A stretch of 64,000 bases of DNA from assembly GCF_900129985.1 (NCBI RefSeq), contig NZ_FQXN01000001.1, forward strand, positions 124,001 to 188,000, read 5' to 3'. The DNA is from Thermosipho atlanticus DSM 15807 (GTDB lineage: Bacteria > Thermotogota > Thermotogae > Thermotogales > Fervidobacteriaceae). The translations under genes and the position numbers were made by a program. How positions within the stretch are numbered: the first letter of the stretch is position 1; each line of letters begins with the position of its first letter. Below are positions 1 through 64,000 of the stretch, piece after piece. The notes under the pieces are model-generated. The model had not been told where the DNA came from. It ran no database searches and saw nothing but the letters and a program-made list of their open reading frames with translations.

Positions 1-952
1 TTTCAAAATTTTTAAACAAATTACTCGCAGCCTCGAAGTTACTTTCTTTGTTATATCCGCCCTCTTGAATAAATAGAGTTGGAATTTTTAAATTTTTTAT
101 TTCATAACCAATTTGAAAAAAATCTCTGCTTTCAAGTTTAAAATCTCCAATAGGATCGTCAATATGAGTGTCATAGCCAAGTGAAACTACTAGAATAGCG
201 GGGGAGATTTTTGTAATAATGTCTAAAGCTTTTTCGAATGCAATGCTATATTCATTCCAAGAACTTTTGCCACTTAATGGGAAATTAAAATTAGTTCCTT
301 TTCCCTTCCCTTCTCCTATCTCATCTTTATATCCGCTAATCCAAGGGAAGTAATGTTCTGGTGTTCCATGTATTGAAATATAAACTATTTCAGGGTTTTC
401 GTAAAAAATACTTTGAGTACCATTTCCATGATGAAAATCAATATCAAGGATACAAATTTTCTCCTTTATTTGTGAATAAAGAAAGGTTGAAGCGATTGCT
501 GCATTATTGAAAAAACAATATCCTCCTGCAAAATCAGTTGTCGCATGATGCCCAGGAGGTCTAGTAATTACGTATACATTTTCCTTAGTTTTTACAATTT
601 CTTCTGCCCCTGTTAAAGTAGCATTTACAGCACTTAGAGCTGCATTATATGTTTGAAAAGTTACAGGTGTTCCTGAATCGAAAATTCTATCTTTTAAAAA
701 AACTTCTGGTAAATATTCATTATCTTTAGATTTTTCTGAAAGTTCTTTTATATGTTGAACGTACCATTTAGGATGTACATGAAATAAAAGATTCAATGGA
801 TAATTTTTTACTTCGAGTCGTTCATGAAAAGTTTCGAAATATTTTAGTACTTTCTTTAATCTTTCTGGAGTTTCTGGATTTTTTACAATTTTTCCCTTGT
901 CAATTTCCAAAGTAGGAATATAATCTTCATTTAATTGTGAGACAAATTTCAT
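1..952 (-). CDS. Histone deacetylase-family amidohydrolase (partial, C-terminus off window)
   Basis: Translating the minus strand from an ATG at 952 gives an open frame of about 317 codons that runs off the left edge, so the C-terminus is missing. It carries the hallmark motifs of the HDAC/AcuC/acetylpolyamine amidohydrolase fold: RPPGHHA (tandem active-site histidines), then GYCFFNNAAIAA, then the metal-binding DIDFHHGNGTQ. These enzymes are zinc hydrolases that remove acetyl groups from lysine side chains or polyamines in the cytoplasm. The ATG overlaps the rpiB stop (ATGA), so it is translationally coupled as the last visible gene of the metG-gyrA-lexA-rpiB operon. The substrate cannot be told from sequence; acetoin-utilisation-type (AcuC-like) or polyamine deacetylase are the main options. 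Confidence 0.88.
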   Translation of the reverse strand, partial: MKFVSQLNEDYIPTLEIDKGKIVKNPETPERLKKVLKYFETFHERLEVKNYPLNLLFHVHPKWYVQHIKELSEKSKDNEYLPEVFLKDRIFDSGTPVTFQTYNAALSAVNATLTGAEEIVKTKENVYVITRPPGHHATTDFAGGYCFFNNAAIASTFLYSQIKEKICILDIDFHHGNGTQSIFYENPEIVYISIHGTPEHYFPWISGYKDEIGEGKGKGTNFNFPLSGKSSWNEYSIAFEKALDIITKISPAILVVSLGYDTHIDDPIGDFKLESRDFFQIGYEIKNLKIPTLFIQEGGYNKESNFEAASNLFKNFE

Positions 953-1392
953 TTCCTTTCCTCCAGAGATTTTATTTTATTAATACGCCTTTCGTGTCGT
1001 CCACCTTCAAATGATGAATTTAAGAAGGCATCTAATATCCAAGTTGCAAGTTCATAGCCTACCAGTCTACCTGGTAAAACTAAGACATTTGCATTGTTAT
1101 GTTTTCGTGAAAGCGCTGCCATTTCAGGTATTAAACAAAGTGCGGCTCGAATTCCTTTCATTTTATTTGCAGCTATTGACATACCAATTCCTGTACCACA
1201 GATTAGAATACCGAAGTCTACTTTGTTTTCCTGAATAAGTTTTCCAAGTTTTTCGGCATAATCGGGATAATCAACACTTACGGGTGTGTTAGTACCTACA
1301 TCGAGAACTTCAATGTTTTTTGAGATTAAATATTTTTTCAATTGTTCTTTGAGTTCGTAACCTGCATGATCCGAGCCAATAGCAAATTTCAT
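949..1392 (-). CDS. rpiB: Ribose-5-phosphate isomerase B
   Basis: The 147-residue protein interconverts ribose 5-phosphate and ribulose 5-phosphate in the non-oxidative pentose phosphate pathway. It is a typical RpiB/LacAB protein: it begins MKFAIGSDHAGYELK with the phosphate/sugar-binding SDHAG motif, has the catalytic cysteine in ILICGTGIGMS near residue 65, and ends with the conserved GGRHERRI segment. The length matches the family. It lies 22 nt downstream of lexA and overlaps the next gene by 4 nt. RpiB follows LexA in the same order in T. maritima as I recall it (TM1080, TM1082). An allose-6-phosphate isomerase role is possible but less likely. Confidence 0.96.
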   Translation of the reverse strand: MKFAIGSDHAGYELKEQLKKYLISKNIEVLDVGTNTPVSVDYPDYAEKLGKLIQENKVDFGILICGTGIGMSIAANKMKGIRAALCLIPEMAALSRKHNNANVLVLPGRLVGYELATWILDAFLNSSFEGGRHERRINKIKSLEERK

Positions 1393-1414
1393 TGTAACAC
1401 CTCCAAATTAAGGT

Positions 1415-2017
1415 TCAATCAAAAATTCTTATGACTCCTATAATTTTTCCTATTACTCGTACTTCATTAGCAGAACAGATAATTGGTTCCATATTACTAT
1501 TTTCAGGTTTTAATACTACTTTATTGTCTTTTAAATAAAACCTTTTTAAAGTAATTTTATCTTTATATACCACAGCAGCTATTTGTCCATTTGAAACTTT
1601 GTATTGTCTTCTTAGGATTACAAAATCTCCATCAAGTATGTGAGCATCGATCATGCTATCCCCTTCTACTTTTAATGCAAAGTAATCACCAAATCCTTTA
1701 AGCATTCTTACTGGGATTTCTATTTCTTCATCAATTATTTCAAACATTTCTATCCCTTGACCTGCAGATATTTTTCCTTTTACTGGGACGCTAATACTTT
1801 CCGGTCTCTTTACCAATGAGATCGAACGAGATTTATTAGAATTTTTCTTAATATATCCTTTTTTTTCTAGCGCAATAACGTGTATATGTGCACCTCTTGG
1901 TGTAAGTTTAAAATGTTTTGCAATATCTCTTATGGAAGGTGAGTATCCATTTTGTTGAATAAATGATGTGATAAAATCTAAAACTCTTTGTTGTTTTCTA
2001 GTGAGTTTTTGATTCAT
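1415..2017 (-). CDS. lexA: LexA repressor (SOS regulator)
   Basis: The 200-residue protein is a full-length LexA. The N-terminal winged helix (residues 1-65, starting LTRKQQRVLDFI) binds SOS operators. The C-terminal S24 latch/peptidase domain has the self-cleavage site Ala85-Gly86 (ISAGQG), the nucleophile Ser121 (GDSM) and the general-base Lys158 (ITLKRF). RecA-stimulated autocleavage would derepress DNA-repair genes. It overlaps the archease gene by 4 nt and is followed 22 nt later by rpiB, so it sits inside the gyrA operon. I see no promoter of its own, and without a known Thermotogales SOS box I cannot point to an operator. Confidence 0.96.
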   Translation of the reverse strand: MNQKLTRKQQRVLDFITSFIQQNGYSPSIRDIAKHFKLTPRGAHIHVIALEKKGYIKKNSNKSRSISLVKRPESISVPVKGKISAGQGIEMFEIIDEEIEIPVRMLKGFGDYFALKVEGDSMIDAHILDGDFVILRRQYKVSNGQIAAVVYKDKITLKRFYLKDNKVVLKPENSNMEPIICSANEVRVIGKIIGVIRIFD

Positions 2018-2394
2018 ACATCAAACACCACCTTTGTGTAAAAATATGTATTTGTTTTTTCGATATTTAGGTTGTAATAAGTTAATGCCTTAAATTTTTC
2101 TCCTTCTAATCCTTTATACGAACAAAACTCGGAAATATAGACATCTGAATGTTTTCTTATATCAATGGGAAAAAATCCAAGATCTATAGCTGCAATCCAA
2201 TCATTTACAACATCAAAGAGTCCATCTTCGTTCTCAGCAATTTTATATTTTTGAGTGTGTTTGATAGAACAATTGATATTTTTCGGTTTATAATTTTCTT
2301 TAATTATGTTTAATATTTCTTTCAGTATTCCTTCAAAGCTTTCTGATTTGATTTCATAAGCTACATCTGCTGTGTGATCAATTTCTTTGTACAT
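2014..2394 (-). CDS. Archease, RtcB RNA-ligase activator
   Basis: The 126-residue protein starts [16 protein letters not shown], and the acidic DHTADV segment is the archease signature; residues near the C-terminus (LTYYNLNIEK, KVVFDV) complete the fold. Archease activates the RNA ligase RtcB by promoting its guanylylation and helps in tRNA/RNA repair. No rtcB lies in this window. The start codon overlaps the gyrA stop by one base (TAATG) and the stop overlaps lexA, so all three are translationally coupled. The placement between gyrA and lexA matches T. maritima TM1083, which I recall as a structurally solved archease. Confidence 0.92.
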   Translation of the reverse strand: MYKEIDHTADVAYEIKSESFEGILKEILNIIKENYKPKNINCSIKHTQKYKIAENEDGLFDVVNDWIAAIDLGFFPIDIRKHSDVYISEFCSYKGLEGEKFKALTYYNLNIEKTNTYFYTKVVFDV

Positions 2395-4808
2395 TATTCA
2401 TCACCCTTTATTACCGCAAAATCAGCTATTTCATCTCCCTCAGATAAGTTAACAAGTTTAACTCCCTTTGTGACTCTTCCCAAAATGCTAATTCCAGATA
2501 CGTTTATTTTTAAAGTCATGCCGTGTTTAGTAAATATCATCATATCTTCATTACCGTTTACATATGATACACCAACAATTGTCCCTGCTTTGCCAATATC
2601 TGATATATTTTTAATTCCACTTCCTGCTCTTTTTTGAATTCTATATTGAGATACTTCTGTTCTTTTACCAAAACCAAGATTTGTTACCGTTAAAATATAC
2701 TTATCGTTTCCGGTAAGCAGGGATGAACTTACTACATAATCATTTTTATGAAGTTTTATACCAGTGACCCCCATGGCTGTTCTTCCCATTGTTCTTACTT
2801 CTTTGATTGGAAATCTAATACTCATACCATTTTTGGTAGCTATGAATATTGTTTGTTGTTCGTTTTCAATTTTTAATACTGATACCAGTGAATCATTTTT
2901 ATCAAAAGTTATTGCACGCATTCCCCTTGAATTTATATTTTTAAATTCTGAAAGTTTTGTTCTTTTCACTTTACCAAATTTCGTTACAAAAAATAATTCA
3001 CCTTCGAAATTATCGACAGAAAGCATAGTTAAGATTTTTTCTTTTTCATCAATATTTATATATCTTGCAATTTGTTTTCCTTTACTTGTTCTAGAATTTT
3101 TTTCAATTTCATAGTTGTTAAGTATGTATACTTTTCCTAAAGAGGTAAAAAAGAGAGTTTTTCCATGAAGATGGGTATAAATTACTTCCATTATTACGTC
3201 ATCGTTCATTAGAGAACCACCTGTTACTCCTTTTCCTCCTCTTTTTTGAGTTCTAAATTCACTTAAATCCATCATCTTAAGATATCCTTTTTTGGTAAGA
3301 CTTATAACAACTTCTTTATCAGGTATTAATTCTAATTGATTAAACTCCGTAGTTGCCTCTTCTTTAGAAAGAATGACAGTTTTTCTATCATCTCCAAACT
3401 TATTCTTTATTTCTGTCAATTCTTCGATAATTTTTTCATATACTTTTTGATCGTATTCTATGAGTTCTTTTTCTATTTTCATTTTTTGAATCATATCTTC
3501 ATATTCTTTTATTAGATTAGACAATTCTAGCTTTGTTAATTTTCCTAATCTTAAATCTACGATTGCTTTTGCTTGTTCTTTAGTAAATTGAAACATTTCG
3601 ATTAGTTCTTTGATAGCACTATTTTGATCTTCACTACTTCTAATTACTGATATAATTGTATCTATTGATCTGGAAGCTTTTATTAGTCCCTCTAAAATAT
3701 GAGCCCTTTTTGAATATTGCTTATAATAAAATTGTGCTCTTCTTCTTACGACTTCAAATCTGTGTTGTATAAATGCCCACATTAACTCTTTCAAGCTCAT
3801 TAAAGTAGGTCTTTTATCTTTGTCAATAACTAAAAGTTGAGCATGAAACGATGTTTGTAATTGAGTGTGTTTGTATAAGTTGTTAATTATTATTTCTTCG
3901 TTTGTATCTGAAGGAATTTCAATTACGATTCTTAATCCTTCTTTATCTGATTCGTCACGAATATCTTTTATGGGAAGGTTGGACCTTTCCGCATATTCAA
4001 CAATTTTTTTAATAAGATCTGCTTTGCTGACAGAATAAGGAATTTCTGTTATAACTATACTTTTCTTTCTTTTCTTTTCTTCTACATTTACTTTTCCTCT
4101 TACAATAAAACTACCTTTTCCAGTGGCATACATTTCTCGTATACCTGATTTTCCAATTATCTCTCCTCCTGTTGGAAAATCAGGACCTGGAATGTATGTT
4201 ATTAATTCTTCAATAGAAATGTCTGGATTTTTAATTAAAGCAATTAAACCGTCTACAAGTTCCTTTATATTGTGAGGTGGGATGTTGGTTGTCATTCCAA
4301 CTGCTATACCTGAAGAACCGTTTGCAAGTAAATTTGGGAATTTAGCGGGTAAAACTTCTGGTTCTTTCAAACTTCCATCAAAATTGTCCATCATATTTAC
4401 AGTGTCTTTATCTATATCTTCGAGTAGTTCTTCTGCAATACGATGAAGTCGTGCTTCAGTATACCTCATAGCTGCAGGTGGATCTCTATCAATAGAACCG
4501 AAGTTTCCCTGTCCTTCAACAAGCTTGTACCTCATGGACCAATCTTGAGCCATTCTAACCAAAGTATCATATATTGCTGCATCACCATGTGGGTGGTATT
4601 TACCCATTACTTCTCCGACAATACGTGCAGATTTTTTAAAAGGTTTATTATGATTAACTCCAAGTTCATACATACTGTATAAAATTCTTCTTTGGACAGG
4701 TTTGAGACCGTCTCTAACATCGGGAATTGCCCTTCCAATAATAACGCTCATTGAGTAACTGAGATATGATTCTTTTAACTCTTCTTCTAAAGATCTGTAA
4801 ATTTCCAT
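2394..4808 (-). CDS. gyrA: DNA gyrase subunit A
   Basis: The 804-residue protein is the breakage-reunion subunit of type IIA topoisomerase. It opens with the conserved [22 protein letters not shown] region, has the catalytic-tyrosine neighbourhood [10 protein letters not shown] near residue 120, and carries a C-terminal beta-pinwheel domain from about residue 500. The GyrA box reads QKRGGKG (around residue 530), which marks it as gyrase rather than topoisomerase IV ParC. It lies 15 nt downstream of metG and shares a base with the archease start. The length is normal for the family. Confidence 0.97.
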
Positions 4809-4823
4809 CTATTTCCCTCCAAA

Positions 4824-6740
4824 TTATGAAATCTTTGATCCAGGATTGATATTTGTTTCGACAGTTAAAAGAGTCAATTTATCTTCATGTTTTGCTGCAA
4901 GAAGCATTCCTTGAGACTCTATTCCCATCAATTTTGCAGGTTTTAGATTTGCAACTACAATAATTTTTTTACCGACTAATTCATCTGGATTATAATGTTT
5001 TGCTATTCCAGCGATAATTTGTCTTTTGCCTAATTCACCTAAATCTATGATTAATTTAATTAATTTTTCTGATTTTGGGACTTTTTCTGCTTCTAAAATT
5101 TCTGCAACCCTTAAATCTATTTTTTTGAAAGTATCAAATGTAATATACATTACTCCTTCTTTTTCTTCCTCTTTGTTTTCCTTCTTTATAGCTATTTTTT
5201 CAAATTTATTTAAATTGATTTTAGTGAATAATGGTTTTCCATGTATGATTTTTTGTCCAGGTTTCAAAGCATTCCATTCACTTTCGAAAATTTTTATTGG
5301 GTTGTTTTCTTGTGAAAGTCTTTTATACACTTCTTTTGATGAATCAGGCATGAAGGGGAGCAATAAAGTTGCTATTCTTAAAATTGCTTCGAGTGTGTTG
5401 TATAAAACAGTTGCTAATCTTTCAGTTTTTCCTTCTTTTGCTAAAATCCAAGGTTTATTTTCGTCAAAATATTTGTTAACTTCACCAATATATTGCCAAA
5501 TTATTTCTAGTGCGTTTGTAAGTTTATAGGCATCCATATATTCATAATACTTCTTCAATAGCTTACTAAAATTTTTAATTAATTCTAGATCACTTTCCTC
5601 AAATTTTCCGGGTTCAGGAATAATACTGTTGAAATTTTTTTTGACCATTGCCAAAGTTCTATGCAGTAAATTTCCATAGTCATTTGCAAGATCCGAGTTT
5701 AACCTTTGAACCAAGTTTTCTTCTGAAAAATCACCGTCTTTTCCAAACACAATATCACGAGTTAGATAATATCTTATTACGTCGTTACCGTATTTTTTTA
5801 CAAATTCCCTGGGATCAATGGCATTACCAAGAGATTTACTAATTTTTTGTCCGTTAACGGTTAACCAACCATGAGCAAATATTTTTTTGGGAAGTGGTAA
5901 TCCAACTGACATTAACATAGCAGGCCAGATTAAACTATGGAATCTATTTATCTCTTTACCTATTAAATGAACATCTGCAGGCCACCATTTATTAAAGTTT
6001 TCTTCATCTCTTCCATATCCAATTGCTGAAACATAATTTATTAAAGCATCAACCCAAACATATATAACATGTTTTGGATCATTTGGCATGGTAATTCCCC
6101 AATTAAAGGTCGTTCTTGTTATAGAAAGATCTTTTAATCCGCTTTCTAAGATCTTGAGCATTTCATTTTTTCTAAATTCTGGTTCGACAAAATCTGGATT
6201 TTCTTTAAAATGTTTTAACAGTGGTTCAGTATATTTCGAAAGTTTAAAGAAGTAGTTTTCTTCTTCAACAAAATTTAAAGGTCTTTTACAAGAGGGACAG
6301 AGAGGATCTCCAGAATCGCTTTTTAGTATTTCTTCTTCATTCCAGTATGTTTCACAGGGGACGCAATACCATCCTTTATAAGTACCTTTATAAATATCGC
6401 CATTTTCAAGCATTTTTTTCACAAAAAATTGAACAGTATTCATATGTTCAGGATCAGTTGTTCTTATAAAATAATCATTTGTGATATTTAAGTCTTTCCA
6501 GAGTTTTTTAAATTTTTCTGAGAGTTCATCACAGAGTTTTTGAGGTTCTATCCCTTTTTCTTTAGCAGCTTGTAAAATTTTCTGGCCATGTTCATCTGTT
6601 CCAGTTAAATAAAATACTTCATATCCTATTAGTCTTTTGTACCTAGCAATAATATCGCCAATAATGGTAGTATAAGCGCTTCCTATGTGAGGGTCTGAAT
6701 TGACATAATAAATAGGGGTAGTGATGTAAAATTTTTTCAC
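4824..6740 (-). CDS. metG: Methionyl-tRNA synthetase with C-terminal tRNA-binding domain
   Basis: The 638-residue class I synthetase charges tRNA-Met. It shows the HIGH-type motif (PHIGSAY, near residue 20), a zinc knuckle CVPCETYW...CPSC (residues 125-150), and KISKS (residue 297 region). A C-terminal OB-fold tRNA-binding domain (about 530-638) starts at ITFDTFKKIDLRVAEI. The start is GTG, chosen because GGAGGTG sits 6 nt upstream. An extended -10 (TGGTATAAT, TATAAT at 6776-6781 on the minus strand) with TTAACA at 6797-6802 is a plausible operon promoter. MetG is the first gene of the group reading into gyrA. Confidence 0.97.
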   Translation of the reverse strand: MKKFYITTPIYYVNSDPHIGSAYTTIIGDIIARYKRLIGYEVFYLTGTDEHGQKILQAAKEKGIEPQKLCDELSEKFKKLWKDLNITNDYFIRTTDPEHMNTVQFFVKKMLENGDIYKGTYKGWYCVPCETYWNEEEILKSDSGDPLCPSCKRPLNFVEEENYFFKLSKYTEPLLKHFKENPDFVEPEFRKNEMLKILESGLKDLSITRTTFNWGITMPNDPKHVIYVWVDALINYVSAIGYGRDEENFNKWWPADVHLIGKEINRFHSLIWPAMLMSVGLPLPKKIFAHGWLTVNGQKISKSLGNAIDPREFVKKYGNDVIRYYLTRDIVFGKDGDFSEENLVQRLNSDLANDYGNLLHRTLAMVKKNFNSIIPEPGKFEESDLELIKNFSKLLKKYYEYMDAYKLTNALEIIWQYIGEVNKYFDENKPWILAKEGKTERLATVLYNTLEAILRIATLLLPFMPDSSKEVYKRLSQENNPIKIFESEWNALKPGQKIIHGKPLFTKINLNKFEKIAIKKENKEEEKEGVMYITFDTFKKIDLRVAEILEAEKVPKSEKLIKLIIDLGELGKRQIIAGIAKHYNPDELVGKKIIVVANLKPAKLMGIESQGMLLAAKHEDKLTLLTVETNINPGSKIS

Positions 6741-6775
6741 CGCATCACCTCCAGATATTTTTTAACTTCTTTAAA

Positions 6776-6802
6776 ATTATACCATATAATTGCATTTGTT
6801 AA
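6776..6802 (-). promoter_or_regulatory. Probable promoter of the metG-gyrA operon
   Basis: On the minus strand TTAACA and TATAAT are separated by 15 nt, and the -10 is preceded by TGG, giving an extended -10. It lies about 35 nt upstream of the metG GTG start. The short spacer is the weak point; the extended -10 may compensate. Confidence 0.45.
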
Positions 6803-6940
6803 TTTAAAAGTTACAAATGTATAGTTATAAAATGGATAAAATAAATAGAAATAATAGAAAATCATAGATTATTTATGATTTCCAGTTTTTATTTGTGAAT
6901 ATGTAGTTCTTTTTCTATTTTATATTATTTGACTTATTTG

Positions 6941-6958
6941 AACGTTTACGTTAACGTT
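6941..6958 (+). promoter_or_regulatory. Candidate LacI-family operator upstream of the gal operon
   Basis: The 18 bases AACGTTTACGTTAACGTT contain two AACGTT boxes and a perfect 10-bp palindrome ACGTTAACGT (6948-6957), directly upstream of TATACT (6959-6964), the likely -10 of the galactose genes. CG-centred palindromes of this kind are typical LacI/GalR-family sites. No such regulator is encoded in the window. The rest of the 282-base metG/galA-like intergenic region is AT-rich with no gene. Confidence 0.5.
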
Positions 6959-7022
6959 TATACTAGGATTTAAAAATTGAAATAATAATTAAAATTTAAG
7001 AATTTATGTGAGGTGGTCTTGA

Positions 7023-8285
7023 TTGCTGAATGTTAGTGGAGTATTTAATGATGGTATTTTAGAGGAGAAATTTAATAATTTCTCTTTAAGATGGCAGGTT
7101 GAGAAAATACGTTTTGGATGGAAAATAAAGAGTTATGTTAAAGGTGAACCTAAAGAATTTGAGCTTTTGAGATTAAATTTAAAAAAAGATATAGTTATGA
7201 AAGGCGATTTAGTTAGTTTTAAGAGAAATGGTTTTATTATAATTGACAACATACTTTATGGTTTTTTAACAACTTTAAATGGAAATCTTAAGATATTAGT
7301 CGAAGACGATTCTCTAATTTTTAAAGTAAACTATGCTCATAAAGAGTTTGATGATTACGTTCCAGTAGGATCATTTGTTATTTTGAAAATTGCGAATAAA
7401 ATTGATTTGTATAAAAAGTATGTTGAGTTAGTAATGGAAGAAAATAATATACATTTAAAAAAGATAAAACCAATAATTTTGAAAGGTATAGATTTTTTAA
7501 GTATGAGCAAATTATTGCATTATTTGAAAAAGAAAGGTTTTAATATATTTTTTGTATATGATGAATATTCAAAATATGATCTTGAAGAAATTTATAAAGA
7601 AGATTTAATAAAGACTTCTAAAATGAAAAGGTTACGAGAAGAAGAAATAAATCCTGGGATAAAAATTTCATTTGATTCCAAAAATGTTAGTAAAGCCGCA
7701 TTAAAAAAATTATTTACATATTTTTCGAAAAAAGGTGTAAAATTAGTTGATATTGGTGAAGAGAGGAATATTAAAGTATTTAAGCTATTAAAGGAAATAA
7801 AAAAAGATTTCAAGGATTTAATTTTACTTTCTGAAAATTCTCCATTTCTTCATTCGGTTGGTGTTGTAGATATAGTTGAAAAAAGATTTGATGAAAATTA
7901 TTTGTTTAGTTTTTTAGAACACAAGAAAATTTGGTATGTAGCTGATAATTACCTTATTGATGATACTTTTTCAAAAAACACTTTATATGGAGTCTTGAAT
8001 AAAACCTTGATTCTTAACTATAATGAAAAAATTTGCGAAACAAAATTAATCAAAGATTTAGAAAATGTATTGTTAGAACAGGAATATTTCAAGATTGTAT
8101 CGGTGGGAGAAGATAAATTTGAAATTCGAAGTTATAGTGAAACTAGGGGATTAATAAACTTACAAATTGATCAAAGTATGAAAAGTGAGAAATTTATCAA
8201 AGAAGAAAAGACAAATCTAAGAAAAAAAATTGAAATAAGAAGAGATGGAAGGAAATTTTATTTTTTTGGAGGCGATGATATATGA
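7023..8285 (+). CDS. GH36 alpha-galactosidase-like protein, shortened and probably catalytically dead
   Basis: The 420-residue protein starts at TTG behind GAGGTGG and overlaps galT by 4 nt, so it is the first gene of the gal operon. Its N-terminus (VEKIRFGWKI..VKGEP) and residues 75-150 (LYGFL, EFDDYVP, ENN) align by eye with my recollection of T. maritima GalA (TM1192, about 552 residues). So do residues 272-283 (NSPFLHSVGVVD) and the C-terminus (RRDGRKFYFF). It is about 130 residues shorter. The WCSWYHYF and WQSWG substrate loops are gone, the IDDAYE motif is degraded to VYDEYS, and the nucleophile position (KIDFLF in GalA) reads LVDIGE, placing Gly245 where Asp is needed. Asp290 may keep the acid/base position. 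The reading frame is intact. It may be a pseudoenzyme, a binding protein or an early decay product. Confidence 0.8.
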   Translation: MLNVSGVFNDGILEEKFNNFSLRWQVEKIRFGWKIKSYVKGEPKEFELLRLNLKKDIVMKGDLVSFKRNGFIIIDNILYGFLTTLNGNLKILVEDDSLIFKVNYAHKEFDDYVPVGSFVILKIANKIDLYKKYVELVMEENNIHLKKIKPIILKGIDFLSMSKLLHYLKKKGFNIFFVYDEYSKYDLEEIYKEDLIKTSKMKRLREEEINPGIKISFDSKNVSKAALKKLFTYFSKKGVKLVDIGEERNIKVFKLLKEIKKDFKDLILLSENSPFLHSVGVVDIVEKRFDENYLFSFLEHKKIWYVADNYLIDDTFSKNTLYGVLNKTLILNYNEKICETKLIKDLENVLLEQEYFKIVSVGEDKFEIRSYSETRGLINLQIDQSMKSEKFIKEEKTNLRKKIEIRRDGRKFYFFGGDDI

Positions 8286-9238
8286 TGGAACTTAGATATA
8301 ATCCTTTAACTGATGAATGGATAATCGTTTCTGCTGCAACACAAAGAAGGCCAGTTCAACCTTCGAAGACGGAGTGTCCTCTTTGTCCGGGAGGATTAGA
8401 ATTACCGGAAGAATATGATTTAGTAGCTTTTGAAAATAGATTTCCATCATTGAAAATGCCTCCTCCTGAGATTGACTGGTATGAGAAAGGACCTTTTAGG
8501 AAAAATAAATCGTTTGGCATCTGTGAGGTTATTGTTTACACTTCCGAACATAATTCTGCATTACCAAAAATGTCATTGAGTCAAGTTGAGAAGCTAGTTG
8601 AAGTGTGGGTGGATAGGACTTTATACTTGTCCAAAATTAAACAAATACGTTATATCTATATATTTGAGAACCGTGGGAAAGAAGTAGGGGCTTCTCTCTC
8701 TCATCCGCATGGTCAACTATATGCATTTCCATTTATTCCAAAAAGGATTGAGGTAAAAATCGAAGCTATGTCGAAATGGTACGAAGAGAAAAACGAATGT
8801 CCTATTTGTTCAATAATGAAATATGAAAGTGAAGAAAGGAAAGTATATGAAACTGAGAGTTTTATAGCTATTGTACCATTTTATGCGAGATTTCCATATG
8901 AAGTCCACATTTATCCTAAAAAGCATTATTCGACTATCCTTGATTTTTCCAATCGTGAAAAGAAAGAATTTTCTGAAATTTTGAAAGTAGTAACTATGAA
9001 ATATGATAAGTTGTTTGAACAAGATTTTCCATATATGATGATGTTTTTTCAAGCACCTTTTAACACGGAAGATGTTTCACCTTTTTTTCATTTTCATGTT
9101 GAATTTAACCCACCAAAAAGGGATAAGAATAAGTTAAAATGGATGGCAAGTGTCGAAACTGGAACTTGGACATTTATTAACCCAGTGCTTCCAGAAGAAG
9201 CTGCGAAAAAATTGCGAGATACGGAGGTAACATTATGA
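8282..9238 (+). CDS. galT: Galactose-1-phosphate uridylyltransferase
   Basis: The 318-residue enzyme transfers UMP between UDP-glucose and galactose 1-phosphate in the Leloir pathway. The active-site motif SHPHGQ, containing the nucleophilic histidine, is at about residues 140-146. CPLCPGG near residue 33 and CPIC near 170 supply zinc-ligand cysteines, and the second HIT-like domain ends with FHFHVEF. Translation is coupled to both neighbours: ATGATG overlaps the preceding stop (either ATG could start) and its stop overlaps galK. It works with galK in the same operon; galE is not in the window. Confidence 0.96.
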   Translation: MMELRYNPLTDEWIIVSAATQRRPVQPSKTECPLCPGGLELPEEYDLVAFENRFPSLKMPPPEIDWYEKGPFRKNKSFGICEVIVYTSEHNSALPKMSLSQVEKLVEVWVDRTLYLSKIKQIRYIYIFENRGKEVGASLSHPHGQLYAFPFIPKRIEVKIEAMSKWYEEKNECPICSIMKYESEERKVYETESFIAIVPFYARFPYEVHIYPKKHYSTILDFSNREKKEFSEILKVVTMKYDKLFEQDFPYMMMFFQAPFNTEDVSPFFHFHVEFNPPKRDKNKLKWMASVETGTWTFINPVLPEEAAKKLRDTEVTL

Positions 9239-10287
9239 GAGTGAGAGCCCCAGGTAGGATTAACATAATAGGAGAACATACAGATTATAACGATGGGTAC
9301 GTTTTACCATTCGCCATCGATAGATATGTGAATTTAACAATTGAAACTTCAAATAATTTTGTTTTTTATTCAAAAAATCTAGATAGCAAAGTTATATTAG
9401 ATGAAATAGTTAAAACTGGTAAATGGGCTGATTATGTTATAGGTGTAATTAGTACATTAACAAAAAGAGGTTATAAAATTCCTCCAATTAAAATTGAAGT
9501 TGAATCTAGTATTCCAATAGGCTCAGGCCTTTCGAGTTCAGCAGCTTTGGAAGTAGCAACTACTTTTGCAATATCAGAATTTTTTGATTTAAATTTATCA
9601 AAATTGGAAATTGTGAATATTGCAAGGGAAGCTGAAACAAATTTTGTGGGAGTAAAATGTGGGATTATGGATCAATTTGCTTCAGTATTTTCTAAAAAGA
9701 ATTATGCAATTTTTCTTGATACAATGACTTTAGATTATAGGTATATTCCTATAAATTTAAAAGATTATGAATTTTATTTAATTGATTCTAATGTAAAACA
9801 CGAATTAGCAACTTCTAAATATAACGAAAGAAGACAAGAATGTGAAGAAATTTTGAGAAAATTAAACAAAAGAAGTTTTAGGGAAGTAACAAATAATGAT
9901 CTATTTTTATTAGATGGTGTTTTGAAAAAAAGAGCACAACATGTTTTAGAGGAAAATGAAAGAGTATTAAAGATAATAGAAGCATTTCAAACTAAAGATT
10001 TATTTAAAGTTGGTCAACTATTATTTGAATCACATGAAAGTTTAAAAAGTTTATACGAAGTTTCATGTAATGAAACGGATTTCATAGTAGATTTTTTAAA
10101 AAATAAAGAAAACATACTTGGAGCAAGAATGGTTGGTGGAGGTTTTGGTGGAGGGGTAATGGTTTTAGTTAGGAAAGATTCCTTTGAAAAAATTGGTAAG
10201 GAACTTTTTGAGAAATATTTTAATAGATTTGGTAGGAAACTAGATTTTTACAAATTACATAGTTCGAATGGTGTGGAATTAGTCTAA
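9235..10287 (+). CDS. galK: Galactokinase
   Basis: The 350-residue GHMP kinase phosphorylates galactose at C1 with ATP. It has the galactokinase signature GRINIIGEHTDYNDGYVLP at residues 5-23, the GHMP ATP-binding loop PIGSGLSSSAAL near residue 98, the catalytic Asp in CGIMDQF, and the C-terminal GGGFGGGVM motif. It starts by a 4-nt overlap with galT and is the last gene before a strong terminator. Confidence 0.97.
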   Translation: MRVRAPGRINIIGEHTDYNDGYVLPFAIDRYVNLTIETSNNFVFYSKNLDSKVILDEIVKTGKWADYVIGVISTLTKRGYKIPPIKIEVESSIPIGSGLSSSAALEVATTFAISEFFDLNLSKLEIVNIAREAETNFVGVKCGIMDQFASVFSKKNYAIFLDTMTLDYRYIPINLKDYEFYLIDSNVKHELATSKYNERRQECEEILRKLNKRSFREVTNNDLFLLDGVLKKRAQHVLEENERVLKIIEAFQTKDLFKVGQLLFESHESLKSLYEVSCNETDFIVDFLKNKENILGARMVGGGFGGGVMVLVRKDSFEKIGKELFEKYFNRFGRKLDFYKLHSSNGVELV

Positions 10288-10307
10288 AAAGTAATGTGTG
10301 TTTTGTT

Positions 10308-10337
10308 AAGCGGAGGTTAAATTCCTCCGCTTTTATT
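10308..10337 (+). terminator. Rho-independent terminator of the gal operon
   Basis: Nine-base arms AAGCGGAGG and CCTCCGCTT flank a 7-base loop and run into TTATTTTA, 20 nt after the galK stop. Confidence 0.9.
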
Positions 10338-10384
10338 TTACTATCCGACTGTCAATTTTAAATTTAGTATTATAATATTAACTA

Positions 10385-10414
10385 TTGCATTCAAAAGTTA
10401 AAATATGGTAAAAT
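10385..10414 (+). promoter_or_regulatory. Probable promoter of the ABC transporter operon
   Basis: TTGCAT, an 18-nt spacer and TAAAAT end 31 nt upstream of the binding-protein start. It is a reasonable sigma-70 type match in a short intergenic gap behind the gal terminator. Confidence 0.45.
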
Positions 10415-10445
10415 ATTGTTACCAAAATCGAGAGGAGGGAATTAT

Positions 10446-11948
10446 ATGAAAAAATTGCTGGTTATTTTGGGTCTGCTGCTTATTGTTCTTTCTTTCGCCG
10501 CAAAGGACGTTATTGTCATCGGAACTACTGATAAGATTAGGACATTGGACCCAGCGAATTGTTATGATTATTTTTCAAGTAACATTCTTCAAAATGTTCT
10601 TGCAGGGCCAGTAGATTATGAAATAGGAACGGCAAATATTAAACCGTGGCTTTTCGAAAGTTGGGATGTTTCCGAGGATGGGTTAGTTTATACTTTCCAC
10701 ATTAGAAAAGATGCATTTTTCGAGGATGGAACGCAAATTGATGCAAATGTTTTTAAATTTTCTTTTGATAGGGTTATGAAGTTAAATGGTGATCCTGCAT
10801 TTTTGTTAACAGATGTTGTTAAAAAAACAGAGGTGGTTGACAAATTTACATTTAGAGTTACCCTAAAAAGCAAATTCTCAGCTTTTGTTTCGGTTCTCGG
10901 ATATACTGTTGCATTTCCTGTAAATCCGAAAGTTTATCCTAAAGATGCGTTTTATGAATTCGAGCCATCAGCGTCTGGTCCATATAAGATTACTGAGTGG
11001 ATTAGAGATGTGAGAATAGTGTTGGAAGAAAATCCAAAATATTTTGGTCCAAAACCGAAAACACCAAAAATTATTATCCAATTTTATGAAAATGCTCAAC
11101 AGTTAAGACTTGCCCTCGAAACTGGTGAAATTGATGTTGCATATAGACATTTAGATCCAAGGGATGTATTAGACTTGCAAAATGTTCCCGGTATAAAAGT
11201 TTATTTAGGTGCTAGTCCACAAATAAGGTATTTGGTTGTTAATGTGAAACAAAAACCATTCGATAATCCATTAGTTAGACAGGCTATTGCTTTGGCAGTT
11301 GACAGAGAAACAATTGTTAATGACATATTTGTAGGTCTTGCAAAGCCATTATATTCAATGATACCTGCTGGAATGTGGAGCCATGAAGAGGTGTTCCCCA
11401 AGAGAGATTTATCTGCAGCAAAGGAAATATTAAAAGTAGCCGGATACAGTGAAAAGAACCCACTTGAAATTGATCTATGGTATACTCCTTCACATTATGG
11501 GACAACTGAAGCTGATGTTGCTCAAGTTTTAAAGGAATCGCTGGAACAAACTGGAATGATTAAAGTAAATATTAAATATGCCGAATGGTCAACCTATGTT
11601 GAATATTTCTTAAACGGTACGATGGGATTATTCTTATTAGGGTGGTACCCAGATTATCTAGATCCTGACGATTATTTATGGCCATTCTTGAGTGTTAATG
11701 GTGCAAAATCGCTAGGTAGTTTCTACGAAAATAAAAATGTTGAAGATCTTATGATTGCTGCAAGAGCTGCAACTGATCAAATTTCACGTGAAATGATATA
11801 TAAACTTGTTCAAAATTTCCACGCCGCAGAAATTCCATATATTCCTTTATGGCAAGGATCAGCTGATTGTGTGGCTCACGACGATATTACAGGAATTGTT
11901 TTGGAACCAACACAAATTTTCAGATATTATATTCTTGAGAGAAAGTAA
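10446..11948 (+). CDS. ABC transporter substrate-binding protein, family 5 (peptide/opine/oligosaccharide)
   Basis: The 500-residue secreted protein begins with a signal peptide (MKK, hydrophobic core, cleavage probably near SFAA-KD). It then follows the SBP_bac_5/DppA fold: TLDPANCYD near residue 25, LFESWDVSEDGLVYTFHIRK near residue 70, and FSFDRV. I chose the ATG at 10446 over one 30 nt upstream because GAGAGGAGGGA precedes it. In Thermotogales this family also binds oligosaccharides, so peptide is only the default ligand. No lipobox cysteine is visible, so it may be free in the periplasm/toga space. It heads a five-gene importer operon. Confidence 0.92.
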   Translation: MKKLLVILGLLLIVLSFAAKDVIVIGTTDKIRTLDPANCYDYFSSNILQNVLAGPVDYEIGTANIKPWLFESWDVSEDGLVYTFHIRKDAFFEDGTQIDANVFKFSFDRVMKLNGDPAFLLTDVVKKTEVVDKFTFRVTLKSKFSAFVSVLGYTVAFPVNPKVYPKDAFYEFEPSASGPYKITEWIRDVRIVLEENPKYFGPKPKTPKIIIQFYENAQQLRLALETGEIDVAYRHLDPRDVLDLQNVPGIKVYLGASPQIRYLVVNVKQKPFDNPLVRQAIALAVDRETIVNDIFVGLAKPLYSMIPAGMWSHEEVFPKRDLSAAKEILKVAGYSEKNPLEIDLWYTPSHYGTTEADVAQVLKESLEQTGMIKVNIKYAEWSTYVEYFLNGTMGLFLLGWYPDYLDPDDYLWPFLSVNGAKSLGSFYENKNVEDLMIAARAATDQISREMIYKLVQNFHAAEIPYIPLWQGSADCVAHDDITGIVLEPTQIFRYYILERK

Positions 11949-11963
11949 TTTTTCTTGAATTTA

Positions 11964-11990
11964 AACCCGCCCCTTGCGGGCGGTTTTTTT
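11964..11990 (+). terminator. Intra-operon hairpin with U-tract (partial terminator)
   Basis: CCGCCC pairs with GGGCGG (alternatively CCCGC with GCGGG) and is followed by seven T, between the binding-protein stop and the permease ribosome binding site. It probably ends most transcripts after the first gene, giving excess binding protein over membrane subunits. It could also stabilise the 3' end of a processed mRNA. Confidence 0.75.
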
Positions 11991-12005
11991 AAAGGAGGAG
12001 ATAAT

Positions 12006-13013
12006 GTGTCCCTGAAAAGCTATATAATAACCAGAATAATTTTGGCACTTCCTATGATCCTTATACTTTTGATAATGATATTTTTCATTTTGAGAATAAT
12101 ACCCGGTGATCCTGTATTAGCGATTTTAGGTGGTAAAGCTCCTATAGAAGTAATTGAAGCCAAACGGCATGAATTGGGGTTGGATAAACCAATAATTATA
12201 CAATTTTTTGATTATTTAGCTGATGTGGCTAAAGGAGATCTGGGAGTTTCTACTCTGACCAATAGGCCAGTATGGAGTGAATTAAAAGATAGATTTCCAG
12301 CAACTCTTGAATTAACTATTTTTTCGTTTATTATAGCTCTTTTGATAGGAGTTTTCTGGGGGTCTGAAGCAGCATGGAGAAAAGACAAACCTATTGATAT
12401 ATCGGCAAGGGTATATTCAATATTCATTTATGCAGTTCCTGTGTTTTGGCTTGGACTCATGTTGCAATTGTTATTTGGGATTTATTTGAGATGGTTGCCT
12501 GTTGGTGGAAGACTTTCTCCGAGGGTAAGTGTAGATATAAAAACTGGGCTTTTATTATTAGATAGTTTAATAACGTGGAATTGGGAAGCATTTTGGGATG
12601 TTTTAAAACATCTATTATTACCTGGATTTACGTTGGGTCTTGTTATTTCAAGTATTTTTTTAAGAATGGTGCGTAATAATACTGTTTTAATGCTTTCAAA
12701 AGATTTTGTGAAAGCTGCAAAAGCTCGTGGATTGAAACCAAGAGTGATTTTATATGGACATGCTGTTAGAAATGCTTTTGTGCCAATTTTTACAATAATG
12801 GGAATGCAGTTTGCTCTTTTACTTGCTGGTGCAGTTTTGACCGAAACAACTTTTTCTTGGCCAGGTATAGGGAGCTATCTTGTTTTAAAAATAAAATATA
12901 GAGATTTTCCAGCCATTCAGGGTACGATAATTTTCTTTGCTATGTTTGTTGTAGTAATAAGTATTTTAATTGATATAGTTAATGCATTAGTTGATCCTAG
13001 AGTTAGGTATTAA
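12006..13013 (+). CDS. ABC transporter permease, DppB/OppB type
   Basis: The 335-residue membrane protein has the family-typical N-terminal segment IITRIILALPMILILLIMIFFILRIIPGDP and six predicted helices. The EAA loop KAAKARGLKPRVILYGHAVRNA near residues 236-258 contacts the ATPases. I set the start at the GTG at 12006, which follows AAAGGAGGAG; the overlapping ATG at 12004 is in another frame that stops at once, and a longer in-frame start would fall before the hairpin. It pairs with the next permease to form the channel. Confidence 0.94.
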   Translation: MSLKSYIITRIILALPMILILLIMIFFILRIIPGDPVLAILGGKAPIEVIEAKRHELGLDKPIIIQFFDYLADVAKGDLGVSTLTNRPVWSELKDRFPATLELTIFSFIIALLIGVFWGSEAAWRKDKPIDISARVYSIFIYAVPVFWLGLMLQLLFGIYLRWLPVGGRLSPRVSVDIKTGLLLLDSLITWNWEAFWDVLKHLLLPGFTLGLVISSIFLRMVRNNTVLMLSKDFVKAAKARGLKPRVILYGHAVRNAFVPIFTIMGMQFALLLAGAVLTETTFSWPGIGSYLVLKIKYRDFPAIQGTIIFFAMFVVVISILIDIVNALVDPRVRY

Positions 13014-13024
13014 GGGGTGATGTT

Positions 13025-13897
13025 GTGAGGAAAAAATTTGTAAGCGAAAGACTTGGAGAATTTATTAGCGATTTATTTGGTACTGGTACGGGTTGGCTAA
13101 CTTTTGTTGGAGCAATGATTTTGATTTTTTACATTAGTTTAGCGATTTTTTCTCCGCAATTAGCACCTTATAATCCTACTGAAAGAGTAGGAAGGTCTTT
13201 AACAGCACCTAATAAAGAATTTATATTTGGAACTGATAATTTAGGAAGAGATGTGCTAAGTAGAGTAATTTATGGTGCGAGAATTGCCTTATTGATAGCT
13301 TTTATAGCCGTTGCAATAGCTGCAGGTGTAGGTGTGCCTTTGGGATTAATCTCAGGATTTTTAGGTGGACCATTAGATAGGATTTTAACATTAATTATGG
13401 ATGCAATATACTCCTTTCCAGGTCTAATTTTAGCTATAGCGATTGCAGCGGTGTTAGGTCCCGGGGTTATAAATATTGCAATATCTATAGCCGTTGTATA
13501 CACACCAACATATTTTAGAGTTATTAGGAATCAAGTGTCATCTGTGAAAAATGAACTTTATGTGGAAGGTGCAAGAGCTTTAGGTGCAAAAAATTGGGAA
13601 ATTCTTATGAAATACATTTTTCCGAATGTACTACCTTCAATAGTTGTGGTTATATCAATGAATTTAGCTGATGCGATAATGACAGAAGCAGGATTATCGT
13701 TTTTAGGGCTTGGAATAGCTCCCCCTACGCCAGATTGGGGTTTCGATTTAAGCAATGGACAGAGGTTTGTTTTAAGCAAAGCATGGTGGGGACTTCTCTT
13801 TCCTGGACTTGCGATTATAACAGTTGTTCTTGGATTTTCAATGTTTAGTGAAGGCTTAAATGAGTTGATAAATCCGACTATAAGGGAAAGAAGGTGA
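13025..13897 (+). CDS. ABC transporter permease, DppC/OppC type
   Basis: The 290-residue protein has the OppC N-terminal helix and the APYNPTERVGRSLTAPNKEFIFGTDNLGRDVLSRVIYGAR-type segment diagnostic of the family. Several membrane helices follow, with an EAA loop (EGARALGAKNWEILMKYIFPN) near residue 180. The GTG start is preceded by GGGGTGAT. It follows the first permease by 11 nt and precedes the ATPase gene by 4 nt. Confidence 0.94.
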   Translation: MRKKFVSERLGEFISDLFGTGTGWLTFVGAMILIFYISLAIFSPQLAPYNPTERVGRSLTAPNKEFIFGTDNLGRDVLSRVIYGARIALLIAFIAVAIAAGVGVPLGLISGFLGGPLDRILTLIMDAIYSFPGLILAIAIAAVLGPGVINIAISIAVVYTPTYFRVIRNQVSSVKNELYVEGARALGAKNWEILMKYIFPNVLPSIVVVISMNLADAIMTEAGLSFLGLGIAPPTPDWGFDLSNGQRFVLSKAWWGLLFPGLAIITVVLGFSMFSEGLNELINPTIRERR

Positions 13898-13901
13898 TCA
13901 T

Positions 13902-14864
13902 GTGATATTTGAAGCAAAGGATTTGAAAGTGTATTATAAGACGAAAAAAGGTTTTGTAAGGGCTGTTGACGGAATAAATCTATCTATTGAAAAAGGCGAG
14001 ACAGTTGGCTTGGTTGGGGAATCTGGTTGTGGAAAATCAACGTTTGGACAAGCTATTCTGAAAATATTGCCTCCTGCAACTTTTTATGGTGGAAGCTTGA
14101 AGATAGAAAATACTGAGCTGATTGGATTAAATGAAAATGAAATGAGAAAAATCAGAGGGAAAAAGATAGGAATGATATTCCAAGATCCTATGACATCACT
14201 TAATCCAGTCATGAAAGTTGAAAAATTGTTTTTTGAAACTTTAAAGACTCATGAACCGGAAATCACGGAAGAAGCTTCAAGAGAAAGAACGGCAAGAGTT
14301 CTGGAAAAGGTAGGGATTGAACCCGAAAGGATGAAAGAATATTCTTTTCAATTTAGTGGAGGAATGCGTCAAAGAGTTATGATAGCTCTTGCATTAGTTT
14401 TAAATCCAATATTAGTTATTGCTGATGAACCTACGACATCTCTTGATGTAATTGTTCAGGCACAGATAATGAACTTGTTAAATGAATTGAGAAGAGAATA
14501 TGATATGTCCTTGATTTTAATTACACATGATTTAGGAGTAGTTGCTGAAATGGCAGATAAAATTTGTGTTATGTATGCTGGTCATATTGTTGAAGAAGCA
14601 GTTAGCGAAAAACTTTATTATAGTCCAAAACATCCATATACTGAATTACTTTTAAAAAGTATTCCAAATACTAATATTGACGATCTAGATTTAAAATATA
14701 TACCTGGTTCTCCTCCTGATCTTTTACGCCCACCAGTTGGTTGTAGATTTGCACCAAGATGCCCATACAAAAAGAAAATTTGTGAGGTAAAAGAACCTCC
14801 AATATTTAATGTAGACGGAACAAAAGTGAAATGTTGGCTGTATGGTGGGGTGAAAGAATGGTAA
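13902..14864 (+). CDS. ABC transporter ATP-binding protein, DppD/OppD type
   Basis: The 320-residue ATPase has Walker A (GESGCGKS, near residue 42), the signature FSGGMRQR (near residue 150), Walker B VIADEPTTSLD and the H-loop THDLGVV. The C-terminal oligopeptide-type extension carries a CRFAPRCPYKKKIC cysteine motif, which in this family can bind an Fe-S cluster. The start is GTG behind GAAGGTGATC. Its last 7 nt overlap the next ATPase gene. Confidence 0.94.
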   Translation: MIFEAKDLKVYYKTKKGFVRAVDGINLSIEKGETVGLVGESGCGKSTFGQAILKILPPATFYGGSLKIENTELIGLNENEMRKIRGKKIGMIFQDPMTSLNPVMKVEKLFFETLKTHEPEITEEASRERTARVLEKVGIEPERMKEYSFQFSGGMRQRVMIALALVLNPILVIADEPTTSLDVIVQAQIMNLLNELRREYDMSLILITHDLGVVAEMADKICVMYAGHIVEEAVSEKLYYSPKHPYTELLLKSIPNTNIDDLDLKYIPGSPPDLLRPPVGCRFAPRCPYKKKICEVKEPPIFNVDGTKVKCWLYGGVKEW

Positions 14865-15841
14865 GAGTGGAAAATTTAAAAAAATTTTTTCCAGTGAAAC
14901 GAACAATTGGAGAAGTGTTATTGAGAGTCCCTCAGCGTTTTGTAAAAGCAGTGGATAATATAAGTTTCACGATTTCAAAAGGTGAAACATTTGGTTTAGT
15001 TGGGGAGTCGGGGAGTGGAAAAACTACCACGGGTAGATTGATATTAAGGTTAATAGAACCTACAGCAGGGAATGTTTATTTCGAAGATATTAATGTTACT
15101 AAACTTTCAAAGGAAGAATTACGAAAATTTAGGAAAAATATGCAAATAATATTTCAAGATCCTATGGCAGCGCTTAATCCTTATATGAAAGTTGGTGAAG
15201 CAATAAAACATGGTCTTGAAATACACAATATAGGTAAAAATACTCAAGAAAGAAAGTTACTTGTAATGAAAATGCTTGAAAGGGTGAACTTATCTCCACC
15301 GGAAGATTTTTATTATAGATATCCTCATGAACTTTCAGGGGGTCAAAGACAAAGAATTGTTATAGCTCGTGCTTTAATTTTGAAACCAAAGTTTATCGTT
15401 GCAGATGAAGCTATAGCAATGTTAGATGTTTCTGTGAGATCCCAGTTGTTGCAATTGCTAATTGATTTAAAGACTGAGTTTGATTTGACATTTTTATTTA
15501 TTACACATGATTTGGCTACCACGAAATATATTTGTGACAGAATTGGCGTTATGTATTTGGGAAAAATTGTAGAAATAGGGAATTTTAAAGAAATTTATAA
15601 GGATCCATTACACCCATATACTAAGGCCTTAATTTCAGCAGTTCCTGAACCTGACCCTAAAAAGAAAAAAAAGAAACTTATGCCTGAGGGAGAAGTTCCA
15701 AATCCAATTAATCCACCACCAGGATGTAAATTTCATCCAAGGTGTCCATATGCAATGGACATTTGTAAAGAAAAAGAACCAGTTTTGAAAGAAATTGAAG
15801 GAAGATTGGTAGCATGTTATTTATATCAAAGCCAGCGATAA
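14858..15841 (+). CDS. ABC transporter ATP-binding protein, DppF/OppF type
   Basis: The 327-residue partner ATPase has Walker A GESGSGKT, signature LSGGQRQR, Walker [13 protein letters not shown] (Ala replaces the usual Pro after DE) and the H-loop THDLATT. The C-terminal [14 protein letters not shown] cysteine motif matches its neighbour. I use the ATG at 14858 ([13 protein letters not shown]) because the homologous domain begins there. The stop codon lies in the loop of the terminator hairpin, which is unusually compact. Confidence 0.94.
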
Positions 15842-15857
15842 GCTGGCTTTTTTTGTT
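15828..15857 (+). terminator. Rho-independent terminator overlapping the last codons of the ABC operon
   Basis: AAAGCCAGC and GCTGGCTTT flank a 5-base loop that contains the oppF-type stop codon; a T-rich tract follows. The 5' arm is coding sequence. Confidence 0.9.
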
Positions 15858-15869
15858 TTCAAAAAAAAC

Positions 15870-15898
15870 TTGACAAAATCATTTTTTTGATGTAATAT
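15870..15898 (+). promoter_or_regulatory. perR promoter
   Basis: A consensus TTGACA, a 17-nt spacer and TAATAT lie 32 nt upstream of the regulator start and directly before the Per box. Confidence 0.75.
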
Positions 15899-15902
15899 AA
15901 AT

Positions 15903-15917
15903 TTAGATTAAATCTAA
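15903..15917 (+). promoter_or_regulatory. Per/Fur box, perfect 7-1-7 inverted repeat
   Basis: TTAGATT-A-AATCTAA is a perfect 15-bp palindrome of the PerR-box geometry, placed just after the -10 and before the ribosome binding site. This indicates autorepression of the perR-peroxiredoxin operon. Confidence 0.8.
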
Positions 15918-15929
15918 TGAGGTGAAAAA

Positions 15930-16337
15930 ATGAAAGAAATTATAGAAATCTTGTCACGATTTGGTATAAAGCCAACTTTACAAAGGATACATATTTTAAA
16001 AATTATTTTGAAGTATAGAAACCATCTAAATGCGGATGAAGTATTTAAATTAGTTCAAGAAGAACATCTTACTATTTCTAGAGCTACTATTTATAATACT
16101 TTAAATCTTTTTTCAAAAAAAGGGTTATTGAAAGAAATTGTAACACCAGAATCCGTGAGATACGACTATATTGAAAAACCTCATAATCATTTTTATTGTG
16201 AAAAATGTAAAAGGATCTATGATATTGAAGAAGAATTACCAATTTCGAATATTAACAAGGTTGATGGTCATTTAGTTAAAAAGGTTCAGTATTATTTAGT
16301 AGGAATATGTAAAAATTGTTTAAATGGAGGTGAGTAG
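15930..16337 (+). CDS. perR: Fur-family peroxide regulator, PerR-like
   Basis: The 135-residue protein has the Fur fold: a winged helix (residues 1-80, with [13 protein letters not shown] as recognition helix) and a dimerisation domain. The latter carries [17 protein letters not shown] and a C-terminal CKNC, giving the CxxC...CxxC structural zinc site. The regulatory metal ligands would include the His-x-His in PHNHFY. Its own Per box and the peroxiredoxin gene 1 nt downstream favour peroxide sensing over iron regulation, but PerR and Fur cannot be separated with certainty by eye. Confidence 0.88.
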
Positions 16338-16338
16338 T

Positions 16339-16977
16339 ATGGCATTACCACTTATAGGTGAAAAATTACCAGAATTTAAAGCAGTTACTACTAAAGGGCT
16401 CATAAGATTTCCAGAAGATTTTAAAGGGAAATGGGTGGTTTTATTTAGCCATCCAGCCGATTTTACACCTGTTTGTACTACGGAATTTGTAGCGTTCCAA
16501 AAAAGATATGACGAATTTAAGAAATTGAACACAGAACTTATTGGGTTAAGTATTGATCAGGTTTTCTCACATATCAAATGGGTTGAATGGATAAAGGAAA
16601 AGTTAGAAATTGAGATTCAATTTCCTGTTATAGCAGATGATAGAGGTCAAATAGCTGAAATGCTCGGGATGATCCATCCTGCAAAAGGAACAAATACTGT
16701 GAGAGCAGTTTTTGTGATTGATCCTGAAGGGATATTAAGAACTGTTCTTTATTATCCACAAGAACTTGGAAGAAATATAGATGAAATTTTAAGAATAATT
16801 AAAGGGTTGCAGATTGTTGATGAGCATGGAGTAGCTTTACCGGCAAACTGGCCCAATAACGAGTTAGTTAATGATGAAGCAATTGTTCCACCGGCATCAA
16901 CTACTGAAGATGCAGAGAAAAGATTAAAGGAATATAAATGTTTTGATTGGTGGTTCTGTCATAAAAAAATCAAATAA
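16339..16977 (+). CDS. Peroxiredoxin, archaeal-type with C-terminal cysteine pair
   Basis: The 212-residue AhpC/TSA-Prx6-type thiol peroxidase reduces H2O2 and alkyl peroxides. The peroxidatic cysteine is Cys46 in [10 protein letters not shown]. The tail [11 protein letters not shown] gives Cys201 and Cys207, the six-residue spacing I recall for the Aeropyrum pernix enzyme, in which one of this pair resolves the sulfenic acid. I chose the ATG at 16339 (RBS GGAGGTGAG) over an upstream in-frame ATG that overlaps perR. Translation is coupled to the regulator. Confidence 0.95.
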
Positions 16978-17429
16978 TTGAAGAAATACTTGTAGTAGAG
17001 ATTTATTTGACATTACTTCAGGAATTGAGAAGACGTTAAAGGAAAAGATAGTAGGAACTTTGAGACCGCAATTTAGTAAGGAATTGTATTTAGTATATTT
17101 GTAAATAGTTTTGTATTTTAAAACTGTTGGATTGAATAGTTCTAAAATTGAGTTATTTATTACAAAAGACCACCAAAAGAATGGGAAGATCTACTTAAAA
17201 TTTTTAAACGAATTTTGAAATACAAAAAATATATCACTAAATGCAAAAGCAATTTACTAAAGAATTGAAAAATAGAGCAACGTGTATATTAATAAACAAA
17301 TATAAAAGAAAGAAAATGTTCGAGAAAAATAAACAAGTTAGAATGGATTGAAGAAACAAGAAAAACAATATATGTTAAACAAAGAACTTAGATAAAGAGT
17401 TAATACACTATTAAAAAGGAGGGGGAAGT
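16978..17429 (+). other. 452-base gene-free stretch, possible decayed coding sequence
   Basis: No frame stays open beyond about 35 codons. Two short segments look protein-like (plus strand near 17015-17103, IEKTLKEKIVGTLRPQ...; and near 17161-17267, YKRPPKEWEDLLKIFK...) but are in stop-bounded pieces. I could not assign them to a family. A GGAGGGGG ribosome binding site for the next gene is at the right end. It may be a gene remnant or a long 5' region. Confidence 0.35.
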
Positions 17430-17813
17430 ATGACAAAAAGCGGACAGGTATATAAGTGTGAGATTTGTGGGAACATAGTTGAAGTAATTCATGCTGGAGA
17501 AGGAATATTGGTATGTTGTGGTCAATCTATGACCTTATTAGAAGAAAAAACAGCTGAAAGTTCACAGGAAAAACATGTGCCGTTTATTCAGGAAGTAACT
17601 GAAGGTTATCTAGTAAAGGTAGGAGAAAATATTTTCCACCCAATGGAGGAAAAACATTATATTGAATGGATTGAATTAGTTGTTGATGGAATGGTATTTA
17701 AAAAATATTTAAATCCAGGTGATAAACCGGAAGTGTTGTTCAAAGTTGACAAAGGGAAAGAGGTTTACGCAAGAGAATACTGCAATGTACATGGATTATG
17801 GCGAAGTAAATAA
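17430..17813 (+). CDS. dfx: Desulfoferrodoxin (superoxide reductase)
   Basis: The 127-residue protein reduces superoxide to peroxide without making oxygen. The N-terminal desulforedoxin-type Fe(Cys)4 centre uses Cys10, Cys13, Cys29 and Cys30. The neelaredoxin domain supplies the square-pyramidal Fe(His)4Cys site through [17 protein letters not shown] and YCNVHGLW. So it is the two-centre (Dx) form rather than the one-iron neelaredoxin. It forms a functional set with the peroxiredoxin upstream, and a terminator follows. An AAGGAGGGGGAAG ribosome binding site supports the start. Confidence 0.95.
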
Positions 17814-17838
17814 AATTTTGTTGGTATGTTTTCATGAG

Positions 17839-17872
17839 AACTCCCACCATGGTAAAGGTGGGAGTTTTTGTT
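17839..17872 (+). terminator. Rho-independent terminator after dfx
   Basis: Ten-base arms AACTCCCACC and GGTGGGAGTT with an 8-base loop, then TTTTGTTT. Confidence 0.92.
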
Positions 17873-17962
17873 TGGATAGTATTTATTTTAATAATTTTGT
17901 TCAGAAATTAGTTGGTTATGTGTTTATAACCTGGGGATAATATAAATTTTTTGAAAAATGGG

Positions 17963-17991
17963 TTGACAGATTCAACAGAAGGGGGTATAAT
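17963..17991 (+). promoter_or_regulatory. copA promoter, exact consensus
   Basis: TTGACA-N17-TATAAT is a perfect sigma-70/SigA match, 43 nt upstream of the copA ATG. A promoter this strong in front of an exporter gene implies a repressor. Confidence 0.9.
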
Positions 17992-18006
17992 GAAAATGAC
18001 CCCCCC
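17981..18006 (+). promoter_or_regulatory. Candidate metal-repressor operator over the copA -10
   Basis: GGGGG(T) at 17981-17986 and (A)CCCCCCC at 17999-18006 form an inverted repeat bracketing the -10 and likely +1. G/C runs around an AT core are typical of CsoR-family copper sites. No csoR or copY is in the window, so the repressor is unknown. Confidence 0.5.
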
Positions 18007-18034
18007 GACCAGGGTAGGATACGGAGGTGAAAGT

Positions 18035-20494
18035 ATGGCAAAAAGCGAGCAAACATTTTCAGTAAAAGGGATGACATGTACATCTTGTGCGCGAACTATT
18101 GAAAAAAAATTAGAAAAACTTGACGGTGTAGAAAAGGTAAATGTTAACTTTGCTACTGAAAAATTGTCTATAGTTTTCGATTCCGACAAAATTGACGAAA
18201 ATGTGATTAGTAGAACTGTAAAAGATGTTGGTTACGAATTAGAACGGATGGATGATTTTAGAACTGTTATTATCCCCATTGAGGGAATGACATGCTCTTC
18301 TTGTGCTAAAGCTGTCGAAAAGGAGATTAAAAAACTTGATGGAATTACCTCTGTTAATGTTAATTTTGCAACGGAAAAAGCTACGATTTTGTATGAACCA
18401 ACTAAAGTTCGTATTTCCAATATCAAACAAGCGATTAAAAATGCGGGTTATACTCCTCTGGAAGTGGATTCTAAAGATCAACTTGATTATGAAAAAGAAA
18501 GAAGACAAAAAGAAATAAAAATATTGTGGAGAAAATTTCTAGTAGCTGCAATATTTTCTGTACCGTTATTATATATTTCTATGGGGCACTTAATTGGTCT
18601 GAATTTACCTGATTTTGTCAATCCAGAAATTAATCCGTTTAATTTTGCACTTGTTCAATTATTGTTAGTAATTCCCATTGCGATTGCAGGTTACAAATTT
18701 TATACAATAGGTTTTAGAAATTTATTTAAGTTGAGTCCAAATATGGATTCATTAATTGCAATAGGTACTTCTGCTGCAATCATATATGGTTTATATGGGA
18801 CCATAGAAATTTATCTTGGAAAGGTTGAATATGCTAATAATTTATACTTTGAAACTGCTGGTGTTATAATTGCTTTAATTCTCCTGGGAAAATATCTCGA
18901 AAGTGTTACGAAAGGTAAAACGTCAGAAGCAATAAAAAAATTGATGGGATTACAGCCCAAGACGGCGTTGATTTTTCAAAACGGTCAAGAAATAGAAATA
19001 CCTGTTGATGAAGTTGAAGTTGGTGACATAGTAATTGTAAAACCAGGTGAAAAGATACCAGTTGATGGTGTTATTGTTGAAGGTCATACTTCTGTTGATG
19101 AATCTATGCTCACGGGTGAAAGTATACCGGTTGAGAAAAATGTTGGTGATAAAGTTATTGGCGGTTCAATAAATAAAAACGGAAACATAAAATTTAGAGC
19201 TACAAAAGTTGGTAAAGATACTACTCTTTCTCAAATAATAAAATTGGTTGAAGAAGCACAAGGTTCTAAAGCGCCAATTGCAAGATTAGCTGACGTTATT
19301 TCCGGCTATTTTGTACCAATTGTAATTGCAATAGCAATTTTATCTGCTTTAGTTTGGTATTTTGCAGGATTTGGAGGTATTTTTGCCTTGACAGTTTTTA
19401 TTTCAGTTTTAGTGATTGCATGTCCATGTGCTTTAGGTCTAGCAACACCAACGGCAATTATGGTTGGAACTGGTAAAGGTGCAGAGTACGGAGTGCTAAT
19501 AAAAGGTGGTGAAGCTTTGGAAACTGCACATAAGATAAAAACAATAGTATTTGATAAAACTGGAACTATAACTGAAGGCAAACCCAAAGTTACTGACATC
19601 ATATCGCGTGGGGACTATTCTGAAAATGAATTGTTAAGTATTGCTGCTTCTGCGGAAAAAGGTTCTGAACACCCACTTGGTGAAGCAATTGTAAAAGCTG
19701 CTGAAGAAAGAAAACTAGATTTGAAAAAAGTTGACAAATTTTTAGCTATTCCGGGGCACGGGATTGAGGTGATTGTTGATGGAAAAAAGGTTTATCTTGG
19801 TAATTTAAAATTGATGAGGAGTAAAAACATTGAGATTACATTGTCTGATGAATCTAATAAGTTAGCTAATGAAGGAAAGACTCCAATGTTTATCGCAATA
19901 GATGGGAAACTAGAAGGTATAATTGCAGTTGCTGATACAGTAAAACCATCAAGTGCAAGTGCTATTAATAAGTTACACAAAATGGGAATAAAAGTAGCAA
20001 TGATAACTGGTGATAACAAAAAAACAGCAGCGGCAATTGCAAAACAAGTGGGTATAGATATTGTTCTTGCTGAAGTTCTTCCCCAAGATAAAGCCAACGA
20101 AGTAAAAAAACTTCAACAGAATGGTGAAATCGTTGCAATGGTTGGAGATGGAATAAATGATGCACCTGCTTTAGCTCAGGCTGATGTTGGTATTGCAATA
20201 GGTTCAGGTACGGATGTAGCTATAGAATCTGCCGATATTGTCCTTATGAAAAGTGATCTTGAAGATGTTGTTACTGCTATTCAATTAAGTAAAGCAACAA
20301 TTAGAAACATTAAGCAAAACCTTTTCTGGGCTTTTGCATATAATTCAGCTGGAATTCCAATTGCTGCAGGAGTGTTACATATTTTTGGTGGGCCATTATT
20401 GAATCCTATGATTGCAGCAGCAGCAATGGCATTTAGTTCTGTGTCAGTTTTAACAAATGCGTTAAGACTGAAAACGTTTAAACCAAAAAATTAA
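18035..20494 (+). CDS. copA: Copper-exporting P1B-type ATPase, two HMA domains
   Basis: The 819-residue pump exports Cu(I). Two N-terminal heavy-metal domains have GMTCTSC and GMTCSSC (residues about 15 and 87). Eight membrane helices follow, with the transport motif [10 protein letters not shown] in helix 6. Next come phosphorylation site [11 protein letters not shown], the HP dipeptide motif (EHPLGEA) and hinge [17 protein letters not shown] plus the C-terminal helix pattern indicates Cu(I)/Ag(I) specificity (P1B-1). I place the start at 18035 behind CGGAGGTGAAAG; a longer in-frame ATG at 17951 would lie upstream of the promoter. Confidence 0.97.
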
Positions 20495-20510
20495 AAAGGA
20501 GGTAGATGGT

Positions 20511-20804
20511 ATGAAAAAGGTAGTAATTATTAAAGGGATGACTTGTGAACATTGTGTGATGCACGTAAAGAAAGAACTTGAAAAATTGTCTGGAGTAGAT
20601 TTCTTGAGTGTCGAAATTGGAAAAGCTGTTTTGGAAGGAAAGAATTTAGATGAAGATTTGATAAGAAAAGCAGTAAATGAAGCAGGTTATGAAGTTGTCG
20701 AAATAATAGATGATGGTTCAAATGAGGTTCCTCATAGTAAAGAACATCATCACGAAAAGCATCATGGAGGGCACTCTAAACATAACAAGGGTTGTTGTCA
20801 TTGA
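20511..20804 (+). CDS. copZ: CopZ-like copper chaperone with histidine-rich tail
   Basis: The 97-residue protein has one HMA domain (residues 1-66) with the metal site GMTCEHC, which carries Cu(I) to CopA. It then has a 30-residue tail rich in His and ending in GCCH. The tail (SKEHHHEKHHGGHSKHNKG) is not part of a normal CopZ and may buffer extra metal. It starts 16 nt after copA with an AAAGGAGGT site, so the two are co-transcribed. Confidence 0.92.
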   Translation: MKKVVIIKGMTCEHCVMHVKKELEKLSGVDFLSVEIGKAVLEGKNLDEDLIRKAVNEAGYEVVEIIDDGSNEVPHSKEHHHEKHHGGHSKHNKGCCH

Positions 20805-20806
20805 AC

Positions 20807-20829
20807 CCAGGAGAGCTTTGCTCTCCTGG
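20807..20829 (+). terminator. Stem-loop after copZ, weak U-tract
   Basis: Perfect 9-bp arms CCAGGAGAG and CTCTCCTGG flank a 5-base loop. Only TT follows, so it may be a 3' end stabiliser or a weak terminator. The remaining 260 bases to the next gene are AT-rich, with no frame that I can support. Confidence 0.6.
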
Positions 20830-21089
20830 TTGGAAGTAAAGATTGAATAATAGAAAAGTCAATAACACACAAATAATAAAGTTAATTGGAACGGTAATGA
20901 AGGTGAAATGAAATTAAGATATGGATGTGAATAAACAGTTTATTAAGTTGTAAAATAGTCTTGAGAAGAGAAAGATATTCGATTTGGAAAATAATAGACA
21001 CATTTGATAAAAAATCATTGAATGGCTGTTTTTTCTAATATGTTTTAAGTATGAGTAATAAAGGGACTTTTTGAGAGAGGAGGGATAAA

Positions 21090-21320
21090 ATGTTATCAAA
21101 GATTAATGAAAATATGACTTTAAAAGAAATTATGGATATGGATGATAAATTATTTCAAGAGATTTCAAAGTTGGGTTTTGATATATGTTGTGCTAAAATG
21201 AAGACTTTGAAAGATAGTTGTTTAGATAAAGGCTTGAATGTTCAGGAAGTTTTGAATAGATTGAATGAAATTGTTGAAGAAATTAATTATATAGAAAAAA
21301 TAATTGCAGAAAATGAGTAA
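21090..21320 (+). CDS. Small DUF1858-like protein with vicinal cysteines
   Basis: The 76-residue protein resembles the DUF1858/ScdA-N helical domain: MTLKEIMD..., a central cysteine motif (GFDICCAK, Cys33-Cys34) and TLKDSCLDKGLNVQEVL. In the family the usual motif is CxxC; here the two Cys are adjacent, with a third downstream. DUF1858 domains are found with hybrid-cluster and NO/redox-stress repair proteins. It stands 285 nt after copZ with a GAGAGGAGGG site and precedes the DUF302 gene. Function is unknown. Confidence 0.7.
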   Translation: MLSKINENMTLKEIMDMDDKLFQEISKLGFDICCAKMKTLKDSCLDKGLNVQEVLNRLNEIVEEINYIEKIIAENE

Positions 21321-21401
21321 TTTTTAAGGAATTTTTAAGGTTAAAGTGTTATACTTTAAATACCCTCCGGATGAGGAGAAAATGAAAAGGAGATGTTTAT
21401 T

Positions 21402-21785
21402 ATGAAATATGCAATATTAAAAGAAACAAATTATAATTTCGAAAAAGCAATTTTGAGACTTAATGAAGAGTTAAAAAAAGAAGGTTTTGGAATTTTGATG
21501 AGAATTGATATTGATGAAAAAATAAAAGCTAAACTTGGGGTTGATCTTAAAAAATATACAATATTAGGAGCTTGTAATCCTGAAAAAGCATATGAAGCTA
21601 TTCTAGCTGAAGAAAATATAGGTCTTCTTTTACCTTGTAATATAATTGTATATGAAAAAGATGAAAAGACAATTGTTGCTGCTATAAGGCCAACTATGGC
21701 TATGAAAGTAACACAGAATGATAATGTTGCTAAGATAGCCAAAGAAATTGAAGAAAAATTGTCTCGAGTTATTCACAGAGTATAA
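21402..21785 (+). CDS. DUF302 family protein
   Basis: The 127-residue cytoplasmic protein shows the DUF302 pattern: a first strand and helix (NFEKAILRLNEELKKEGFGIL), IDIDEKIKAKLGVDLKKYTILGACNPEKAYEAI, and LLPCNIIVYE. The Cys in LGACNP and LLPC are conserved in the family. I chose the ATG at 21402 because AAAAGGAGAT is correctly spaced; the ATG at 21393 overlaps it. DUF302 genes often sit near sulfur and metal stress genes, as here, but no reaction is established. Confidence 0.85.
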   Translation: MKYAILKETNYNFEKAILRLNEELKKEGFGILMRIDIDEKIKAKLGVDLKKYTILGACNPEKAYEAILAEENIGLLLPCNIIVYEKDEKTIVAAIRPTMAMKVTQNDNVAKIAKEIEEKLSRVIHRV

Positions 21786-21804
21786 TTTGAAAGGAGGGAT
21801 AATT

Positions 21805-22065
21805 ATGATGCATGGTTGGGGTTGGTACGGTATATGGCCATTTGGATTTGGAATCATAAGCTTTATGTTCGGCCTAATATTTATGATTGTTTTTGGTGTA
21901 ATAATATATTTTTTGTTTAAGAATATATTCAACCCTAATTCGAATAAGAATCATTCTAAAGGTGATGAATACGAAATGATAAGGATTTTAAACGAGAAGC
22001 TAGCAAAAGGCGAGATATCAGAGGAAGAATATCTTAGAAAAAAGGAATTTATTTTGAAAAAATAA
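21805..22065 (+). CDS. Membrane-anchored SHOCT-domain protein
   Basis: The 86-residue protein has an aromatic N-terminus (HGWGWYGIWPFGFG), one transmembrane helix (about residues 15-40), and a C-terminal SHOCT motif (ILNEKLAKGEISEEEYLRKKEFI). SHOCT is a short oligomerisation helix pair. The ATG at 21805 follows AAAGGAGGG. It lies 19 nt after the DUF302 gene and 15 nt before a second SHOCT protein, so the three form one transcript. Confidence 0.85.
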   Translation: MMHGWGWYGIWPFGFGIISFMFGLIFMIVFGVIIYFLFKNIFNPNSNKNHSKGDEYEMIRILNEKLAKGEISEEEYLRKKEFILKK

Positions 22066-22080
22066 AAGCGAGGTGATAGA

Positions 22081-22281
22081 ATGATGATTTTTTGGTTTTT
22101 GTTGATAATTTTAGGAATATGGTATTTTACAAAAAATCCTGATGTTTTTAAAAAGTTAGGAAGTTCTCAAAGCAGTGAGGAAGAAGCAAAAAAAGAGGCA
22201 TTAAAGATATTGAATGAGAAGTTCATTAATGGTGAAATAACAGAGGAAGAATATCTTAGAAAGAAAAAACTAATTGAATAA
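22081..22281 (+). CDS. Small membrane SHOCT-domain protein
   Basis: The 66-residue protein has one N-terminal membrane helix and a SHOCT motif (ILNEKFINGEITEEEYLRKK) nearly identical to its neighbour's, so the two are tandem paralogues or oligomer partners. The start follows GAGGTGATAG. Confidence 0.8.
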   Translation: MMIFWFLLIILGIWYFTKNPDVFKKLGSSQSSEEEAKKEALKILNEKFINGEITEEEYLRKKKLIE

Positions 22282-22356
22282 AAAATGTTGTTACGATTAG
22301 AACTTGTAATAGCGAAATTGGCATTTAAGATTTTCTAAAAATAAAATACACACCCT

Positions 22357-22386
22357 CCCCTTCTATGATAGAAGGGGTTTTTTTTA
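22357..22386 (+). terminator. Rho-independent terminator after the SHOCT genes
   Basis: CCCCTTCTA and TAGAAGGGG with a 3-base loop, followed by nine T. Confidence 0.92.
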
Positions 22387-22544
22387 GAAAACGATTTTTT
22401 TATGTTAAAATTACCTTGTTCACAAGAATATCTTGCAATTTTGTGTTTGTTATATTAGATATTTTAATAAAGTTCAGTAATTTTAGCAATAGGAGTATTT
22501 TTGTGTTTTTGATCAATTAAAGATAAGCAATGAGGTGAAATAAT

Positions 22545-23147
22545 ATGAGTGCAAGAGAAAAATATAATAGAATAGCAAAGTTGTATGATCTACTTGAAGG
22601 ATATATTGAAAAAAAAGTTTTTTCAAATTTTCGAAAAGAATTATTTAAACACATTGAAGGAAAGATTCTTGAATTAGGAGTAGGAACTGGTAAGAACTTT
22701 CCATATTATAGTAAAAATTTAAAAGGTTATGCTGTGGATTTTAGTGAAAAAATGCTTGAAGTTGCCAAGAAAAGAAAAGAGGAACTTGGGTTGAAAAATA
22801 TAGAAATTCTACAAATGGATATTGAAAATCTCGAATTTGAGGATGAAACATTTGATACTGTTTTCTCTTCTTTTGTATTTTGTACAGTACCTAATCCTAT
22901 AAAGGGATTACAAGAGGCAAGAAGAGTTTTAAAAAAAGATGGAAAAGCTGTTTTTTTAGAACATATGAAGAGTAGTAACTTTATTAACAATATCTTTCTC
23001 TATTTAATGAATCCCTTTACAAAGCTATTTCTTGGAACATCTATGATTAGAGAGACCGATAAGAACATTGAAAAAGCAGGATTTAAAATTGTAAAAACGT
23101 ATTATTTGCATAAAGATATTGTTAGACTAATAATTGCTAGGAAATAG
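22545..23147 (+). CDS. Class I SAM-dependent methyltransferase
   Basis: The 200-residue protein has the SAM-binding motif I ILELGVGTGKNFPYY (near residue 46), motif II acidic residue in GYAVDFSEKML, and post-motif IFDTVFSSFVFCTVPNP, a Methyltransf_11 profile. The C-terminal third, with FLYLMNPFTKLF, is hydrophobic and resembles lipid or small-hydrophobic-substrate methyltransferases (UbiE/PmtA/METTL7 group). It stands alone behind GAGGTGAAAT. The substrate is unknown. Confidence 0.85.
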   Translation: MSAREKYNRIAKLYDLLEGYIEKKVFSNFRKELFKHIEGKILELGVGTGKNFPYYSKNLKGYAVDFSEKMLEVAKKRKEELGLKNIEILQMDIENLEFEDETFDTVFSSFVFCTVPNPIKGLQEARRVLKKDGKAVFLEHMKSSNFINNIFLYLMNPFTKLFLGTSMIRETDKNIEKAGFKIVKTYYLHKDIVRLIIARK

Positions 23148-23251
23148 TTTGAAAAAGTATATTGGTATGTTAAAACAAAAATGAACAAAAACCCCCGTAT
23201 AATGTTATAATATTCTTGCTGAGTAAAACGTTGTAGTTTAAATATAGAATC

Positions 23252-23276
23252 ATCTTGTTTTTTTTTCAAACAAGAT
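23252..23276 (+). promoter_or_regulatory. Inverted repeat upstream of padR, candidate autoregulatory site
   Basis: ATCTTGTTT and AAACAAGAT (9-7-9) end against the AGGAGG ribosome binding site of the PadR gene. Two overlapping -10-like TATAAT boxes (23198-23203 and 23206-23211) lie upstream. It could be an operator or an RNA hairpin limiting translation. Confidence 0.5.
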
Positions 23277-23288
23277 AGGAGGTAATTT

Positions 23289-23657
23289 ATGCCTAGAGGA
23301 TTTGGGAGAAGAGGCCGCGGTCGAAAAGGTTTTGTACATGGAGATTTTTTGTCGGCTGCCTTGCTTTTGTTAATAAAAAAGAAACCGTCACATGGATATG
23401 AATTAGTTCAAAGGTTACTTGAAACGAATTTTTACGATTTCGAGCATGATCCTGCTGTTGTTTACAATTTGTTAAGGAAAATGGAGATAAGTGGACTAAT
23501 TATGTATGAATTAGAAGCAGGTGGGGGGCCTTTTAGAAAAGTTTATAAAATTACTCCTGAGGGAGAAAGATATTTGGAAATTATTTCTAAAGAAATTGAG
23601 GCGTTGTATAAGCAATTGAAAGCTTTTCTTGTAGAATATAAAAATTCTAATAAATAG
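23289..23657 (+). CDS. PadR-family transcriptional regulator
   Basis: The 122-residue protein is a PadR winged helix: LLLLIKKKPSHGYELVQRLLE, then DPAVVYNLLRKMEISGLI and the wing GGPFRKVYKITPEGERYL, with a C-terminal dimerisation helix. The first 15 residues are Gly/Arg rich (RGFGRRGRGRKG), an unusual basic extension that may add DNA contacts. It is followed after 25 nt by tdk. The target is unknown. Confidence 0.92.
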   Translation: MPRGFGRRGRGRKGFVHGDFLSAALLLLIKKKPSHGYELVQRLLETNFYDFEHDPAVVYNLLRKMEISGLIMYELEAGGGPFRKVYKITPEGERYLEIISKEIEALYKQLKAFLVEYKNSNK

Positions 23658-23670
23658 AATTTTGAATTGA

Positions 23671-24234
<564 letters not shown>

Positions 24235-24246
24235 GGAGGTGGGGTT

Positions 24247-26055
24247 ATGAGAAAATTTGTTACATTACTTTTAGCGTTAAGTTTGTTTGTGTTTGTTTTT
24301 GCTGCAACAGCAGAACTTGTAATCTTGCATACGAGTGATTTACATGGTAATATTTTTCCCATAAATTATGCAACGAATAAACCTTCAGATGTTGGATTAG
24401 GAAAAATTGCAACATTGGTAAAACAGATCAGAAATGAATACAAAAATATTCTTATAGTTGATACAGGGGATCTGATTCAAGGAACACCTTTAGAGTATTA
24501 TCATTCAAAAATTGATAACAAACCTATTGATCCTATGATTTTGGTTATGAATAAATTAGGATACTCAGCGTGGGCATTGGGAAATCACGAATTTAACTAT
24601 GGTTTAGGAGTGTTAAATAAGGCAATTTCAGAAGCACAGTTTCCGGCTTTGAGTGCAAACATAGTTAAAAAAGGAACTGATGAACCTGTTTTTAAACCTT
24701 ATCATGTGGTAATAATTGATGGGATTAAAGTTGGTATTTTGGGTCTTGTTACAAAATTCATTCCTAACTGGGAAGAACCAAATAATATTAAAGGACTTGA
24801 TTTCTTAGATCCGGTAGAGGTAGCGAAAAAATATGTAGATATATTAAAGAATAAGGAAAAGGTTGATGTTTTAATCGTAGCATATCATGGTGGTTTAGAA
24901 AGAGATCCCAAAACAGGAGAACCCACGGAAGAACTAACAGGTGAAAATCAGGCGTATCAATTATTACAGGAAGTTCCTGGAATTGACGTATTGTTATTAG
25001 GACATCAACATAGGAACATTGCAGTAAAAATTAACGGTGTGCCAGTATCTATGCCATCAAAATGGGGAAAGTATCTTGGAAAAGTAACATTGAAATTAGA
25101 AAACGATAGCGGAAAATGGAAAATAGTTGATAGTTCAGTTGAAGAAATTTCAGTTAAAGGAATTGAACCAGATAAGGAAGTTTTGATGCTTGCAAAGGAT
25201 TATGAAGATAAAGTTCAAAAATGGTTGGATCAACCAATTGGTGTTGCTAAAGGTGATTTCTGGATAAGTGATCCTCTTTTTGCAAGGTTGGAAGATAATC
25301 CTTTAATAGAATTTGTTAATAAAGTACAAATGTATTATAGTGGAGCAAAGATTTCTTCTACAGCATTATTCAATAATGACATAAAAGGTTGGAAAGAAGG
25401 GCCGGTAACTTTAAGAGATATTTATGGAGTTTACATTTATCCAAATACTCTAAAAGTGTTAAGAGTAAAAGGTAAAGACATTAAAGATGCTTTAGAAAAA
25501 AGTGCAGACTACTTTGTTTATGAAAATTATAAAGCTGATGTAAATAAATCATGGGTAGAACCAAAACCAAGACATTACAATTATGATATGTGGGAAGGTA
25601 TATCGTACAAAATAGTTTTGAATAGACCTTCTGGAGATAGAATAATTGATCTTATGTTTAATGGAAAACCAATTGACATGGACGCAGAATATGAAATTGT
25701 TCTTAATAATTATCGTGCTGGCGGTGGTGGAGGATATAGTATGTTTAAAGGTAAGCCTGTTGTTAGAGAAGTAATGATGGAAGTTTCTGAATTAATGGCA
25801 GATTATATTCTTGAACATAAAACCATTGAAGCAACTGTAGATCATAACTGGGAAGCTGTTGTGCAGTATGAATATGAGGTTGAAAAAGGTGACAATTTAT
25901 GGTCTATTTCGAAACTTTTAGGTGTTTCGGTTGATGATTTGGTTAAATGGAATAATATTGAAAATCCTGATTTGATTTGGCCAGGCATGAAATTAGTATA
26001 TTACAAAAATTATATTGACACTTTGCCACCAATAAAAGAAGTAGTGGGATTTTGA
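24247..26055 (+). CDS. Secreted 5'-nucleotidase/cyclic phosphodiesterase with LysM domain
   Basis: The 602-residue protein starts with a signal peptide (to about FAATA). The metallophosphatase domain shows LHTSDLHGN, DTGDLIQG, GNHEFNYG and LLLGHQHRN metal ligands, and a 5'-nucleotidase C-terminal domain follows (with AGGGGGYSMF substrate loop). Residues about 540-585 form a LysM domain (YEVEKGDNLWSISKLLGV...DLIWPGMKL) that would hold the enzyme on peptidoglycan. It would release nucleosides outside the cell for the kinase encoded just upstream, a coherent salvage pair. Confidence 0.93.
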   Translation: MRKFVTLLLALSLFVFVFAATAELVILHTSDLHGNIFPINYATNKPSDVGLGKIATLVKQIRNEYKNILIVDTGDLIQGTPLEYYHSKIDNKPIDPMILVMNKLGYSAWALGNHEFNYGLGVLNKAISEAQFPALSANIVKKGTDEPVFKPYHVVIIDGIKVGILGLVTKFIPNWEEPNNIKGLDFLDPVEVAKKYVDILKNKEKVDVLIVAYHGGLERDPKTGEPTEELTGENQAYQLLQEVPGIDVLLLGHQHRNIAVKINGVPVSMPSKWGKYLGKVTLKLENDSGKWKIVDSSVEEISVKGIEPDKEVLMLAKDYEDKVQKWLDQPIGVAKGDFWISDPLFARLEDNPLIEFVNKVQMYYSGAKISSTALFNNDIKGWKEGPVTLRDIYGVYIYPNTLKVLRVKGKDIKDALEKSADYFVYENYKADVNKSWVEPKPRHYNYDMWEGISYKIVLNRPSGDRIIDLMFNGKPIDMDAEYEIVLNNYRAGGGGGYSMFKGKPVVREVMMEVSELMADYILEHKTIEATVDHNWEAVVQYEYEVEKGDNLWSISKLLGVSVDDLVKWNNIENPDLIWPGMKLVYYKNYIDTLPPIKEVVGF

Positions 26056-26060
26056 AAATA

Positions 26061-26095
26061 GGGGCCTTTTAAAGGCCCCTTAATTATTTTTTCTT
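26061..26095. terminator. Bidirectional terminator between the nucleotidase and LUD genes
   Basis: GGGGCCTTT and AAAGGCCCC with a one-base loop, followed by AT-rich TTAATTATTTTTT on the plus strand. It lies between convergent genes and probably serves both. Confidence 0.85.
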
Positions 26096-26105
26096 TAATT
26101 ATTTT

Positions 26106-26750
26106 TTATAATCCTAATTCTTCTTCAGTAATAAGGATAATTTTAAATCTTCCAGGGTGTCTATGTCCAGATTCAATAACGACAAAATAATTACAAATTC
26201 TCTGGTGAGACGAGCAATTTACACATATAGCAGTCTGAGTACACGGGGTATTGAGATTAAGTCTTTTTGAATTCATAGGAGAAATGAATTTGATTCTTTC
26301 CCTAGCCTCAGGAACATCTTTGACTATTTTGTTTATACTTGAAATTAATATTACATTTTTAGGGCCATAGATAACTGCAGCTACCCTATTTCCATTTCCA
26401 TCTAAGAAAACAATTTTGCCATCTTCAGTAATCGCGTTTGCGCTGCAAATGTAGTAGTCGGCAAGAAAGGCTTTTCTTTCTATTTCTTCTTTTTCTTCTT
26501 TCGTTTTTGCAGAATATCTATCAAGAAAATTGTATTTTCCACTTCTCAAAAGTTCTAAACCACCAATTTCTGAAAGGGTTAAAGAACCACCAGTTGCTAC
26601 AATCGAGTTTTCTGGGAGAAGTTCTTTAAGTTTTTCTAATGCTTCTTTACCGTTTTTTACTATAAACACCTTATGACCTTTTTTTTCTAGATTATCTGCA
26701 AGTTTACTTGCCAAAGTAAAATTTTTCCAATTAAGGAGCTCTTTTCTCAA
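26106..26750 (-). CDS. LUD-domain protein (LutC/DUF162-like)
   Basis: The 214-residue protein has the LUD fold pattern: ENSIVATGGSLTLSEIGGLELL, DYYICSANAITEDGKIVFLDGNGNRVAA, and PKNVILISSINKIV. The C-terminal TQTAICVNCSSHQRICNYF contains four Cys that could bind a metal. LUD proteins take part in lactate oxidation complexes, but stand-alone members have no known reaction. I set the start at TTG 26750, which follows AAGGAGGG; an upstream in-frame ATG would overlap rex by 77 nt. It is co-transcribed with rex, one base apart. Confidence 0.85.
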   Translation of the reverse strand: MRKELLNWKNFTLASKLADNLEKKGHKVFIVKNGKEALEKLKELLPENSIVATGGSLTLSEIGGLELLRSGKYNFLDRYSAKTKEEKEEIERKAFLADYYICSANAITEDGKIVFLDGNGNRVAAVIYGPKNVILISSINKIVKDVPEARERIKFISPMNSKRLNLNTPCTQTAICVNCSSHQRICNYFVVIESGHRHPGRFKIILITEEELGL

Positions 26751-26751
26751 C

Positions 26752-27390
26752 TTAATTTCCCTCCTTTTTCGATCTTTCAATTCTAAATACAAGGGATTTG
26801 AAAGACAAAGTAATATCAACATCTTCAATAGGAATTTTAGTACGGAGTTTTACAGGTGCAAAATTGACAATTCCTTTTATGTTGAGAGTTTCTAATTCTT
26901 CAACTACCATCTGAGCTGCCGTTTCAGGAACAGCAATTACGGCGATTTCAATTATGTTTTTTTGTACAAAGCTTTTGAGTTCGGAGACATGTTGAACTGT
27001 TAATTTTCCAATCTTTTTCCCTACTTTAGAACGATCGGCATCAAAAATGCCAATTATATTAAATTTATCTTTTTTTAAACCAGCATAATTGGCAATAGCT
27101 GCACCAATATTTCCCGCACCAAGTATAATAACATTCCAGTACTTATCTACACCTATAATGCCTTCTAGTTTTTTCATTAACTCTTCTACATTATAACCTA
27201 CGCCTCTTTTTCCGAATTCACCAAAATAAGAAAGATCTTTTCTTACTTGACTGGATTTAATTCCCAATCTAGCAGCAAGATCTTTAGAAGCAACAAATTC
27301 AATACCTTCTTCATTAAGTCTATTTAGACACCTATAATATAATCCTAACCTTCTGATAACTGGCTTTGGAATTTTGTTATTGTTTCTCAT
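26752..27390 (-). CDS. rex: Redox-sensing repressor Rex
   Basis: The 212-residue protein senses the NADH/NAD+ ratio. Its winged helix (residues 1-80, PVIRRLGLYYRCLNRL, SSQVRKDLSYFGEFGKRGVGY) binds DNA. A Rossmann domain (VIILGAGNIGAAIANY near residue 88) binds NADH, and a swapped C-terminal helix completes it. A Rex box lies in its own promoter, so it is autoregulated. It is divergent from the Mbx operon, a pyridine-nucleotide-linked complex and thus a logical target. The start follows GGGGGAGATAC. Confidence 0.96.
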   Translation of the reverse strand: MRNNNKIPKPVIRRLGLYYRCLNRLNEEGIEFVASKDLAARLGIKSSQVRKDLSYFGEFGKRGVGYNVEELMKKLEGIIGVDKYWNVIILGAGNIGAAIANYAGLKKDKFNIIGIFDADRSKVGKKIGKLTVQHVSELKSFVQKNIIEIAVIAVPETAAQMVVEELETLNIKGIVNFAPVKLRTKIPIEDVDITLSFKSLVFRIERSKKEGN

Positions 27391-27420
27391 AAATTGTATC
27401 TCCCCCTTTAATTTTTCGGA

Positions 27421-27445
27421 TGTGAATTACATCACAATTATTATA
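27421..27445 (-). promoter_or_regulatory. Rex box and -10 of the rex promoter
   Basis: TGTGA-ATTACA-TCACA (27421-27436) has the Rex half-sites and 6-nt spacing, and one flank extends it to TCACAA. It lies directly downstream of TATAAT (27440-27445, minus strand), so bound Rex would block initiation. Confidence 0.85.
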
Positions 27446-27620
27446 CTACAAAATTTCTAAATGAAAAATTGCAAAACAGATAATAATGGTCCAAATTACG
27501 TGAAAGTTTTTATAAAAAGAGAAATTTCTATAAAATTTGAGATATTATCTTTAATTGTTTTAAACGGGTGTATTTGTGATTTTTCTCGTATCATTCTCGT
27601 ATTTTGCAAAATAAAAGTAT

Positions 27621-27648
27621 TTGAAAAAAATTTTTTTTGTGTTATAAT
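27621..27648 (+). promoter_or_regulatory. Probable promoter of the Mbx operon
   Basis: TTGAAA, 16 nt, TATAAT, about 75 nt upstream of the first gene. A degenerate Rex-like half-site (TTGTGA at 27574-27579) lies 40-50 nt upstream, too weak to claim. The rest of the 330-base rex/mbx intergenic region shows nothing else I can support. Confidence 0.65.
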
Positions 27649-27723
27649 AAGAAACGTTTAATGCCGACTAAAAATATCCACAAATTGTTTTAAAAATACA
27701 AATTCCTTACAGGAGGGATGTTT

Positions 27724-28206
27724 ATGAATTTTTCTGTTTTCCTTGTGACCTATTTCACATGGATGATTTTAACAAGTTTCACAGATGTTAAAGAACTAAT
27801 TGTTGGCTTATTTGTTTCTTTAGTTATCTCAATAGTTTTGAGAAAATATTATGTAATTAAATTTGATATTAAATTTCCTCTTCGAATAGTAAAATTTATT
27901 TTTCTCTATTTGCCTGTATTTATCTGGGAGATAATTAAAGCGAATTTTGATGTTGCTGTCCGTGTTTTGAATCCTTCTCTTCCTATTAACCCTGGTTTTG
28001 TGAAAATTAGCACCGAACTTAAGAAAGATTCATCAAAGCTTGTTTTAGCAAATTCAATAACTCTTACTCCTGGTACTCTTACGTTAGATGTTAGAGATGA
28101 TGTGCTATTTATACATTGGATAGATGTTAAAACGTTAGAAGATAAGGAAAAGAAAAGGATTATAGCCGGTAAGTTTGAAAAGATTTTAAAGGGGGTGTTT
28201 GAATGA
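27724..28206 (+). CDS. mbxA: Mbx subunit A (MrpE/MnhE-like)
   Basis: The 160-residue membrane protein is an MrpE homologue: two N-terminal helices, the LPVFIWEIIKANFDVAVRVL motif near residue 72 and the cytoplasmic LANSITLTPGTLTLDV segment. It is part of the Mrp-antiporter-like ion module of Mbx/Mbh complexes. I take the ATG at 27724, properly spaced from AGGAGGG, over one at 27718 that touches it. All following genes overlap by 4 nt or nearly so, in the order of the Pyrococcus mbx operon. Confidence 0.92.
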   Translation: MNFSVFLVTYFTWMILTSFTDVKELIVGLFVSLVISIVLRKYYVIKFDIKFPLRIVKFIFLYLPVFIWEIIKANFDVAVRVLNPSLPINPGFVKISTELKKDSSKLVLANSITLTPGTLTLDVRDDVLFIHWIDVKTLEDKEKKRIIAGKFEKILKGVFE

Positions 28207-28460
28207 ATTTGTTGAATTATATTTATTTTATCTTTGTAGCTCTCGGTGTGTTTTTTTCTTTTTTGAGAATATTATTAGGACCTACCAGTGCAGATAGAGT
28301 TGCTGCGTTGGATACATTGAATGTTGTTTTAACCGGGACTATTGTATTTTTGGCATTGGTGTTTAATAATGGGTTGTATCTTGATATAGCGTTAGTTTAT
28401 GGACTTCTTGCATTTGTAGAGACAGTTGTCATTTCTAGATATTTGGAGGGGAAAAAATGA
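28203..28460 (+). CDS. mbxB: Mbx subunit B (MrpF-like)
   Basis: The 85-residue, three-helix membrane protein carries the MrpF motif RILLGPTSADRVAALDTLN and an LDIALVYGLLAF helix. MrpF is a small scaffold subunit of multi-subunit Na+/H+ antiporters. It overlaps both neighbours by 4 nt. Confidence 0.92.
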   Translation: MNLLNYIYFIFVALGVFFSFLRILLGPTSADRVAALDTLNVVLTGTIVFLALVFNNGLYLDIALVYGLLAFVETVVISRYLEGKK

Positions 28461-28777
28461 TAACTTTCGGATATATTTTAATAGGGATTGGAGCATTTTT
28501 CTATTTTTTGGGTGGTCTTGGGATATTCAGAATGCCTGATGTTTATAACAGACTTCAGGCAGGAACTAAAGCAACAACTTTAGGATCTTTTTCAGTGATA
28601 TTAGGTGTTGGTTTAGTAAATTTTGATTTTTTACCAAAAGCTTTGGTAATAATTGCGTTTATTGCTTTAACAAATCCTGTTGGAAGTTCAGTGTTAGCAA
28701 GAGCATCTTATTTAAATGGTATTAAACCAACTAAAAAGACAAAAGTAGATGAATACAAAGGTGGTGAAAAGGAATGA
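28457..28777 (+). CDS. mbxC: Mbx subunit C (MrpG-like)
   Basis: The 106-residue protein is MrpG-like: FYFLGGLGIFRMPDVYNRLQAGTKATTLG is the family signature, with three helices and a short cytoplasmic tail. It completes the E-F-G trio of the antiporter module and overlaps both neighbours by 4 nt. Confidence 0.92.
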   Translation: MITFGYILIGIGAFFYFLGGLGIFRMPDVYNRLQAGTKATTLGSFSVILGVGLVNFDFLPKALVIIAFIALTNPVGSSVLARASYLNGIKPTKKTKVDEYKGGEKE

Positions 28778-29013
28778 CAATGGTTACTATCTTTGTTGGT
28801 GCGTTGATGATAATTTCTGCAATTTTTGCTATTGAAACCAAAAGATTACTTGATTCATTTATTGCTCTTTCCCTTTTAAGTTTATTATCTGTTTTTTTGT
28901 TTGTAATAATGAAAGCACCTGATGTCGCCATTACTGAAGCTTCAGTAGGTGCAGGACTTACCACTGCTGTTTTGGTATTAGCTTTACGGAGAATAGGTGG
29001 TGAGAAAAAATGA
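28774..29013 (+). CDS. mbxD: Mbx subunit D (MbhD/MrpA C-terminal-like, DUF4040)
   Basis: The 79-residue membrane protein has the DUF4040 pattern (LLSVFLFVIMKAPDVAITEASVGAGL) that corresponds to the C-terminal MbhD part of MrpA. The charged PDVA-TE residues line the ion path in solved Mrp/MBH structures. It overlaps both neighbours by 4 nt. Confidence 0.9.
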   Translation: MTMVTIFVGALMIISAIFAIETKRLLDSFIALSLLSLLSVFLFVIMKAPDVAITEASVGAGLTTAVLVLALRRIGGEKK

Positions 29014-29729
29014 GAAGAGTTTTTTCAATTTTAATTGTTATAGGCATACTTACTTTGTTAATTAATTCACTTTCTATTCTTCCAGAGTATGGTAAGGTTG
29101 AGCTTTCCAAAGTTTCTAAAGCATATATAAATAAGAATGTTAATGTAGAAAATAAGGAAGTTGAATTTGGTGAATCAAAGAATTTAGAAGATGGAGCTGC
29201 AAACGTTGTAACTTCAATAGTGGTTGATTACAGATCTTTTGATACTTTAGGTGAAGTTACGGTACTTTTTACTTCTGCTTTAGGTGTAGGTTTCGTTTTA
29301 CATGGAATTAGAAGAAAAAAGTATGGGAGAATGCCTAATTTTGTTTTGAGAGTATCTGTTGAAATTTTGTTACCATTAATATTTTTATTTGGAGCCTATG
29401 TATTTATTCATGGGCATCTTACACCTGGTGGAGGATTTCCAGGTGGAACAATAATAGCTGCGGGAATACTTTTATTGTACTTATCAAGCGAAGAGTTTAA
29501 TCTTTCAAAAACATCAAAATTTGTTGAAGGCTTTGCGGGAAGTTTGTACATAATTTTGGGATTAGTTGGACTGGCTGTAGGAGGAATATTTCTTGTCAAT
29601 TTCCTCCCGACGGGAGTAATAGGTACTTTGTTTAGTGCGGGTATTGTACCAATTGTGTACATTTTAATTGGATTTAAGGTTGGTGCAGAGTTATCAGGAG
29701 TCATTGCCGATATGTACAGGGAGGGATGA
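29010..29729 (+). CDS. mbxF: Mbx subunit E-F fusion (MbhE plus MrpB-like)
   Basis: The 239-residue protein joins two parts that are separate in Pyrococcus Mbh. The N-terminal part (residues 1-105) is MbhE-like, with VTSIVVDYRSFDTLGEVTVLFTSALGV. The C-terminal part (about 110-239) is MrpB/MbhF-like, with LRVSVEILLPLIFLFGAYVFIHGHLTPGGGFPGG. The Gly-rich HGHxxPGGGFPGG loop is the MrpB signature. It is part of the ion-translocating arm. Confidence 0.9.
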   Translation: MRRVFSILIVIGILTLLINSLSILPEYGKVELSKVSKAYINKNVNVENKEVEFGESKNLEDGAANVVTSIVVDYRSFDTLGEVTVLFTSALGVGFVLHGIRRKKYGRMPNFVLRVSVEILLPLIFLFGAYVFIHGHLTPGGGFPGGTIIAAGILLLYLSSEEFNLSKTSKFVEGFAGSLYIILGLVGLAVGGIFLVNFLPTGVIGTLFSAGIVPIVYILIGFKVGAELSGVIADMYREG

Positions 29730-30073
29730 TAATGATCTACTATATTGCTTTTATTTTGATAGGAATAGGTATATATGGAATTTTAACTCAGAAAAATTTG
29801 TTTAAATTTTTAGTATCTTTAACAATTATAGATACCGCAATAAATATATTTATAATTTCTCTTGGATATATTGAAGGAAAAGATGTACCGATATATTCTC
29901 AATATACCACTGTTGCCAATTTTGTAGATCCATTACCACAAGCATTGGTACTTACAGCGATTGTAATTGGTGTTGGGACACTTGCTCTTGGTGCGTCTTT
30001 GTTGATAAAAGTTTACGAAAAATACGAAACTTTAGAAGTTGAAGAAATCGCCGCAAAGGAGGCGAAAGAATGA
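29726..30073 (+). CDS. mbxG: Mbx subunit G (MrpC/NuoK-like)
   Basis: The 115-residue, three-helix protein is a NuoK/MrpC homologue (GIYGILTQKNLFKFLVSLTIIDTAINIFIIS, then DPLPQALVLTAIVIGVGTLALGASLLI). NuoK-like subunits carry buried acidic residues in the proton/sodium path. The first ATG overlaps the previous stop; a second in-frame ATG at 29732 is an alternative start. Confidence 0.93.
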   Translation: MIMIYYIAFILIGIGIYGILTQKNLFKFLVSLTIIDTAINIFIISLGYIEGKDVPIYSQYTTVANFVDPLPQALVLTAIVIGVGTLALGASLLIKVYEKYETLEVEEIAAKEAKE

Positions 30074-31419
30074 CGGCATTACTTGTTGTTGTACCTTTAC
30101 TTTCTGCGTTTTTATTTGTACCTTTTAAGGAAAAGGCAAAATATATCCTTCCAATTATAGTTATTATTAACCTTTTTTTATTGATGAATCTTCCCGTTAA
30201 TTCGACGGTGCAGATGGGAGGATGGAAGGCACCATTTGGAATTGTTTTAGTTTTAGATTCTGCAAGTTTTTACACGCTTTTGGTTGTTAACATAATATTT
30301 TTAATTGTTTCGTTGATACCTCAAATTGCCGATGGCTTATCGATAGTATTATTGATTTTACTTTCCTCTTTGAATGGAATAATTTTAACCGGTGATATTT
30401 TCAACTCGTTTGTTTTCTTAGAGATAACAGCGGCTGCAGCTTACATTATTGCATCTTCAAAGAAAAATTATTATGGTGCCTATAAATATCTTATTGTCGG
30501 AAGTGTTGCAGGTGGATTTTATCTTTTAGGTGCTATATATGCATATATAGGAACAGGTTCTTTGAATTTTGCAGATATTTTACTTAACATGAATAGTTCA
30601 TTTTTACCTTATGTTGCCCTCATGTTATTTATAGGTTTGGCTGTTGAGAGTAAGATTTTACCATTAGCAGGTTGGGTTCCAGATGTTTATGCTTCTGGTT
30701 CAGCAATAGCACCAACTATTTTGGCAACAAGTGTAACTTTCTCAATGTTTTATCTTTTGAGCAGGATATTTATTACAGTTTTTAGTGGCTATTTTTTGGA
30801 TATTTTGTATGTTTTTGGATTGATTACTTTGGTGTTAGCTGAAATTGCTGCATTTAGACAAGAAAATCTTTTAAAAGCGCTTGCATTTTCCTCTATAGCA
30901 CAAGCGGGTCTAATATTAAGTGTGCTTTCTCTCAATACATCTAACGCATTGACTGCTGCTTATTTTCATTTGTTAAATGATGCAACTTCAAAAATAATTT
31001 TATTTGTTATTGGTGCAACCTTAATAGGAAGTTTTATGAATAACAAAACTGCAGGTATTTCCTTTAGTATTGCATCGTTTTCATTAATTGGTTTTCCACT
31101 TTTTGCAGGATTTAGAAGTAAATTGTTAATTTTGCAAAGTGCATTTGAGAAAGGGGATTATTTATTACCTGCACTTTTGTTATTTTCAACTATAATAGAG
31201 GCTGCATATTTGTTGAAGTGGAATATAAAGCTTTGGTATGGTGAGGCTAAGGAACATTCTAATATTTCATGGAATATTTTATTGATTACTTTGGTGTTAT
31301 CTCTACTTTTAATCTACATAGGTATACATCCTGAAATGTATTTAAAGATCTCTGAGAATATATCGCAAGGTATAATAAGCTCTCAGACGTATATTAATAA
31401 CGTTTTAGGAGGGATGTAA
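30070..31419 (+). CDS. mbxH: Mbx subunit H (MrpD/NuoN-like antiporter)
   Basis: The 449-residue protein is an antiporter-like subunit of about 14 helices with the Proton_antipo_M core: the Glu in FVFLEITAAAAYII (helix 5), the Lys in the helix 7 region AVESKILPLAGWVPDVYA, and LLKALAFSSIAQAG. These form one ion channel. It directly abuts the second, larger antiporter-like subunit. Confidence 0.95.
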   Translation: MTALLVVVPLLSAFLFVPFKEKAKYILPIIVIINLFLLMNLPVNSTVQMGGWKAPFGIVLVLDSASFYTLLVVNIIFLIVSLIPQIADGLSIVLLILLSSLNGIILTGDIFNSFVFLEITAAAAYIIASSKKNYYGAYKYLIVGSVAGGFYLLGAIYAYIGTGSLNFADILLNMNSSFLPYVALMLFIGLAVESKILPLAGWVPDVYASGSAIAPTILATSVTFSMFYLLSRIFITVFSGYFLDILYVFGLITLVLAEIAAFRQENLLKALAFSSIAQAGLILSVLSLNTSNALTAAYFHLLNDATSKIILFVIGATLIGSFMNNKTAGISFSIASFSLIGFPLFAGFRSKLLILQSAFEKGDYLLPALLLFSTIIEAAYLLKWNIKLWYGEAKEHSNISWNILLITLVLSLLLIYIGIHPEMYLKISENISQGIISSQTYINNVLGGM

Positions 31420-33261
31420 ATGATATCCTTAACTAATTTAATTTTGGTTTTTATTTTTGGTTCAATTGTAAGTTATCTGTTGACAAAAGCTAACAGAGTT
31501 TTGGGTTCAATATTTAACTTTTTACTTACCGCATATGCACTTTATGAAGTTTGGAATTTAAATATAAACCATAGTGAGAAACTTTTTGTGCTTTTTAAGA
31601 ATTTAGAAAGTACACTTAAAGTTACATATTTAGGAAAATATTTTGCTTTAGTAAGTATGATTGTAATTTCTTTTGTAACATTTTTTATAATTGAGTGGAT
31701 TAAGAAAAAAGGTATTAAGCCTGCGGCTTTTAATGCTTTTATGTTAATTATGATTTCTGGAGTTTTGGGTGTATTTTTTGCAAATGACTTGTTAACTCTT
31801 TACATTTTTTGGGAATTAGCTGTTTTAGGTTCATTTTTGATAGTTCCTATGGGAAAAGAAGATTCAAAAAAGGCAGCTGTAATTTATGCAGTGACAAGTG
31901 CTATTGGAAGTTACATGTATCTTTATGCAATTTTTGTAATTTTTAAAAGATATGGTGTGCTTTCATTTGAACAAGTATCTCAGCAATTAGTTAATGATTC
32001 GTCATTATTTAAATGGTTTGTAATTTTATTTATTGCAAGTGCTGGTATGGCAAAAAGTGGAATTTTTCCACTTCATACTTGGCTTAGAATTACCCATGGT
32101 AACGCTCCAGATGCGTTTAGTGCAATCTTATCTGGGCAATTGGTAAAAATGGGATCTTATGTTTTGGCAATTGCAATATCGGTTTTTCCAACTGTTCAAA
32201 TGTTTTCTTCGTTTTATCATGGAATCCCACTGCTGAATTACCTTTTGATTTGGCTTGGCAATATTTCAATATTAATTGGTACGTTTATGGCGATTAGGCA
32301 AAATGATATGAAACAACTAATTGCATTTTCGTCTATTGCAAATGGTGGTTACATCCTCGTGGGATTGGGGACTATGAATTCGATAGGTTATTCAGGTGGG
32401 TTGTTCCATGTATTCAACCATGCAATAGCTGCTGCTATGATTTTCTTATCTTTTGCAGCAGTTGTGTATAGGACGGGAACCACGAAGATTGATGAAATGG
32501 GTGGATTGATTTGGAGAATGCCATGGACATTTGTTACATATCTTGTTGGAATAATTTCACTTGCGGGTATACCACCTACAAGTGGATTTATATCAAAGTG
32601 GATGATTTTTAGTGCGCTTGTCAACAAGGGTATGTTTATCACATTGGCAATTACATTTATTGGAAGTGTGGGATCTTTTCTTTACGTTTTTAGACCATTA
32701 GCAGGTGTATTTTTGGGGCAGTTAAAAAGAAAACATGCCGATGTAAAAGAAGTTCCTGGTATTATGTTAATACCTATGTTGTTGTTTGTTGTTCTGGTGC
32801 TTTATATTGGAGTTTATCCAAAGCCAGTTTTAGATTATATAAGTTCAATAGAAAAAGTTCTTGGAATAAAGCCTATTTCATACAATGGATTTGAGATAAT
32901 AACTCCTCTTGGTAAGTGGAATACTTTAACAGTTTTTACAATGTTTTCAGTAGGTTTTATAATTGCGATAGTTTTGTATTTGATATTCCCAAAGGGGAAA
33001 AGAGTCGAACTAACTGATCAATATACTGGTGGAGATTACTTATACAATTACGACTTGTATCACTATGCGACAGGATTTTATAGATTTATTGAACGATTAT
33101 ACGATAGACATCCATCTTTTGAAAGGTTGTATGGTATGTTAGCTGCGTTCTTTAGATCCATTGGTGATATTGTAACTGGTTTGATTTACAAACTAAGTCC
33201 AAGTGGATATGTTTTTTGGATCTCAGTTGTAATCCTCATAATATATTGGGTGAGGTGGTAA
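31420..33261 (+). CDS. Mbx subunit H' (second NuoL/MrpA-like antiporter)
   Basis: The 613-residue protein is a second antiporter-like subunit, the H' that distinguishes Mbx from single-H Mbh. The core has IFWELAVLGSFLIVP (buried Glu), MAKSGIFPLHTWLRITHGNAPDAFSAILSG (Lys/His path) and MKQLIAFSSIANGGYILVG. About 110 extra C-terminal residues, with TDQYTGGDYLYNYDLYHY and a final helix, may be the lateral/anchor element equivalent to MbhI. It begins one base after mbxH stops. Confidence 0.93.
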   Translation: MISLTNLILVFIFGSIVSYLLTKANRVLGSIFNFLLTAYALYEVWNLNINHSEKLFVLFKNLESTLKVTYLGKYFALVSMIVISFVTFFIIEWIKKKGIKPAAFNAFMLIMISGVLGVFFANDLLTLYIFWELAVLGSFLIVPMGKEDSKKAAVIYAVTSAIGSYMYLYAIFVIFKRYGVLSFEQVSQQLVNDSSLFKWFVILFIASAGMAKSGIFPLHTWLRITHGNAPDAFSAILSGQLVKMGSYVLAIAISVFPTVQMFSSFYHGIPLLNYLLIWLGNISILIGTFMAIRQNDMKQLIAFSSIANGGYILVGLGTMNSIGYSGGLFHVFNHAIAAAMIFLSFAAVVYRTGTTKIDEMGGLIWRMPWTFVTYLVGIISLAGIPPTSGFISKWMIFSALVNKGMFITLAITFIGSVGSFLYVFRPLAGVFLGQLKRKHADVKEVPGIMLIPMLLFVVLVLYIGVYPKPVLDYISSIEKVLGIKPISYNGFEIITPLGKWNTLTVFTMFSVGFIIAIVLYLIFPKGKRVELTDQYTGGDYLYNYDLYHYATGFYRFIERLYDRHPSFERLYGMLAAFFRSIGDIVTGLIYKLSPSGYVFWISVVILIIYWVRW

Positions 33262-33264
33262 GAG

Positions 33265-34146
33265 ATGACAATATTAAAGGTAATTGCAGTTTTATTAACG
33301 GGATTTTTTGTGGGATTAACTCTAGAAGGTATAGCAAGGAAAGTAATGGCTAGAGTACAAAGAAGGTATGGTCCTCCTTGGTATCAAAATTTTATAGATG
33401 TTTTCAAGGCTCTTTCAAAGAGGGGGATTTCTCACGGTTGGATTTTTGATTTTGGAATCTTGATGGCATTGGGTGGAGTTATTGCAACTTTGTCTTTTGT
33501 ACCATTGGGGAATTTGGTTGCATTTCCTGGACTTGACAATATTTTTATAATAGTTTATTTGTTTGCAGTTGGAGCACTTGGAATGGCAATGGGGATGGTT
33601 GGTTCTGGGAATCCGAATGCTAGTATAGGTGTTGCAAGAGCTTTGACTCAAATGCTAGGGTATGAACTTCCTTATTTAATTTCTATAGCAGGTGTTTTGT
33701 ATTATTATAAAACCAGTTCTGTATCTGGATTGATGATGGCTCAGCAGGATACTTGGACTTTATTTAAAATGCCAATAGGTGGAATTGTTGCTTTTGTTTC
33801 ATTGCTTGGAATGTTGGGGAAAAAACCTTTTGATACACCTATTGCACCTGCTGAAATTGCGTCTGGTCCAATGGTAGAACTATCTGCTAAATATATGGGA
33901 CTTTTAATGTTAATGCATACTTTTTCGATATTTGTCGAAATAGGATTGTTTGTGGATATATTCCTTGGAGTAAGTAATTATTTTACATTTCTTTTGAAAT
34001 TTACTATAGTTTGGATAATTGCAACATTAATTTCATCGGTTTTGCCAAGATTTAGAATAGAACAAGTTGTTAAATTTTATTGGAAAGTACCGTTAAGTCT
34101 AGCATTTGTCCAAGTTTTATTTGTATTACTTGGTTGGGTATTTTAG
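33265..34146 (+). CDS. mbxM: Mbx subunit M (NuoH-like membrane anchor)
   Basis: The 293-residue, eight-helix protein is the NuoH/MbhM homologue that joins the peripheral arm to the membrane. It shows ARVQRRYGPPWYQNFIDVFKAL at residues 30-52 and KKPFDTPIAPAEIASGPMVELSAKYMG near residue 190, with the conserved acidic path to the quinone-like cavity. It starts 3 nt after H'. Confidence 0.94.
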   Translation: MTILKVIAVLLTGFFVGLTLEGIARKVMARVQRRYGPPWYQNFIDVFKALSKRGISHGWIFDFGILMALGGVIATLSFVPLGNLVAFPGLDNIFIIVYLFAVGALGMAMGMVGSGNPNASIGVARALTQMLGYELPYLISIAGVLYYYKTSSVSGLMMAQQDTWTLFKMPIGGIVAFVSLLGMLGKKPFDTPIAPAEIASGPMVELSAKYMGLLMLMHTFSIFVEIGLFVDIFLGVSNYFTFLLKFTIVWIIATLISSVLPRFRIEQVVKFYWKVPLSLAFVQVLFVLLGWVF

Positions 34147-34158
34147 GAGGTGGAAGAA

Positions 34159-34701
34159 ATGGCCATTAATGAAAGAAGTTTATGGGAAAAAATAGCAGAT
34201 CAACTTAGAAGTAGATCCTTGTGGATGCTACATTATTGTACAGGTTGTGGAGCTATTGAACTTCCTCCAACAATGACTTCAAGGTTTGATATGGAAAGAT
34301 TTGGTATGGGTCCAATGGCTACTCCAAGACAGGCGGATATTTTGTTTATTACAGGATATCTAAGCGCTAAGACACTTAGAAGGGTTATTTATACTTATGA
34401 AAAAATGGCAGAACCTAGATATGTTATTGGATTTGGATCGTGCACGTTAAACGGAGGTATATATTACGATTCGTATGCTACAATAAACAGATTGGATTAT
34501 TACATTCCTGTGGATTTATACATTGCAGGTTGTATGCCAAGGCCTGAAGCATTGCTTGAAGCATTTAATGAACTTATGAGAATGATAAGAAAAGGAGAAG
34601 CAAATGGCTGGAAAAAATACAAAGAAGATTACGAATGGTATAAACAGAATCAGCTCAGATCCCTTGGGGAGGTGTTTGTGCATGATGAATTCCATGAGTA
34701 A
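34159..34701 (+). CDS. mbxJ: Mbx subunit J (NuoB-like, proximal [4Fe-4S])
   Basis: The 180-residue protein is the small-subunit/NuoB homologue. It coordinates the proximal cluster through YCTGCGAIE (near residue 25), FGSCTLNGG and AGCMPRPE. The start at 34159 is set by AGGAGGTGG; a GTG-type alternative 9 nt upstream lies in that site. Its 3' end overlaps mbxK by 20 nt. Confidence 0.95.
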   Translation: MAINERSLWEKIADQLRSRSLWMLHYCTGCGAIELPPTMTSRFDMERFGMGPMATPRQADILFITGYLSAKTLRRVIYTYEKMAEPRYVIGFGSCTLNGGIYYDSYATINRLDYYIPVDLYIAGCMPRPEALLEAFNELMRMIRKGEANGWKKYKEDYEWYKQNQLRSLGEVFVHDEFHE

Positions 34702-35212
34702 TATGATAGAAAATCTAAAAAAAATAGCTAATGATTTTAAAATAACAGAGATAGATGAAAGAGAAGTAAAGCTTGAGTTGTCCAATGAACAAGTGTTGCC
34801 CGTGCTTTTAGCTTTAAAAGAAGAGGGGTATTCTCATTTATCTTTGATAACAGCTGTTGATTGGATAGATGAGGGAAAGTTTGAGCTTGTGTATATTCTC
34901 TATTCTTGGAACGATGGTGGAAAATTTTTGATTACAACAAAAATAAGTAGAAATGATCCAAAGTTTGTTACTGTAAAACACATGTGGCCCATTGCAAGGT
35001 ATTATGAAAGAGAACTCCACGAGTTTTTTGGAATAAAATTTGAAGGAAATAACGATATGAAACCACTTTTCTTGGAAATGTGGGATGATATTCCTCCGCT
35101 TAGGAAGGACTTTGATCCGTTTGAATATTCGAAAAAGAAATTTCCTGATAGGGAATATCAAAAAGATGTTATTCATGAAGCTAAGATAATAAGAGGTGAT
35201 ATAGATGGGTGA
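34682..35212 (+). CDS. mbxK: Mbx subunit K (NuoC-like)
   Basis: The 176-residue protein is NuoC-like: VLPVLLALKEEGYSHLSLITAVDWID, then ARYYERELHEFFGIKFEGN and PLRKDFDPFEY, the ExxxxE-FG motif typical of complex I 30-kDa subunits. I chose ATG 34682 because GGGGAGGTG precedes it; longer in-frame starts lie inside mbxJ. It has no clusters and docks J and L. Confidence 0.93.
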   Translation: MMNSMSNMIENLKKIANDFKITEIDEREVKLELSNEQVLPVLLALKEEGYSHLSLITAVDWIDEGKFELVYILYSWNDGGKFLITTKISRNDPKFVTVKHMWPIARYYERELHEFFGIKFEGNNDMKPLFLEMWDDIPPLRKDFDPFEYSKKKFPDREYQKDVIHEAKIIRGDIDG

Positions 35213-36308
35213 AGTAAAGCTCTTTTTTGGTCCTAACCATCCGGGAATGCATGGGAATTTTAGTGTTCATATGTATGTTGAAGGTGACACTGTTGAAAAA
35301 GCAAGACCGTTGCCTGGCTTTTTACATAGAGGTTTTGAAAAACTAATGGAAAGAAGACTTTGGTACCAGAATCTTGCTCTTATTCCAAGGATCTGTGTGC
35401 CTGAACCGGATATTAATGAAGTATGTTATGCAATGGCTGTTGAAAAGATTGCAAAGATAGATGTTCCTGAAAGGGCACAATGGATAAGGATGATTGTTTT
35501 AGAATTGGCAAGAATTGCAAGTCATTTAATGAGTTTTCCGGGTATTGGAGGTACTATTGGACTTTATACAAGTTCATTTTGGGGAGTAGCAGACAGGGAT
35601 CGTATTTTAGATATTTTTGAAAGTTTAACTGGAGCAAGAGTTTATCATATGTACATAGTACCTGGTGGAGTTAGAAAAGATTTAACTCCAAGGATACAAG
35701 ATTTAATTTTCAATACTTTAAATTACATTGAGGAGAGATTGGGTGAGTATGAAACTTTAATCTTTAAAAATAGGATAGTTCATACAAGATTAAAAGGTAT
35801 AGCTATATTAGATAAGGAAACAGCATTAAAACTTGGTGTTACAGGAGTTGGTCTTAGGGCAACAGGAGTGCCATATGATATTAGAAAAGTTGATCCTTAT
35901 TTGTTTTACGATAAAGTTGATTTTAAAGTTCCTACAGCTACTGAAGGAGATGCATACGCGAGAGTATACCTTAAATACCTTGAGATATATCAAAGTATAA
36001 AGATTATTAGGCAATGTCTTGAAAAGATGCCAGAAGGAAAGGTCAATGTTCCAATTAGTGAAGGGAACGCCCTTAGATACAGAGTACCAAAAGGTCAAGC
36101 ATATGTGCATATAGAATCGACAAGGGGAGAATATGGTTATTATATGGTTTCAGATGGAGGAGAAAAACCGTATAGAGTAGCAGTACGTGGTGCATCATAT
36201 CCTCAAACGTTTATAGGTATAGAGGAGTATTTACCTGGAACAAGAATAGAAGATGTTCCAATTTGGCTTTCAACAATGGATGTTTGTGCTCCAGAGGTAG
36301 ATAGATAG
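35205..36308 (+). CDS. mbxL: Mbx subunit L (NuoD/NiFe large-subunit-like) with CxxE at both metal motifs
   Basis: The 367-residue protein is homologous to NuoD and to the large subunit of group 4 NiFe hydrogenases (PNHPGMHGNF, GFLHRGFEKLME, RGEYGYYMVSDG). A true NiFe site needs two CxxC motifs. Here the N-terminal one reads RICVPE (Cys64, Glu67) and the C-terminal one DVCAPEVDR (Cys361, Glu364), so each second Cys is Glu. It therefore cannot build a normal NiFe centre and fits the Mbx/MBS class rather than H2-evolving Mbh. Such complexes take electrons from ferredoxin. It overlaps mbxK by 8 nt. Confidence 0.94.
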   Translation: MGEVKLFFGPNHPGMHGNFSVHMYVEGDTVEKARPLPGFLHRGFEKLMERRLWYQNLALIPRICVPEPDINEVCYAMAVEKIAKIDVPERAQWIRMIVLELARIASHLMSFPGIGGTIGLYTSSFWGVADRDRILDIFESLTGARVYHMYIVPGGVRKDLTPRIQDLIFNTLNYIEERLGEYETLIFKNRIVHTRLKGIAILDKETALKLGVTGVGLRATGVPYDIRKVDPYLFYDKVDFKVPTATEGDAYARVYLKYLEIYQSIKIIRQCLEKMPEGKVNVPISEGNALRYRVPKGQAYVHIESTRGEYGYYMVSDGGEKPYRVAVRGASYPQTFIGIEEYLPGTRIEDVPIWLSTMDVCAPEVDR

Positions 36309-36321
36309 ATAAGGAGGGGAC

Positions 36322-38175
36322 ATGATGGCAAATAAATTAATTCCTAAAAAAGAATTTTTTGCTCCTATAAAAGCGTGGAAATATATATTTAAAAAACCCG
36401 TTACCATAAAAGTTCCTTATGTTAAAAGAGAAGCAGCAGAAAGATATAGGGGATTTCACATAAATGATTGGAATGAGTGTATTGGTTGTGGGACATGTGC
36501 AAAGATCTGTCCGACAGATGCCATTAGAATGGTTGAAGTTGATGATTTACCGCACGAATACGGTAAAAAGCCACCACGTCCTGTCATAGATTATGGAAGA
36601 TGTTCATTCTGTGCAATGTGTGTGGATGTTTGTACTACAGGTTCACTAAAGATGACTAGAGAATATGTCCATGTTTCTCCAGAACCGGAAGACTTTATAT
36701 TTGCACCTACCGAAAAGGGAATTCATGGAATCGAGGATGTTCCTGTGGGATGGGTTAGAGATGATGATTCTGATTTGCTTGAACTTGAAAGAGTAGAAAT
36801 GGAAATGATTGAAGGTGAAGAGCGTTCAAAATCTTTTATTGAATACGTAAAAGGATACAGTAAGGAACAAGCCATGCATGAGGCTGCACGTTGTGTCGAA
36901 TGTGCTTTGTGTACGGATAGATGCCCTCAACATATGCAAATTCCAGAATACATAAAGGCAATATGGAGAGATGATTTAACAGATGCACTAAAGTGGCTTT
37001 TAAAGGGAAACGAGGAAAATAATATGTTAGGTGCAAATCCATTTTCTGCAGTTTGTGGAAGAGTTTGTACGCACAAATGTGAAGAAGCTTGTTCTTTGGG
37101 AAATAGAGGAGAGGCTATAGCTATAAGGTGGTTAAAGAGGTATATCGTTGATAACGTATCAGAGTATGATAAAGTTTTGGAAGTTAAACCGGAAAGGAAA
37201 AATAAAAAAGTTGCAATTGTTGGTTCTGGGCCTGCAGGGCTTTCAGCTGCGTACTTTTTAGCAACTATGGGATATGATGTAGAAGTTTTCGAATCTTTAT
37301 CAAAACCCGGTGGGGTGATGAGATACGGAATACCATCCTACAGGTTACCAGATGAAGCCCTTGACAAAGATATAGCTTTTATTCAAGCTTTGGGTGTAAA
37401 GATACACGTTGGTGTTTCTGTTGGAAAGGATATACCTCTACAAAAATTAAAAGACGAATTTGATGCGGTATTTGTATCAACAGGGTTTACTTTGGGACGT
37501 TCAACGGGAATTCCAGGAACAGAACATGAAGATGTAATTCAGGCATTACCTCTTTTAAGGGAAATTAGAGATTATCTTAGAGGAGAAGGACCAAAGCCCA
37601 AGATCCCAAAGAGTTTAGTAGTAATAGGTGGAGGTAATGTGGCAATGGATGTTGCAAGATCTATGGCAAGACTCCAGATAATGGAATACGGTAAGGTTGA
37701 TGTAAAGGTAACAAGTTTGGAAAGAACATATGAGGAAATGCCTGCTGATATGGAGGAAATAGAAGAAGGGGCAGAAGAAGGTGTAAAATTCTACCCGGGT
37801 TGGGGTCCCGTAAGGATCGTTATTGAAAACGATAAGGTTAGGGGAGTGGAATTAAAAAAATGTTTGCAGGTTTTTGATGAAAATAGAAGATTTAATCCTA
37901 AATTCGATGAAAATGAAAGACAGACACTAAAAGCTGAAATGGTTGTTGAAGCTATTGGTCAAGCACCGGATTATAGTTATCTTCCTGAAGATCTAAAAGA
38001 AAAATTGGAGTTTGTCAGAGGGAGAATTTTGACAAATGAATATAGGCAGACACCTGTTAAATGGTTGTTTGCAGGCGGAGATATTGTAAATGGTCCAGAT
38101 ATAATACACGGTGTGGCAGATGGATATTGGGCAGCAAGGGGAATTGATGAATTCCTTACAAAGGGGGCGAAATAA
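36322..38175 (+). CDS. mbxN: Mbx subunit N fused to GltD/NfnB-like NAD(P)H flavoprotein
   Basis: The 617-residue protein joins two enzymes. Residues 1-130 are NuoI-like with two [4Fe-4S] motifs (CIGCGTCAKICP, CSFCAMCVDVC). Residues about 180-617 are the small-subunit glutamate synthase/NfnB fold. That part has CVECALCTDRCP and a further Cys motif (VCGRVCTHKCEEAC), FAD site VAIVGSGPAGLSAAY and NAD(P)H site LVVIGGGNVAMDVARSMA, ending with LFAGGDIV. So electrons can pass from ferredoxin through Fe-S clusters to NAD(P), or in reverse. A similar fused gene closes the T. maritima cluster as I recall it (TM1217). Confidence 0.93.
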   Translation: MMANKLIPKKEFFAPIKAWKYIFKKPVTIKVPYVKREAAERYRGFHINDWNECIGCGTCAKICPTDAIRMVEVDDLPHEYGKKPPRPVIDYGRCSFCAMCVDVCTTGSLKMTREYVHVSPEPEDFIFAPTEKGIHGIEDVPVGWVRDDDSDLLELERVEMEMIEGEERSKSFIEYVKGYSKEQAMHEAARCVECALCTDRCPQHMQIPEYIKAIWRDDLTDALKWLLKGNEENNMLGANPFSAVCGRVCTHKCEEACSLGNRGEAIAIRWLKRYIVDNVSEYDKVLEVKPERKNKKVAIVGSGPAGLSAAYFLATMGYDVEVFESLSKPGGVMRYGIPSYRLPDEALDKDIAFIQALGVKIHVGVSVGKDIPLQKLKDEFDAVFVSTGFTLGRSTGIPGTEHEDVIQALPLLREIRDYLRGEGPKPKIPKSLVVIGGGNVAMDVARSMARLQIMEYGKVDVKVTSLERTYEEMPADMEEIEEGAEEGVKFYPGWGPVRIVIENDKVRGVELKKCLQVFDENRRFNPKFDENERQTLKAEMVVEAIGQAPDYSYLPEDLKEKLEFVRGRILTNEYRQTPVKWLFAGGDIVNGPDIIHGVADGYWAARGIDEFLTKGAK

Positions 38176-38678
38176 TGTCTATTGAAGATATTTTAAAGGT
38201 TGCGGAAAATTTTGAGATCGAGGGATTTAAGTTTTACAAAGAGAAAAAAGAAGAGGTAAAAAATAAATTGGCAAAAGAAGTGTTGGAATTTTTACAAGAA
38301 ATGGAAAGAGAGCATACGGAGTATATTAGAAAGATAAGGAAAGCCTTAGAAGAAGAAGGGGAAATACCAGTTGCACCTTTAGATACGACAAAAGACTTTT
38401 TTAATGAGAGACTTAAGGACCAAAAGATAGAAGAGACACCATCTGAAGATGATATAAAGGATTTGTCAATTTTAAGAATGGCATTGTTAATAGAAAAAGA
38501 TTTTGTAATTTATTACGATAAAGCTGCAGAGAGAGCAAAGGTAATGGAAGATAAGACACTAGAAAGTATATTAATAAACTTGAGAGAATGGGAAAAGGGA
38601 CATGTAAAATTAGTTAAAGAGCTTATTTCACGGATATTTGAGAAAAACAGGTTGGATTTGGGATTTTATCCATTTTAA
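38175..38678 (+). CDS. Ferritin-like/rubrerythrin-type diiron protein, last gene of the Mbx operon
   Basis: The 167-residue protein is a predicted four-helix bundle with two ExxH-type repeats: ENFEIEGFKFYKEKKEE with EMEREHTEYIRKI, and ALLIEKDFVIYYDKA with EWEKGHVKLVKEL. These fit a carboxylate-bridged diiron site. It lacks the rubredoxin domain. Its ATG overlaps the mbxN stop (TAATG), so it is translationally coupled to the complex. It may protect the oxygen-sensitive Fe-S subunits by reducing peroxide or storing iron; that is inference. Confidence 0.82.
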   Translation: MSIEDILKVAENFEIEGFKFYKEKKEEVKNKLAKEVLEFLQEMEREHTEYIRKIRKALEEEGEIPVAPLDTTKDFFNERLKDQKIEETPSEDDIKDLSILRMALLIEKDFVIYYDKAAERAKVMEDKTLESILINLREWEKGHVKLVKELISRIFEKNRLDLGFYPF

Positions 38679-38680
38679 TT

Positions 38681-38710
38681 AAAAAAGGCACCCAAATGGG
38701 TGTCTTTTTT
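38681..38710 (+). terminator. Rho-independent terminator of the Mbx operon
   Basis: AAAAAAGGCACCC pairs with GGGTGTCTTTTTT (one G-T pair) around a 4-base loop. Confidence 0.9.
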
Positions 38711-38727
38711 AATAAATTTAAATGCGG

Positions 38728-38733
38728 TATAAT
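38728..38733 (+). promoter_or_regulatory. -10 box of the first small ferritin-like gene
   Basis: TATAAT lies 39 nt upstream of the ATG, just after the Mbx terminator. The -35 region is T-rich and not clear. Confidence 0.5.
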
Positions 38734-38772
38734 AAAAATACACCATAACTTACTTTTAATGGAGTGGATAAC

Positions 38773-39084
38773 ATGCCAGAATTTTCTAATCCATTTTCAG
38801 GGTTAAAATCTGATAGAAAATTAACTCATGATGAATTAGTTAGAGCTATTCGTTATATGATTTCAGCTGAGTATGAAGCTATACAACTTTACATGCAATT
38901 GGCAGAATCTACGGATAATGAACTTGCAAGGGAAGTATTAATAGATATAGCAAATGAAGAAAGAGTACATACTGGCGAATTTTTGAGGTTATTAAAAGAA
39001 CTTGAACCAGATGAAGAGAAATATTACAACGAAGGAGCTATGGAAGTTGAAGAAGAAATAAAAAAGTTAAAAGGCGAACTTTAA
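38773..39084 (+). CDS. Small ferritin-like protein, encapsulated-ferritin/rubrerythrin type (copy 1)
   Basis: The 103-residue protein has a ferritin-like half bundle: AIRYMISAEYEAIQLYMQLAE (metal-binding Glu, Tyr) and DIANEERVHTGEFLRLL (EExxH). Single-hairpin ferritins of this length assemble as dimers or decamers to make the diiron site, as in EncFtn cargo proteins. No encapsulin shell gene is in the window. The ATG at 38773 follows GGAGTGG; the in-frame GTG at 38764 is part of that site. A close paralogue lies at 45448-45759, roughly four-fifths identical by eye. Confidence 0.85.
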   Translation: MPEFSNPFSGLKSDRKLTHDELVRAIRYMISAEYEAIQLYMQLAESTDNELAREVLIDIANEERVHTGEFLRLLKELEPDEEKYYNEGAMEVEEEIKKLKGEL

Positions 39085-39581
39085 TCGTCTATGTCTTTTA
39101 AAATTCTATTTGTATTAAAGTTTACTTTTGTTAATAAAGAAGGATTTTTGTTTATTATTTGCTTGATGTCTATGTCATTTTTGTTGTTAAAAAATGGAGC
39201 AATAATTAAGTGTTTTCCGTTACAGTATTTTTGGAGGGTTTTTATATCTTCTTTTTTTATAAATGGCATATCTGTTAGGAAAATGGCAACATATTCGGGA
39301 AGAATATCTGTGCTTTTTATTTCTTTTATTGCTAATTTAATTGATGTACTGATGCCCTCTTTATAATTTTTGTTTTTAAGAATAAAAAAATTGTCTGGAA
39401 TTACAAAATTTCATAAAGGATTAACAACTATGTAATTTTTATCGAAATTGCAACTTTTTACTAAATCTATTACCATTTGAAGCATAAATTTATCGCCAAT
39501 AGTATGTAGTAATTTTATTCCATTTTTATACCTTTTTCCTTCACCTGTGGCTAAAATAATTGAATATATATTTTTTTGCAT
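39081..39581 (-). pseudogene. Decayed MocA/MobA-like nucleotidyltransferase
   Basis: From ATG 39581 (RBS AAGGGGAT) the frame gives IYSIILATGEGKRYKNGIKLL and reads to NYIVVNP, then stops at 39411. After a frameshift near 39408, the other frame continues with IPDNFFILKNKNYKEGISTS through EYVAIFLTDMPFIKKED to ILKDIDD at 39081. Compared with the intact homologue at 47018-47620 it lacks about 9 codons at the frameshift and about 23 codons near the C-terminus (the FPTFIHHSLFEKLF...TG region). The LAAG loop has become LATG. It converges on the ferritin-like gene with a 4-base overlap. Confidence 0.9.
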
Positions 39582-39610
39582 TTTTATCCCCTTTAAATAT
39601 TGTACCATAT

Positions 39611-39644
39611 AAAAAATCTCTCTGCAGATGCAGAGAGATTTTTT
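39611..39644. terminator. Terminator, perfect 16-bp inverted repeat
   Basis: AAAAAATCTCTCTGCA and its exact complement flank a 2-base loop, with a T/A tract on both sides. It directly follows the ferredoxin stop and ends the minus-strand operon. Confidence 0.9.
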
Positions 39645-39911
39645 TTAATATCCTCTTCCCCTTCCGTAGCCTAAACCTCTTCCAAATCCGCGATGGCCCA
39701 TTCCTTTCCCCATACCTCTAAGTGAGGGATTCTCATAGTTTGGTCGAATTGCGTTTTTGGGACATTTTTCCATACATAAACCGCATCTTGTACAAATGTT
39801 ATTGTTTATAAAAGGATAACCATCGTCTTGGATGAAGATAGCATTTTCCACGGGACACACATTAACACAAATTTTACATTTTACACAATCTTCTTTCTTT
39901 ACCCATGGCAT
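39645..39911 (-). CDS. 2[4Fe-4S] ferredoxin with Gly/Arg-rich tail
   Basis: The 88-residue protein has two cluster motifs (CVKCKICVNVCP and CTRCGLCMEKCP) and then a 26-residue tail of Gly, Arg and aromatic residues (GMGKGMGHRGFGRGLGYGRGRGY). The tail is unusual for a ferredoxin and recalls tails seen on some NifX/MinD-cluster proteins. It is the last gene of a five-gene operon, 4 nt after the NifX-like gene, and may supply electrons or accept clusters in it. Confidence 0.9.
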   Translation of the reverse strand: MPWVKKEDCVKCKICVNVCPVENAIFIQDDGYPFINNNICTRCGLCMEKCPKNAIRPNYENPSLRGMGKGMGHRGFGRGLGYGRGRGY

Positions 39912-39915
39912 AATA

Positions 39916-40239
39916 TCACCCCTGTAGTTGCGTTTTAACTAACTCCAATGCTTTACTTACTTCGGGTGTGTCCACTGTAATGGATATGTATCCAAGTTCT
40001 TCAAGCCTTTTTTTAGAACTTCTTCCCATAGACATTCCTACCCATACTTTGCAGTCTCCTAAAAATTCAAGAATTTCATCCACTTTTGCATGTAAGTGAG
40101 TTTCTGTATATGGATTTTGCCTTTCTTCTTTTTTTACAAAATTTGTTCCATCAAATTCGTAAATCAAATAGGTATTAGAGTGACCAAAATGTTTTGGATT
40201 TATTGTTTTTCCATCTACTGTTCCTATTGCAACTAACAT
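39916..40239 (-). CDS. NifX/NifB-C-terminal-like cofactor-binding protein
   Basis: The 107-residue protein belongs to the dinitrogenase iron-molybdenum cofactor biosynthesis family (PF02579): VAIGTVDGKTINPKHFGHSNTYLIYEF, a helix with Lys/Asp, and ELGYISITVDTPEVSKALEL. Members bind Fe-S or Fe-Mo type clusters. Nitrogenase genes are absent here. It lies in an operon with a second family member and two MinD-type ATPases, a layout common in anaerobes and of unknown purpose. Confidence 0.9.
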   Translation of the reverse strand: MLVAIGTVDGKTINPKHFGHSNTYLIYEFDGTNFVKKEERQNPYTETHLHAKVDEILEFLGDCKVWVGMSMGRSSKKRLEELGYISITVDTPEVSKALELVKTQLQG

Positions 40240-40248
40240 AATATCACC

Positions 40249-40593
40249 TTAATTTGTTGCGTTTTCGGTTTTTTCTAGTTTTCCATTCTTGAAGTTTTCA
40301 ATTATATTTTTTATTGTGTCTTTTTGTGTTATATAAACATCTATTTTTGCAGCTTTAAGAACATCAAAAGCGTTTTTTCCTACACTTTGAGAAATTAATG
40401 CTTTAACACCTTTGTTTGCAAGTGTTTGAGAAACTTTTGGGCCTTTACCATGTGCTTCTGATGAGTCATTTTCTATAACTTCTACTATTTCATCTTTGTC
40501 AGTATCGTAAATGATAATGTACTCTGCCCTTGCGTATCTGTCGTTGATCATTGAATCAAGAGTTCTGTCTTCAGATGGAATTGCTATTTTCAT
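40249..40593 (-). CDS. NifX/NifB-C-terminal-like protein (second)
   Basis: The 114-residue protein is another PF02579 member: MKIAIPSEDRTLDSMINDRYARAEYIIIYDTD, GPKVSQTLANKGVKALISQSVGKNAFDVLKAAKIDVY. The order is typical of MTH1175-like proteins. It overlaps the upstream MinD-type ATPase by 4 nt and precedes the first NifX-like gene by 9 nt. Confidence 0.9.
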   Translation of the reverse strand: MKIAIPSEDRTLDSMINDRYARAEYIIIYDTDKDEIVEVIENDSSEAHGKGPKVSQTLANKGVKALISQSVGKNAFDVLKAAKIDVYITQKDTIKNIIENFKNGKLEKTENATN

Positions 40594-41471
40594 GCTTTTT
40601 CCTCCTTTTTTATGATTTTAATTAATTTTTTGTATATTTCCATTATTGCCTTTGCCGCTTTACTATCTTTAAATGTAACTATAGGTTTACTTTCAAGGAT
40701 TGCATTTTCTACAGTCTCGTCAAATGGAATTTTTCCCAGTATTGATATGTTTTCTTTTCGACAAAAACTTTCTATTTCTTTTGAAATTTCTTCATTAATG
40801 TCGTATTTGTTAATTACAATTGCAAAATCTCTTTTAAAATGTCTAACGGTATCTATGATCCTCTTTAAATCATGTATACCACTTAAAGTTGGTTCCGTGA
40901 CAATTATTACAAAATATGTGGCAGCAATTGATGAAGTTGCTGGACAACCGATACCAGGTGCACCATCGATTAAAACTATTTCTTTGTTTAGATTTTTAGA
41001 CTTTTCTATTGCTAATTTTCTAACCTCTGCAACCAATCCTCCTGAAGTTTCTTCACCTGGAGTTAAGTTTCCATGGACTATATTTTTTGTTTCGGAGGTA
41101 GAATAATAAAATTTACCAGATAATGATTCTTCCAGTTTAATGGCGTTTTGCGGACATGAAATTACACACGCATTACAACCTTCACAGGCATATGGATCAA
41201 CTTTATATGAACCGTCAAACACAATTGCTTCAAATCTGCATACTTTTTTACATATCCCGCAATTATTGCATTTTTCGTGATCAATTATTGCTTTTTTTCC
41301 ACCGTAGTATTCATGTTCTTCTAATACCTTTGAATTAAACATTAGGTTTAGGTTTGCCGCATCCACATCACAATCTGCTAGAATTGCATTGTCAAATAAA
41401 ATTCCAAGTGAAGAACTTAATGTTGTTTTACCAGTTCCACCTTTACCACTAACTATTGCTATTTGTTTCAT
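40590..41471 (-). CDS. MinD/Mrp-type P-loop ATPase with inserted ferredoxin domain (B)
   Basis: The 293-residue protein has the deviant Walker A GKGGTGKTTLSSSL (residues 9-22). Two [4Fe-4S] motifs are inserted at about 65-110 (CNNCGICKKVC, CEGCNACVISCP), with IDGAPGIGCPATSS (Walker B/switch). It is the CODH/Mrp-NBP35-like class that carries or loads Fe-S clusters. It is a paralogue of the next gene and overlaps it by 4 nt; the two probably act as a heterodimer. Confidence 0.93.
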   Translation of the reverse strand: MKQIAIVSGKGGTGKTTLSSSLGILFDNAILADCDVDAANLNLMFNSKVLEEHEYYGGKKAIIDHEKCNNCGICKKVCRFEAIVFDGSYKVDPYACEGCNACVISCPQNAIKLEESLSGKFYYSTSETKNIVHGNLTPGEETSGGLVAEVRKLAIEKSKNLNKEIVLIDGAPGIGCPATSSIAATYFVIIVTEPTLSGIHDLKRIIDTVRHFKRDFAIVINKYDINEEISKEIESFCRKENISILGKIPFDETVENAILESKPIVTFKDSKAAKAIMEIYKKLIKIIKKEEKA

Positions 41472-42316
41472 TTTACCAGCTCCTTTATTGTTTCATAAAC
41501 TGCAATGAATTTTTCTTGGTAATCTGGGAGATATTCTGTAAATAACTTTCCTTCGGAGTAAATTTTTGCAATTTGTTTTTCAAAAGGAATTCTCATTAAA
41601 ATTGGTATGCTTTTTTCAGCAGCATAATTGTCAATTATTTTTGTTTTGGGGTTATCACGATTGATTATGATGCCTGAAGGAATGTTCATTTCATTAACAA
41701 GTTCCAAAGCTAGTTTTAAATCATGTAATCCAAAGATTGTGGGTTCTGTAACAAGAATTGCAAAATCGATATTTCTTAGCGTTTCAACAACTGGACATGA
41801 ACTTCCAGGTTGCGAATCAATTATTACAATTTCTGCGTTATTATCAATATGTTTTTTCAATTGTCTAATGATTTTGACACCAGAGGGTTCGCCTATGTTT
41901 AATAATCCCATTCCAAACTTTAGATTTTCATTTACTTTTCCTAGCATTATTTTGCCTATGCTTTTTGGACTTTCAGTTATGGCATTTACAGGACATACCA
42001 TTTTACATACTCCACAACCATGACACAAGCTTCTAAAAATCATAGCTCCAGATTCAAAAACTGATATGGCACCAAATTGACAGTTTCTTGAACATTCACC
42101 ACATCTAATACATGTGTTATTATCGACAACAGGAAGTAAAAGTTCAACGTTTTCTTCATGGGTAAATGAAATATCGAAAAAAATGTGATCATTCGGCTCT
42201 TCAACGTCTGCATCAAGTAATTGCACAATTTTTAATTTGGATAATGTCCATGCAAGGTTTGTTGAGATAGTTGTTTTACCTGTTCCGCCTTTTCCACTTA
42301 GAATAGCAATCTTCAC
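41468..42316 (-). CDS. MinD/Mrp-type P-loop ATPase with inserted ferredoxin domain (A)
   Basis: The 282-residue protein has Walker A GKGGTGKTTISTNL, Fe-S motifs CIRCGECSRNC and CHGCGVCKMVCP, and IDSQPGSSCPV. It is the first gene of the operon. The GTG start follows TAGGAGGGG. The promoter upstream is an exact consensus, so the operon should be strongly expressed unless repressed; the PadR gene immediately upstream on the same strand is a candidate regulator. Confidence 0.93.
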   Translation of the reverse strand: MKIAILSGKGGTGKTTISTNLAWTLSKLKIVQLLDADVEEPNDHIFFDISFTHEENVELLLPVVDNNTCIRCGECSRNCQFGAISVFESGAMIFRSLCHGCGVCKMVCPVNAITESPKSIGKIMLGKVNENLKFGMGLLNIGEPSGVKIIRQLKKHIDNNAEIVIIDSQPGSSCPVVETLRNIDFAILVTEPTIFGLHDLKLALELVNEMNIPSGIIINRDNPKTKIIDNYAAEKSIPILMRIPFEKQIAKIYSEGKLFTEYLPDYQEKFIAVYETIKELVK

Positions 42317-42356
42317 GTAAGCCCCTCCTATATGTTAATTACATATATATACTTAG

Positions 42357-42385
42357 ATTATATAATATCTTATTACATATGTCAA
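42357..42385 (-). promoter_or_regulatory. Exact-consensus promoter of the MinD/NifX/ferredoxin operon
   Basis: On the minus strand TTGACA-N17-TATAAT. ATGT/ACAT half-sites (ACATATGT at 42375-42382 over the -35, and ATGTTAATTACAT at 42332-42344 after the +1) resemble PadR-type operators (ATGT-N-ACAT). Confidence 0.85.
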
Positions 42386-42475
42386 TTTATGGGTACATAC
42401 TGGAAAAATTTTTCTTGTTAAAAGGATGGTTACTCATTTGGGAGGATTAGAAAAAGAAGTTCAAAAATATATTAT

Positions 42476-42820
42476 TCAAATTTTCGAAACTTTCATAATG
42501 AATTTATCTATGACTTTTTTAACTTTTAGTAATTCCTCTTTGCTTTTTTTTAAGTATTCTATACCTTTTGGGGTTATATAATAAATTTTTTTTGAAGGTC
42601 CTTGGCGATTTGTATCCCATTTTGAATAAATTAATTTTTCGTTTTCTAATTTTGTCAAAATTCTATATAGATTTCCCATTTGACCTAGGCCTATAAGTTG
42701 AATTCCGAATTCTGAAAGTCTGTTAGCAATTTCATAACCATGAATTGGTGTTTCAGCAATAATTAATAAAATGAATGGTTCGATAAATGTTTTTCTGTAC
42801 CTTCCAGCACCTTTTTTCAT
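42476..42820 (-). CDS. PadR-family transcriptional regulator
   Basis: The 114-residue protein has the PadR fold: FILLIIAETPIHGYEIANRLSEF, QMGNLYRILTKLENEKLI, wing RQGPSKKIYYITPKGIEYL and a C-terminal dimer helix. I set the start at ATG 42820 (spaced from GGAGG); an upstream in-frame ATG overlaps that site. It reads towards the MinD/NifX operon 160 nt away, which has ATGT-type sites in its promoter. A 7-6-7 inverted repeat lies just upstream of its own start. Confidence 0.9.
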   Translation of the reverse strand: MKKGAGRYRKTFIEPFILLIIAETPIHGYEIANRLSEFGIQLIGLGQMGNLYRILTKLENEKLIYSKWDTNRQGPSKKIYYITPKGIEYLKKSKEELLKVKKVIDKFIMKVSKI

Positions 42821-42837
42821 ATTTACCTCCATTTTTA

Positions 42838-42857
42838 TTTATTCGATTTTGAATAAA
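42838..42857 (-). promoter_or_regulatory. Inverted repeat upstream of padR
   Basis: TTTATTC-GATTTT-GAATAAA is a perfect 7-6-7 repeat, 18 nt before the regulator start, in the position of an autoregulatory operator. Confidence 0.5.
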
Positions 42858-42883
42858 ACAATATTTTTCAAAATTTAATGTTT

Positions 42884-43501
42884 TTAGCTTTGTTCACTTT
42901 TAAACACTAAGCTTAGCAAAGTATGAATATCTCTTATTCTTTTAAAAATGAGCAACACAAGGTTATAAAACCAAAATTGTTGTAGTATGAAACTATATTG
43001 TAATACAAACAAGATGATTCCAATTATTCCAAAACCTGTTAAATCAAGTAAAGCATCAATTTCTGGAAGAGAAGGTTTGTTTTTGTTTATTTTTCGTTCG
43101 ATGTATTTGAGAATTCCGAGAATAACAGCATAAAAAAATGAAATTTGAAATTTGGTTAAAGCACTCCATACGCCAAACGTAGTTGCAAGTGCTTTACCAC
43201 CTTTAAACTTTAAAAATGGTGAAAATGCATGCCCAAGTATTGGTGAAAGTGCAAGAAATATAATTCTTGAATCATCAAGACCAATAACTTTGGCAAAATA
43301 ATAAGCAGGAAGATAACCTTTTAAAAAATCTAAAGATGCCCCTAAAATTCCATAGGTTAAACCAGCAGCATATCCAAGATTAAAAGCTCCTGGATTTCCT
43401 TCACGAATTTCCTTTAAATTTATTCCTTTTAGACGTGCAAGCCAATAAGAAAACATGATAGCTCCCGAAAAAAAGCCTATTAAAGACATTATTAAAATCA
43501 T
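42884..43501 (-). CDS. plsY: Glycerol-3-phosphate acyltransferase PlsY-like
   Basis: The 205-residue membrane protein transfers acyl groups from acyl-phosphate to glycerol 3-phosphate, the first step of phospholipid synthesis. PlsY motifs are REGNPGAFNLGYAAG (residues 33-47), SPILGHAFSPFLKFKGGKALAT (90-110) and a third short motif. The helical pattern fits. GAFN replaces the more usual GATN and there is a longer hydrophilic loop (YIERKINKNKPSLPEID), so it is somewhat divergent. It stands alone. Confidence 0.88.
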   Translation of the reverse strand: MILIMSLIGFFSGAIMFSYWLARLKGINLKEIREGNPGAFNLGYAAGLTYGILGASLDFLKGYLPAYYFAKVIGLDDSRIIFLALSPILGHAFSPFLKFKGGKALATTFGVWSALTKFQISFFYAVILGILKYIERKINKNKPSLPEIDALLDLTGFGIIGIILFVLQYSFILQQFWFYNLVLLIFKRIRDIHTLLSLVFKSEQS

Positions 43502-43608
43502 TTTGTCCTCCGCTTATGGTTTTGCATTTCTAGTATTATTATACTCTAAATGTTAAATTTTTTGTATATTTTTTGAAAAATGTTATATAATGAGAATGAG
43601 GTGATAAT

Positions 43609-45435
43609 GTGATACTAATTCCTATGCCAAAAAAAATTAAAATTAAAAATGGTATATTTGAGTTAAAATCCGGTAGCTATGTTTATTTATCAACGAAAAA
43701 TTTATTCAAAAGTGTCAAAAAATTAAAAAATTATTTGAAAAGGTATGGAGTTAATGTTTTGATTTCGTATTATAAAGGAAGTAAAACGTCAATAGTTGCT
43801 GAAGTTAACAGAGGAAGAGTAAAAGAAAAGTCAGGTTATAAATTAATTGTAACTTCAGATGGAATTAAAATTTATGGAAATAACAATCAAGGTCTTCATT
43901 ATGGACTTATGACTCTTATCCAGATAATCAAAAATTATGGTACTGTAATTCCTGTTTTGGAGATACATGATTGGCCTGAAATTGAAAACAGGGGTGTGTT
44001 AATTGATGTAAGCAGAGATAAAGTTCCAAAACTAGAAACTTTATTTCAATTGGTGGATTTATTTTCAGAATTAAAATATAACCAACTTCAGCTTTATACT
44101 GAACATACCTTTGCATATCGTGAACATGAAAAAGTTTGGAAGGGTTATTCTCCATTTACCAGTGAGGATATTATAGAACTTGATAAGTATTGTAGGGAAA
44201 GATTTATAGAACTTGTACCTAACCAAGCTTCCTTTGGACATATGGAAAAATGGTTAGTGCATGATGATTATAGTTATATGGCAGAAACATCTGAGTTTGA
44301 TACTTTGTGGGGAAGGCATTTTGATAGACCGTTTACATTATCTCCAGCCGTTGAAGATAGCATTAAATTTTTAGCTTCATTGTATAATGAATTACTGCCG
44401 CATTTTAGAAGTAAATTATTTAATGTTAATTGTGATGAAACTTTTGATCTTTGTATGGGAAAGTCAAAGAGTCTTTGCAAAAAATATGGCAAGGGAAAGG
44501 TATATCTTGAATTTGTAATGAAAATTTACAATATAGTAATTAGTCATGGAAAAAGAATGATGATGTGGGGAGATGTTTTGAAAGAATATTCAGAATTATT
44601 GAAAAACGTACCTAAAGATATTGTTGTTTTAATATGGGGTTATGAAAAAGATCATCCTTTTGAGAAAGAATGTTCTATATTTAAAGATTTTGATTTTTAT
44701 GTATGTCCTGGAACTTCAAGTTGGAATTCTATTTTAGGAAGGGTAGAAAATGCTATTTTGAATATAAAAAATGCTGTTAAAAATGGGTTAAAATATAAGG
44801 CAAAAGGTTTTCTACTAACTGATTGGGGAGATAATGGTCATTGGCAACATCTTCCAATTTCGTTTGTAGGTTTTTTATATGGGGCTGCGCTTAGCTGGGG
44901 ATTTAATGAAAATAGTGATTTAAATTTAGAGGAAGCATTGAATAAGATTGGATTTAATGGAGAAGAATTAGGAGGAATACTATGTAATATTGGCAATGCT
45001 TATAAATTAACTGGAATTGAAGTCCCTAATTCTACATTGTTTGCTTTACCGCTATTATTTCCTGAAAAAGTTCTTTTAACTGATAAAATGGTAAAAATGT
45101 TAAAACTGGAAAATTTGAACAAAACAAAAGAAATTTTGGAAGGGAATTTTTCGCTACTGAGGCAATCCAATGCAGAAAATTCAAATGATTTGATAAAAGA
45201 AGAAATAAAGAATTCTATAGAAATTGCTTTATTTTCTGTAGATTTACTGATTTCACTTTTAAAAACAGGATCAAATTCAATTACGGGATTACCTAAAGTT
45301 GTAAAACAAGAATTTAAATATCGTTTTGAAAAGATTGTTGATGACTATAAAGCTATCTGGAAGAAAAGAAATAGAGAAGGAGGGTTGAATGAAAGTTTGA
45401 AAAAATTAACTAAGATTTGTAGTTATTTAGAATAG
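43609..45435 (+). CDS. GH20 beta-N-acetylhexosaminidase-like glycosidase
   Basis: The 608-residue enzyme has an N-terminal GH20b domain (to about 115; GYKLIVTSDGIKIYGNNNQGLHYG). A TIM barrel follows, beginning IENRGVLIDVSRDKVPKLETL, with the catalytic Asp-Glu pair at Asp276-Glu277 (NVNCDETFD). It would remove terminal GlcNAc/GalNAc by substrate assistance. There is no signal peptide, so substrates are cytoplasmic. The C-terminal 150 residues are helical and not recognised. The GTG start follows GAGGTGAT. No amino-sugar catabolic genes are beside it. Confidence 0.9.
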   Translation: MILIPMPKKIKIKNGIFELKSGSYVYLSTKNLFKSVKKLKNYLKRYGVNVLISYYKGSKTSIVAEVNRGRVKEKSGYKLIVTSDGIKIYGNNNQGLHYGLMTLIQIIKNYGTVIPVLEIHDWPEIENRGVLIDVSRDKVPKLETLFQLVDLFSELKYNQLQLYTEHTFAYREHEKVWKGYSPFTSEDIIELDKYCRERFIELVPNQASFGHMEKWLVHDDYSYMAETSEFDTLWGRHFDRPFTLSPAVEDSIKFLASLYNELLPHFRSKLFNVNCDETFDLCMGKSKSLCKKYGKGKVYLEFVMKIYNIVISHGKRMMMWGDVLKEYSELLKNVPKDIVVLIWGYEKDHPFEKECSIFKDFDFYVCPGTSSWNSILGRVENAILNIKNAVKNGLKYKAKGFLLTDWGDNGHWQHLPISFVGFLYGAALSWGFNENSDLNLEEALNKIGFNGEELGGILCNIGNAYKLTGIEVPNSTLFALPLLFPEKVLLTDKMVKMLKLENLNKTKEILEGNFSLLRQSNAENSNDLIKEEIKNSIEIALFSVDLLISLLKTGSNSITGLPKVVKQEFKYRFEKIVDDYKAIWKKRNREGGLNESLKKLTKICSYLE

Positions 45436-45447
45436 GAGGTGAACAGA

Positions 45448-45759
45448 ATGCCAGAATTTTCCAATCCGTTTTCAGTTCTAAAACTTGATAGAAAATTAAC
45501 CAAAGAAGAGCTGATTAGAGCAATTCGTTTCATGATTTCAGCTGAATATGAAGCTGTTCAACTTTATATGCAGCTAGCTGAGTCGATTGATGATGAACTT
45601 GCTAAAAACGTATTAATTGACATTGCAAACGAAGAGAAAGTTCATGCAGGTGAATTTCTAAGATTGTTGAAAGAGCTTGATCCTGAAGAGGAAACGTTTT
45701 ACAAAGAAGGTGCAAAGGAAGTTGAAGAAGAGATTGAAAAATTAAGAAGTAAAAAGTAA
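45448..45759 (+). CDS. Small ferritin-like protein, encapsulated-ferritin/rubrerythrin type (copy 2)
   Basis: The 103-residue protein is the paralogue of 38773-39084 with the same motifs (AEYEAVQLYMQLAE, IANEEKVHAGEFLRLL) and a shared MPEFSNPFS N-terminus. The ATG follows AGGAGGTG, 12 nt after the glycosidase gene, so it is co-transcribed with it here, unlike copy 1. It is followed by a terminator. Confidence 0.85.
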   Translation: MPEFSNPFSVLKLDRKLTKEELIRAIRFMISAEYEAVQLYMQLAESIDDELAKNVLIDIANEEKVHAGEFLRLLKELDPEEETFYKEGAKEVEEEIEKLRSKK

Positions 45760-45783
45760 TTTTTGAAAGTTAAAAAACTTTTT

Positions 45784-45809
45784 AGGGAGGCATTTGCCTC
45801 CCTTTTATT
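45784..45809 (+). terminator. Rho-independent terminator
   Basis: GGGAGGCA and TGCCTCCC with a 2-base loop, then TTTTATTTTT. Confidence 0.9.
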
Positions 45810-45836
45810 TTTCTTGTAGAAAAAGGCAAGTTCTGG

Positions 45837-45862
45837 TATAATTAATTCGTAAAACGAATTAA
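45837..45862 (+). promoter_or_regulatory. Extended -10 promoter and overlapping operator of the MFS gene
   Basis: TGGTATAAT (-10 at 45837-45842) runs into a perfect 9-3-9 inverted repeat TTAATTCGT-AAA-ACGAATTAA (45842-45862) that ends at the AAAAGGAG ribosome binding site. It is well placed for repression by an unknown regulator. Confidence 0.65.
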
Positions 45863-45875
45863 AAGGAGAAGTTGT

Positions 45876-47030
45876 ATGAGCGCTCCCGTTAAAATAATTC
45901 TTTTTACTTTTTTTAACGGTATTTCTAGAAACATTTACCAAGTTTTGTTCAATCTTTACCTTAAATCGTTGGGATATGATAATGAAATAATTGGTACAAT
46001 TATGTCATACAATCTTTGGGGCGGAGCTCTACTTGCTCTCCTGATTGGTTATTTTTCAGATAAAGTTGGAAGAAAAAAGGTACTTTTTTTGATCCAACCT
46101 TTTATTGTTGTTTTTGCTATAATGAGATTGTTCCCTTTATCAGCTAATTATTTATATATATCATCGTTTTTATATGGAGGCTTAAACGCCTCAACTCGTA
46201 TACTTTCAGATGTATTTATTGTTGAAAATACACACAATAAAAATAGGGCAAAGTTTTTTGGATTGAATTTTGGAGCTAATATGTTAACTGGTGTGCTTGG
46301 AAACGCAACAGGAGGAATTTTAGGGGATCTTTTTGGTTTTAAAAATGTAATGATTTCAGCAATGATATTGAGATTATTTGCTATTGTTCCTATGTTAAAT
46401 TTAGAAGAAAAAAGAATAAAAAAAGGTAAATTTCTTTTAAATGATTTCCAAAAGAAAGTTTTTAGCTTTTATATTTTTTCAACAGCAAGTGTAGGATTTG
46501 GTGCAGGCTTGTTTATTCATTTTGGAAATGTGATCTTTTACGATTTATTTTCTCTGAGTGCAACTTTAATTGGATTTATTCTTGCATTTGCCCAACTTGG
46601 AACAAGTATAGGTTCTGCTTTCTCACATAAACTTGGGAAAAAATTTGGTGCAGGACGTTTACTTCTTATTTCGCATTTTATAGTGCCTATATTGATTTTT
46701 ATGTTAGCAATTGTAAGAGAACCAATAATTTTTACTACAATCTATGTTAGTAGATTTACCATAATGAATATGGTAAATCCAATTTTTAATACATTGGTTT
46801 TATCATTTTTACCCTCAAATATACTAGCGTCTAGTGCAGGGATAAGAAATTTTGCAAATAATGGAATGCGAGCAATAGCCGCAATGGTATTTGCAAATTT
46901 AGCCACTGGAAACGAAGGTTATTTTTATATTTTTATAATAAGTGCAGCATTTTACTTTATCAACGCAGTTGTTACATTCATTTTTTATAAAAATCTAAAA
47001 GGTAAGGATAAGGAATTTTATGAACATTGA
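45876..47030 (+). CDS. MFS transporter
   Basis: The 384-residue protein has about 12 membrane helices and the MFS loop motif GYFSDKVGRKKVLF (residues 61-74). An internal repeat of the fold is visible (GFILAFAQLGTSIGSAFSHKLGKKFGAGR). It probably exports a drug or small metabolite; no substrate can be inferred. Its promoter has a strong palindrome, so it is regulated. The 3' end overlaps the convergent nucleotidyltransferase gene by 13 nt. Confidence 0.9.
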   Translation: MSAPVKIILFTFFNGISRNIYQVLFNLYLKSLGYDNEIIGTIMSYNLWGGALLALLIGYFSDKVGRKKVLFLIQPFIVVFAIMRLFPLSANYLYISSFLYGGLNASTRILSDVFIVENTHNKNRAKFFGLNFGANMLTGVLGNATGGILGDLFGFKNVMISAMILRLFAIVPMLNLEEKRIKKGKFLLNDFQKKVFSFYIFSTASVGFGAGLFIHFGNVIFYDLFSLSATLIGFILAFAQLGTSIGSAFSHKLGKKFGAGRLLLISHFIVPILIFMLAIVREPIIFTTIYVSRFTIMNMVNPIFNTLVLSFLPSNILASSAGIRNFANNGMRAIAAMVFANLATGNEGYFYIFIISAAFYFINAVVTFIFYKNLKGKDKEFYEH

Positions 47031-47620
47031 TCAATATCTTTTAGTATTCTATCCGTGTTAAAGTTTATTTTGAAGACAAGTTCAGGATTTTCTATAATTA
47101 TTTGTTTGATTCCAGTGTCTCCATTGATAGTGAAAAGTTTTTCGAAAAGTGAGTGATGGATAAATGTTGGAAATCCCTTTTTTCCTTTATAAAATGGAGC
47201 AATAATCTTATTTTTTCCATCACAATATTTCAAGATTTTTTTTACATCTTCTATTTTTATGAATGGCATATCAGCTAAAAAAATGGCAATATATTCTGGA
47301 ATGTCTATAGAAGTTATTATTTCACTAATTGCTAATTTTATTGACGAAGAAATTCCTTTTTTATAGTTATGATTTTCTAAAATAACAAAATCGTTAGGCA
47401 CTTTAAATTTGTTTTTTAAATTTTGCCAGTTAGGATTAACTACTAGATAATTTCTTCTGAAATTACAACTTTTTACTAAATTTATAACCACTTGAAGCAT
47501 AGGTTTTTCACTAACTAAATGTAGTAATTTGTTTCCTTTACTATATCTCTTCCCTTCACCAGCAGCTAATATAATTGAATCTATCGATTTTTTTCTAGAT
47601 TTATTAAATATTTTTTCCAT
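47018..47620 (-). CDS. MocA/MobA-like nucleotidyltransferase
   Basis: The 200-residue protein has the NTP-transferase loop ILAAGEGKRYSKGNKLL (residues 17-33), KPMLQVVI, the metal-binding Asp in FLADMPFI and PFYKGKKGFPTFIH, a profile of MocA (CTP:molybdopterin cytidylyltransferase). No molybdenum enzyme is visible, so the substrate may differ. The start at 47620 follows AGGAGGG and overlaps ogt by 40 nt. A broken second copy is at 39081-39581. Confidence 0.87.
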   Translation of the reverse strand: MEKIFNKSRKKSIDSIILAAGEGKRYSKGNKLLHLVSEKPMLQVVINLVKSCNFRRNYLVVNPNWQNLKNKFKVPNDFVILENHNYKKGISSSIKLAISEIITSIDIPEYIAIFLADMPFIKIEDVKKILKYCDGKNKIIAPFYKGKKGFPTFIHHSLFEKLFTINGDTGIKQIIIENPELVFKINFNTDRILKDIDQCS

Positions 47621-48012
47621 TTTAACCCTCCTGTGAAACCTCCAAGATCATTTTTTGATACAACCCTATGACATGGAATATATATAGGTAAGGGATTAGC
47701 AGCCATAGCAAAGCCGATAACTCTTGGGTTAATGTTTAGTTCCTTTGCAATTTTTCCGTATGTTTCGGTAGTACCATAAGGAATGTTATAGACGTAATTC
47801 CAAATTTTTTTAAAAATAGGACCTCCACTTATTTTTACAGTAAAATCAAATTTTTTTCTTTTTCCCTCGAAATATTCTTTAATTTGTTTGGTAAATATCC
47901 CACAATCTTTTTCTTCCAAAAATTCATCAGAAAGTTCAATTTTTACTAAATTGTCATTTTCTACATATATAACAACTGTTCCAATTTTTAGCGGAACTAG
48001 CCCAATTTTCAT
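47581..48012 (-). CDS. ogt: Methylated-DNA-protein-cysteine methyltransferase
   Basis: The 143-residue suicide enzyme repairs O6-methylguanine by moving the methyl group to its own Cys in IPCHRVV (near residue 113). The helix-turn-helix (TTETYGKIAKELNINPRVIGFAM) and Asn hinge are present. The N-terminal domain is short, as in hyperthermophile Ogt. It overlaps the downstream gene by 40 nt, an unusually long same-strand overlap. Confidence 0.93.
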   Translation of the reverse strand: MKIGLVPLKIGTVVIYVENDNLVKIELSDEFLEEKDCGIFTKQIKEYFEGKRKKFDFTVKISGGPIFKKIWNYVYNIPYGTTETYGKIAKELNINPRVIGFAMAANPLPIYIPCHRVVSKNDLGGFTGGLKWKKYLINLEKNR

Positions 48013-48084
48013 AGATATATTCCCCCTAAATGTGTTTACAATTATTATATCATCTTAAAATTCATTTTAAAATAGTAAATTTGT

Positions 48085-48090
48085 TATAAT
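48085..48090 (+). promoter_or_regulatory. -10 box 6 nt before the hydrolase ATG (possible leaderless transcript)
   Basis: TATAAT ends only 6 nt before the ATG at 48097, and no Shine-Dalgarno sequence lies between. If transcription starts at the usual distance it begins at or within the start codon. Confidence 0.55.
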
Positions 48091-48096
48091 AAAGAT

Positions 48097-49029
48097 ATGA
48101 AGAATAAAAATTATAAAGTGTTCTTTAAAGTTGTTTTTTCAATTTTTCTCCTTTTACTCTCGTTACTCAATTTAGGTTTAACAGTGATGATTTTGTTTCT
48201 GATAGAGTTACCATTAATCAGAAAATCTTTACTTGGGAAATTGCCTTTAGATATAGAAAAAAAACCATGGAGCAGAGTGAAAACATTAAAATACAAAGAA
48301 AATTTATGGCTTGATATTTATTACCCAAAATCAAAAGGCCCTTATTCTTTAGTCTTTTTTGCTCATGGTGGTGGTTGGATAAGCGGATATAGAAAACAAC
48401 CTAATAATTTATCTTGGTATAGATTTCTTGTAAATAATAATTTTGCTGTAGCAACTATTGATTATAGATATGCTTACTTTAATGACATAGAGATATTATT
48501 GGATAATTATGAAAGTGCCTTAAATTTTATTGTTAAAAATAATAAACATTTAGAAATAGATGTTAACAATATTAGTCTAATGGGTTTATCGGCAGGTGGG
48601 CATTTGTCTTTATATTATGCCTTAACAAAGAAACCTGATGTAAAAAATGTAGTTGCATTTTATTCCCCTTCGGATTTAAAAGATATATGGAAGACTGATT
48701 CATTATTTGCCAGATTTGCCGTTTCTGTTACTTTGAAAAGATTTCCGAAAAAATCCAAGGAAATATATGAAAAATATTCTCCGATTAATCATGTGAAAAA
48801 GGGTTTAATGCCAATTTTACTAGTTCATGGATTAAAAGACAATGTTGTTCCATGTATTTCTTCTGTTAAAATGTACAAGAAACTGAGAGAATATAAAAAT
48901 TCAGCAAAGTTATTACTTCATCCTAATGGTGATCATGGATTTGAGTTCGTTTTAAAAGACGAGAGGACGAAAGAAATATTAAGAGAAACTATAAAGTTTT
49001 TAAGAGGTGAGTTTAATGATAAGTTTTGA
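48097..49029 (+). CDS. Alpha/beta hydrolase, esterase/lipase type with N-terminal membrane anchor
   Basis: The 310-residue protein has one N-terminal transmembrane helix (residues 8-38) and then a BD-FAE/hormone-sensitive-lipase-like fold. It shows oxyanion HGGGWISG near residue 90, nucleophile Ser in MGLSAGGHL, Asp in HGLKDNVVP and His in NGDHGFEF, so the full triad is present. It is likely a membrane-tethered carboxylesterase. It has no ribosome binding site. The next gene overlaps its end by 14 nt. Confidence 0.87.
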   Translation: MKNKNYKVFFKVVFSIFLLLLSLLNLGLTVMILFLIELPLIRKSLLGKLPLDIEKKPWSRVKTLKYKENLWLDIYYPKSKGPYSLVFFAHGGGWISGYRKQPNNLSWYRFLVNNNFAVATIDYRYAYFNDIEILLDNYESALNFIVKNNKHLEIDVNNISLMGLSAGGHLSLYYALTKKPDVKNVVAFYSPSDLKDIWKTDSLFARFAVSVTLKRFPKKSKEIYEKYSPINHVKKGLMPILLVHGLKDNVVPCISSVKMYKKLREYKNSAKLLLHPNGDHGFEFVLKDERTKEILRETIKFLRGEFNDKF

Positions 49030-50014
49030 TTATAAATACGTTCCGCCAGAATATACATCAGGATATATCTTAAAATCTAAAAATTTTAGAGTATCTTATA
49101 TAAAGTTTAAAAGTATGTATAAAAAAGCAGAAAGAGGAACAGAAATGGTTGAGATTTATCTATTTGAACCGAAAAGTAATATTGCCGGTACTTTAGTAAT
49201 CTTGCATGGATTAGGTACTAATAATGTCCCATTTTTATTGTGGATGGGAACTCATCTGGCTAATGCAGGGATCAGAACTGTAATTCCAATATTACCTGGT
49301 AATTTTACCAGAGTACCTAATGGTTCCATGAGTGGAAAGGATTACTTTTCGGTTAATATTGAAAAAGCAACTAAGTTTTGGGAACATGCAATTGTTGATA
49401 TGCTAAGTGTTGTTGAATTTTTGAAAAATAACAATTTATGGCACGAAAATAATTGTTTATTTGGATTTTGCCTTGGAGGAATGATCGGAGTTATATTGAA
49501 TGCTATTAGTGATGATTTTAAACGAACAATTTTAATGGCTACAGGTGGAGATATTGCTACACTAATTTGGTATTCTCCAACTCTTTCTTTTATGAGAAAA
49601 GAATTTAAAAAAGGTTTGGGGAAAGAGTTTTACATAAATTCACAAGAAAAGTTTTTAAAAATTTTTAAAGACGATATTGAGAAATTAAAGCAATTTAAAA
49701 CTGTTGAAGAAATGCAAAAGAGTGATATTCATCCTTTTTTAAAGGTTGATCCTATTGCTTGTGCAAAGTTTGTAAATCCAGATAAAATTATCTTTATTGA
49801 AGCATTATTCGATAAGGCTCTTCCAAAGAAAACTAGAAAATTACTTTGGAAGACATTAGGTAAACCAGAACATCATTACATTTTTTCAGGTCATGTGACT
49901 TGGCTTCCTTTTCAGTATTTTTTAGCAAAGTTTATACTAAAAAAAATGAATGCTAAAGAATTTAGAAGGCAATTAAGGTTACTTGAAAAAGTCAAGTATG
50001 AGGATAAAAAATAA
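49016..50014 (+). CDS. Alpha/beta hydrolase with Cys nucleophile elbow
   Basis: The 332-residue protein has an alpha/beta-hydrolase core: VILHGLGTNN (oxyanion), nucleophile elbow GFCLGGMIG with Cys in place of Ser, Asp in ALFDKALP and His in FSGHVTW. Cys at the elbow is normal in PHA synthases (GxCxGG) and dienelactone hydrolases, so it may act on thioesters or lactones. There is no signal peptide. The ATG at 49016 follows GAGGTG. A 10-5-10 AT hairpin (50011-50035) sits at its stop codon. Confidence 0.82.
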   Translation: MISFDYKYVPPEYTSGYILKSKNFRVSYIKFKSMYKKAERGTEMVEIYLFEPKSNIAGTLVILHGLGTNNVPFLLWMGTHLANAGIRTVIPILPGNFTRVPNGSMSGKDYFSVNIEKATKFWEHAIVDMLSVVEFLKNNNLWHENNCLFGFCLGGMIGVILNAISDDFKRTILMATGGDIATLIWYSPTLSFMRKEFKKGLGKEFYINSQEKFLKIFKDDIEKLKQFKTVEEMQKSDIHPFLKVDPIACAKFVNPDKIIFIEALFDKALPKKTRKLLWKTLGKPEHHYIFSGHVTWLPFQYFLAKFILKKMNAKEFRRQLRLLEKVKYEDKK

Positions 50015-50057
50015 TAATATCATTAATATTATTATATCTTTAGAAAGGGAATAAATA

Positions 50058-50900
50058 ATGAAAAATTATTTTTTAATTTTATTTTTAGTGGGTATAATTC
50101 TATCTAACTTATTGTTACCTGATAAATATAAAAGATTAATTATTTTGGAAGAATATGAGCAAGAGTTAAAAATCTTAAAAAACGAACATAACAAAAAAAG
50201 CGAGGTGAAAAATGTGTATATTTTAGGTCATAGAGGTTATCCTAAAAAATATGTTGAAAATACCTTAGAGTCCTTTAAAGGTGCTATTGAGGCAGGTGCT
50301 GATGGTGTAGAACTTGATATATGGAAAAGTAAAGACGGAATAATTATGGTGTCCCATGATAATAGTTTGGAAAGGGTATTTAGGGTAGATTTATCAATTA
50401 AAAGTTCAACTGCGAGTGAAATAAAAAATAAGGCTCCTGTTCCAACACTTGAAGAAGTGTTTAATATTATTCCGAAAGGAAAGATAATAAACATTGAAAT
50501 TAAAGATAAAGAAGCTGGTGATGCAGCTGTTGAACTTGTAAAAGAACACGATTTATCTGAGTACGTAATTTTTAGTTCTTTTGATCATGAGATTATTACT
50601 GAACTTTCAAAAAAATATGATAATGAGAAATTCGGCTATTTGTTCGATGAACGTCACACTTATTTAACTTTGAATGATTTAAAAAAATTGTTTGAACCGA
50701 AAAATATTTATAGTGCACATATTCCAATTCAACTATTAGTTCATGATAGAGAAATGTTTTTGAAGTTGATTGAACTTTTGAGATATTTAGATAAAAAAAT
50801 TGTTTTGTGGACAGTTAATGATGGAAGTATAATCAAAGAATTTAAACCTGATTATATTATCACGGACGAGGTTGAAAAATTGGTAAACATTTTCAAATAA
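50058..50900 (+). CDS. Glycerophosphodiester phosphodiesterase, membrane-anchored
   Basis: The 280-residue protein has an N-terminal membrane helix (residues 3-20), a coiled linker (to about 55) and a GDPD barrel. The barrel shows LGHRGYPKKYVENTLESF, the metal-binding GVELDIWKSKDG, VSHDNSLERVF and INIEIKD. It splits glycerophosphodiesters from phospholipid turnover into glycerol 3-phosphate and an alcohol. It follows two membrane/lipid-type hydrolases, so the three may form a lipid-recycling unit. Confidence 0.92.
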   Translation: MKNYFLILFLVGIILSNLLLPDKYKRLIILEEYEQELKILKNEHNKKSEVKNVYILGHRGYPKKYVENTLESFKGAIEAGADGVELDIWKSKDGIIMVSHDNSLERVFRVDLSIKSSTASEIKNKAPVPTLEEVFNIIPKGKIINIEIKDKEAGDAAVELVKEHDLSEYVIFSSFDHEIITELSKKYDNEKFGYLFDERHTYLTLNDLKKLFEPKNIYSAHIPIQLLVHDREMFLKLIELLRYLDKKIVLWTVNDGSIIKEFKPDYIITDEVEKLVNIFK

Positions 50901-50930
50901 AAAGGAGCTAGGTTAACCTAGCTCCTTTTT
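50899..50930. terminator. Bidirectional terminator, perfect 16-bp palindrome
   Basis: AAAAAGGAGCTAGGTT is followed immediately by its exact complement, with A and T tracts at both ends. It serves the convergent GDPD and kbl genes. Confidence 0.92.
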
Positions 50931-50946
50931 AGAATACTATTTTAAA

Positions 50947-52128
50947 TTAAATCACATTGAGTTTTTTTCCAACTTTTTCAAATTTTTCTAGAGCAAAATC
51001 TAGATCTTCCTTTGAATGGGTTGCACTGATCATTACCCTAATTCTTGCTTTTCCTTTAGGAACTGTAGGATAGCCAATCGATTGTGCAAATATTCCTTCA
51101 TTGAATAATTCCTTACTAAATTGTGTTGAAAGTTTGGCGTCATAAAGCATTACAGGAGTAATTGGGGTTTCACTTTCTCCGGTATCAAATCCTAATTTTC
51201 TCATTTCATTTTTGAAGTATTTTGCATTTTCCCAAAGTCTATTAACTCTTTCATCTGATTCCTGGAGAATTTTAGTGGCTTCAAGAGCAGCAGCGGTATC
51301 TGCTGGAGAAAGAGGGCTACTAAACAGGAATGGTCTAGCTTTTTGTTTAAGATATTCAATCAATTCTTTTTTTCCAGCAATGTATCCTCCAAGTACTCCG
51401 AAAGCCTTTGAGAGTGTACCAATTTCAATGTCAACTCTACCATGTAAACCAAAGTGATCAACTATTCCCCTGCCATGGCTTCCAAGGACTCCTTCTCCGT
51501 GAGCATCGTCAACCATGACCATAGCATCGTATTTTTCAGCGAGTTCTACAATTTCTGGAAGTGGTGCTAAATCTCCATCCATACTGAAAACTCCATCAGT
51601 TATTATTAATTTTCTCCTGGCTCCTTGTTCGTTTGCTTCTTTTAATTTTTTTTCAAGATCTTTAACATCTCTGTGTTTCCAAACAAATCTCATAGCTTTA
51701 GAAAGGCGTACACCATCAATTATACTTGCATGATTGAGTTCATCAGATAGGATCGCATCTTTTTCGTTAGTAATTGCGGGTATAACAGCTTGATTAGCGA
51801 CAAAACCAGACTGGAGAAAAATTGTTGCTTCAACTTTTTTAAATTCTGCCAAAGTTTTTTCCAATTCTTCGTGTAAAGAAAAAGTACCGGCGATGGTTCT
51901 AACGGCTCCAGGCCCTACACCCCATTTTTCAATTGCTTTAATTGCTGCGTTTTTTAATCTTTCTTCATTTGCAAATCCAAGATAGTTGTTAGAACAAAGA
52001 TTTAAAACTTTTTTCCCATTTATAACTAGCCACGCTCCTTGTGGAGATTCAAGAGTTCTTATATATGTATAAAGTCCTTGTTCTTTTAAATTTTCAAGTT
52101 CTTGTGCAAAAATACTATAATCGAACAT
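50947..52128 (-). CDS. kbl: Glycine C-acetyltransferase (2-amino-3-ketobutyrate CoA ligase)
   Basis: The 393-residue PLP enzyme cleaves 2-amino-3-ketobutyrate with CoA to glycine and acetyl-CoA. It has [15 protein letters not shown] near residue 45, the His stacking motif [24 protein letters not shown] and the PLP lysine in [13 protein letters not shown]. It follows tdh by 11 nt; together they degrade threonine. Other alpha-oxoamine synthases (BioF) are similar, but the tdh partner decides. Confidence 0.95.
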
Positions 52129-52139
52129 AAATTCACCCC

Positions 52140-53171
52140 CTAATCAAGATTTAATACAACTTTACCACATTTTTTATTTAACATAAGTTCAAATCCTTTT
52201 TCCCATTGTTCAAATGGCAAGATGTGAGTTACAACTTTTGATAAATCTACTTTTTTATTTCTAAGGAGTTCATCAGCGATTTTCCATGTGTCAAACATTC
52301 TGCGCCCAGTTATACCATATATTGTAATTCCTTTCATTATAACGAGAGAGTCCAGATTGATATCTATACTTCCACCAAATATTCCCAGTAAAGATGCTTC
52401 TCCACCCATAGTTACACATTTTAAACCATCTTCAAGTGCTTTTTTATTACCACTCATTTCTAGAAGTATGTCTACACCATCTTTAGTGATTGTGTAAACT
52501 TTTTTTATTAGATCTTCTTTTAACGGATTTATTATTATATCAGCTCCATTTTCTTTAGCCATTTGAATCCTTGTCGAATCTACTTCACTTGTAATTACTA
52601 AACTTGCTCCTGCAGCTTTTGCAACTTGTATGGCCATTAGTCCTATTGGTCCAGCTCCTGTGATCAAGACAACTTTTCCCGTTAAATCAGTTACTAAAGA
52701 AGTGTGTATTGCATTTCCAAAAGGTTCCATAACTGATGCAAAATCAAGAGGAATTTCCGCAGAGAATTTCCATAACACAGTTTCGGGAATTATAGCATAT
52801 TCTGTAAAAACTCCATTTCTATCTACGCCTAATATTTCCAAATTTTGACATACATGCATTCTACCAGTCTTGCATTGTAAACAATGCTCGCATGGGATAT
52901 GTGTTTCTGCAGAAACAAGATCTCCAATTTTAACTTGTGTAACTGCTTCTCCAACTGCTACAACTTCACCAGCCATTTCATGGCCAATTATCATAGGAGG
53001 TTTTATTCTCGTTTGTGACCATTCATCCCATTTATATATGTGGACGTCGGTTCCACATATAGAGGTTCTTCTAATTTTTACTAAAACTTCTCGAGGTCCC
53101 AATTTTTCTGGTTTTTTTACGTCTTTTAAAACAAAACCTGGCCCCGGTTTTTCTTTTAAAATGGCTTTCAT
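52140..53171 (-). CDS. tdh: L-threonine 3-dehydrogenase
   Basis: The 343-residue zinc-dependent medium-chain dehydrogenase oxidises threonine to 2-amino-3-ketobutyrate with NAD+. It has [13 protein letters not shown] (catalytic zinc Cys), [12 protein letters not shown], the structural zinc cluster [15 protein letters not shown] and NAD site [13 protein letters not shown]. It pairs with kbl in one operon, so threonine is split to glycine and acetyl-CoA. Confidence 0.96.
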
Positions 53172-53316
53172 TCTAAGCCTCCTCCCAATTTAATAGATTA
53201 CCAAACATAATTATATATCTTAAACAGACATTAGTAAATCAAAGTTTAATATAAATAAATGAAATTACGGTTTTTTAAATTTGTTTAATGTAAAAAAGAT
53301 TAAAAAAGAGCATTGA

Positions 53317-54657
53317 TTATGAATTTCTCGATTTTCTTAAAAAAAGTTTGCCAGCTATGAATAATAGTAAGCCATATAACAACATTAAACCTAATCCGAT
53401 TAAGTTATAAATATTATTACCAGTGGAGATTGAAAGAGAAGGTAAATCTAAAATAGCGATCAAGGGTATACCGATAGCCATTGAAATTCCACTGCCCAAC
53501 ACTAAATTTTCAGCTGCTCCTGATTCAAGTGCGGGATCAACTTCTCTTAGTAAAGCCATGCCTGTGGAAATTGTTCCTGTAAGCATACCATAAAATGCTA
53601 TTCTATTTTCGACTTCGTGTTTTGTGAATGTCTTTTTTGTGATAGACATAATAAAGAGATACGTAAGAATTCCGGCTATAAATGTTAGAGTAAATATTCC
53701 CCAAAATTCTTGTTGGATTTTTGCAAGAACCACTGCACTTATTGAAGCAGTTACCATAAAGTCGAAGACACCACCGGCAATTCTTATTAACAGAAAATTG
53801 TTAAGATAATTTTCTCTTGCAAAATTTTTCTCTTTTAGTTTATTATAAAAATCTCTAAACATCATACCAAATATTGCACCTATAACAAAATGAAAGCCCC
53901 AAAGGACTGTCGAAAATGTTTGCCCAAAGTTTCCGAGAGGTGATAAAAGTTTTTCTAAAAAAATTAAGAATGTGTAAGTTAAAAGATAAATCATTCCAAT
54001 AATTACTAATTGAATCGTCATGCCATCCATATCAGGAAACTCATAATCTTTTACTTCAATTGCTTTCTTTTCAACTAACACATTATTTTTTGCTTTTTTC
54101 CACTTGATTAAAAGCCAATTTAGAATAATGATTCCACCTATTGTTGCCCAACCAAATCCAGCAGCGGCAATTGCTAGACCAACAGAGCTTCCACTGTGAA
54201 GACCTAATAGTTCCCATTGATGGTCTATTGAAAATGCTTGGCCTGGTCCCTGACCAAAACCAAGAGGAATTATATATCCTATTGCTGGTGAAAAGTTTTT
54301 ATCAAATAGATGAATTATAAATCCAAAGGAAACACCAATGATACCTTGAAAAAGATATGTTCCGACTATTATGAGACCAGCACCGAAGTAACTTTTATTG
54401 CCATTTTGTTCAATTTTTCGCAAGGATAAGGCGATAAATCCTATTGCCATGAGATGATAAATTATTTTGCCAAGAAATTCCACATCTATTTGTACAAGGT
54501 TAAGCAAATTTGGTCCAATAATAAAGCCAATAAAACCTGCTAAGATAGAATTTGGAATAAGGACTTTCCTTAATAAAGGTATAAAACGTTTCAACAAGAT
54601 AGCTATAGTGAATAATCCAGAAATAATAAAAAATGTTTCAATTGTTGCTGTAAACAT
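53317..54657 (-). CDS. GltS-family sodium/glutamate symporter-like protein
   Basis: The 446-residue protein has about 12 membrane helices in two inverted repeats. GltS features are the re-entrant Gly-rich loops GFGQGPGQAFSIDHQWE (near residue 132) and GMLTGTISTGMALLREVDP (near residue 350), with IPNSILAGFIGFIIGPNLL at the N-terminus. Na+-coupled glutamate uptake is the family role. Its start overlaps the end of the acyltransferase pseudogene by 20 nt. Confidence 0.87.
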   Translation of the reverse strand: MFTATIETFFIISGLFTIAILLKRFIPLLRKVLIPNSILAGFIGFIIGPNLLNLVQIDVEFLGKIIYHLMAIGFIALSLRKIEQNGNKSYFGAGLIIVGTYLFQGIIGVSFGFIIHLFDKNFSPAIGYIIPLGFGQGPGQAFSIDHQWELLGLHSGSSVGLAIAAAGFGWATIGGIIILNWLLIKWKKAKNNVLVEKKAIEVKDYEFPDMDGMTIQLVIIGMIYLLTYTFLIFLEKLLSPLGNFGQTFSTVLWGFHFVIGAIFGMMFRDFYNKLKEKNFARENYLNNFLLIRIAGGVFDFMVTASISAVVLAKIQQEFWGIFTLTFIAGILTYLFIMSITKKTFTKHEVENRIAFYGMLTGTISTGMALLREVDPALESGAAENLVLGSGISMAIGIPLIAILDLPSLSISTGNNIYNLIGLGLMLLYGLLLFIAGKLFLRKSRNS

Positions 54658-55702
54658 CTTTATACCTCCTCAGTAGGTAGTATAATAATAAACTTTCATT
54701 TTCTGTTTTAATTCTGATTATATATTTGTTTTCATATATAAACTCGGTATATCTCTTCAGAAATGTGGAAAGTCCTTTTATATTTTTGTATTCGAGGAAA
54801 ACATTTCCAATTTTTATTCCATTATTCCGAATTTTTATAATTCCGTTTATTACTTTTTTGTGTTTGTAGTTATTCTTTTCTTCTATAAATAGTTTTGCTT
54901 TGCTGAGTTGCGTGATTTTATCAAATTGTTTGTTCAATATTCTAACTTGGTTATTTAAAAAATAATCAATTCTTTGGCCGTTCAAATATCCATATTCATC
55001 AATTGTAAAGCTTTGATTGCACTTTTCACACAGGGCATAGTTTCCTTTATTATGTATACTTCTAAAACTACCACAGTTTGGGCAATACCATAGAATTCTT
55101 TCTATTCCACTTGTTCGATTATTCCCCCAAAATTTGATTTTTTCTTTTTGTTGCCATTCCTATTCATTGTGTTTTATAAAATCTAATGCTTCTTTTCCAT
55201 GAAATTGTTTTACTTCTAAAATTATTTTTCCTTTTCTACCATAATTTGCCCATCTAGGATTTGATAGATATCCTCCCTTAATTCTTATAGATACAATTGG
55301 TACTTTGACCATTTCTAACAATTTATCTGTTCCCGATGGTAGTTCTTGAAAATTTCCATCCCAGGTAACCGAGCCTTCCGGAAAAATACCTACTACATTT
55401 CCGTCTTTTAAATTTCTTAAGATACCTCTAATTGTTCCTATATCTGGCTCACCTTTTTGTTTAGAAATAAATTTTAAAGACTTAAATAAAGGACCTATTA
55501 TGATTCTATTAAAATTACCTTTAGCAACTACCCAACAAATTGGCATTTTAAAAAATGTACTAATAAACAGAGGATCAAATGTATGTGTGTGATTTGCAAT
55601 TAAAAGGAAGGGGGGAGATGGGAAATTTCCTTTAAGAATTAAATTGTAATGTTTTTTGAAAAAAGGAGCTAAAACAGGTCTCAGAAGCCATATTGGCTGC
55701 AT
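54638..55702 (-). pseudogene. PlsC-type lysophospholipid acyltransferase with zinc ribbon, split by an in-frame TAG
   Basis: From ATG 55702 (RBS AGGAGGG) the protein has the acyltransferase motifs ANHTHTFDP (HX4D variant) and GIFPEGSV, reads to FIKHNE and meets TAG at 55160-55162. The same frame then continues without a stop for 174 codons. It gives EWQQKEKIKFWG, a four-Cys zinc ribbon (LWYCPNCGSF...YALCEKCNQSF) and a C-terminal domain ending at 54638. Such three-part acyltransferases exist in related anaerobes as I recall, with a Tyr at the TAG position (NEYEWQ). So one base change (TAC or TAT to TAG) probably broke it. The first part (181 residues) may still be an active PlsC domain. Confidence 0.8.
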
Positions 55703-55990
55703 AAAATCCCTCCTACATTTTGTTCGCATAAGAAATTATATCATACCTTGCTATAATAATAATATGTTATAATAAAGTGCAACAAAATTATTAGTAAACT
55801 TTGATATTTCTGGTGTAAAATGATTATAGTAGCAAAAGATTTAACAGATGCGATAAAGTTAAAATGTACTTGGGATATATTTGAATTTTTTAGTTTGATA
55901 AAATTTTTTTAAAATACATATGTTATTTTTTGTATATGTATTTTTTAAACAATGTTGATGGAAATTTAAAAGCTAGAAAGGGGAGAAAAA

Positions 55991-56833
55991 ATGCGAACAA
56001 ATAAAGAAAGTGTTGTGAAACTTTCTATAATGGTAGGAGTTGCTCATCCTGTAACAAGAGTTCCTGTTCTGGACAAAGATGGAAATGTTTATTATTTCCC
56101 CGGAGTTGGTGGAATAACTTACAATTTTGGTCTAGGAGATAATGCGTTCAAGATGCATGGTGATCACATAGAACCTGATGTATCGGCAAAGAATAATGAC
56201 AAAAATTTTAATGATACTTGTATGTCTCTTGCATGTATTGGTAACAGTGCAGAAGTTGTTTCAGGTGATGCGAAAGGAATGAAAGGTTACGTAATAGGGA
56301 AACATGGAGGAATACAGCATATTTTGATTTATTTTGAAAATAAAGAAAAATTAATGATTGGTGACAAAATTTTAATAAAAGCTTGGGGGCAAGGATTAGA
56401 GCTTCTGGATTATCCTGATGTTAAAGTTTTTAACATTGATCCTGAGTTATTTGAAAGATTGCCAATAGAAGAAAGGTTTGGAAAAATCATTGTTCCTGTT
56501 GTTGCAGAAATTCCTGCTCATTTAACAGGATCAGGGATAGGAGCTTCTAATCCGATAAGTATGGACTATGATATAAATACTCATGATATGGAAGAGATTA
56601 GAAAATACCAAATTGATAAAATAAGAATAGGAGATATTGTAGCTATCAAAGATCACTATAATGGATACGGAATTGGTGGTTTTAGAAAAGGGGCTGTATC
56701 TATTGGGGTTGTTGTTCATTCAAATTGTATAAAGACTGGCCATGGCCCGGGAATAGTCGTTATAATGACCTCTCCTAATGATAGTATAATTACTGAAAAA
56801 GTGGATAAAATGAATATAAAAGATTATTTGTGA
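55991..56833 (+). CDS. DUF4438 protein (TM1086-like)
   Basis: The 280-residue cytoplasmic protein matches the DUF4438 family, for which I recall a structure from T. maritima (TM1086). Conserved patches are PFPGVGGITYNFGLGDNAF-like YYFPGVGGI, the LACIGNSAEVVSGDAKG loop, KHGGIQHI, and HLTGSGIGASNPISMDYDINTHD. The many His/Asp/Gly loops suggest a metal or nucleotide site, but the function is not known. It is monocistronic behind AAAGGGGAG and converges on the thiF-like gene with a 10-nt overlap. Confidence 0.88.
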   Translation: MRTNKESVVKLSIMVGVAHPVTRVPVLDKDGNVYYFPGVGGITYNFGLGDNAFKMHGDHIEPDVSAKNNDKNFNDTCMSLACIGNSAEVVSGDAKGMKGYVIGKHGGIQHILIYFENKEKLMIGDKILIKAWGQGLELLDYPDVKVFNIDPELFERLPIEERFGKIIVPVVAEIPAHLTGSGIGASNPISMDYDINTHDMEEIRKYQIDKIRIGDIVAIKDHYNGYGIGGFRKGAVSIGVVVHSNCIKTGHGPGIVVIMTSPNDSIITEKVDKMNIKDYL

Positions 56834-57510
56834 TCTTTGATTCCTTTCACGTTTATTATTTCAAAATCATTATGAAGAATGTCAAAAAATAATATCTTAT
56901 TTAATAATGCGTCCTCGAAATTTCCTTCAAGAATTTTTAGACCTTCGGATACTTGAAAAGAAGCTGCAATTAATACTGTAGGAGGGATTACTTGCCAACA
57001 TTGGGTAGAATAATATCCTAAGAAAATCTCTTTTAGAGATTTAGTTATTCCTGGGTATATTACTGTTATTTCACCTCTATACTCTTCTACAGAACCATGA
57101 ATCAAAGGCACTTTGTACTTTAATGAAAGTTCATCGAGATCGAATCTGCTTTCAGTATTATCAAGGCAATCAAAGATTATGTCAAAATGTTTGTTTAATT
57201 TTGTGTGTTTGGTAATTTTTTCAGGAAATATATCTATATTACACTCGGGATTAATTTTCAACAATTTTTCTTTAGCAACTTGTACTTTGCTTTTTCCAAT
57301 ATCAGTGCTATCAAATAATATTTGTCTATTTAAGTCTGGGGGATCTATTTCTTTTGGATCATAAATTGTTATGTTTTTGAATCCAATTCTTACTAGATTT
57401 TGCAGAACTGTTGAACCAAGTCCTCCAGCACCTGCAACAAGAATGTTGCTGTTTTTTATTTTATGTGATAATTTTTGATATAGTTTTATATGCCTTGATA
57501 CATCTAACAT
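56824..57510 (-). CDS. ThiF/MoeB/HesA-like E1 adenylyltransferase without zinc cysteines
   Basis: The 228-residue protein has the E1 core: ATP site VAGAGGLGSTVLQNL (residues 25-39), DPPDLNRQILFD with the Arg finger, and DCLDNTESRF. The two CxxC zinc motifs of MoeB/ThiF are missing. The remaining candidate is a lone Cys in YSTQCWQVIPP, with SEGLKILEG after it. It would adenylate the C-terminal Gly of the MoaD-like protein encoded one base overlap upstream (TAATG). It is the last gene of the hydF operon. Its role could be sulfur transfer for molybdopterin/tungstopterin, thiamine, or a new target. Confidence 0.87.
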   Translation of the reverse strand: MLDVSRHIKLYQKLSHKIKNSNILVAGAGGLGSTVLQNLVRIGFKNITIYDPKEIDPPDLNRQILFDSTDIGKSKVQVAKEKLLKINPECNIDIFPEKITKHTKLNKHFDIIFDCLDNTESRFDLDELSLKYKVPLIHGSVEEYRGEITVIYPGITKSLKEIFLGYYSTQCWQVIPPTVLIAASFQVSEGLKILEGNFEDALLNKILFFDILHNDFEIINVKGIKDHK

Positions 57511-57797
57511 TATCCACCACCTACCGGCATGATTATAGATAAATCGCCGTCTTCCAATTGTTCCTTTTTTAAAATATTTTCGCCGTTGTTGTGAATCACA
57601 ACGGAAAATCTTAATTCCTTACCATTTTCTTTTAAGACAACAAAAGTTTTATTGTTTTCTTTGTCGATTATAAAATTAAGAGTTTTACCAATTTTTTTAC
57701 TTATTTCTTTGAAAATATCATCTAAATTGCCAAAATTAACTTCTAACTCCTTTATTCCAATTAAATATCTTATACCTCCAATAAAATTCACCTTCAT
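57510..57797 (-). CDS. MoaD/ThiS-like sulfur-carrier protein
   Basis: The 95-residue beta-grasp protein ends in ...LSIIMPVGGG. The Gly-Gly end is the activation site of sulfur carriers; here three Gly stand at the terminus, one more than the usual GG. The pattern GEN..LKKEQLEDGDLSIIMP is the MoaD beta-grasp end. I set the start at ATG 57797, spaced from GAGGTG; upstream in-frame GTG/ATG codons lie in that site. It follows aspA by about 10 nt and precedes the E1-like gene with overlap. Confidence 0.88.
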   Translation of the reverse strand: MKVNFIGGIRYLIGIKELEVNFGNLDDIFKEISKKIGKTLNFIIDKENNKTFVVLKENGKELRFSVVIHNNGENILKKEQLEDGDLSIIMPVGGG

Positions 57798-57807
57798 TTT
57801 CATCACC

Positions 57808-59172
57808 TCAAAATCCTAATTTTGTCAGTTTTTCTGGCTTAATTTTTTTAATAATTTCGTCTTTAGAAATATTTTCGGTTTTAGAGAGCAATTCAATAGC
57901 TTTAAAAAGGTCATAATTTGCTTCTTTAATTGCCTTTGATACCTTTTCATATCCAAATAGGTTAATTAATGGAGTAAGATTAGAAACAGATTTTCTTAGA
58001 TTTTCTTCACATTTTTCTTCGTTTACTTTTATTTTATTTATATATTCGGCAAGAGAAAAACAAGAATTTTTTAAGAATTTAATTGATTTTAGTGTGTAAT
58101 GTACGATAATAGGAGCAAATTGATTTAATTCAAGATTTCCTTGAGAACACGCATGATTTATTAGACTATCATGTGAAAAAACTGCTAAAGATAGTTGTAT
58201 AACATATTCTGGGATTATAGGATTAATTTTTCCTGGCATTATTGAGCTACCTATTTGTATTGGGGGAAGAATCAACTCGCCAATTGCAGTATTAGGGCCA
58301 CTTGCAAGTAACCTTATATCGTTAGAAATTTTGAATAAGTTTACTGCTAAAGATTTTAAAAGCCCATGAACTTCTGCGAACACGTCCATGTTTTGAGTTG
58401 CATCAATTAAATTATCAGCTTTAGCAACTTTTATTTTAGTAACTTGTCTAAGAATTTCTACTATTTTGAGTATATAATCTTTGGGCGCTCCGATACCTGT
58501 TCCAATGGCTGTACCACCGAGATTAACATTTCTAATTCTTTCTTCAACTTTATTCAATCTCCATCGATCCCTAGCAAGAGCATCAGCCCATGCTCCAAAT
58601 TCCTGACCTAACATAATTGGTGGCCCATCCATCAATTGTGTCCTTCCAACTTTTCTTATTTTATAGTATTCATGTTCTTTTTTTTGAATGGTATCTTGTA
58701 AAATAATTACTTGTTCTATTAATTCTCTTAGTCTTGAAATTACAGCTACTTTGCCTGCGGTTGTAAATGTGTCATTTGTTGATTGATGCATGTTTACATG
58801 TTCAATAGGTTTTATGTAACCAATTTCTTTCCCTATAAGTTGAGAAGCTCTATTGGCAATTACTTCGTTTATGTTCATATTGACGGAAGTTCCAGCTCCG
58901 CCAGATAAAGGATCAACAATTATATGTTTTATTAACATTTTCCATTCATCGGTTGCCTTAATAATTGCGTTGGCAATATTTTCATCAAGATAGTTCAATT
59001 CTTTATTTAAGATTGCTGCAGACTTTTTTATCATAAAATATGCCCATAAAAACTTTTCATCAAATTGTTCTCCAGTTATAGGAAATATTTCTGTTGCTCT
59101 TAATGAACTGATACCATACAAAGCATTATCTGGAATTTCTCTTTCACCTAAATAATCACGTTCTTTTCTCAA
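57808..59172 (-). CDS. aspA: Aspartate ammonia-lyase (fumarase/aspartase family)
   Basis: The 454-residue enzyme has the superfamily motif [11 protein letters not shown] (residues about 308-318), the substrate loops [13 protein letters not shown] and [10 protein letters not shown], and HxxS-type catalytic region near 140. It would release ammonia from aspartate to fumarate; class II fumarase is the alternative, but the sequence TSVNMNINE fits aspartase. The ATG overlaps the hydF stop (4 nt), so it is translationally coupled to hydrogenase maturation. I recall similar aspA-hyd gene pairs in other anaerobes. Confidence 0.88.
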
Positions 59173-60377
59173 AATTCCACTTCCCTTGATATCAGTGGTT
59201 TAATAGTTCTGTCTAGTACTCCATGAAGATAAGAAATAACTACGCCATAATTTGTCATAGGAATTCCAAGCCTCTTAAACATTCTTACTCTTCTCATCAT
59301 TGAAGCTCTGTTCATAACACATCCGCCGCAGTGGATTATAAGTTTTGCATCTTCAATTTCTGAAAGTTCAGGCATATCTACACCAGCCCAAACTTTGAAT
59401 TCTAAAGAAACACCTGTGTGATTGGTCAACCATCTTGGAATTTTTATCCTTCCAATATCTTCGGTTAGAGGTCTATGAGTACATCCTTCCATTATTATTA
59501 CTTTGTCACCATCTTTTAGTTTTTCAATTTCTTTAACGCTTTCAATAAAGTATTCTAAATCTCCCCTATATCTTGATTCCAAGATTGAGAAAGTTGTTAA
59601 AGGTACATTGTCAGGAATATCTGAAACAACTTTCATTACACTTTGGGAGTCTGTAACAACTAATTTTGGTTGTATACCAATGTTTTCAATAGCGTATCTT
59701 AATTCTCTTTCTTTTACGACAAGAACTAAAGCCTCACGGTCTAATCCTTCCCTTATTGCGTGAACTTGCGGCATTATTAATCTTCCTTTAGGAGCTCCAA
59801 GATCAATAGGTACAACTAGTATAACTAGCTCTCCACCATCAATTAAATCTGATAAAAATGGAATTTCTTCATCTTCAGGGATAATTTCGTGAAGGATTTT
59901 GCCCAAATTTTCAAATCCTTCTTTTTTAAGTGAAGATACAGTAATAATGGGCACATTGTATTTTGAATAACTTTCTTTTATTTTTTCGACATTTTTTAAT
60001 ATATCTATCTTATTTATTACTATGATAAAAGGAATTTCAAGATTTTCGAAAAGTTTGATTATATTTTCCTCAAAAGTTGTGAGTAGAGAATCAACTATCA
60101 GTATTCCTGCGTCTGCTCTATATAATATCTTTTTTGCCTTTTCGATTCTTTTTAAACCTAGTTCTCCTACATCATCTAGTCCTGGTGTGTCAATAAAAGT
60201 GATTGGTCCAACGGGATAAAGTTCCATAGTTTTAAATACAGGATCGGTAGTTGTACCTGCAACATTGCTTACAATTGAGATATTTTGGCCAATTAAAGCA
60301 TTAAGAAATGAGGATTTTCCTACGTTTCTTTTTCCAGCTATTACTATATATTTTCTAAATCCCGAACTTGTTTTCAT
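59169..60377 (-). CDS. hydF: [FeFe]-hydrogenase maturation GTPase HydF
   Basis: The 402-residue protein is the scaffold that assembles the 2Fe subcluster of the H-cluster. It has an N-terminal GTPase domain with P-loop [16 protein letters not shown] and NKID. The C-terminal Fe-S site is CTH (Cys299, His301) with HCGGC (His349, Cys350, Cys353), giving the family CxH-x47-HCxxC spacing. HydE, HydG and the hydrogenase are not in the window. It heads a four-gene operon with aspA, moaD-like and thiF-like genes. Confidence 0.95.
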
Positions 60378-60636
60378 ATAATCACCTCTGTAATTGCTTT
60401 CATTTCAATTATACCAAATAGTTTAAAATAAGTAAATTAGATTTGAGTAATCTCAAAAAGTTGCTGAGTGAAAAAATATAATTTTAAGACAATTATGTTA
60501 TAATCAAATAAATAGAAAATTGATTTAACAATTTTATTCTCAGTTGAAGGATTAAACAATTCAAATATGCAATTTTCGTTTCTAATTACTGGTAGAGAGG
60601 TATATGAAAAAGAATTTTGTTTGGGGAGGTGGAGAA

Positions 60637-62484
60637 ATGAGGAAAGTATATTTGATAGTTTTAAATGTAATTTTTTTAGGTTTTATACTTGTGGGTTGTT
60701 TTTCTGTAAAAACTTACCACAAACAACCAACATACGTTTATGCCGCAGGTGGGCTTGAAGGTTTGATAATTTTTGATGTTACAAATTCTAATAATCCAAT
60801 TATTGTTGGAAGCTATAACACTGAGGGTTACTTATGTGCAGTAGATGTTATTGAAGATTATGCATATGTTGCAGATGGTAACAATGGATTATTAATTATA
60901 GATATAACAGTTCCTACAAATCCAAATTTTGTAGGGGCTATTGATACAATTGGTTATGCTAAGGATGTAAAAGTTGTAGAAAATTATGCGTTCGTAGCAG
61001 AAAATAATAAAGGTTTTGAGATCGTAGACATTAGTGATTTGACAAATCCAACAATAGTTGGTGGCTATGATACAGATGGTTATTCATCAGGTATAGACAT
61101 TGTTGGTGATTATGCATATGTTGCAGATGGTAACAATGGATTAGTAATAGTAAATATTAGTAATTTAACTAATCCTGTTCTATCTGGTCATTTTAAATTA
61201 AAAGGTGCTCATAAGGTTGTTGTTAAAGATGATTATGCATATGTTGGTAGTTTTGATGGTTTGATGATAATCGATGTGAGTGATCCTACTAATCCTTCAA
61301 CCGCTAGTATTCTCAACATGGAAAGCGAAGGTTATGAAATTGAGATTATTGGAGATTACGCGTACATAGCAAATGATGAAAGTGGTTTAGTAATAGTGGA
61401 TGTTAGTAACCCTACTAGTCCAATGATAGTTGGTAACTATGATGTGAGGGGTTATTCATTTGGAATAGATGTTATTGGAAATTATGTATACTTAGCTGAT
61501 GAAGTAGAAGGGCTTGTAATAGTGAATGTTAGCGATCCCACAAATCCTTTTTTAGAAGTTGTTAAAGGGTTTGGTAAAGCTAATAAAGTGATTGTAGAAG
61601 GGAATTATGCATATGTAGCTGATGATTATGACGGATTAAAGTTAATAGATATTTCTGAGCCTTTTAAACCTTTTGTAATGAGTGGTGTTTGGATGTCAGG
61701 AAATACATTGGATGTAAAAATTATTGGAAATTACGCATATGTGGTAAATAACGAAAATGATTTAGTAATAGTAAATGTTAGTGATCCTGCTAGTCTAATT
61801 GTAGTTGCTAGCTATGATGTAACAGGTTATCCGAATAGTCTGGATGTTGTTGGGAGCTACGCATATGTAATTAATAACTATAGTGTATTAAATATTATTG
61901 ATATTGGCGATTTAAGCAATGTAGCTCTTTTAGGTAATTGTAATACAGGTGGAAGTGCCAGGAATGTTAAAGTAGTAGGAAATTATGCGTATATTGCTGA
62001 TGGAAATAACGGATTAACTATAATAGATATTAGTATACCTACCAATCCTACAATTGTAGGAAATTATAGTGAACCAATAGGATATGGTGTTAATATAGAT
62101 GTAGTTGGGGAGTATGCCTATTTAGCGTATGATTATTATGGTTTAAAAATAATAAATATAGCTGTTCCAACTAATCCAACATTAGTAAAGACTTTTGATA
62201 CCCCTGGGAATGTTAGAGATATTAAAGTAGTAGGAAATTATGCGTATATTGCTGATGGTAACAACGGTTTAGTTATTTTAGATATAAGTGATCCAACGAA
62301 TACAAGCTTGGTAAGTAATTATGACACAGAAGGTTACTCATCAGGCATATATGTGGAAGGGAACTATGCTTATGTTGCTGATGGTAACAACGGATTGTTG
62401 ATTTTTGATGTAAGCACTCCATCTGAACCAGATTTAATATCGGATATGGAATGGATTAAAATTTTAGATGTTTGCGCTCAATGA
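60637..62484 (+). CDS. LVIVD-repeat lipoprotein, 14 beta-propeller-type repeats
   Basis: The 615-residue protein has a lipoprotein signal ending in LVGCFS, then 14 repeats of about 42 residues with the pattern NYAYVADGNNGLxIxDxSxPTNP. Fourteen is twice seven, so two seven-bladed propellers are likely. The signal places it on the cell envelope. The ATG at 60637 follows GGGGAGGTGG; an upstream in-frame ATG would lengthen the signal. DNA of some repeats is nearly identical (for example 36 bases at 60856 and 61109), a sign of recent homogenisation. Function is unknown; LVIVD proteins may bind surface sugars or proteins. Confidence 0.9.
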   Translation: MRKVYLIVLNVIFLGFILVGCFSVKTYHKQPTYVYAAGGLEGLIIFDVTNSNNPIIVGSYNTEGYLCAVDVIEDYAYVADGNNGLLIIDITVPTNPNFVGAIDTIGYAKDVKVVENYAFVAENNKGFEIVDISDLTNPTIVGGYDTDGYSSGIDIVGDYAYVADGNNGLVIVNISNLTNPVLSGHFKLKGAHKVVVKDDYAYVGSFDGLMIIDVSDPTNPSTASILNMESEGYEIEIIGDYAYIANDESGLVIVDVSNPTSPMIVGNYDVRGYSFGIDVIGNYVYLADEVEGLVIVNVSDPTNPFLEVVKGFGKANKVIVEGNYAYVADDYDGLKLIDISEPFKPFVMSGVWMSGNTLDVKIIGNYAYVVNNENDLVIVNVSDPASLIVVASYDVTGYPNSLDVVGSYAYVINNYSVLNIIDIGDLSNVALLGNCNTGGSARNVKVVGNYAYIADGNNGLTIIDISIPTNPTIVGNYSEPIGYGVNIDVVGEYAYLAYDYYGLKIINIAVPTNPTLVKTFDTPGNVRDIKVVGNYAYIADGNNGLVILDISDPTNTSLVSNYDTEGYSSGIYVEGNYAYVADGNNGLLIFDVSTPSEPDLISDMEWIKILDVCAQ

Positions 62485-62840
62485 TTAACTAATTAATTGT
62501 GTAAGATTCTAAAACTGGGGTGAAGGATTATTTGTATGTTAAATATAAAATTGAAATGTTTAATATTTGTAAATATGGAATTTTGTTTTATGTTTTTGGA
62601 GTAGTTATAAAAAAAATCAAAAAGTTAATATTCATTGTTGTAGTTTTTTAAAGGTAGAAAAATAGTAAAAAAAGATAAAACAAAAACATTTTTTCGCTTT
62701 TGATGGAAAAGAGAGGTAAAAAATGGTAAAATAAAATTGAAAATATATTTTTTATTATATATACCAACTGAATTTGAACTAAGTTGTTTTAACTGTTTGT
62801 ATTGGAATTTTGTTGTGACTTATATTTGAGGAGGATAGGT
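62485..62840 (+). other. 356-base AT-rich gap without a gene
   Basis: It holds T- and A-rich tracts and a GAGGAGG ribosome binding site for the next gene at the right end. I see no hairpin terminator of good quality, no RNA gene and no open frame worth naming. Confidence 0.5.
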
Positions 62841-63452
62841 ATGAACAGAGAAGAGTTGATAAAACGAATAGTAGAAGAAAAAGGTTCAAAAGCTATATCA
62901 GATTTAATCAAGCTTTTAGAGGATGAAGATGCAGAAGTAAGAGAAATTGTTTCTGAAACTCTTTTTAAGCTAGGCGATGAAGCGAAGAAAGCTTTGTTGA
63001 AAGAATTTGAGAGAAGAGTGGAAAGGAGAAATAAAAATGATATTACGTTACTTTATATAGTTGATTTATTGGCAGATTTTGGAGAGAAAAGTATTGTAAA
63101 GTCTTTGTACAATATTTTGTCATTATATAGTTGGGAGGAAGCGGAATTAATAATATATGAGGCCCTTTCAAAACTCGGTGAAGGAGAAAAAATTTATGAT
63201 ATTTTAAGATATTTTTTATTAGAAGATTTAGAAAGAAAAAAGCTGGGCCCTCACGCAGCTATGGCTCTTTCGTATATAGATAAGCCTGAAGTTATAAAAG
63301 ATCTAGTTATGGCAATTGATAGTAATGAGTTTAAAGGAGAGGACCTTGAAATTATTAAAAAATCTCTTTCGCAAATTGTAATGAAAAATCCTATGTATCA
63401 TGAAATTTTAATGAAACTCGTCGGGGATAGAATCGATGAATATCTAGGGTGA
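62841..63452 (+). CDS. HEAT-repeat protein
   Basis: The 203-residue, all-helical protein shows HEAT/PBS-type repeats (KAISDLIKLLEDEDAEVREIVSETLFKLGDEA, then ESGEK-like GEKSIVKSLYNILS, and HAAMALSYIDKPEVIKDLVMAI). These are protein-binding scaffolds. The ATG at 62841 follows GAGGAGGAT; the longer in-frame start has no site. It lies 4 nt before a polyprenyl synthetase gene, so it may be co-regulated with isoprenoid synthesis. Confidence 0.87.
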   Translation: MNREELIKRIVEEKGSKAISDLIKLLEDEDAEVREIVSETLFKLGDEAKKALLKEFERRVERRNKNDITLLYIVDLLADFGEKSIVKSLYNILSLYSWEEAELIIYEALSKLGEGEKIYDILRYFLLEDLERKKLGPHAAMALSYIDKPEVIKDLVMAIDSNEFKGEDLEIIKKSLSQIVMKNPMYHEILMKLVGDRIDEYLG

Positions 63453-63456
63453 TGTG

Positions 63457-64000
63457 ATGGATTTCGTGGAGTTTAAAAAGCTGCATTTGGAGAAAATTGA
63501 TTTTTACTTAAATAAAATATTTGAAGAAAAAAAGTTGACTTTGAATAAGGAATTAAGTGAATTAATAGAAGAGGTAAAGAATTTTTCTTTACGACCCGGT
63601 AAGAGGATAAGGCCACTTTTATTTATATTAGGATATGAAGCATACAAAGAAAACGAGGAATTAACGGAAGAACAACTGTATTCCATTGCAGCATCTTTGG
63701 AGATTATGCATGCTTTTTTGCTAATACATGATGATATTATGGATCGTGCTACGATGAGGCGTGGAGCTCCAACTTTGCATCTTTCGTTAAATGCTAAGTA
63801 TATGAATATTGTAAATAATAAAAAAATTGGAGAAGATCTATCAATAGTTTTAGGTGATCTTTTGTTTTTTTATGTATTAAATGTAATTTCAAAAATTAAC
63901 ATTCCGAACTTTCGTGATTTTTTAGAAGCATTTTCAGAGTGTTATATAAGTACAGCTTATGGCCAGCTGCTGGATTCATTGTATTCTTTAAGAAAAAAAC
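63457..64000 (+). CDS. Polyprenyl (geranylgeranyl/heptaprenyl-type) diphosphate synthase, 5' part
   Basis: The visible 181 codons are a class I trans-prenyltransferase: FSLRPGKRIRPLLFILGYEA (substrate-binding GKRIRP), the first Asp-rich motif HDDIMDRATMRRGAPTLH and GDLLFFYVL. The second Asp motif is beyond the window. It makes C15-C40 prenyl diphosphates for quinone-like, carotenoid or bactoprenol chains; chain length cannot be read from the fragment. Confidence 0.93.
   Translation, partial: MDFVEFKKLHLEKIDFYLNKIFEEKKLTLNKELSELIEEVKNFSLRPGKRIRPLLFILGYEAYKENEELTEEQLYSIAASLEIMHAFLLIHDDIMDRATMRRGAPTLHLSLNAKYMNIVNNKKIGEDLSIVLGDLLFFYVLNVISKINIPNFRDFLEAFSECYISTAYGQLLDSLYSLRKK

Follow-up and report, generated by a model that had tools for sequence, protein, structure and literature searches.

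A catalytically stripped alpha-galactosidase in the Thermosipho galTK operon as a probable carrier of a DGR hairpin for GalT

The operon and its first gene

The window, a stretch of 64,000 nucleotides from Thermosipho atlanticus DSM 15807, contains a galTK operon preceded by a GH36-derived relative of galA (Table 1). The 420 codons of this gene (7023–8285) form an unbroken frame with an in-frame stop closely 5′ of the start, and the gene overlaps galT by four bases at 8282. Together with the TTG start and its GAGGTGG site, this agrees with the preliminary description, which had reported an intact gene with its own start signal. The first residues of the GalT encoded at 8282 are MMELRYNPLTDEW; the DGR module described below is absent from this protein in cis and is present on the adjoining GalA. 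Upstream of the operon, positions 6941–6958 (AACGTTTACGTTAACGTT) form a near-palindromic triple repeat that is the sole exact match within the window, where 0.27 matches would be expected at three or fewer mismatches. It looks like a putative LacI/GalR-type operator.

Table 1 Features of the galTK operon, in window coordinates
Feature	Position	Strand	Remarks
Shine-Dalgarno GAGGTGG of stripped galA	7010..7016	+	6 nt 5′ of TTG start; read directly
Stripped galA ORF (GH36-derived, 420 aa)	7023..8285	+	TTG start; proposed carrier of GalT-associated DGR hairpin
GalA N-terminal beta-sandwich, retained, residues 7-140	7041..7442	+	Pfam GalA_N; phmmer to 1zy9; AF2
Shrunken, divergent TIM-barrel remnant, residues 141-350	7443..8072	+	Alignment; AF2 pLDDT mostly <40
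Gly245 codon (nucleophile column)	7755-7757	+	Alignment
Asp290 codon (acid/base column)	7890-7892	+	Alignment
C-terminal beta-domain remnant, residues 351-398	8073..8216	+	phmmer 362-415 to 1zy9; alignment
DGR hairpin tail (predicted), residues 399-417, LRKKIEIRRDGRKFYFFGG	8217..8273	+	DGR codons 8244-8252; profile match
Shine-Dalgarno GGAGG of galT	8268..8272	+	Inside GGD codons of stripped GalA tail; read directly
galT, 318 aa	8282..9238	+	HPHGQ present; without a DGR segment of its own; begins directly at ELRYNPLTDEW segment
galK, 350 aa	9235..10287	+	Overlapped by galT

Consistent with the earlier reading of the protein as a GalA relative that keeps its N-terminal domain and C terminus, Pfam assigned a GalA_N domain (PF22676; E=7e-14, 52 bits against a cutoff of 27) but no Melibiase domain, and phmmer matched it to Thermotoga maritima GalA (1zy9) over three collinear segments (residues 7–57, 69–152 and 362–415). 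T. maritima GalA (TM1192, GH36; PDB 1zy9/5m0x) shares the GalA_N domain, the C-terminal region and the place directly before galT, and its tail reads RxDGRNFYFY, similar to that of the window protein. By contrast, the nucleophile Asp and the WCSWYHYF loop are missing from the window protein, which is shorter by about 135 residues (420 versus 555 aa, close to the loss of about 130 residues estimated beforehand) and whose barrel remnant fails to match the Melibiase model.

To compare the catalytic columns, we aligned the window protein and the other stripped GalAs described below (17 in all) with 26 full-length GalAs. Both catalytic Asps were invariant in all 26 full-length proteins. In the window protein, Gly245 occupies the nucleophile (KIDF) column, Asp290 falls in the acid/base column and the WCSWYHYF substrate loop is deleted. 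This alignment, which the preliminary description had named as a check, did not restore both catalytic Asps, and the claim of a catalytically stripped protein with Gly245 at the nucleophile position was borne out. The nucleophile-column Asp, present in 26/26 full-length proteins, was found in only 1/17 stripped ones; an acid/base-column Asp was found in 2/17, and both together in none of the 17. As suggested, Asp290 falls in the acid/base column and may keep that site in the window protein; with Asp there in only two of the 17 stripped proteins, however, retention of the acid/base site is not a general property of the group.

In an AF2 model of the window protein, the N-terminal domain was predicted with a pLDDT of about 85 for residues 11–50 and about 61–82 for most of residues 71–140, and the middle was modelled poorly (pLDDT <40). 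A Foldseek match between this model and T. maritima GalA lends weak support to the relationship, the middle of the model being poor. A second, full-length GalA of 531 aa is encoded on another contig of the same genome (L043:3618-5213, G000:C5); it retains the two catalytic Asps and lacks a DGR tail. With this enzyme elsewhere in the genome, a catalytic role of the operonic copy would be redundant.

Stripped GalA proteins across Thermotogales

We searched 45 Thermotogales genomes and examined the galT neighbourhood at 43 loci. The gene directly 5′ of galT was of the GalA type in all 43, comprising 26 full-length genes (one ended by a contig edge) and 17 stripped ones (307–435 aa). The window gene is therefore not the single odd gene it had been taken for: stripped GalAs stand at the galT operon position in 16 further genomes. 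They occur in 4/4 genomes of the genus of the window, in two genomes from another genus of the same family and in 11/11 sampled genomes of a second family (f2). In a galT tree, the operons with stripped GalA fall into three well-supported clades, and one to three origins of the stripped state are possible on this sequence evidence. A scan of genome contigs with a single stripped GalA as the query recovered no relatives because the family diverges too fast, and every stretch of the GalA alignment was too variable for a pattern scan.

The stripped genes are fast-evolving and have been shortened in frame, and their galT neighbours remain 59–81% identical. All 17 frames are intact, with zero frameshifts. 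Omega (NG86) in three close pairs of stripped GalAs was 0.29 (95% confidence interval 0.18–0.48), 0.18 (0.12–0.27) and 0.27 (0.18–0.37), values that come from relatives, the nearest relative of the window gene (from genome G003) being only about 29% identical to it. For comparison, omega was about 0.09–0.14 for active GalA and 0.03–0.07 for galT. Selection on the stripped GalAs is relaxed yet real.

These data bear on whether the gene is a recently inactivated, functionless alpha-galactosidase gene heading for loss, one of the three fates offered earlier. The missing nucleophile, the loss of about 130 residues and the second full-length GalA in the genome would all fit such a gene. However, omega values of 0.18–0.29 are evidence against decay, all of their confidence intervals lie below 0.5, and intact frames persist across 17 species, three supported clades and every sampled f2 genome. 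We give this explanation hardly any credence.

Purifying selection also extends over the body of the protein. The N-terminal domain is kept in 17/17 stripped GalAs (126–150 residues), and by region the close pairs gave omega values of 0.22–0.45 for the N-terminal domain and 0.13–0.34 for the middle, so the body may do more than carry a tail. One possible explanation is that the stripped body has acquired a new function, such as binding galactose or an oligosaccharide, sensing, or acting as a scaffold for GalK or GalT, in which the tail would be one binding element among several. Against this, the body is only 18–25% identical among stripped members and its catalytic-site residues are scattered, the alignment revealed no conserved pocket signature, and Pfam and NCBIfam found no regulator domain. 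We consider a new function of the body unlikely.

The DGR tail and its other carriers

What the stripped GalAs have in common lies at their C terminus. There, the galT-adjacent Thermotogales GalAs carry a tail with the consensus R-x-D-G-R-x-F-x-F-Y, present in 43/43 proteins (literally as DGRxF in 39 and as a close variant in 4). The tail was absent from 11/11 solo full-length GalAs that we checked, which end before it; an apparent exception, the GalA of genome G050, was dismissed because its gene actually adjoins galT. In the rest of the Thermotogota phylum, every GalA adjoining galT bears the tail or a variant of it. From full-length to stripped proteins, mean pairwise identity drops from 0.44 to 0.25 in the N-terminal domain, from 0.61 to 0.22 in the barrel and from 0.38 to 0.18 in the C-terminal domain, whereas in the last 20 residues it goes only from 0.50 to 0.48. 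R410, F412 and F414 of the window protein are invariant in 17/17 stripped GalAs. The window tail fits the module motif R/K-x-[DEP]-DGR-x-[FLI]-x-[FY]-Y at the protein end and matches the module profile with E=3.7e-5, with no other match at E<=0.1 anywhere in the genome. Conservation of its GGD stretch may be in part at the DNA level, since the galT Shine-Dalgarno sequence sits in these codons. The preliminary description had singled out ENN and FDD patches as notable remnants; by comparison of sequences, the selected feature is instead the R-x-DGR-x-F-x-FY tail, which belongs to the biology of GalT rather than to that of GH36.

The same module occurs on other carriers. In Streptomyces, Actinomadura and Tsukamurella (Actinomycetota) and in Thermus and Deinococcus, it lies in cis at the N terminus of GalT itself, about 25–35 residues ahead of the ELRYNPL-type segment at which Thermotogota GalT begins. 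The modules of Streptomyces, Actinomadura, Thermus and Deinococcus GalT are of the DGR-x-[FL]-x-[FY]-Y type and are linked to the same enzyme as in the window, but they are part of GalT, whereas in the window the module is on a neighbouring pseudoenzyme. In many phyla, the module is encoded by a free ORF of 25–100 aa closely 5′ of galT. An all-frames scan detected such micro-ORFs in Bacillota, Chloroflexota, Actinomycetota, Acidobacteriota and others, with 3′ ends at or overlapping the galT start; one example (L203) reads MEKKVVRKEDGRYIIFYTFAQKKKVRK. Strong Shine-Dalgarno sites precede several of them, and in 6/6 micro-ORF pairs compared pS exceeded pN. The module also forms the C-terminal end of a GH2-family glycosidase (L262) and of GalE (L227), each encoded 5′ of galT, and it precedes galE-galT at two loci (L218 and L234). 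Because the motif is short, homology of all these carriers is suggested by motif, position and co-occurrence rather than by long alignments. In Poribacteria (L195 and L390), a 576-aa GalT frame has a DGR module near its start, followed by about 210 extra residues and then the GalT domain.

The module is predicted to be a beta-hairpin with DGR at the turn. For the fused GalT of Actinomadura (L252), AF2 gave a model with a mean pLDDT of 88 and strands at residues 21–24 and 30–33 flanking the DGR turn, with a normal GalT fold outside the hairpin. The hairpin itself reached a pLDDT of about 80, although the input alignment had no depth over it; micro-ORF peptides had been excluded from this prediction because MAFFT aligned them at wrong sites. 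Similarly, AF2 placed hairpin strands at residues 400–405 and 411–416 of the window protein, with DGR at the turn, at moderate confidence.

Genome-wide searches with a 23-residue profile linked the module to galT. Among 149 Actinomycetota genomes there were 18 matches at E<=0.01, and 18/18 lay within about 110 nt of galT; in 103 Thermotogota genomes, the matches at E<=1e-3 were, with few exceptions, GalA tails or neighbours of galT. One Thermotogota family (f11), in which GalA is not adjacent to galT, separates the tail from gene adjacency. A GalA with the tail is encoded in 7/7 of its genomes that possess the main galT, as against 0/9 of those lacking this galT, in which the protein stops cleanly ahead of the tail position (Fisher p about 9e-5, calculated by hand with the relatedness of the genomes ignored), and the f11 GalA tree implies at least two independent changes of the tail. 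In a tree of 121 GalTs, the presence of the module required 5 changes, compared with about 40 when labels were shuffled. For four GalTs of the DGR clade, an initial scan of the locus detected no module, but the genome does contain one, in at least one case (G106) on another contig; in one DGR-clade genome (L260) no module was found. Whole-genome searches of 14 genomes with a GalT from the non-DGR clade returned no module matches. We discarded GalT alignment columns that separate the DGR class from the rest as proof of the link, since clade membership confounds them and the window GalT has a mixed pattern. At the level of sequence, these comparisons show that the module tracks one large GalT subfamily irrespective of its carrier.

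The distribution of carriers also bears on a reading in which the protein is idle and the dead galA frame stays open only so that translation reaches galT. The overlap of the two genes, the galT Shine-Dalgarno sequence within the tail codons, and the in-frame shrinkage and fast evolution of the stripped genes beside a well-conserved galT are what translational coupling would produce. But omega is 0.18–0.29 gene-wide and below 1 in the N-terminal domain too, the tail is conserved as protein, and the module is also fused to GalT and occurs on GalA genes and ORFs that are not linked to galT. Given the cis GalT fusions, the tails encoded away from galT and the omega values, pure translational coupling fails as an explanation, and we regard it as distinctly improbable.

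A candidate GalT subunit

Our preferred reading is that the window gene encodes a GH36-derived pseudoenzyme whose surviving job, quite probably, is to present a DGR beta-hairpin of about 20 residues to GalT in trans. Co-occurrence, adjacency, fusion to GalT, the trans configurations and a tail that is retained while the rest erodes are the lines of evidence that comparison provides. We infer from them that the hairpin would bind GalT and stabilise, assemble or activate it. The stripped GalA is most likely still kept because its last 20 or so amino acids are a helper piece for GalT. Among the three functions offered by the preliminary description, the evidence favours the GalT partner over a sugar sensor or a decaying gene; nothing in these data speaks for a sugar sensor.

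More broadly, the DGR hairpin seems on balance to be a widespread, unrecognised GalT subunit, supplied as a microprotein, as the N terminus of GalT, or as the tail of GalA, GalE or a GH2 enzyme, and required by one large subfamily of GalT enzymes. In Thermotogota, fusion of the hairpin to the upstream alpha-galactosidase would have tethered that enzyme to GalT; here GalT starts without its own copy and GalA supplies one. In Thermosipho and related lineages, the catalysis of this GalA may have become redundant in the presence of the second full-length enzyme, and the barrel would then have eroded with the tail spared, leaving a hairpin holder and accessory subunit of GalT. The N-terminal beta-sandwich may have been kept as a folded handle or a link to galactose, and the stripped body, which is still somewhat constrained, may add folding, solubility or a second contact.

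Pseudoenzymes retained in partnership with active enzymes, and microproteins that act as subunits of large ones, are known classes, and GalT is a textbook enzyme of the Leloir pathway. The window gene resembles the first class in being a dead homologue under selection, as measured in its relatives, beside a metabolic enzyme; the free peptides resemble the second as small proposed partners of a large enzyme, GalT. The DGR module is absent from Pfam and NCBIfam, searches of an open-access library returned no mention of micro-ORFs, fusions or a DGR motif near galT, and neither a GH36 pseudoenzyme nor a peptide partner of GalT turned up in any of these three sources. A pseudoenzyme partner and a small peptide subunit are known kinds; the DGR family, like its association with GalT, appears to be new.

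If GalT does have the DGR module as a subunit, the annotation of many bacterial forms of the enzyme misses an essential or stabilising component, and a function can be assigned to many micro-ORFs 5′ of galT that are as yet unannotated. Should recombinant GalTs of the DGR class behave poorly when expressed alone, the missing module would be a ready explanation. The Thermotogota case would represent a testable route to pseudoenzyme retention, in which a metabolic enzyme becomes a pure accessory subunit through a small binding element fused to it earlier.

Two further genes were observed in the course of these searches. The window genome encodes a second, GalT-like paralogue (G000:C2:322593-323372) that shares about 37% identity with the GalT of the operon, and such a paralogue is present in nearly every Thermotogota genome searched, including those without the main galT. 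Adjoining the stripped galA of G003 is a 302-aa ORF (L032:5741-6649) that resembles part of a LacI-family regulator, a likeness seen on visual inspection of its initial residues alone.

Follow-up and report, generated by a model that had tools for sequence, protein, structure and literature searches.

The window (the entire 64,000-nucleotide stretch analyzed here) contains four minus-strand genes that follow each other in the order hydF, aspA, moaD and thiF (Table 1). The first two genes overlap by 4 nt (TTGA), aspA is separated from the ATG of moaD by a gap of 10 nt, and moaD and thiF overlap by 1 nt (TAATG). An earlier reading of this DNA from its letters alone (the sequence-only reading) had described the same order on the same strand, with spacings of 4, about 10 and 1 nt, and our coordinates confirm both. 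The moaD frame extends to position 57806 with an alternative GTG start codon; the start was placed at ATG 57797 because the length of the protein in relatives points there. A gene for a DUF4438 protein is convergent with thiF, their 3' ends overlapping by 10 nt. It lies outside the operon and marks its downstream end. Promoter and terminator scans returned signals near chance level.

Table 1. Features of the hydF-aspA-moaD-thiF string and its downstream neighbor.
Feature	Position	Strand	Basis and remarks
hydF, [FeFe]-hydrogenase H-cluster maturation GTPase	59169-60377	-	TIGR03918, HydF dimer/tetramer domains, PDB match
aspA-like aspartate ammonia-lyase	57808-59172	-	TTG start; NF008909, aspartase PDB matches
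MoaD-like beta-grasp sulfur carrier	57510-57797	-	95 aa from the ATG; C-terminus PVGGG
E1-like adenylyltransferase, zinc-less, ThiF/MoeB superfamily	56824-57510	-	PF00899; MoeB and ThiF PDB matches
DUF4438 protein	55991-56833	+	PF14505 and PF20999

Family membership is secure for HydF and for the aspartase-like lyase. HydF scores 520 bits with the equivalog model TIGR03918 (cut-off 325) and has GTPase, dimer and tetramer domains with a CxH...HCxxC cluster motif visible in the sequence; its best PDB match is 5kh0 (E-value 9e-215). The lyase scores 570 bits with the curated aspartase model NF008909 (cut-off 510) and stays under the stricter cut-off of TIGR00839 (416 versus 681 bits). Its top PDB matches are aspartases, and the 11-residue loop signature GSSxMPxKxNP is present. 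A position of aspA adjoining hydF is an established couplet in hyd operons, as demonstrated bioinformatically (Pagnier et al., 2024; PMC11736057), and addition of AspA in vitro leads 15N from aspartate into the dithiomethylamine (DTMA) bridge, as seen by 15N-ENDOR (PMC11736057). The genes of the window share the direct neighborhood of aspA and hydF with that published system, in which AspA nitrogen enters DTMA in vitro, but differ from it in the presence of MoaD and ThiF, which have zero mentions in its main text. The suggestion of the sequence-only reading that the aspartase beside hydF could supply ammonium for the dithiomethylamine bridge is therefore supported and already published. The HydF-AspA couplet would thus mature the [FeFe]-hydrogenase, AspA providing ammonium for the bridge assembled on HydF.

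The identity of the other two proteins is less canonical. No Pfam model reaches its cut-off with the MoaD-like protein, which scores 28 bits with TIGR01687 (cut-off 49.5) and thus falls short of the MoaD/ThiS models. A family profile built from 13 relatives matches the PDB structures of Ta0895, MoaD and a SAMP1 homologue (E-values 3e-5 to 5e-4). The carrier ends, as described before, in three glycines (PVGGG), and a C-terminal GG is found in 14 of 15 aligned MoaD-like sequences, the single exception being a frameshifted copy. The E1-like protein matches PF00899 with 188 bits (cut-off 28) and finds MoeB and ThiF among its PDB matches. Its adenylation motifs, as known from MoeB, are intact (GxGGLGS, DLNRQ and the downstream D), while both CxxC zinc motifs of MoeB are absent. 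This absence, noticed already from the letters, is borne out by the alignment of relatives, nearly all of which lack the zinc cysteines too (the sole exception is a Zn-type protein of G094). The protein stays under the NCBIfam equivalog cut-offs for moeB and thiF, TIGR02355 (103 versus 377 bits) and TIGR02356 (124 versus 275 bits). A scan of genome contigs with the E1 returned a single, distant match and was thus uninformative outside the phylum.

Further genome analysis revealed pterin genes on another contig (C4), where mogA, moaC, moaA, wtpBCA and a MOSC gene form a block from which moeA diverges. The binding protein of this block passes the tungstate-specific WtpA model TIGR03730. No moaD, moaE or moeB was found at this locus. 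The window E1 is the sole ThiF-family match of the genome, with no second one found, and no other ThiS/MoaD protein was found with a search model that also misses the MoaD of the window. The genome encodes three molybdoenzymes of the xanthine-dehydrogenase type (MoCoBD), and no AOR or DMSO-reductase-type enzyme (no PF01314 or PF00384 match). AOR was considered as a cofactor user in this genome and ruled out by the missing PF01314 and PF00384 matches, the xanthine-dehydrogenase-type enzymes being found instead. As to the canonical molybdopterin genes, MoaA, MoaC, MoeA and MogA are present and MoaE was not found; of the moaA and moaE genes for pterin use that the sequence-only reading had suggested looking for elsewhere in the genome, only moaA was thus found. 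The same reading had named a normal moa/moe locus without its own moaD and moeB as the arrangement that would speak against a hydrogenase role of the pair, and this is what contig C4 carries.

We propose, with a probability of roughly 0.7, that MoaD and ThiF are the sulfur carrier and E1 of Mo/W-pterin biosynthesis, and that HydF-AspA is a separate couplet of which they became neighbors in one family. The pair most probably represents an ordinary carrier and its E1 at an unusual genomic address. This reading is based on the gene identities, the intact motifs, the moa/moe/wtp locus without moaD and moeB, the E1 as the only one found, the co-distribution with moaA and moaC, and the adjacency of AOR in relatives. 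In this reading, the E1 would adenylate the C-terminal glycine of MoaD, and a cysteine desulfurase or sulfide would convert the adenylated form to a thiocarboxylate. The MoaD sulfur would then form the dithiolene in the cyclic pyranopterin made by MoaA and MoaC of the C4 locus, and the finished cofactor would serve the xanthine-dehydrogenase-type enzymes. The pair resembles molybdopterin MoaD/MoeB in combining a beta-grasp carrier ending in GG with an adenylating E1, with moaA, moaC, mogA and moeA elsewhere in the genome; it differs in the lack of both zinc CxxC pairs, a MoaD under the family cut-off and a MoaE that was not found. A tungstopterin role, mentioned by the sequence-only reading as the ordinary alternative, fits better than the role that reading favored, although the users are of the xanthine-dehydrogenase type rather than AOR and MoaE was not found.

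Gene presence was scored over 103 genomes of the phylum, which family content and the HydF matches suggest to be Thermotogota, in tables compiled by hand and evaluated with Fisher tests, in which phylogeny is handled solely by collapsing to 38 genera. The moaD-thiF pair is present in 38 of the 103 genomes, accompanied by moaA in 27 (p = 1e-10) and by moaC in 30 (p = 6e-13). At the genus level, pair and moaA occur together in 11 of 13 cases (38 genera, p = 2e-5). The association with hydF is weaker than that with moaA at the genome level (p = 8e-4) and not significant at the genus level (p = 0.12). MoaA occurs in 33 genomes and AOR in 39, and AOR directly adjoins moaD-thiF in several genera. 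In G058, the AOR-side pair is followed by a block of moaA, moaC, mogA and the tungstate transporter (wtp). Tungsten-cofactor gene clusters with MoaD, MoeB and AOR have been described (Genome Biol. 2006, PMC1779556). Our relatives are alike in having MoaD and an E1 beside AOR, sometimes with moaA, whereas here the pair lies beside hydF-aspA in a genome without AOR, and MoaE was not found. Some genomes run against the pterin reading: G013, G014, G016 and G017 carry the pair without moaA, and six genomes have moaA without the pair.

The sequence-only reading had proposed that MoaD/ThiF could deliver or shield the activated sulfur used for the 2Fe subcluster assembled on HydF. The tight spacing favors this, as does the linkage itself, which is found in the order hydF-aspA-moaD-thiF in G000, G017, G018 and G019, with frameshifted moaD and thiF at the same place beside hydF-aspA in G015, and with swapped couplets (moaD-thiF-hydF-aspA, 94-nt gap) in G016; in G016 and G017 it was retained after moa loss. 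For the swapped order of G016, no relic of a tandem duplication was found by tblastn. However, the expected conserved co-occurrence did not hold: among the genomes examined, all four genes stand together in one family only. Even there, the pair lies away from hydF-aspA in G012, G013 and G014, and it is likewise unlinked in the other families examined. Several families show the couplet hydF-aspA without moaD-thiF; the latter two genes recur closely spaced, in most cases a long way from hydF. Besides the non-significant genus-level test, four genomes have the pair without a HydF above the cut-off (G031, G084, G098, G099) and 37 have hydF without the pair. In a more distant relative (G036, locus L094), hydF-aspA and an AOR-linked moaD-thiF are separated by a few genes, lie on different strands and form no operon. 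The chemistry points in the same direction. In the current model, it is the cysteine of the HydG synthon that brings in the sulfur of the 2Fe unit. The H-cluster can be matured in a defined in vitro system from HydE, HydF, HydG, glycine-cleavage proteins, SHMT and small molecules, and no carrier or E1 is required. No paper naming HydF and MoaD together was found in the literature searched. Given a distribution that tracks moaA and moaC, a separate moa locus without moaD and moeB, and the published defined maturation, we reject a role of the pair in H-cluster sulfur supply as highly improbable. A tempting, unsupported step is thereby removed from H-cluster biosynthesis.

The E1 tree groups the copies of this family in a single clade with good support, in which G019 splits off first, so that the linkage looks like a single ancestral arrangement that was later broken or rearranged. 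This suggests two independent couplets that are neighbors by descent in one lineage, and no new step in the making of the hydrogenase cluster. The moa block has another history: MoaA and MoaC of genus g1 compare at 69% and 80% with those of genus g32 and at 44% and 56% with those of G019. Judged from these values, the g1 block seems horizontally acquired, whereas the pair is vertically inherited in the E1 tree, and the joint history of both in this genus is therefore not simple.

Where moa genes are lost, the fate of the pair varies. G012 and G015 have no moaA or moaC, and their moaD and thiF frames are lost by frameshift while hydF-aspA is intact. G013, also without moaA and moaC, has MoaD fused to ThiF, owing to an additional base in a run of Gs. 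G014, G016 and G017 lack moaA and have no intact moaC, yet their pair is intact. At the site where G000 and G018 carry the moa block, the junction in G016 is clean; in G017 the block is in ruins. The pair is thus sometimes dispensable and sometimes retained without the pterin pathway. It is hardly probable that the pair is a relic under loss in this family, kept by chance or by polar coupling to hydF-aspA: the decay in G012 and G015, the fusion in G013 and the diverged, faster MoaD of G017 would fit, but the window genes keep their catalytic motifs and GG terminus, the moa locus and the xanthine-dehydrogenase-type enzymes are still in the genome, and pairwise dN/dS of the E1 is about 0.09-0.25, a range that is only indicative because synonymous sites are largely saturated.

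The intact pairs of G014, G016 and G017 make a second sulfur-transfer role possible; recent loss of the moa genes is a possible alternative. A general ubiquitin-like carrier and E1 that work independently of pterin, likeliest in tRNA 2-thiolation in the style of TtuB/TtuC or UblA/UbaA and possibly in addition to the pterin role, are conceivable but rather unlikely. This would account for these three genomes, including G016, in which the moa block is cleanly deleted and the E1 is not accelerated (branch 0.14 versus 0.20 in its sister G018, which has moa), and it has a precedent in Thermococcus, where several pathways share a single Ubl (PMC11323500). The pair resembles Thermus TtuB/TtuC and archaeal SAMP/UbaA in that a carrier and an E1, here in a thermophile, could in principle serve several pathways, but the top structure matches of our carrier are related to MoaD and SAMP1, not to ThiS. 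Moreover, the pair is frameshifted in G012 and G015 and missing from many relatives in which tRNA thiolation presumably continues, the moa loss in G017 may be recent, and no tRNA-thiolase neighbor was seen.

Returning to the preferred Mo/W-pterin reading, the pathway is incomplete by textbook standards, since none of the 103 genomes gave a MoaE match (control genomes were positive as expected). We should note that the genome paper of T. thermarum found neither moaD nor moaE (PMC4148951); the window pair is a candidate MoaD/E1 for this phylum. If MoaE is truly absent, the members of this phylum that bear AOR and xanthine-dehydrogenase-type enzymes need another molybdopterin synthase subunit, and this phylum-wide gap is a more interesting loose end than the address of the pair. 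We consider it improbable that a second, pterin-independent sulfur-transfer role holds the pair of this family in the hydF-aspA operon after loss of the moa genes (G016, G017) and that, independently of this, the phylum makes molybdopterin with MoaD and a non-MoaE partner, perhaps a stand-alone MOSC protein. Such a MOSC protein is encoded in all seven moa blocks checked (G000, G019, G058, G062, G068, G076, G083).

No MoaE, the missing molybdopterin partner, was found in the 103 genomes of the phylum that were searched, among which MoaA is encoded in 33 and aldehyde:ferredoxin oxidoreductase in 39. Every moa block examined (loci L123, L125, L126, L127, L128, L129, and L130) encodes a stand-alone MOSC protein, about 150 aa long, which is a candidate for the step left vacant by MoaE. 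The moa-wtp-moeA block of the genus of G000, the genome of the window, is far closer to that of genus g32, which belongs to another family, than to that of G019 from its own family, and this likeness suggests acquisition by horizontal transfer.

The related genomes G012-G015, G016, and G017 lack MoaA and an intact MoaC, despite each retaining at least two xanthine-dehydrogenase-type molybdoenzymes in open frames; one of these assemblies is a single contig. What is left of the moa-wtp-moeA block in G017 includes wtpA fused to the moaC tail and a broken moeA.

In G013, MoaD and ThiF are joined because one G run has an extra base, which may be a sequencing error. As read, the fusion would block the GG terminus of MoaD. 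In the window, a gene for an LVIVD-repeat protein lies divergent from hydF.

Coordinates of the features discussed
Feature	Location	Position	Strand	Remarks
moa-wtp-moeA block	G000 C4, L123	8093-14174		
Eroded moa-wtp-moeA block	G017, L133	8396-11388		glmS to amino-acid ABC transporter
moa-wtp-moeA block cleanly missing	G016, L158	4188-4300		glmS to amino-acid ABC transporter
MoaD and ThiF in single frame	G013, L067	7699-8652		extra base in G run
LVIVD beta-propeller repeat protein	window	60604-62484	+	626 aa; 13 LVIVD stretches
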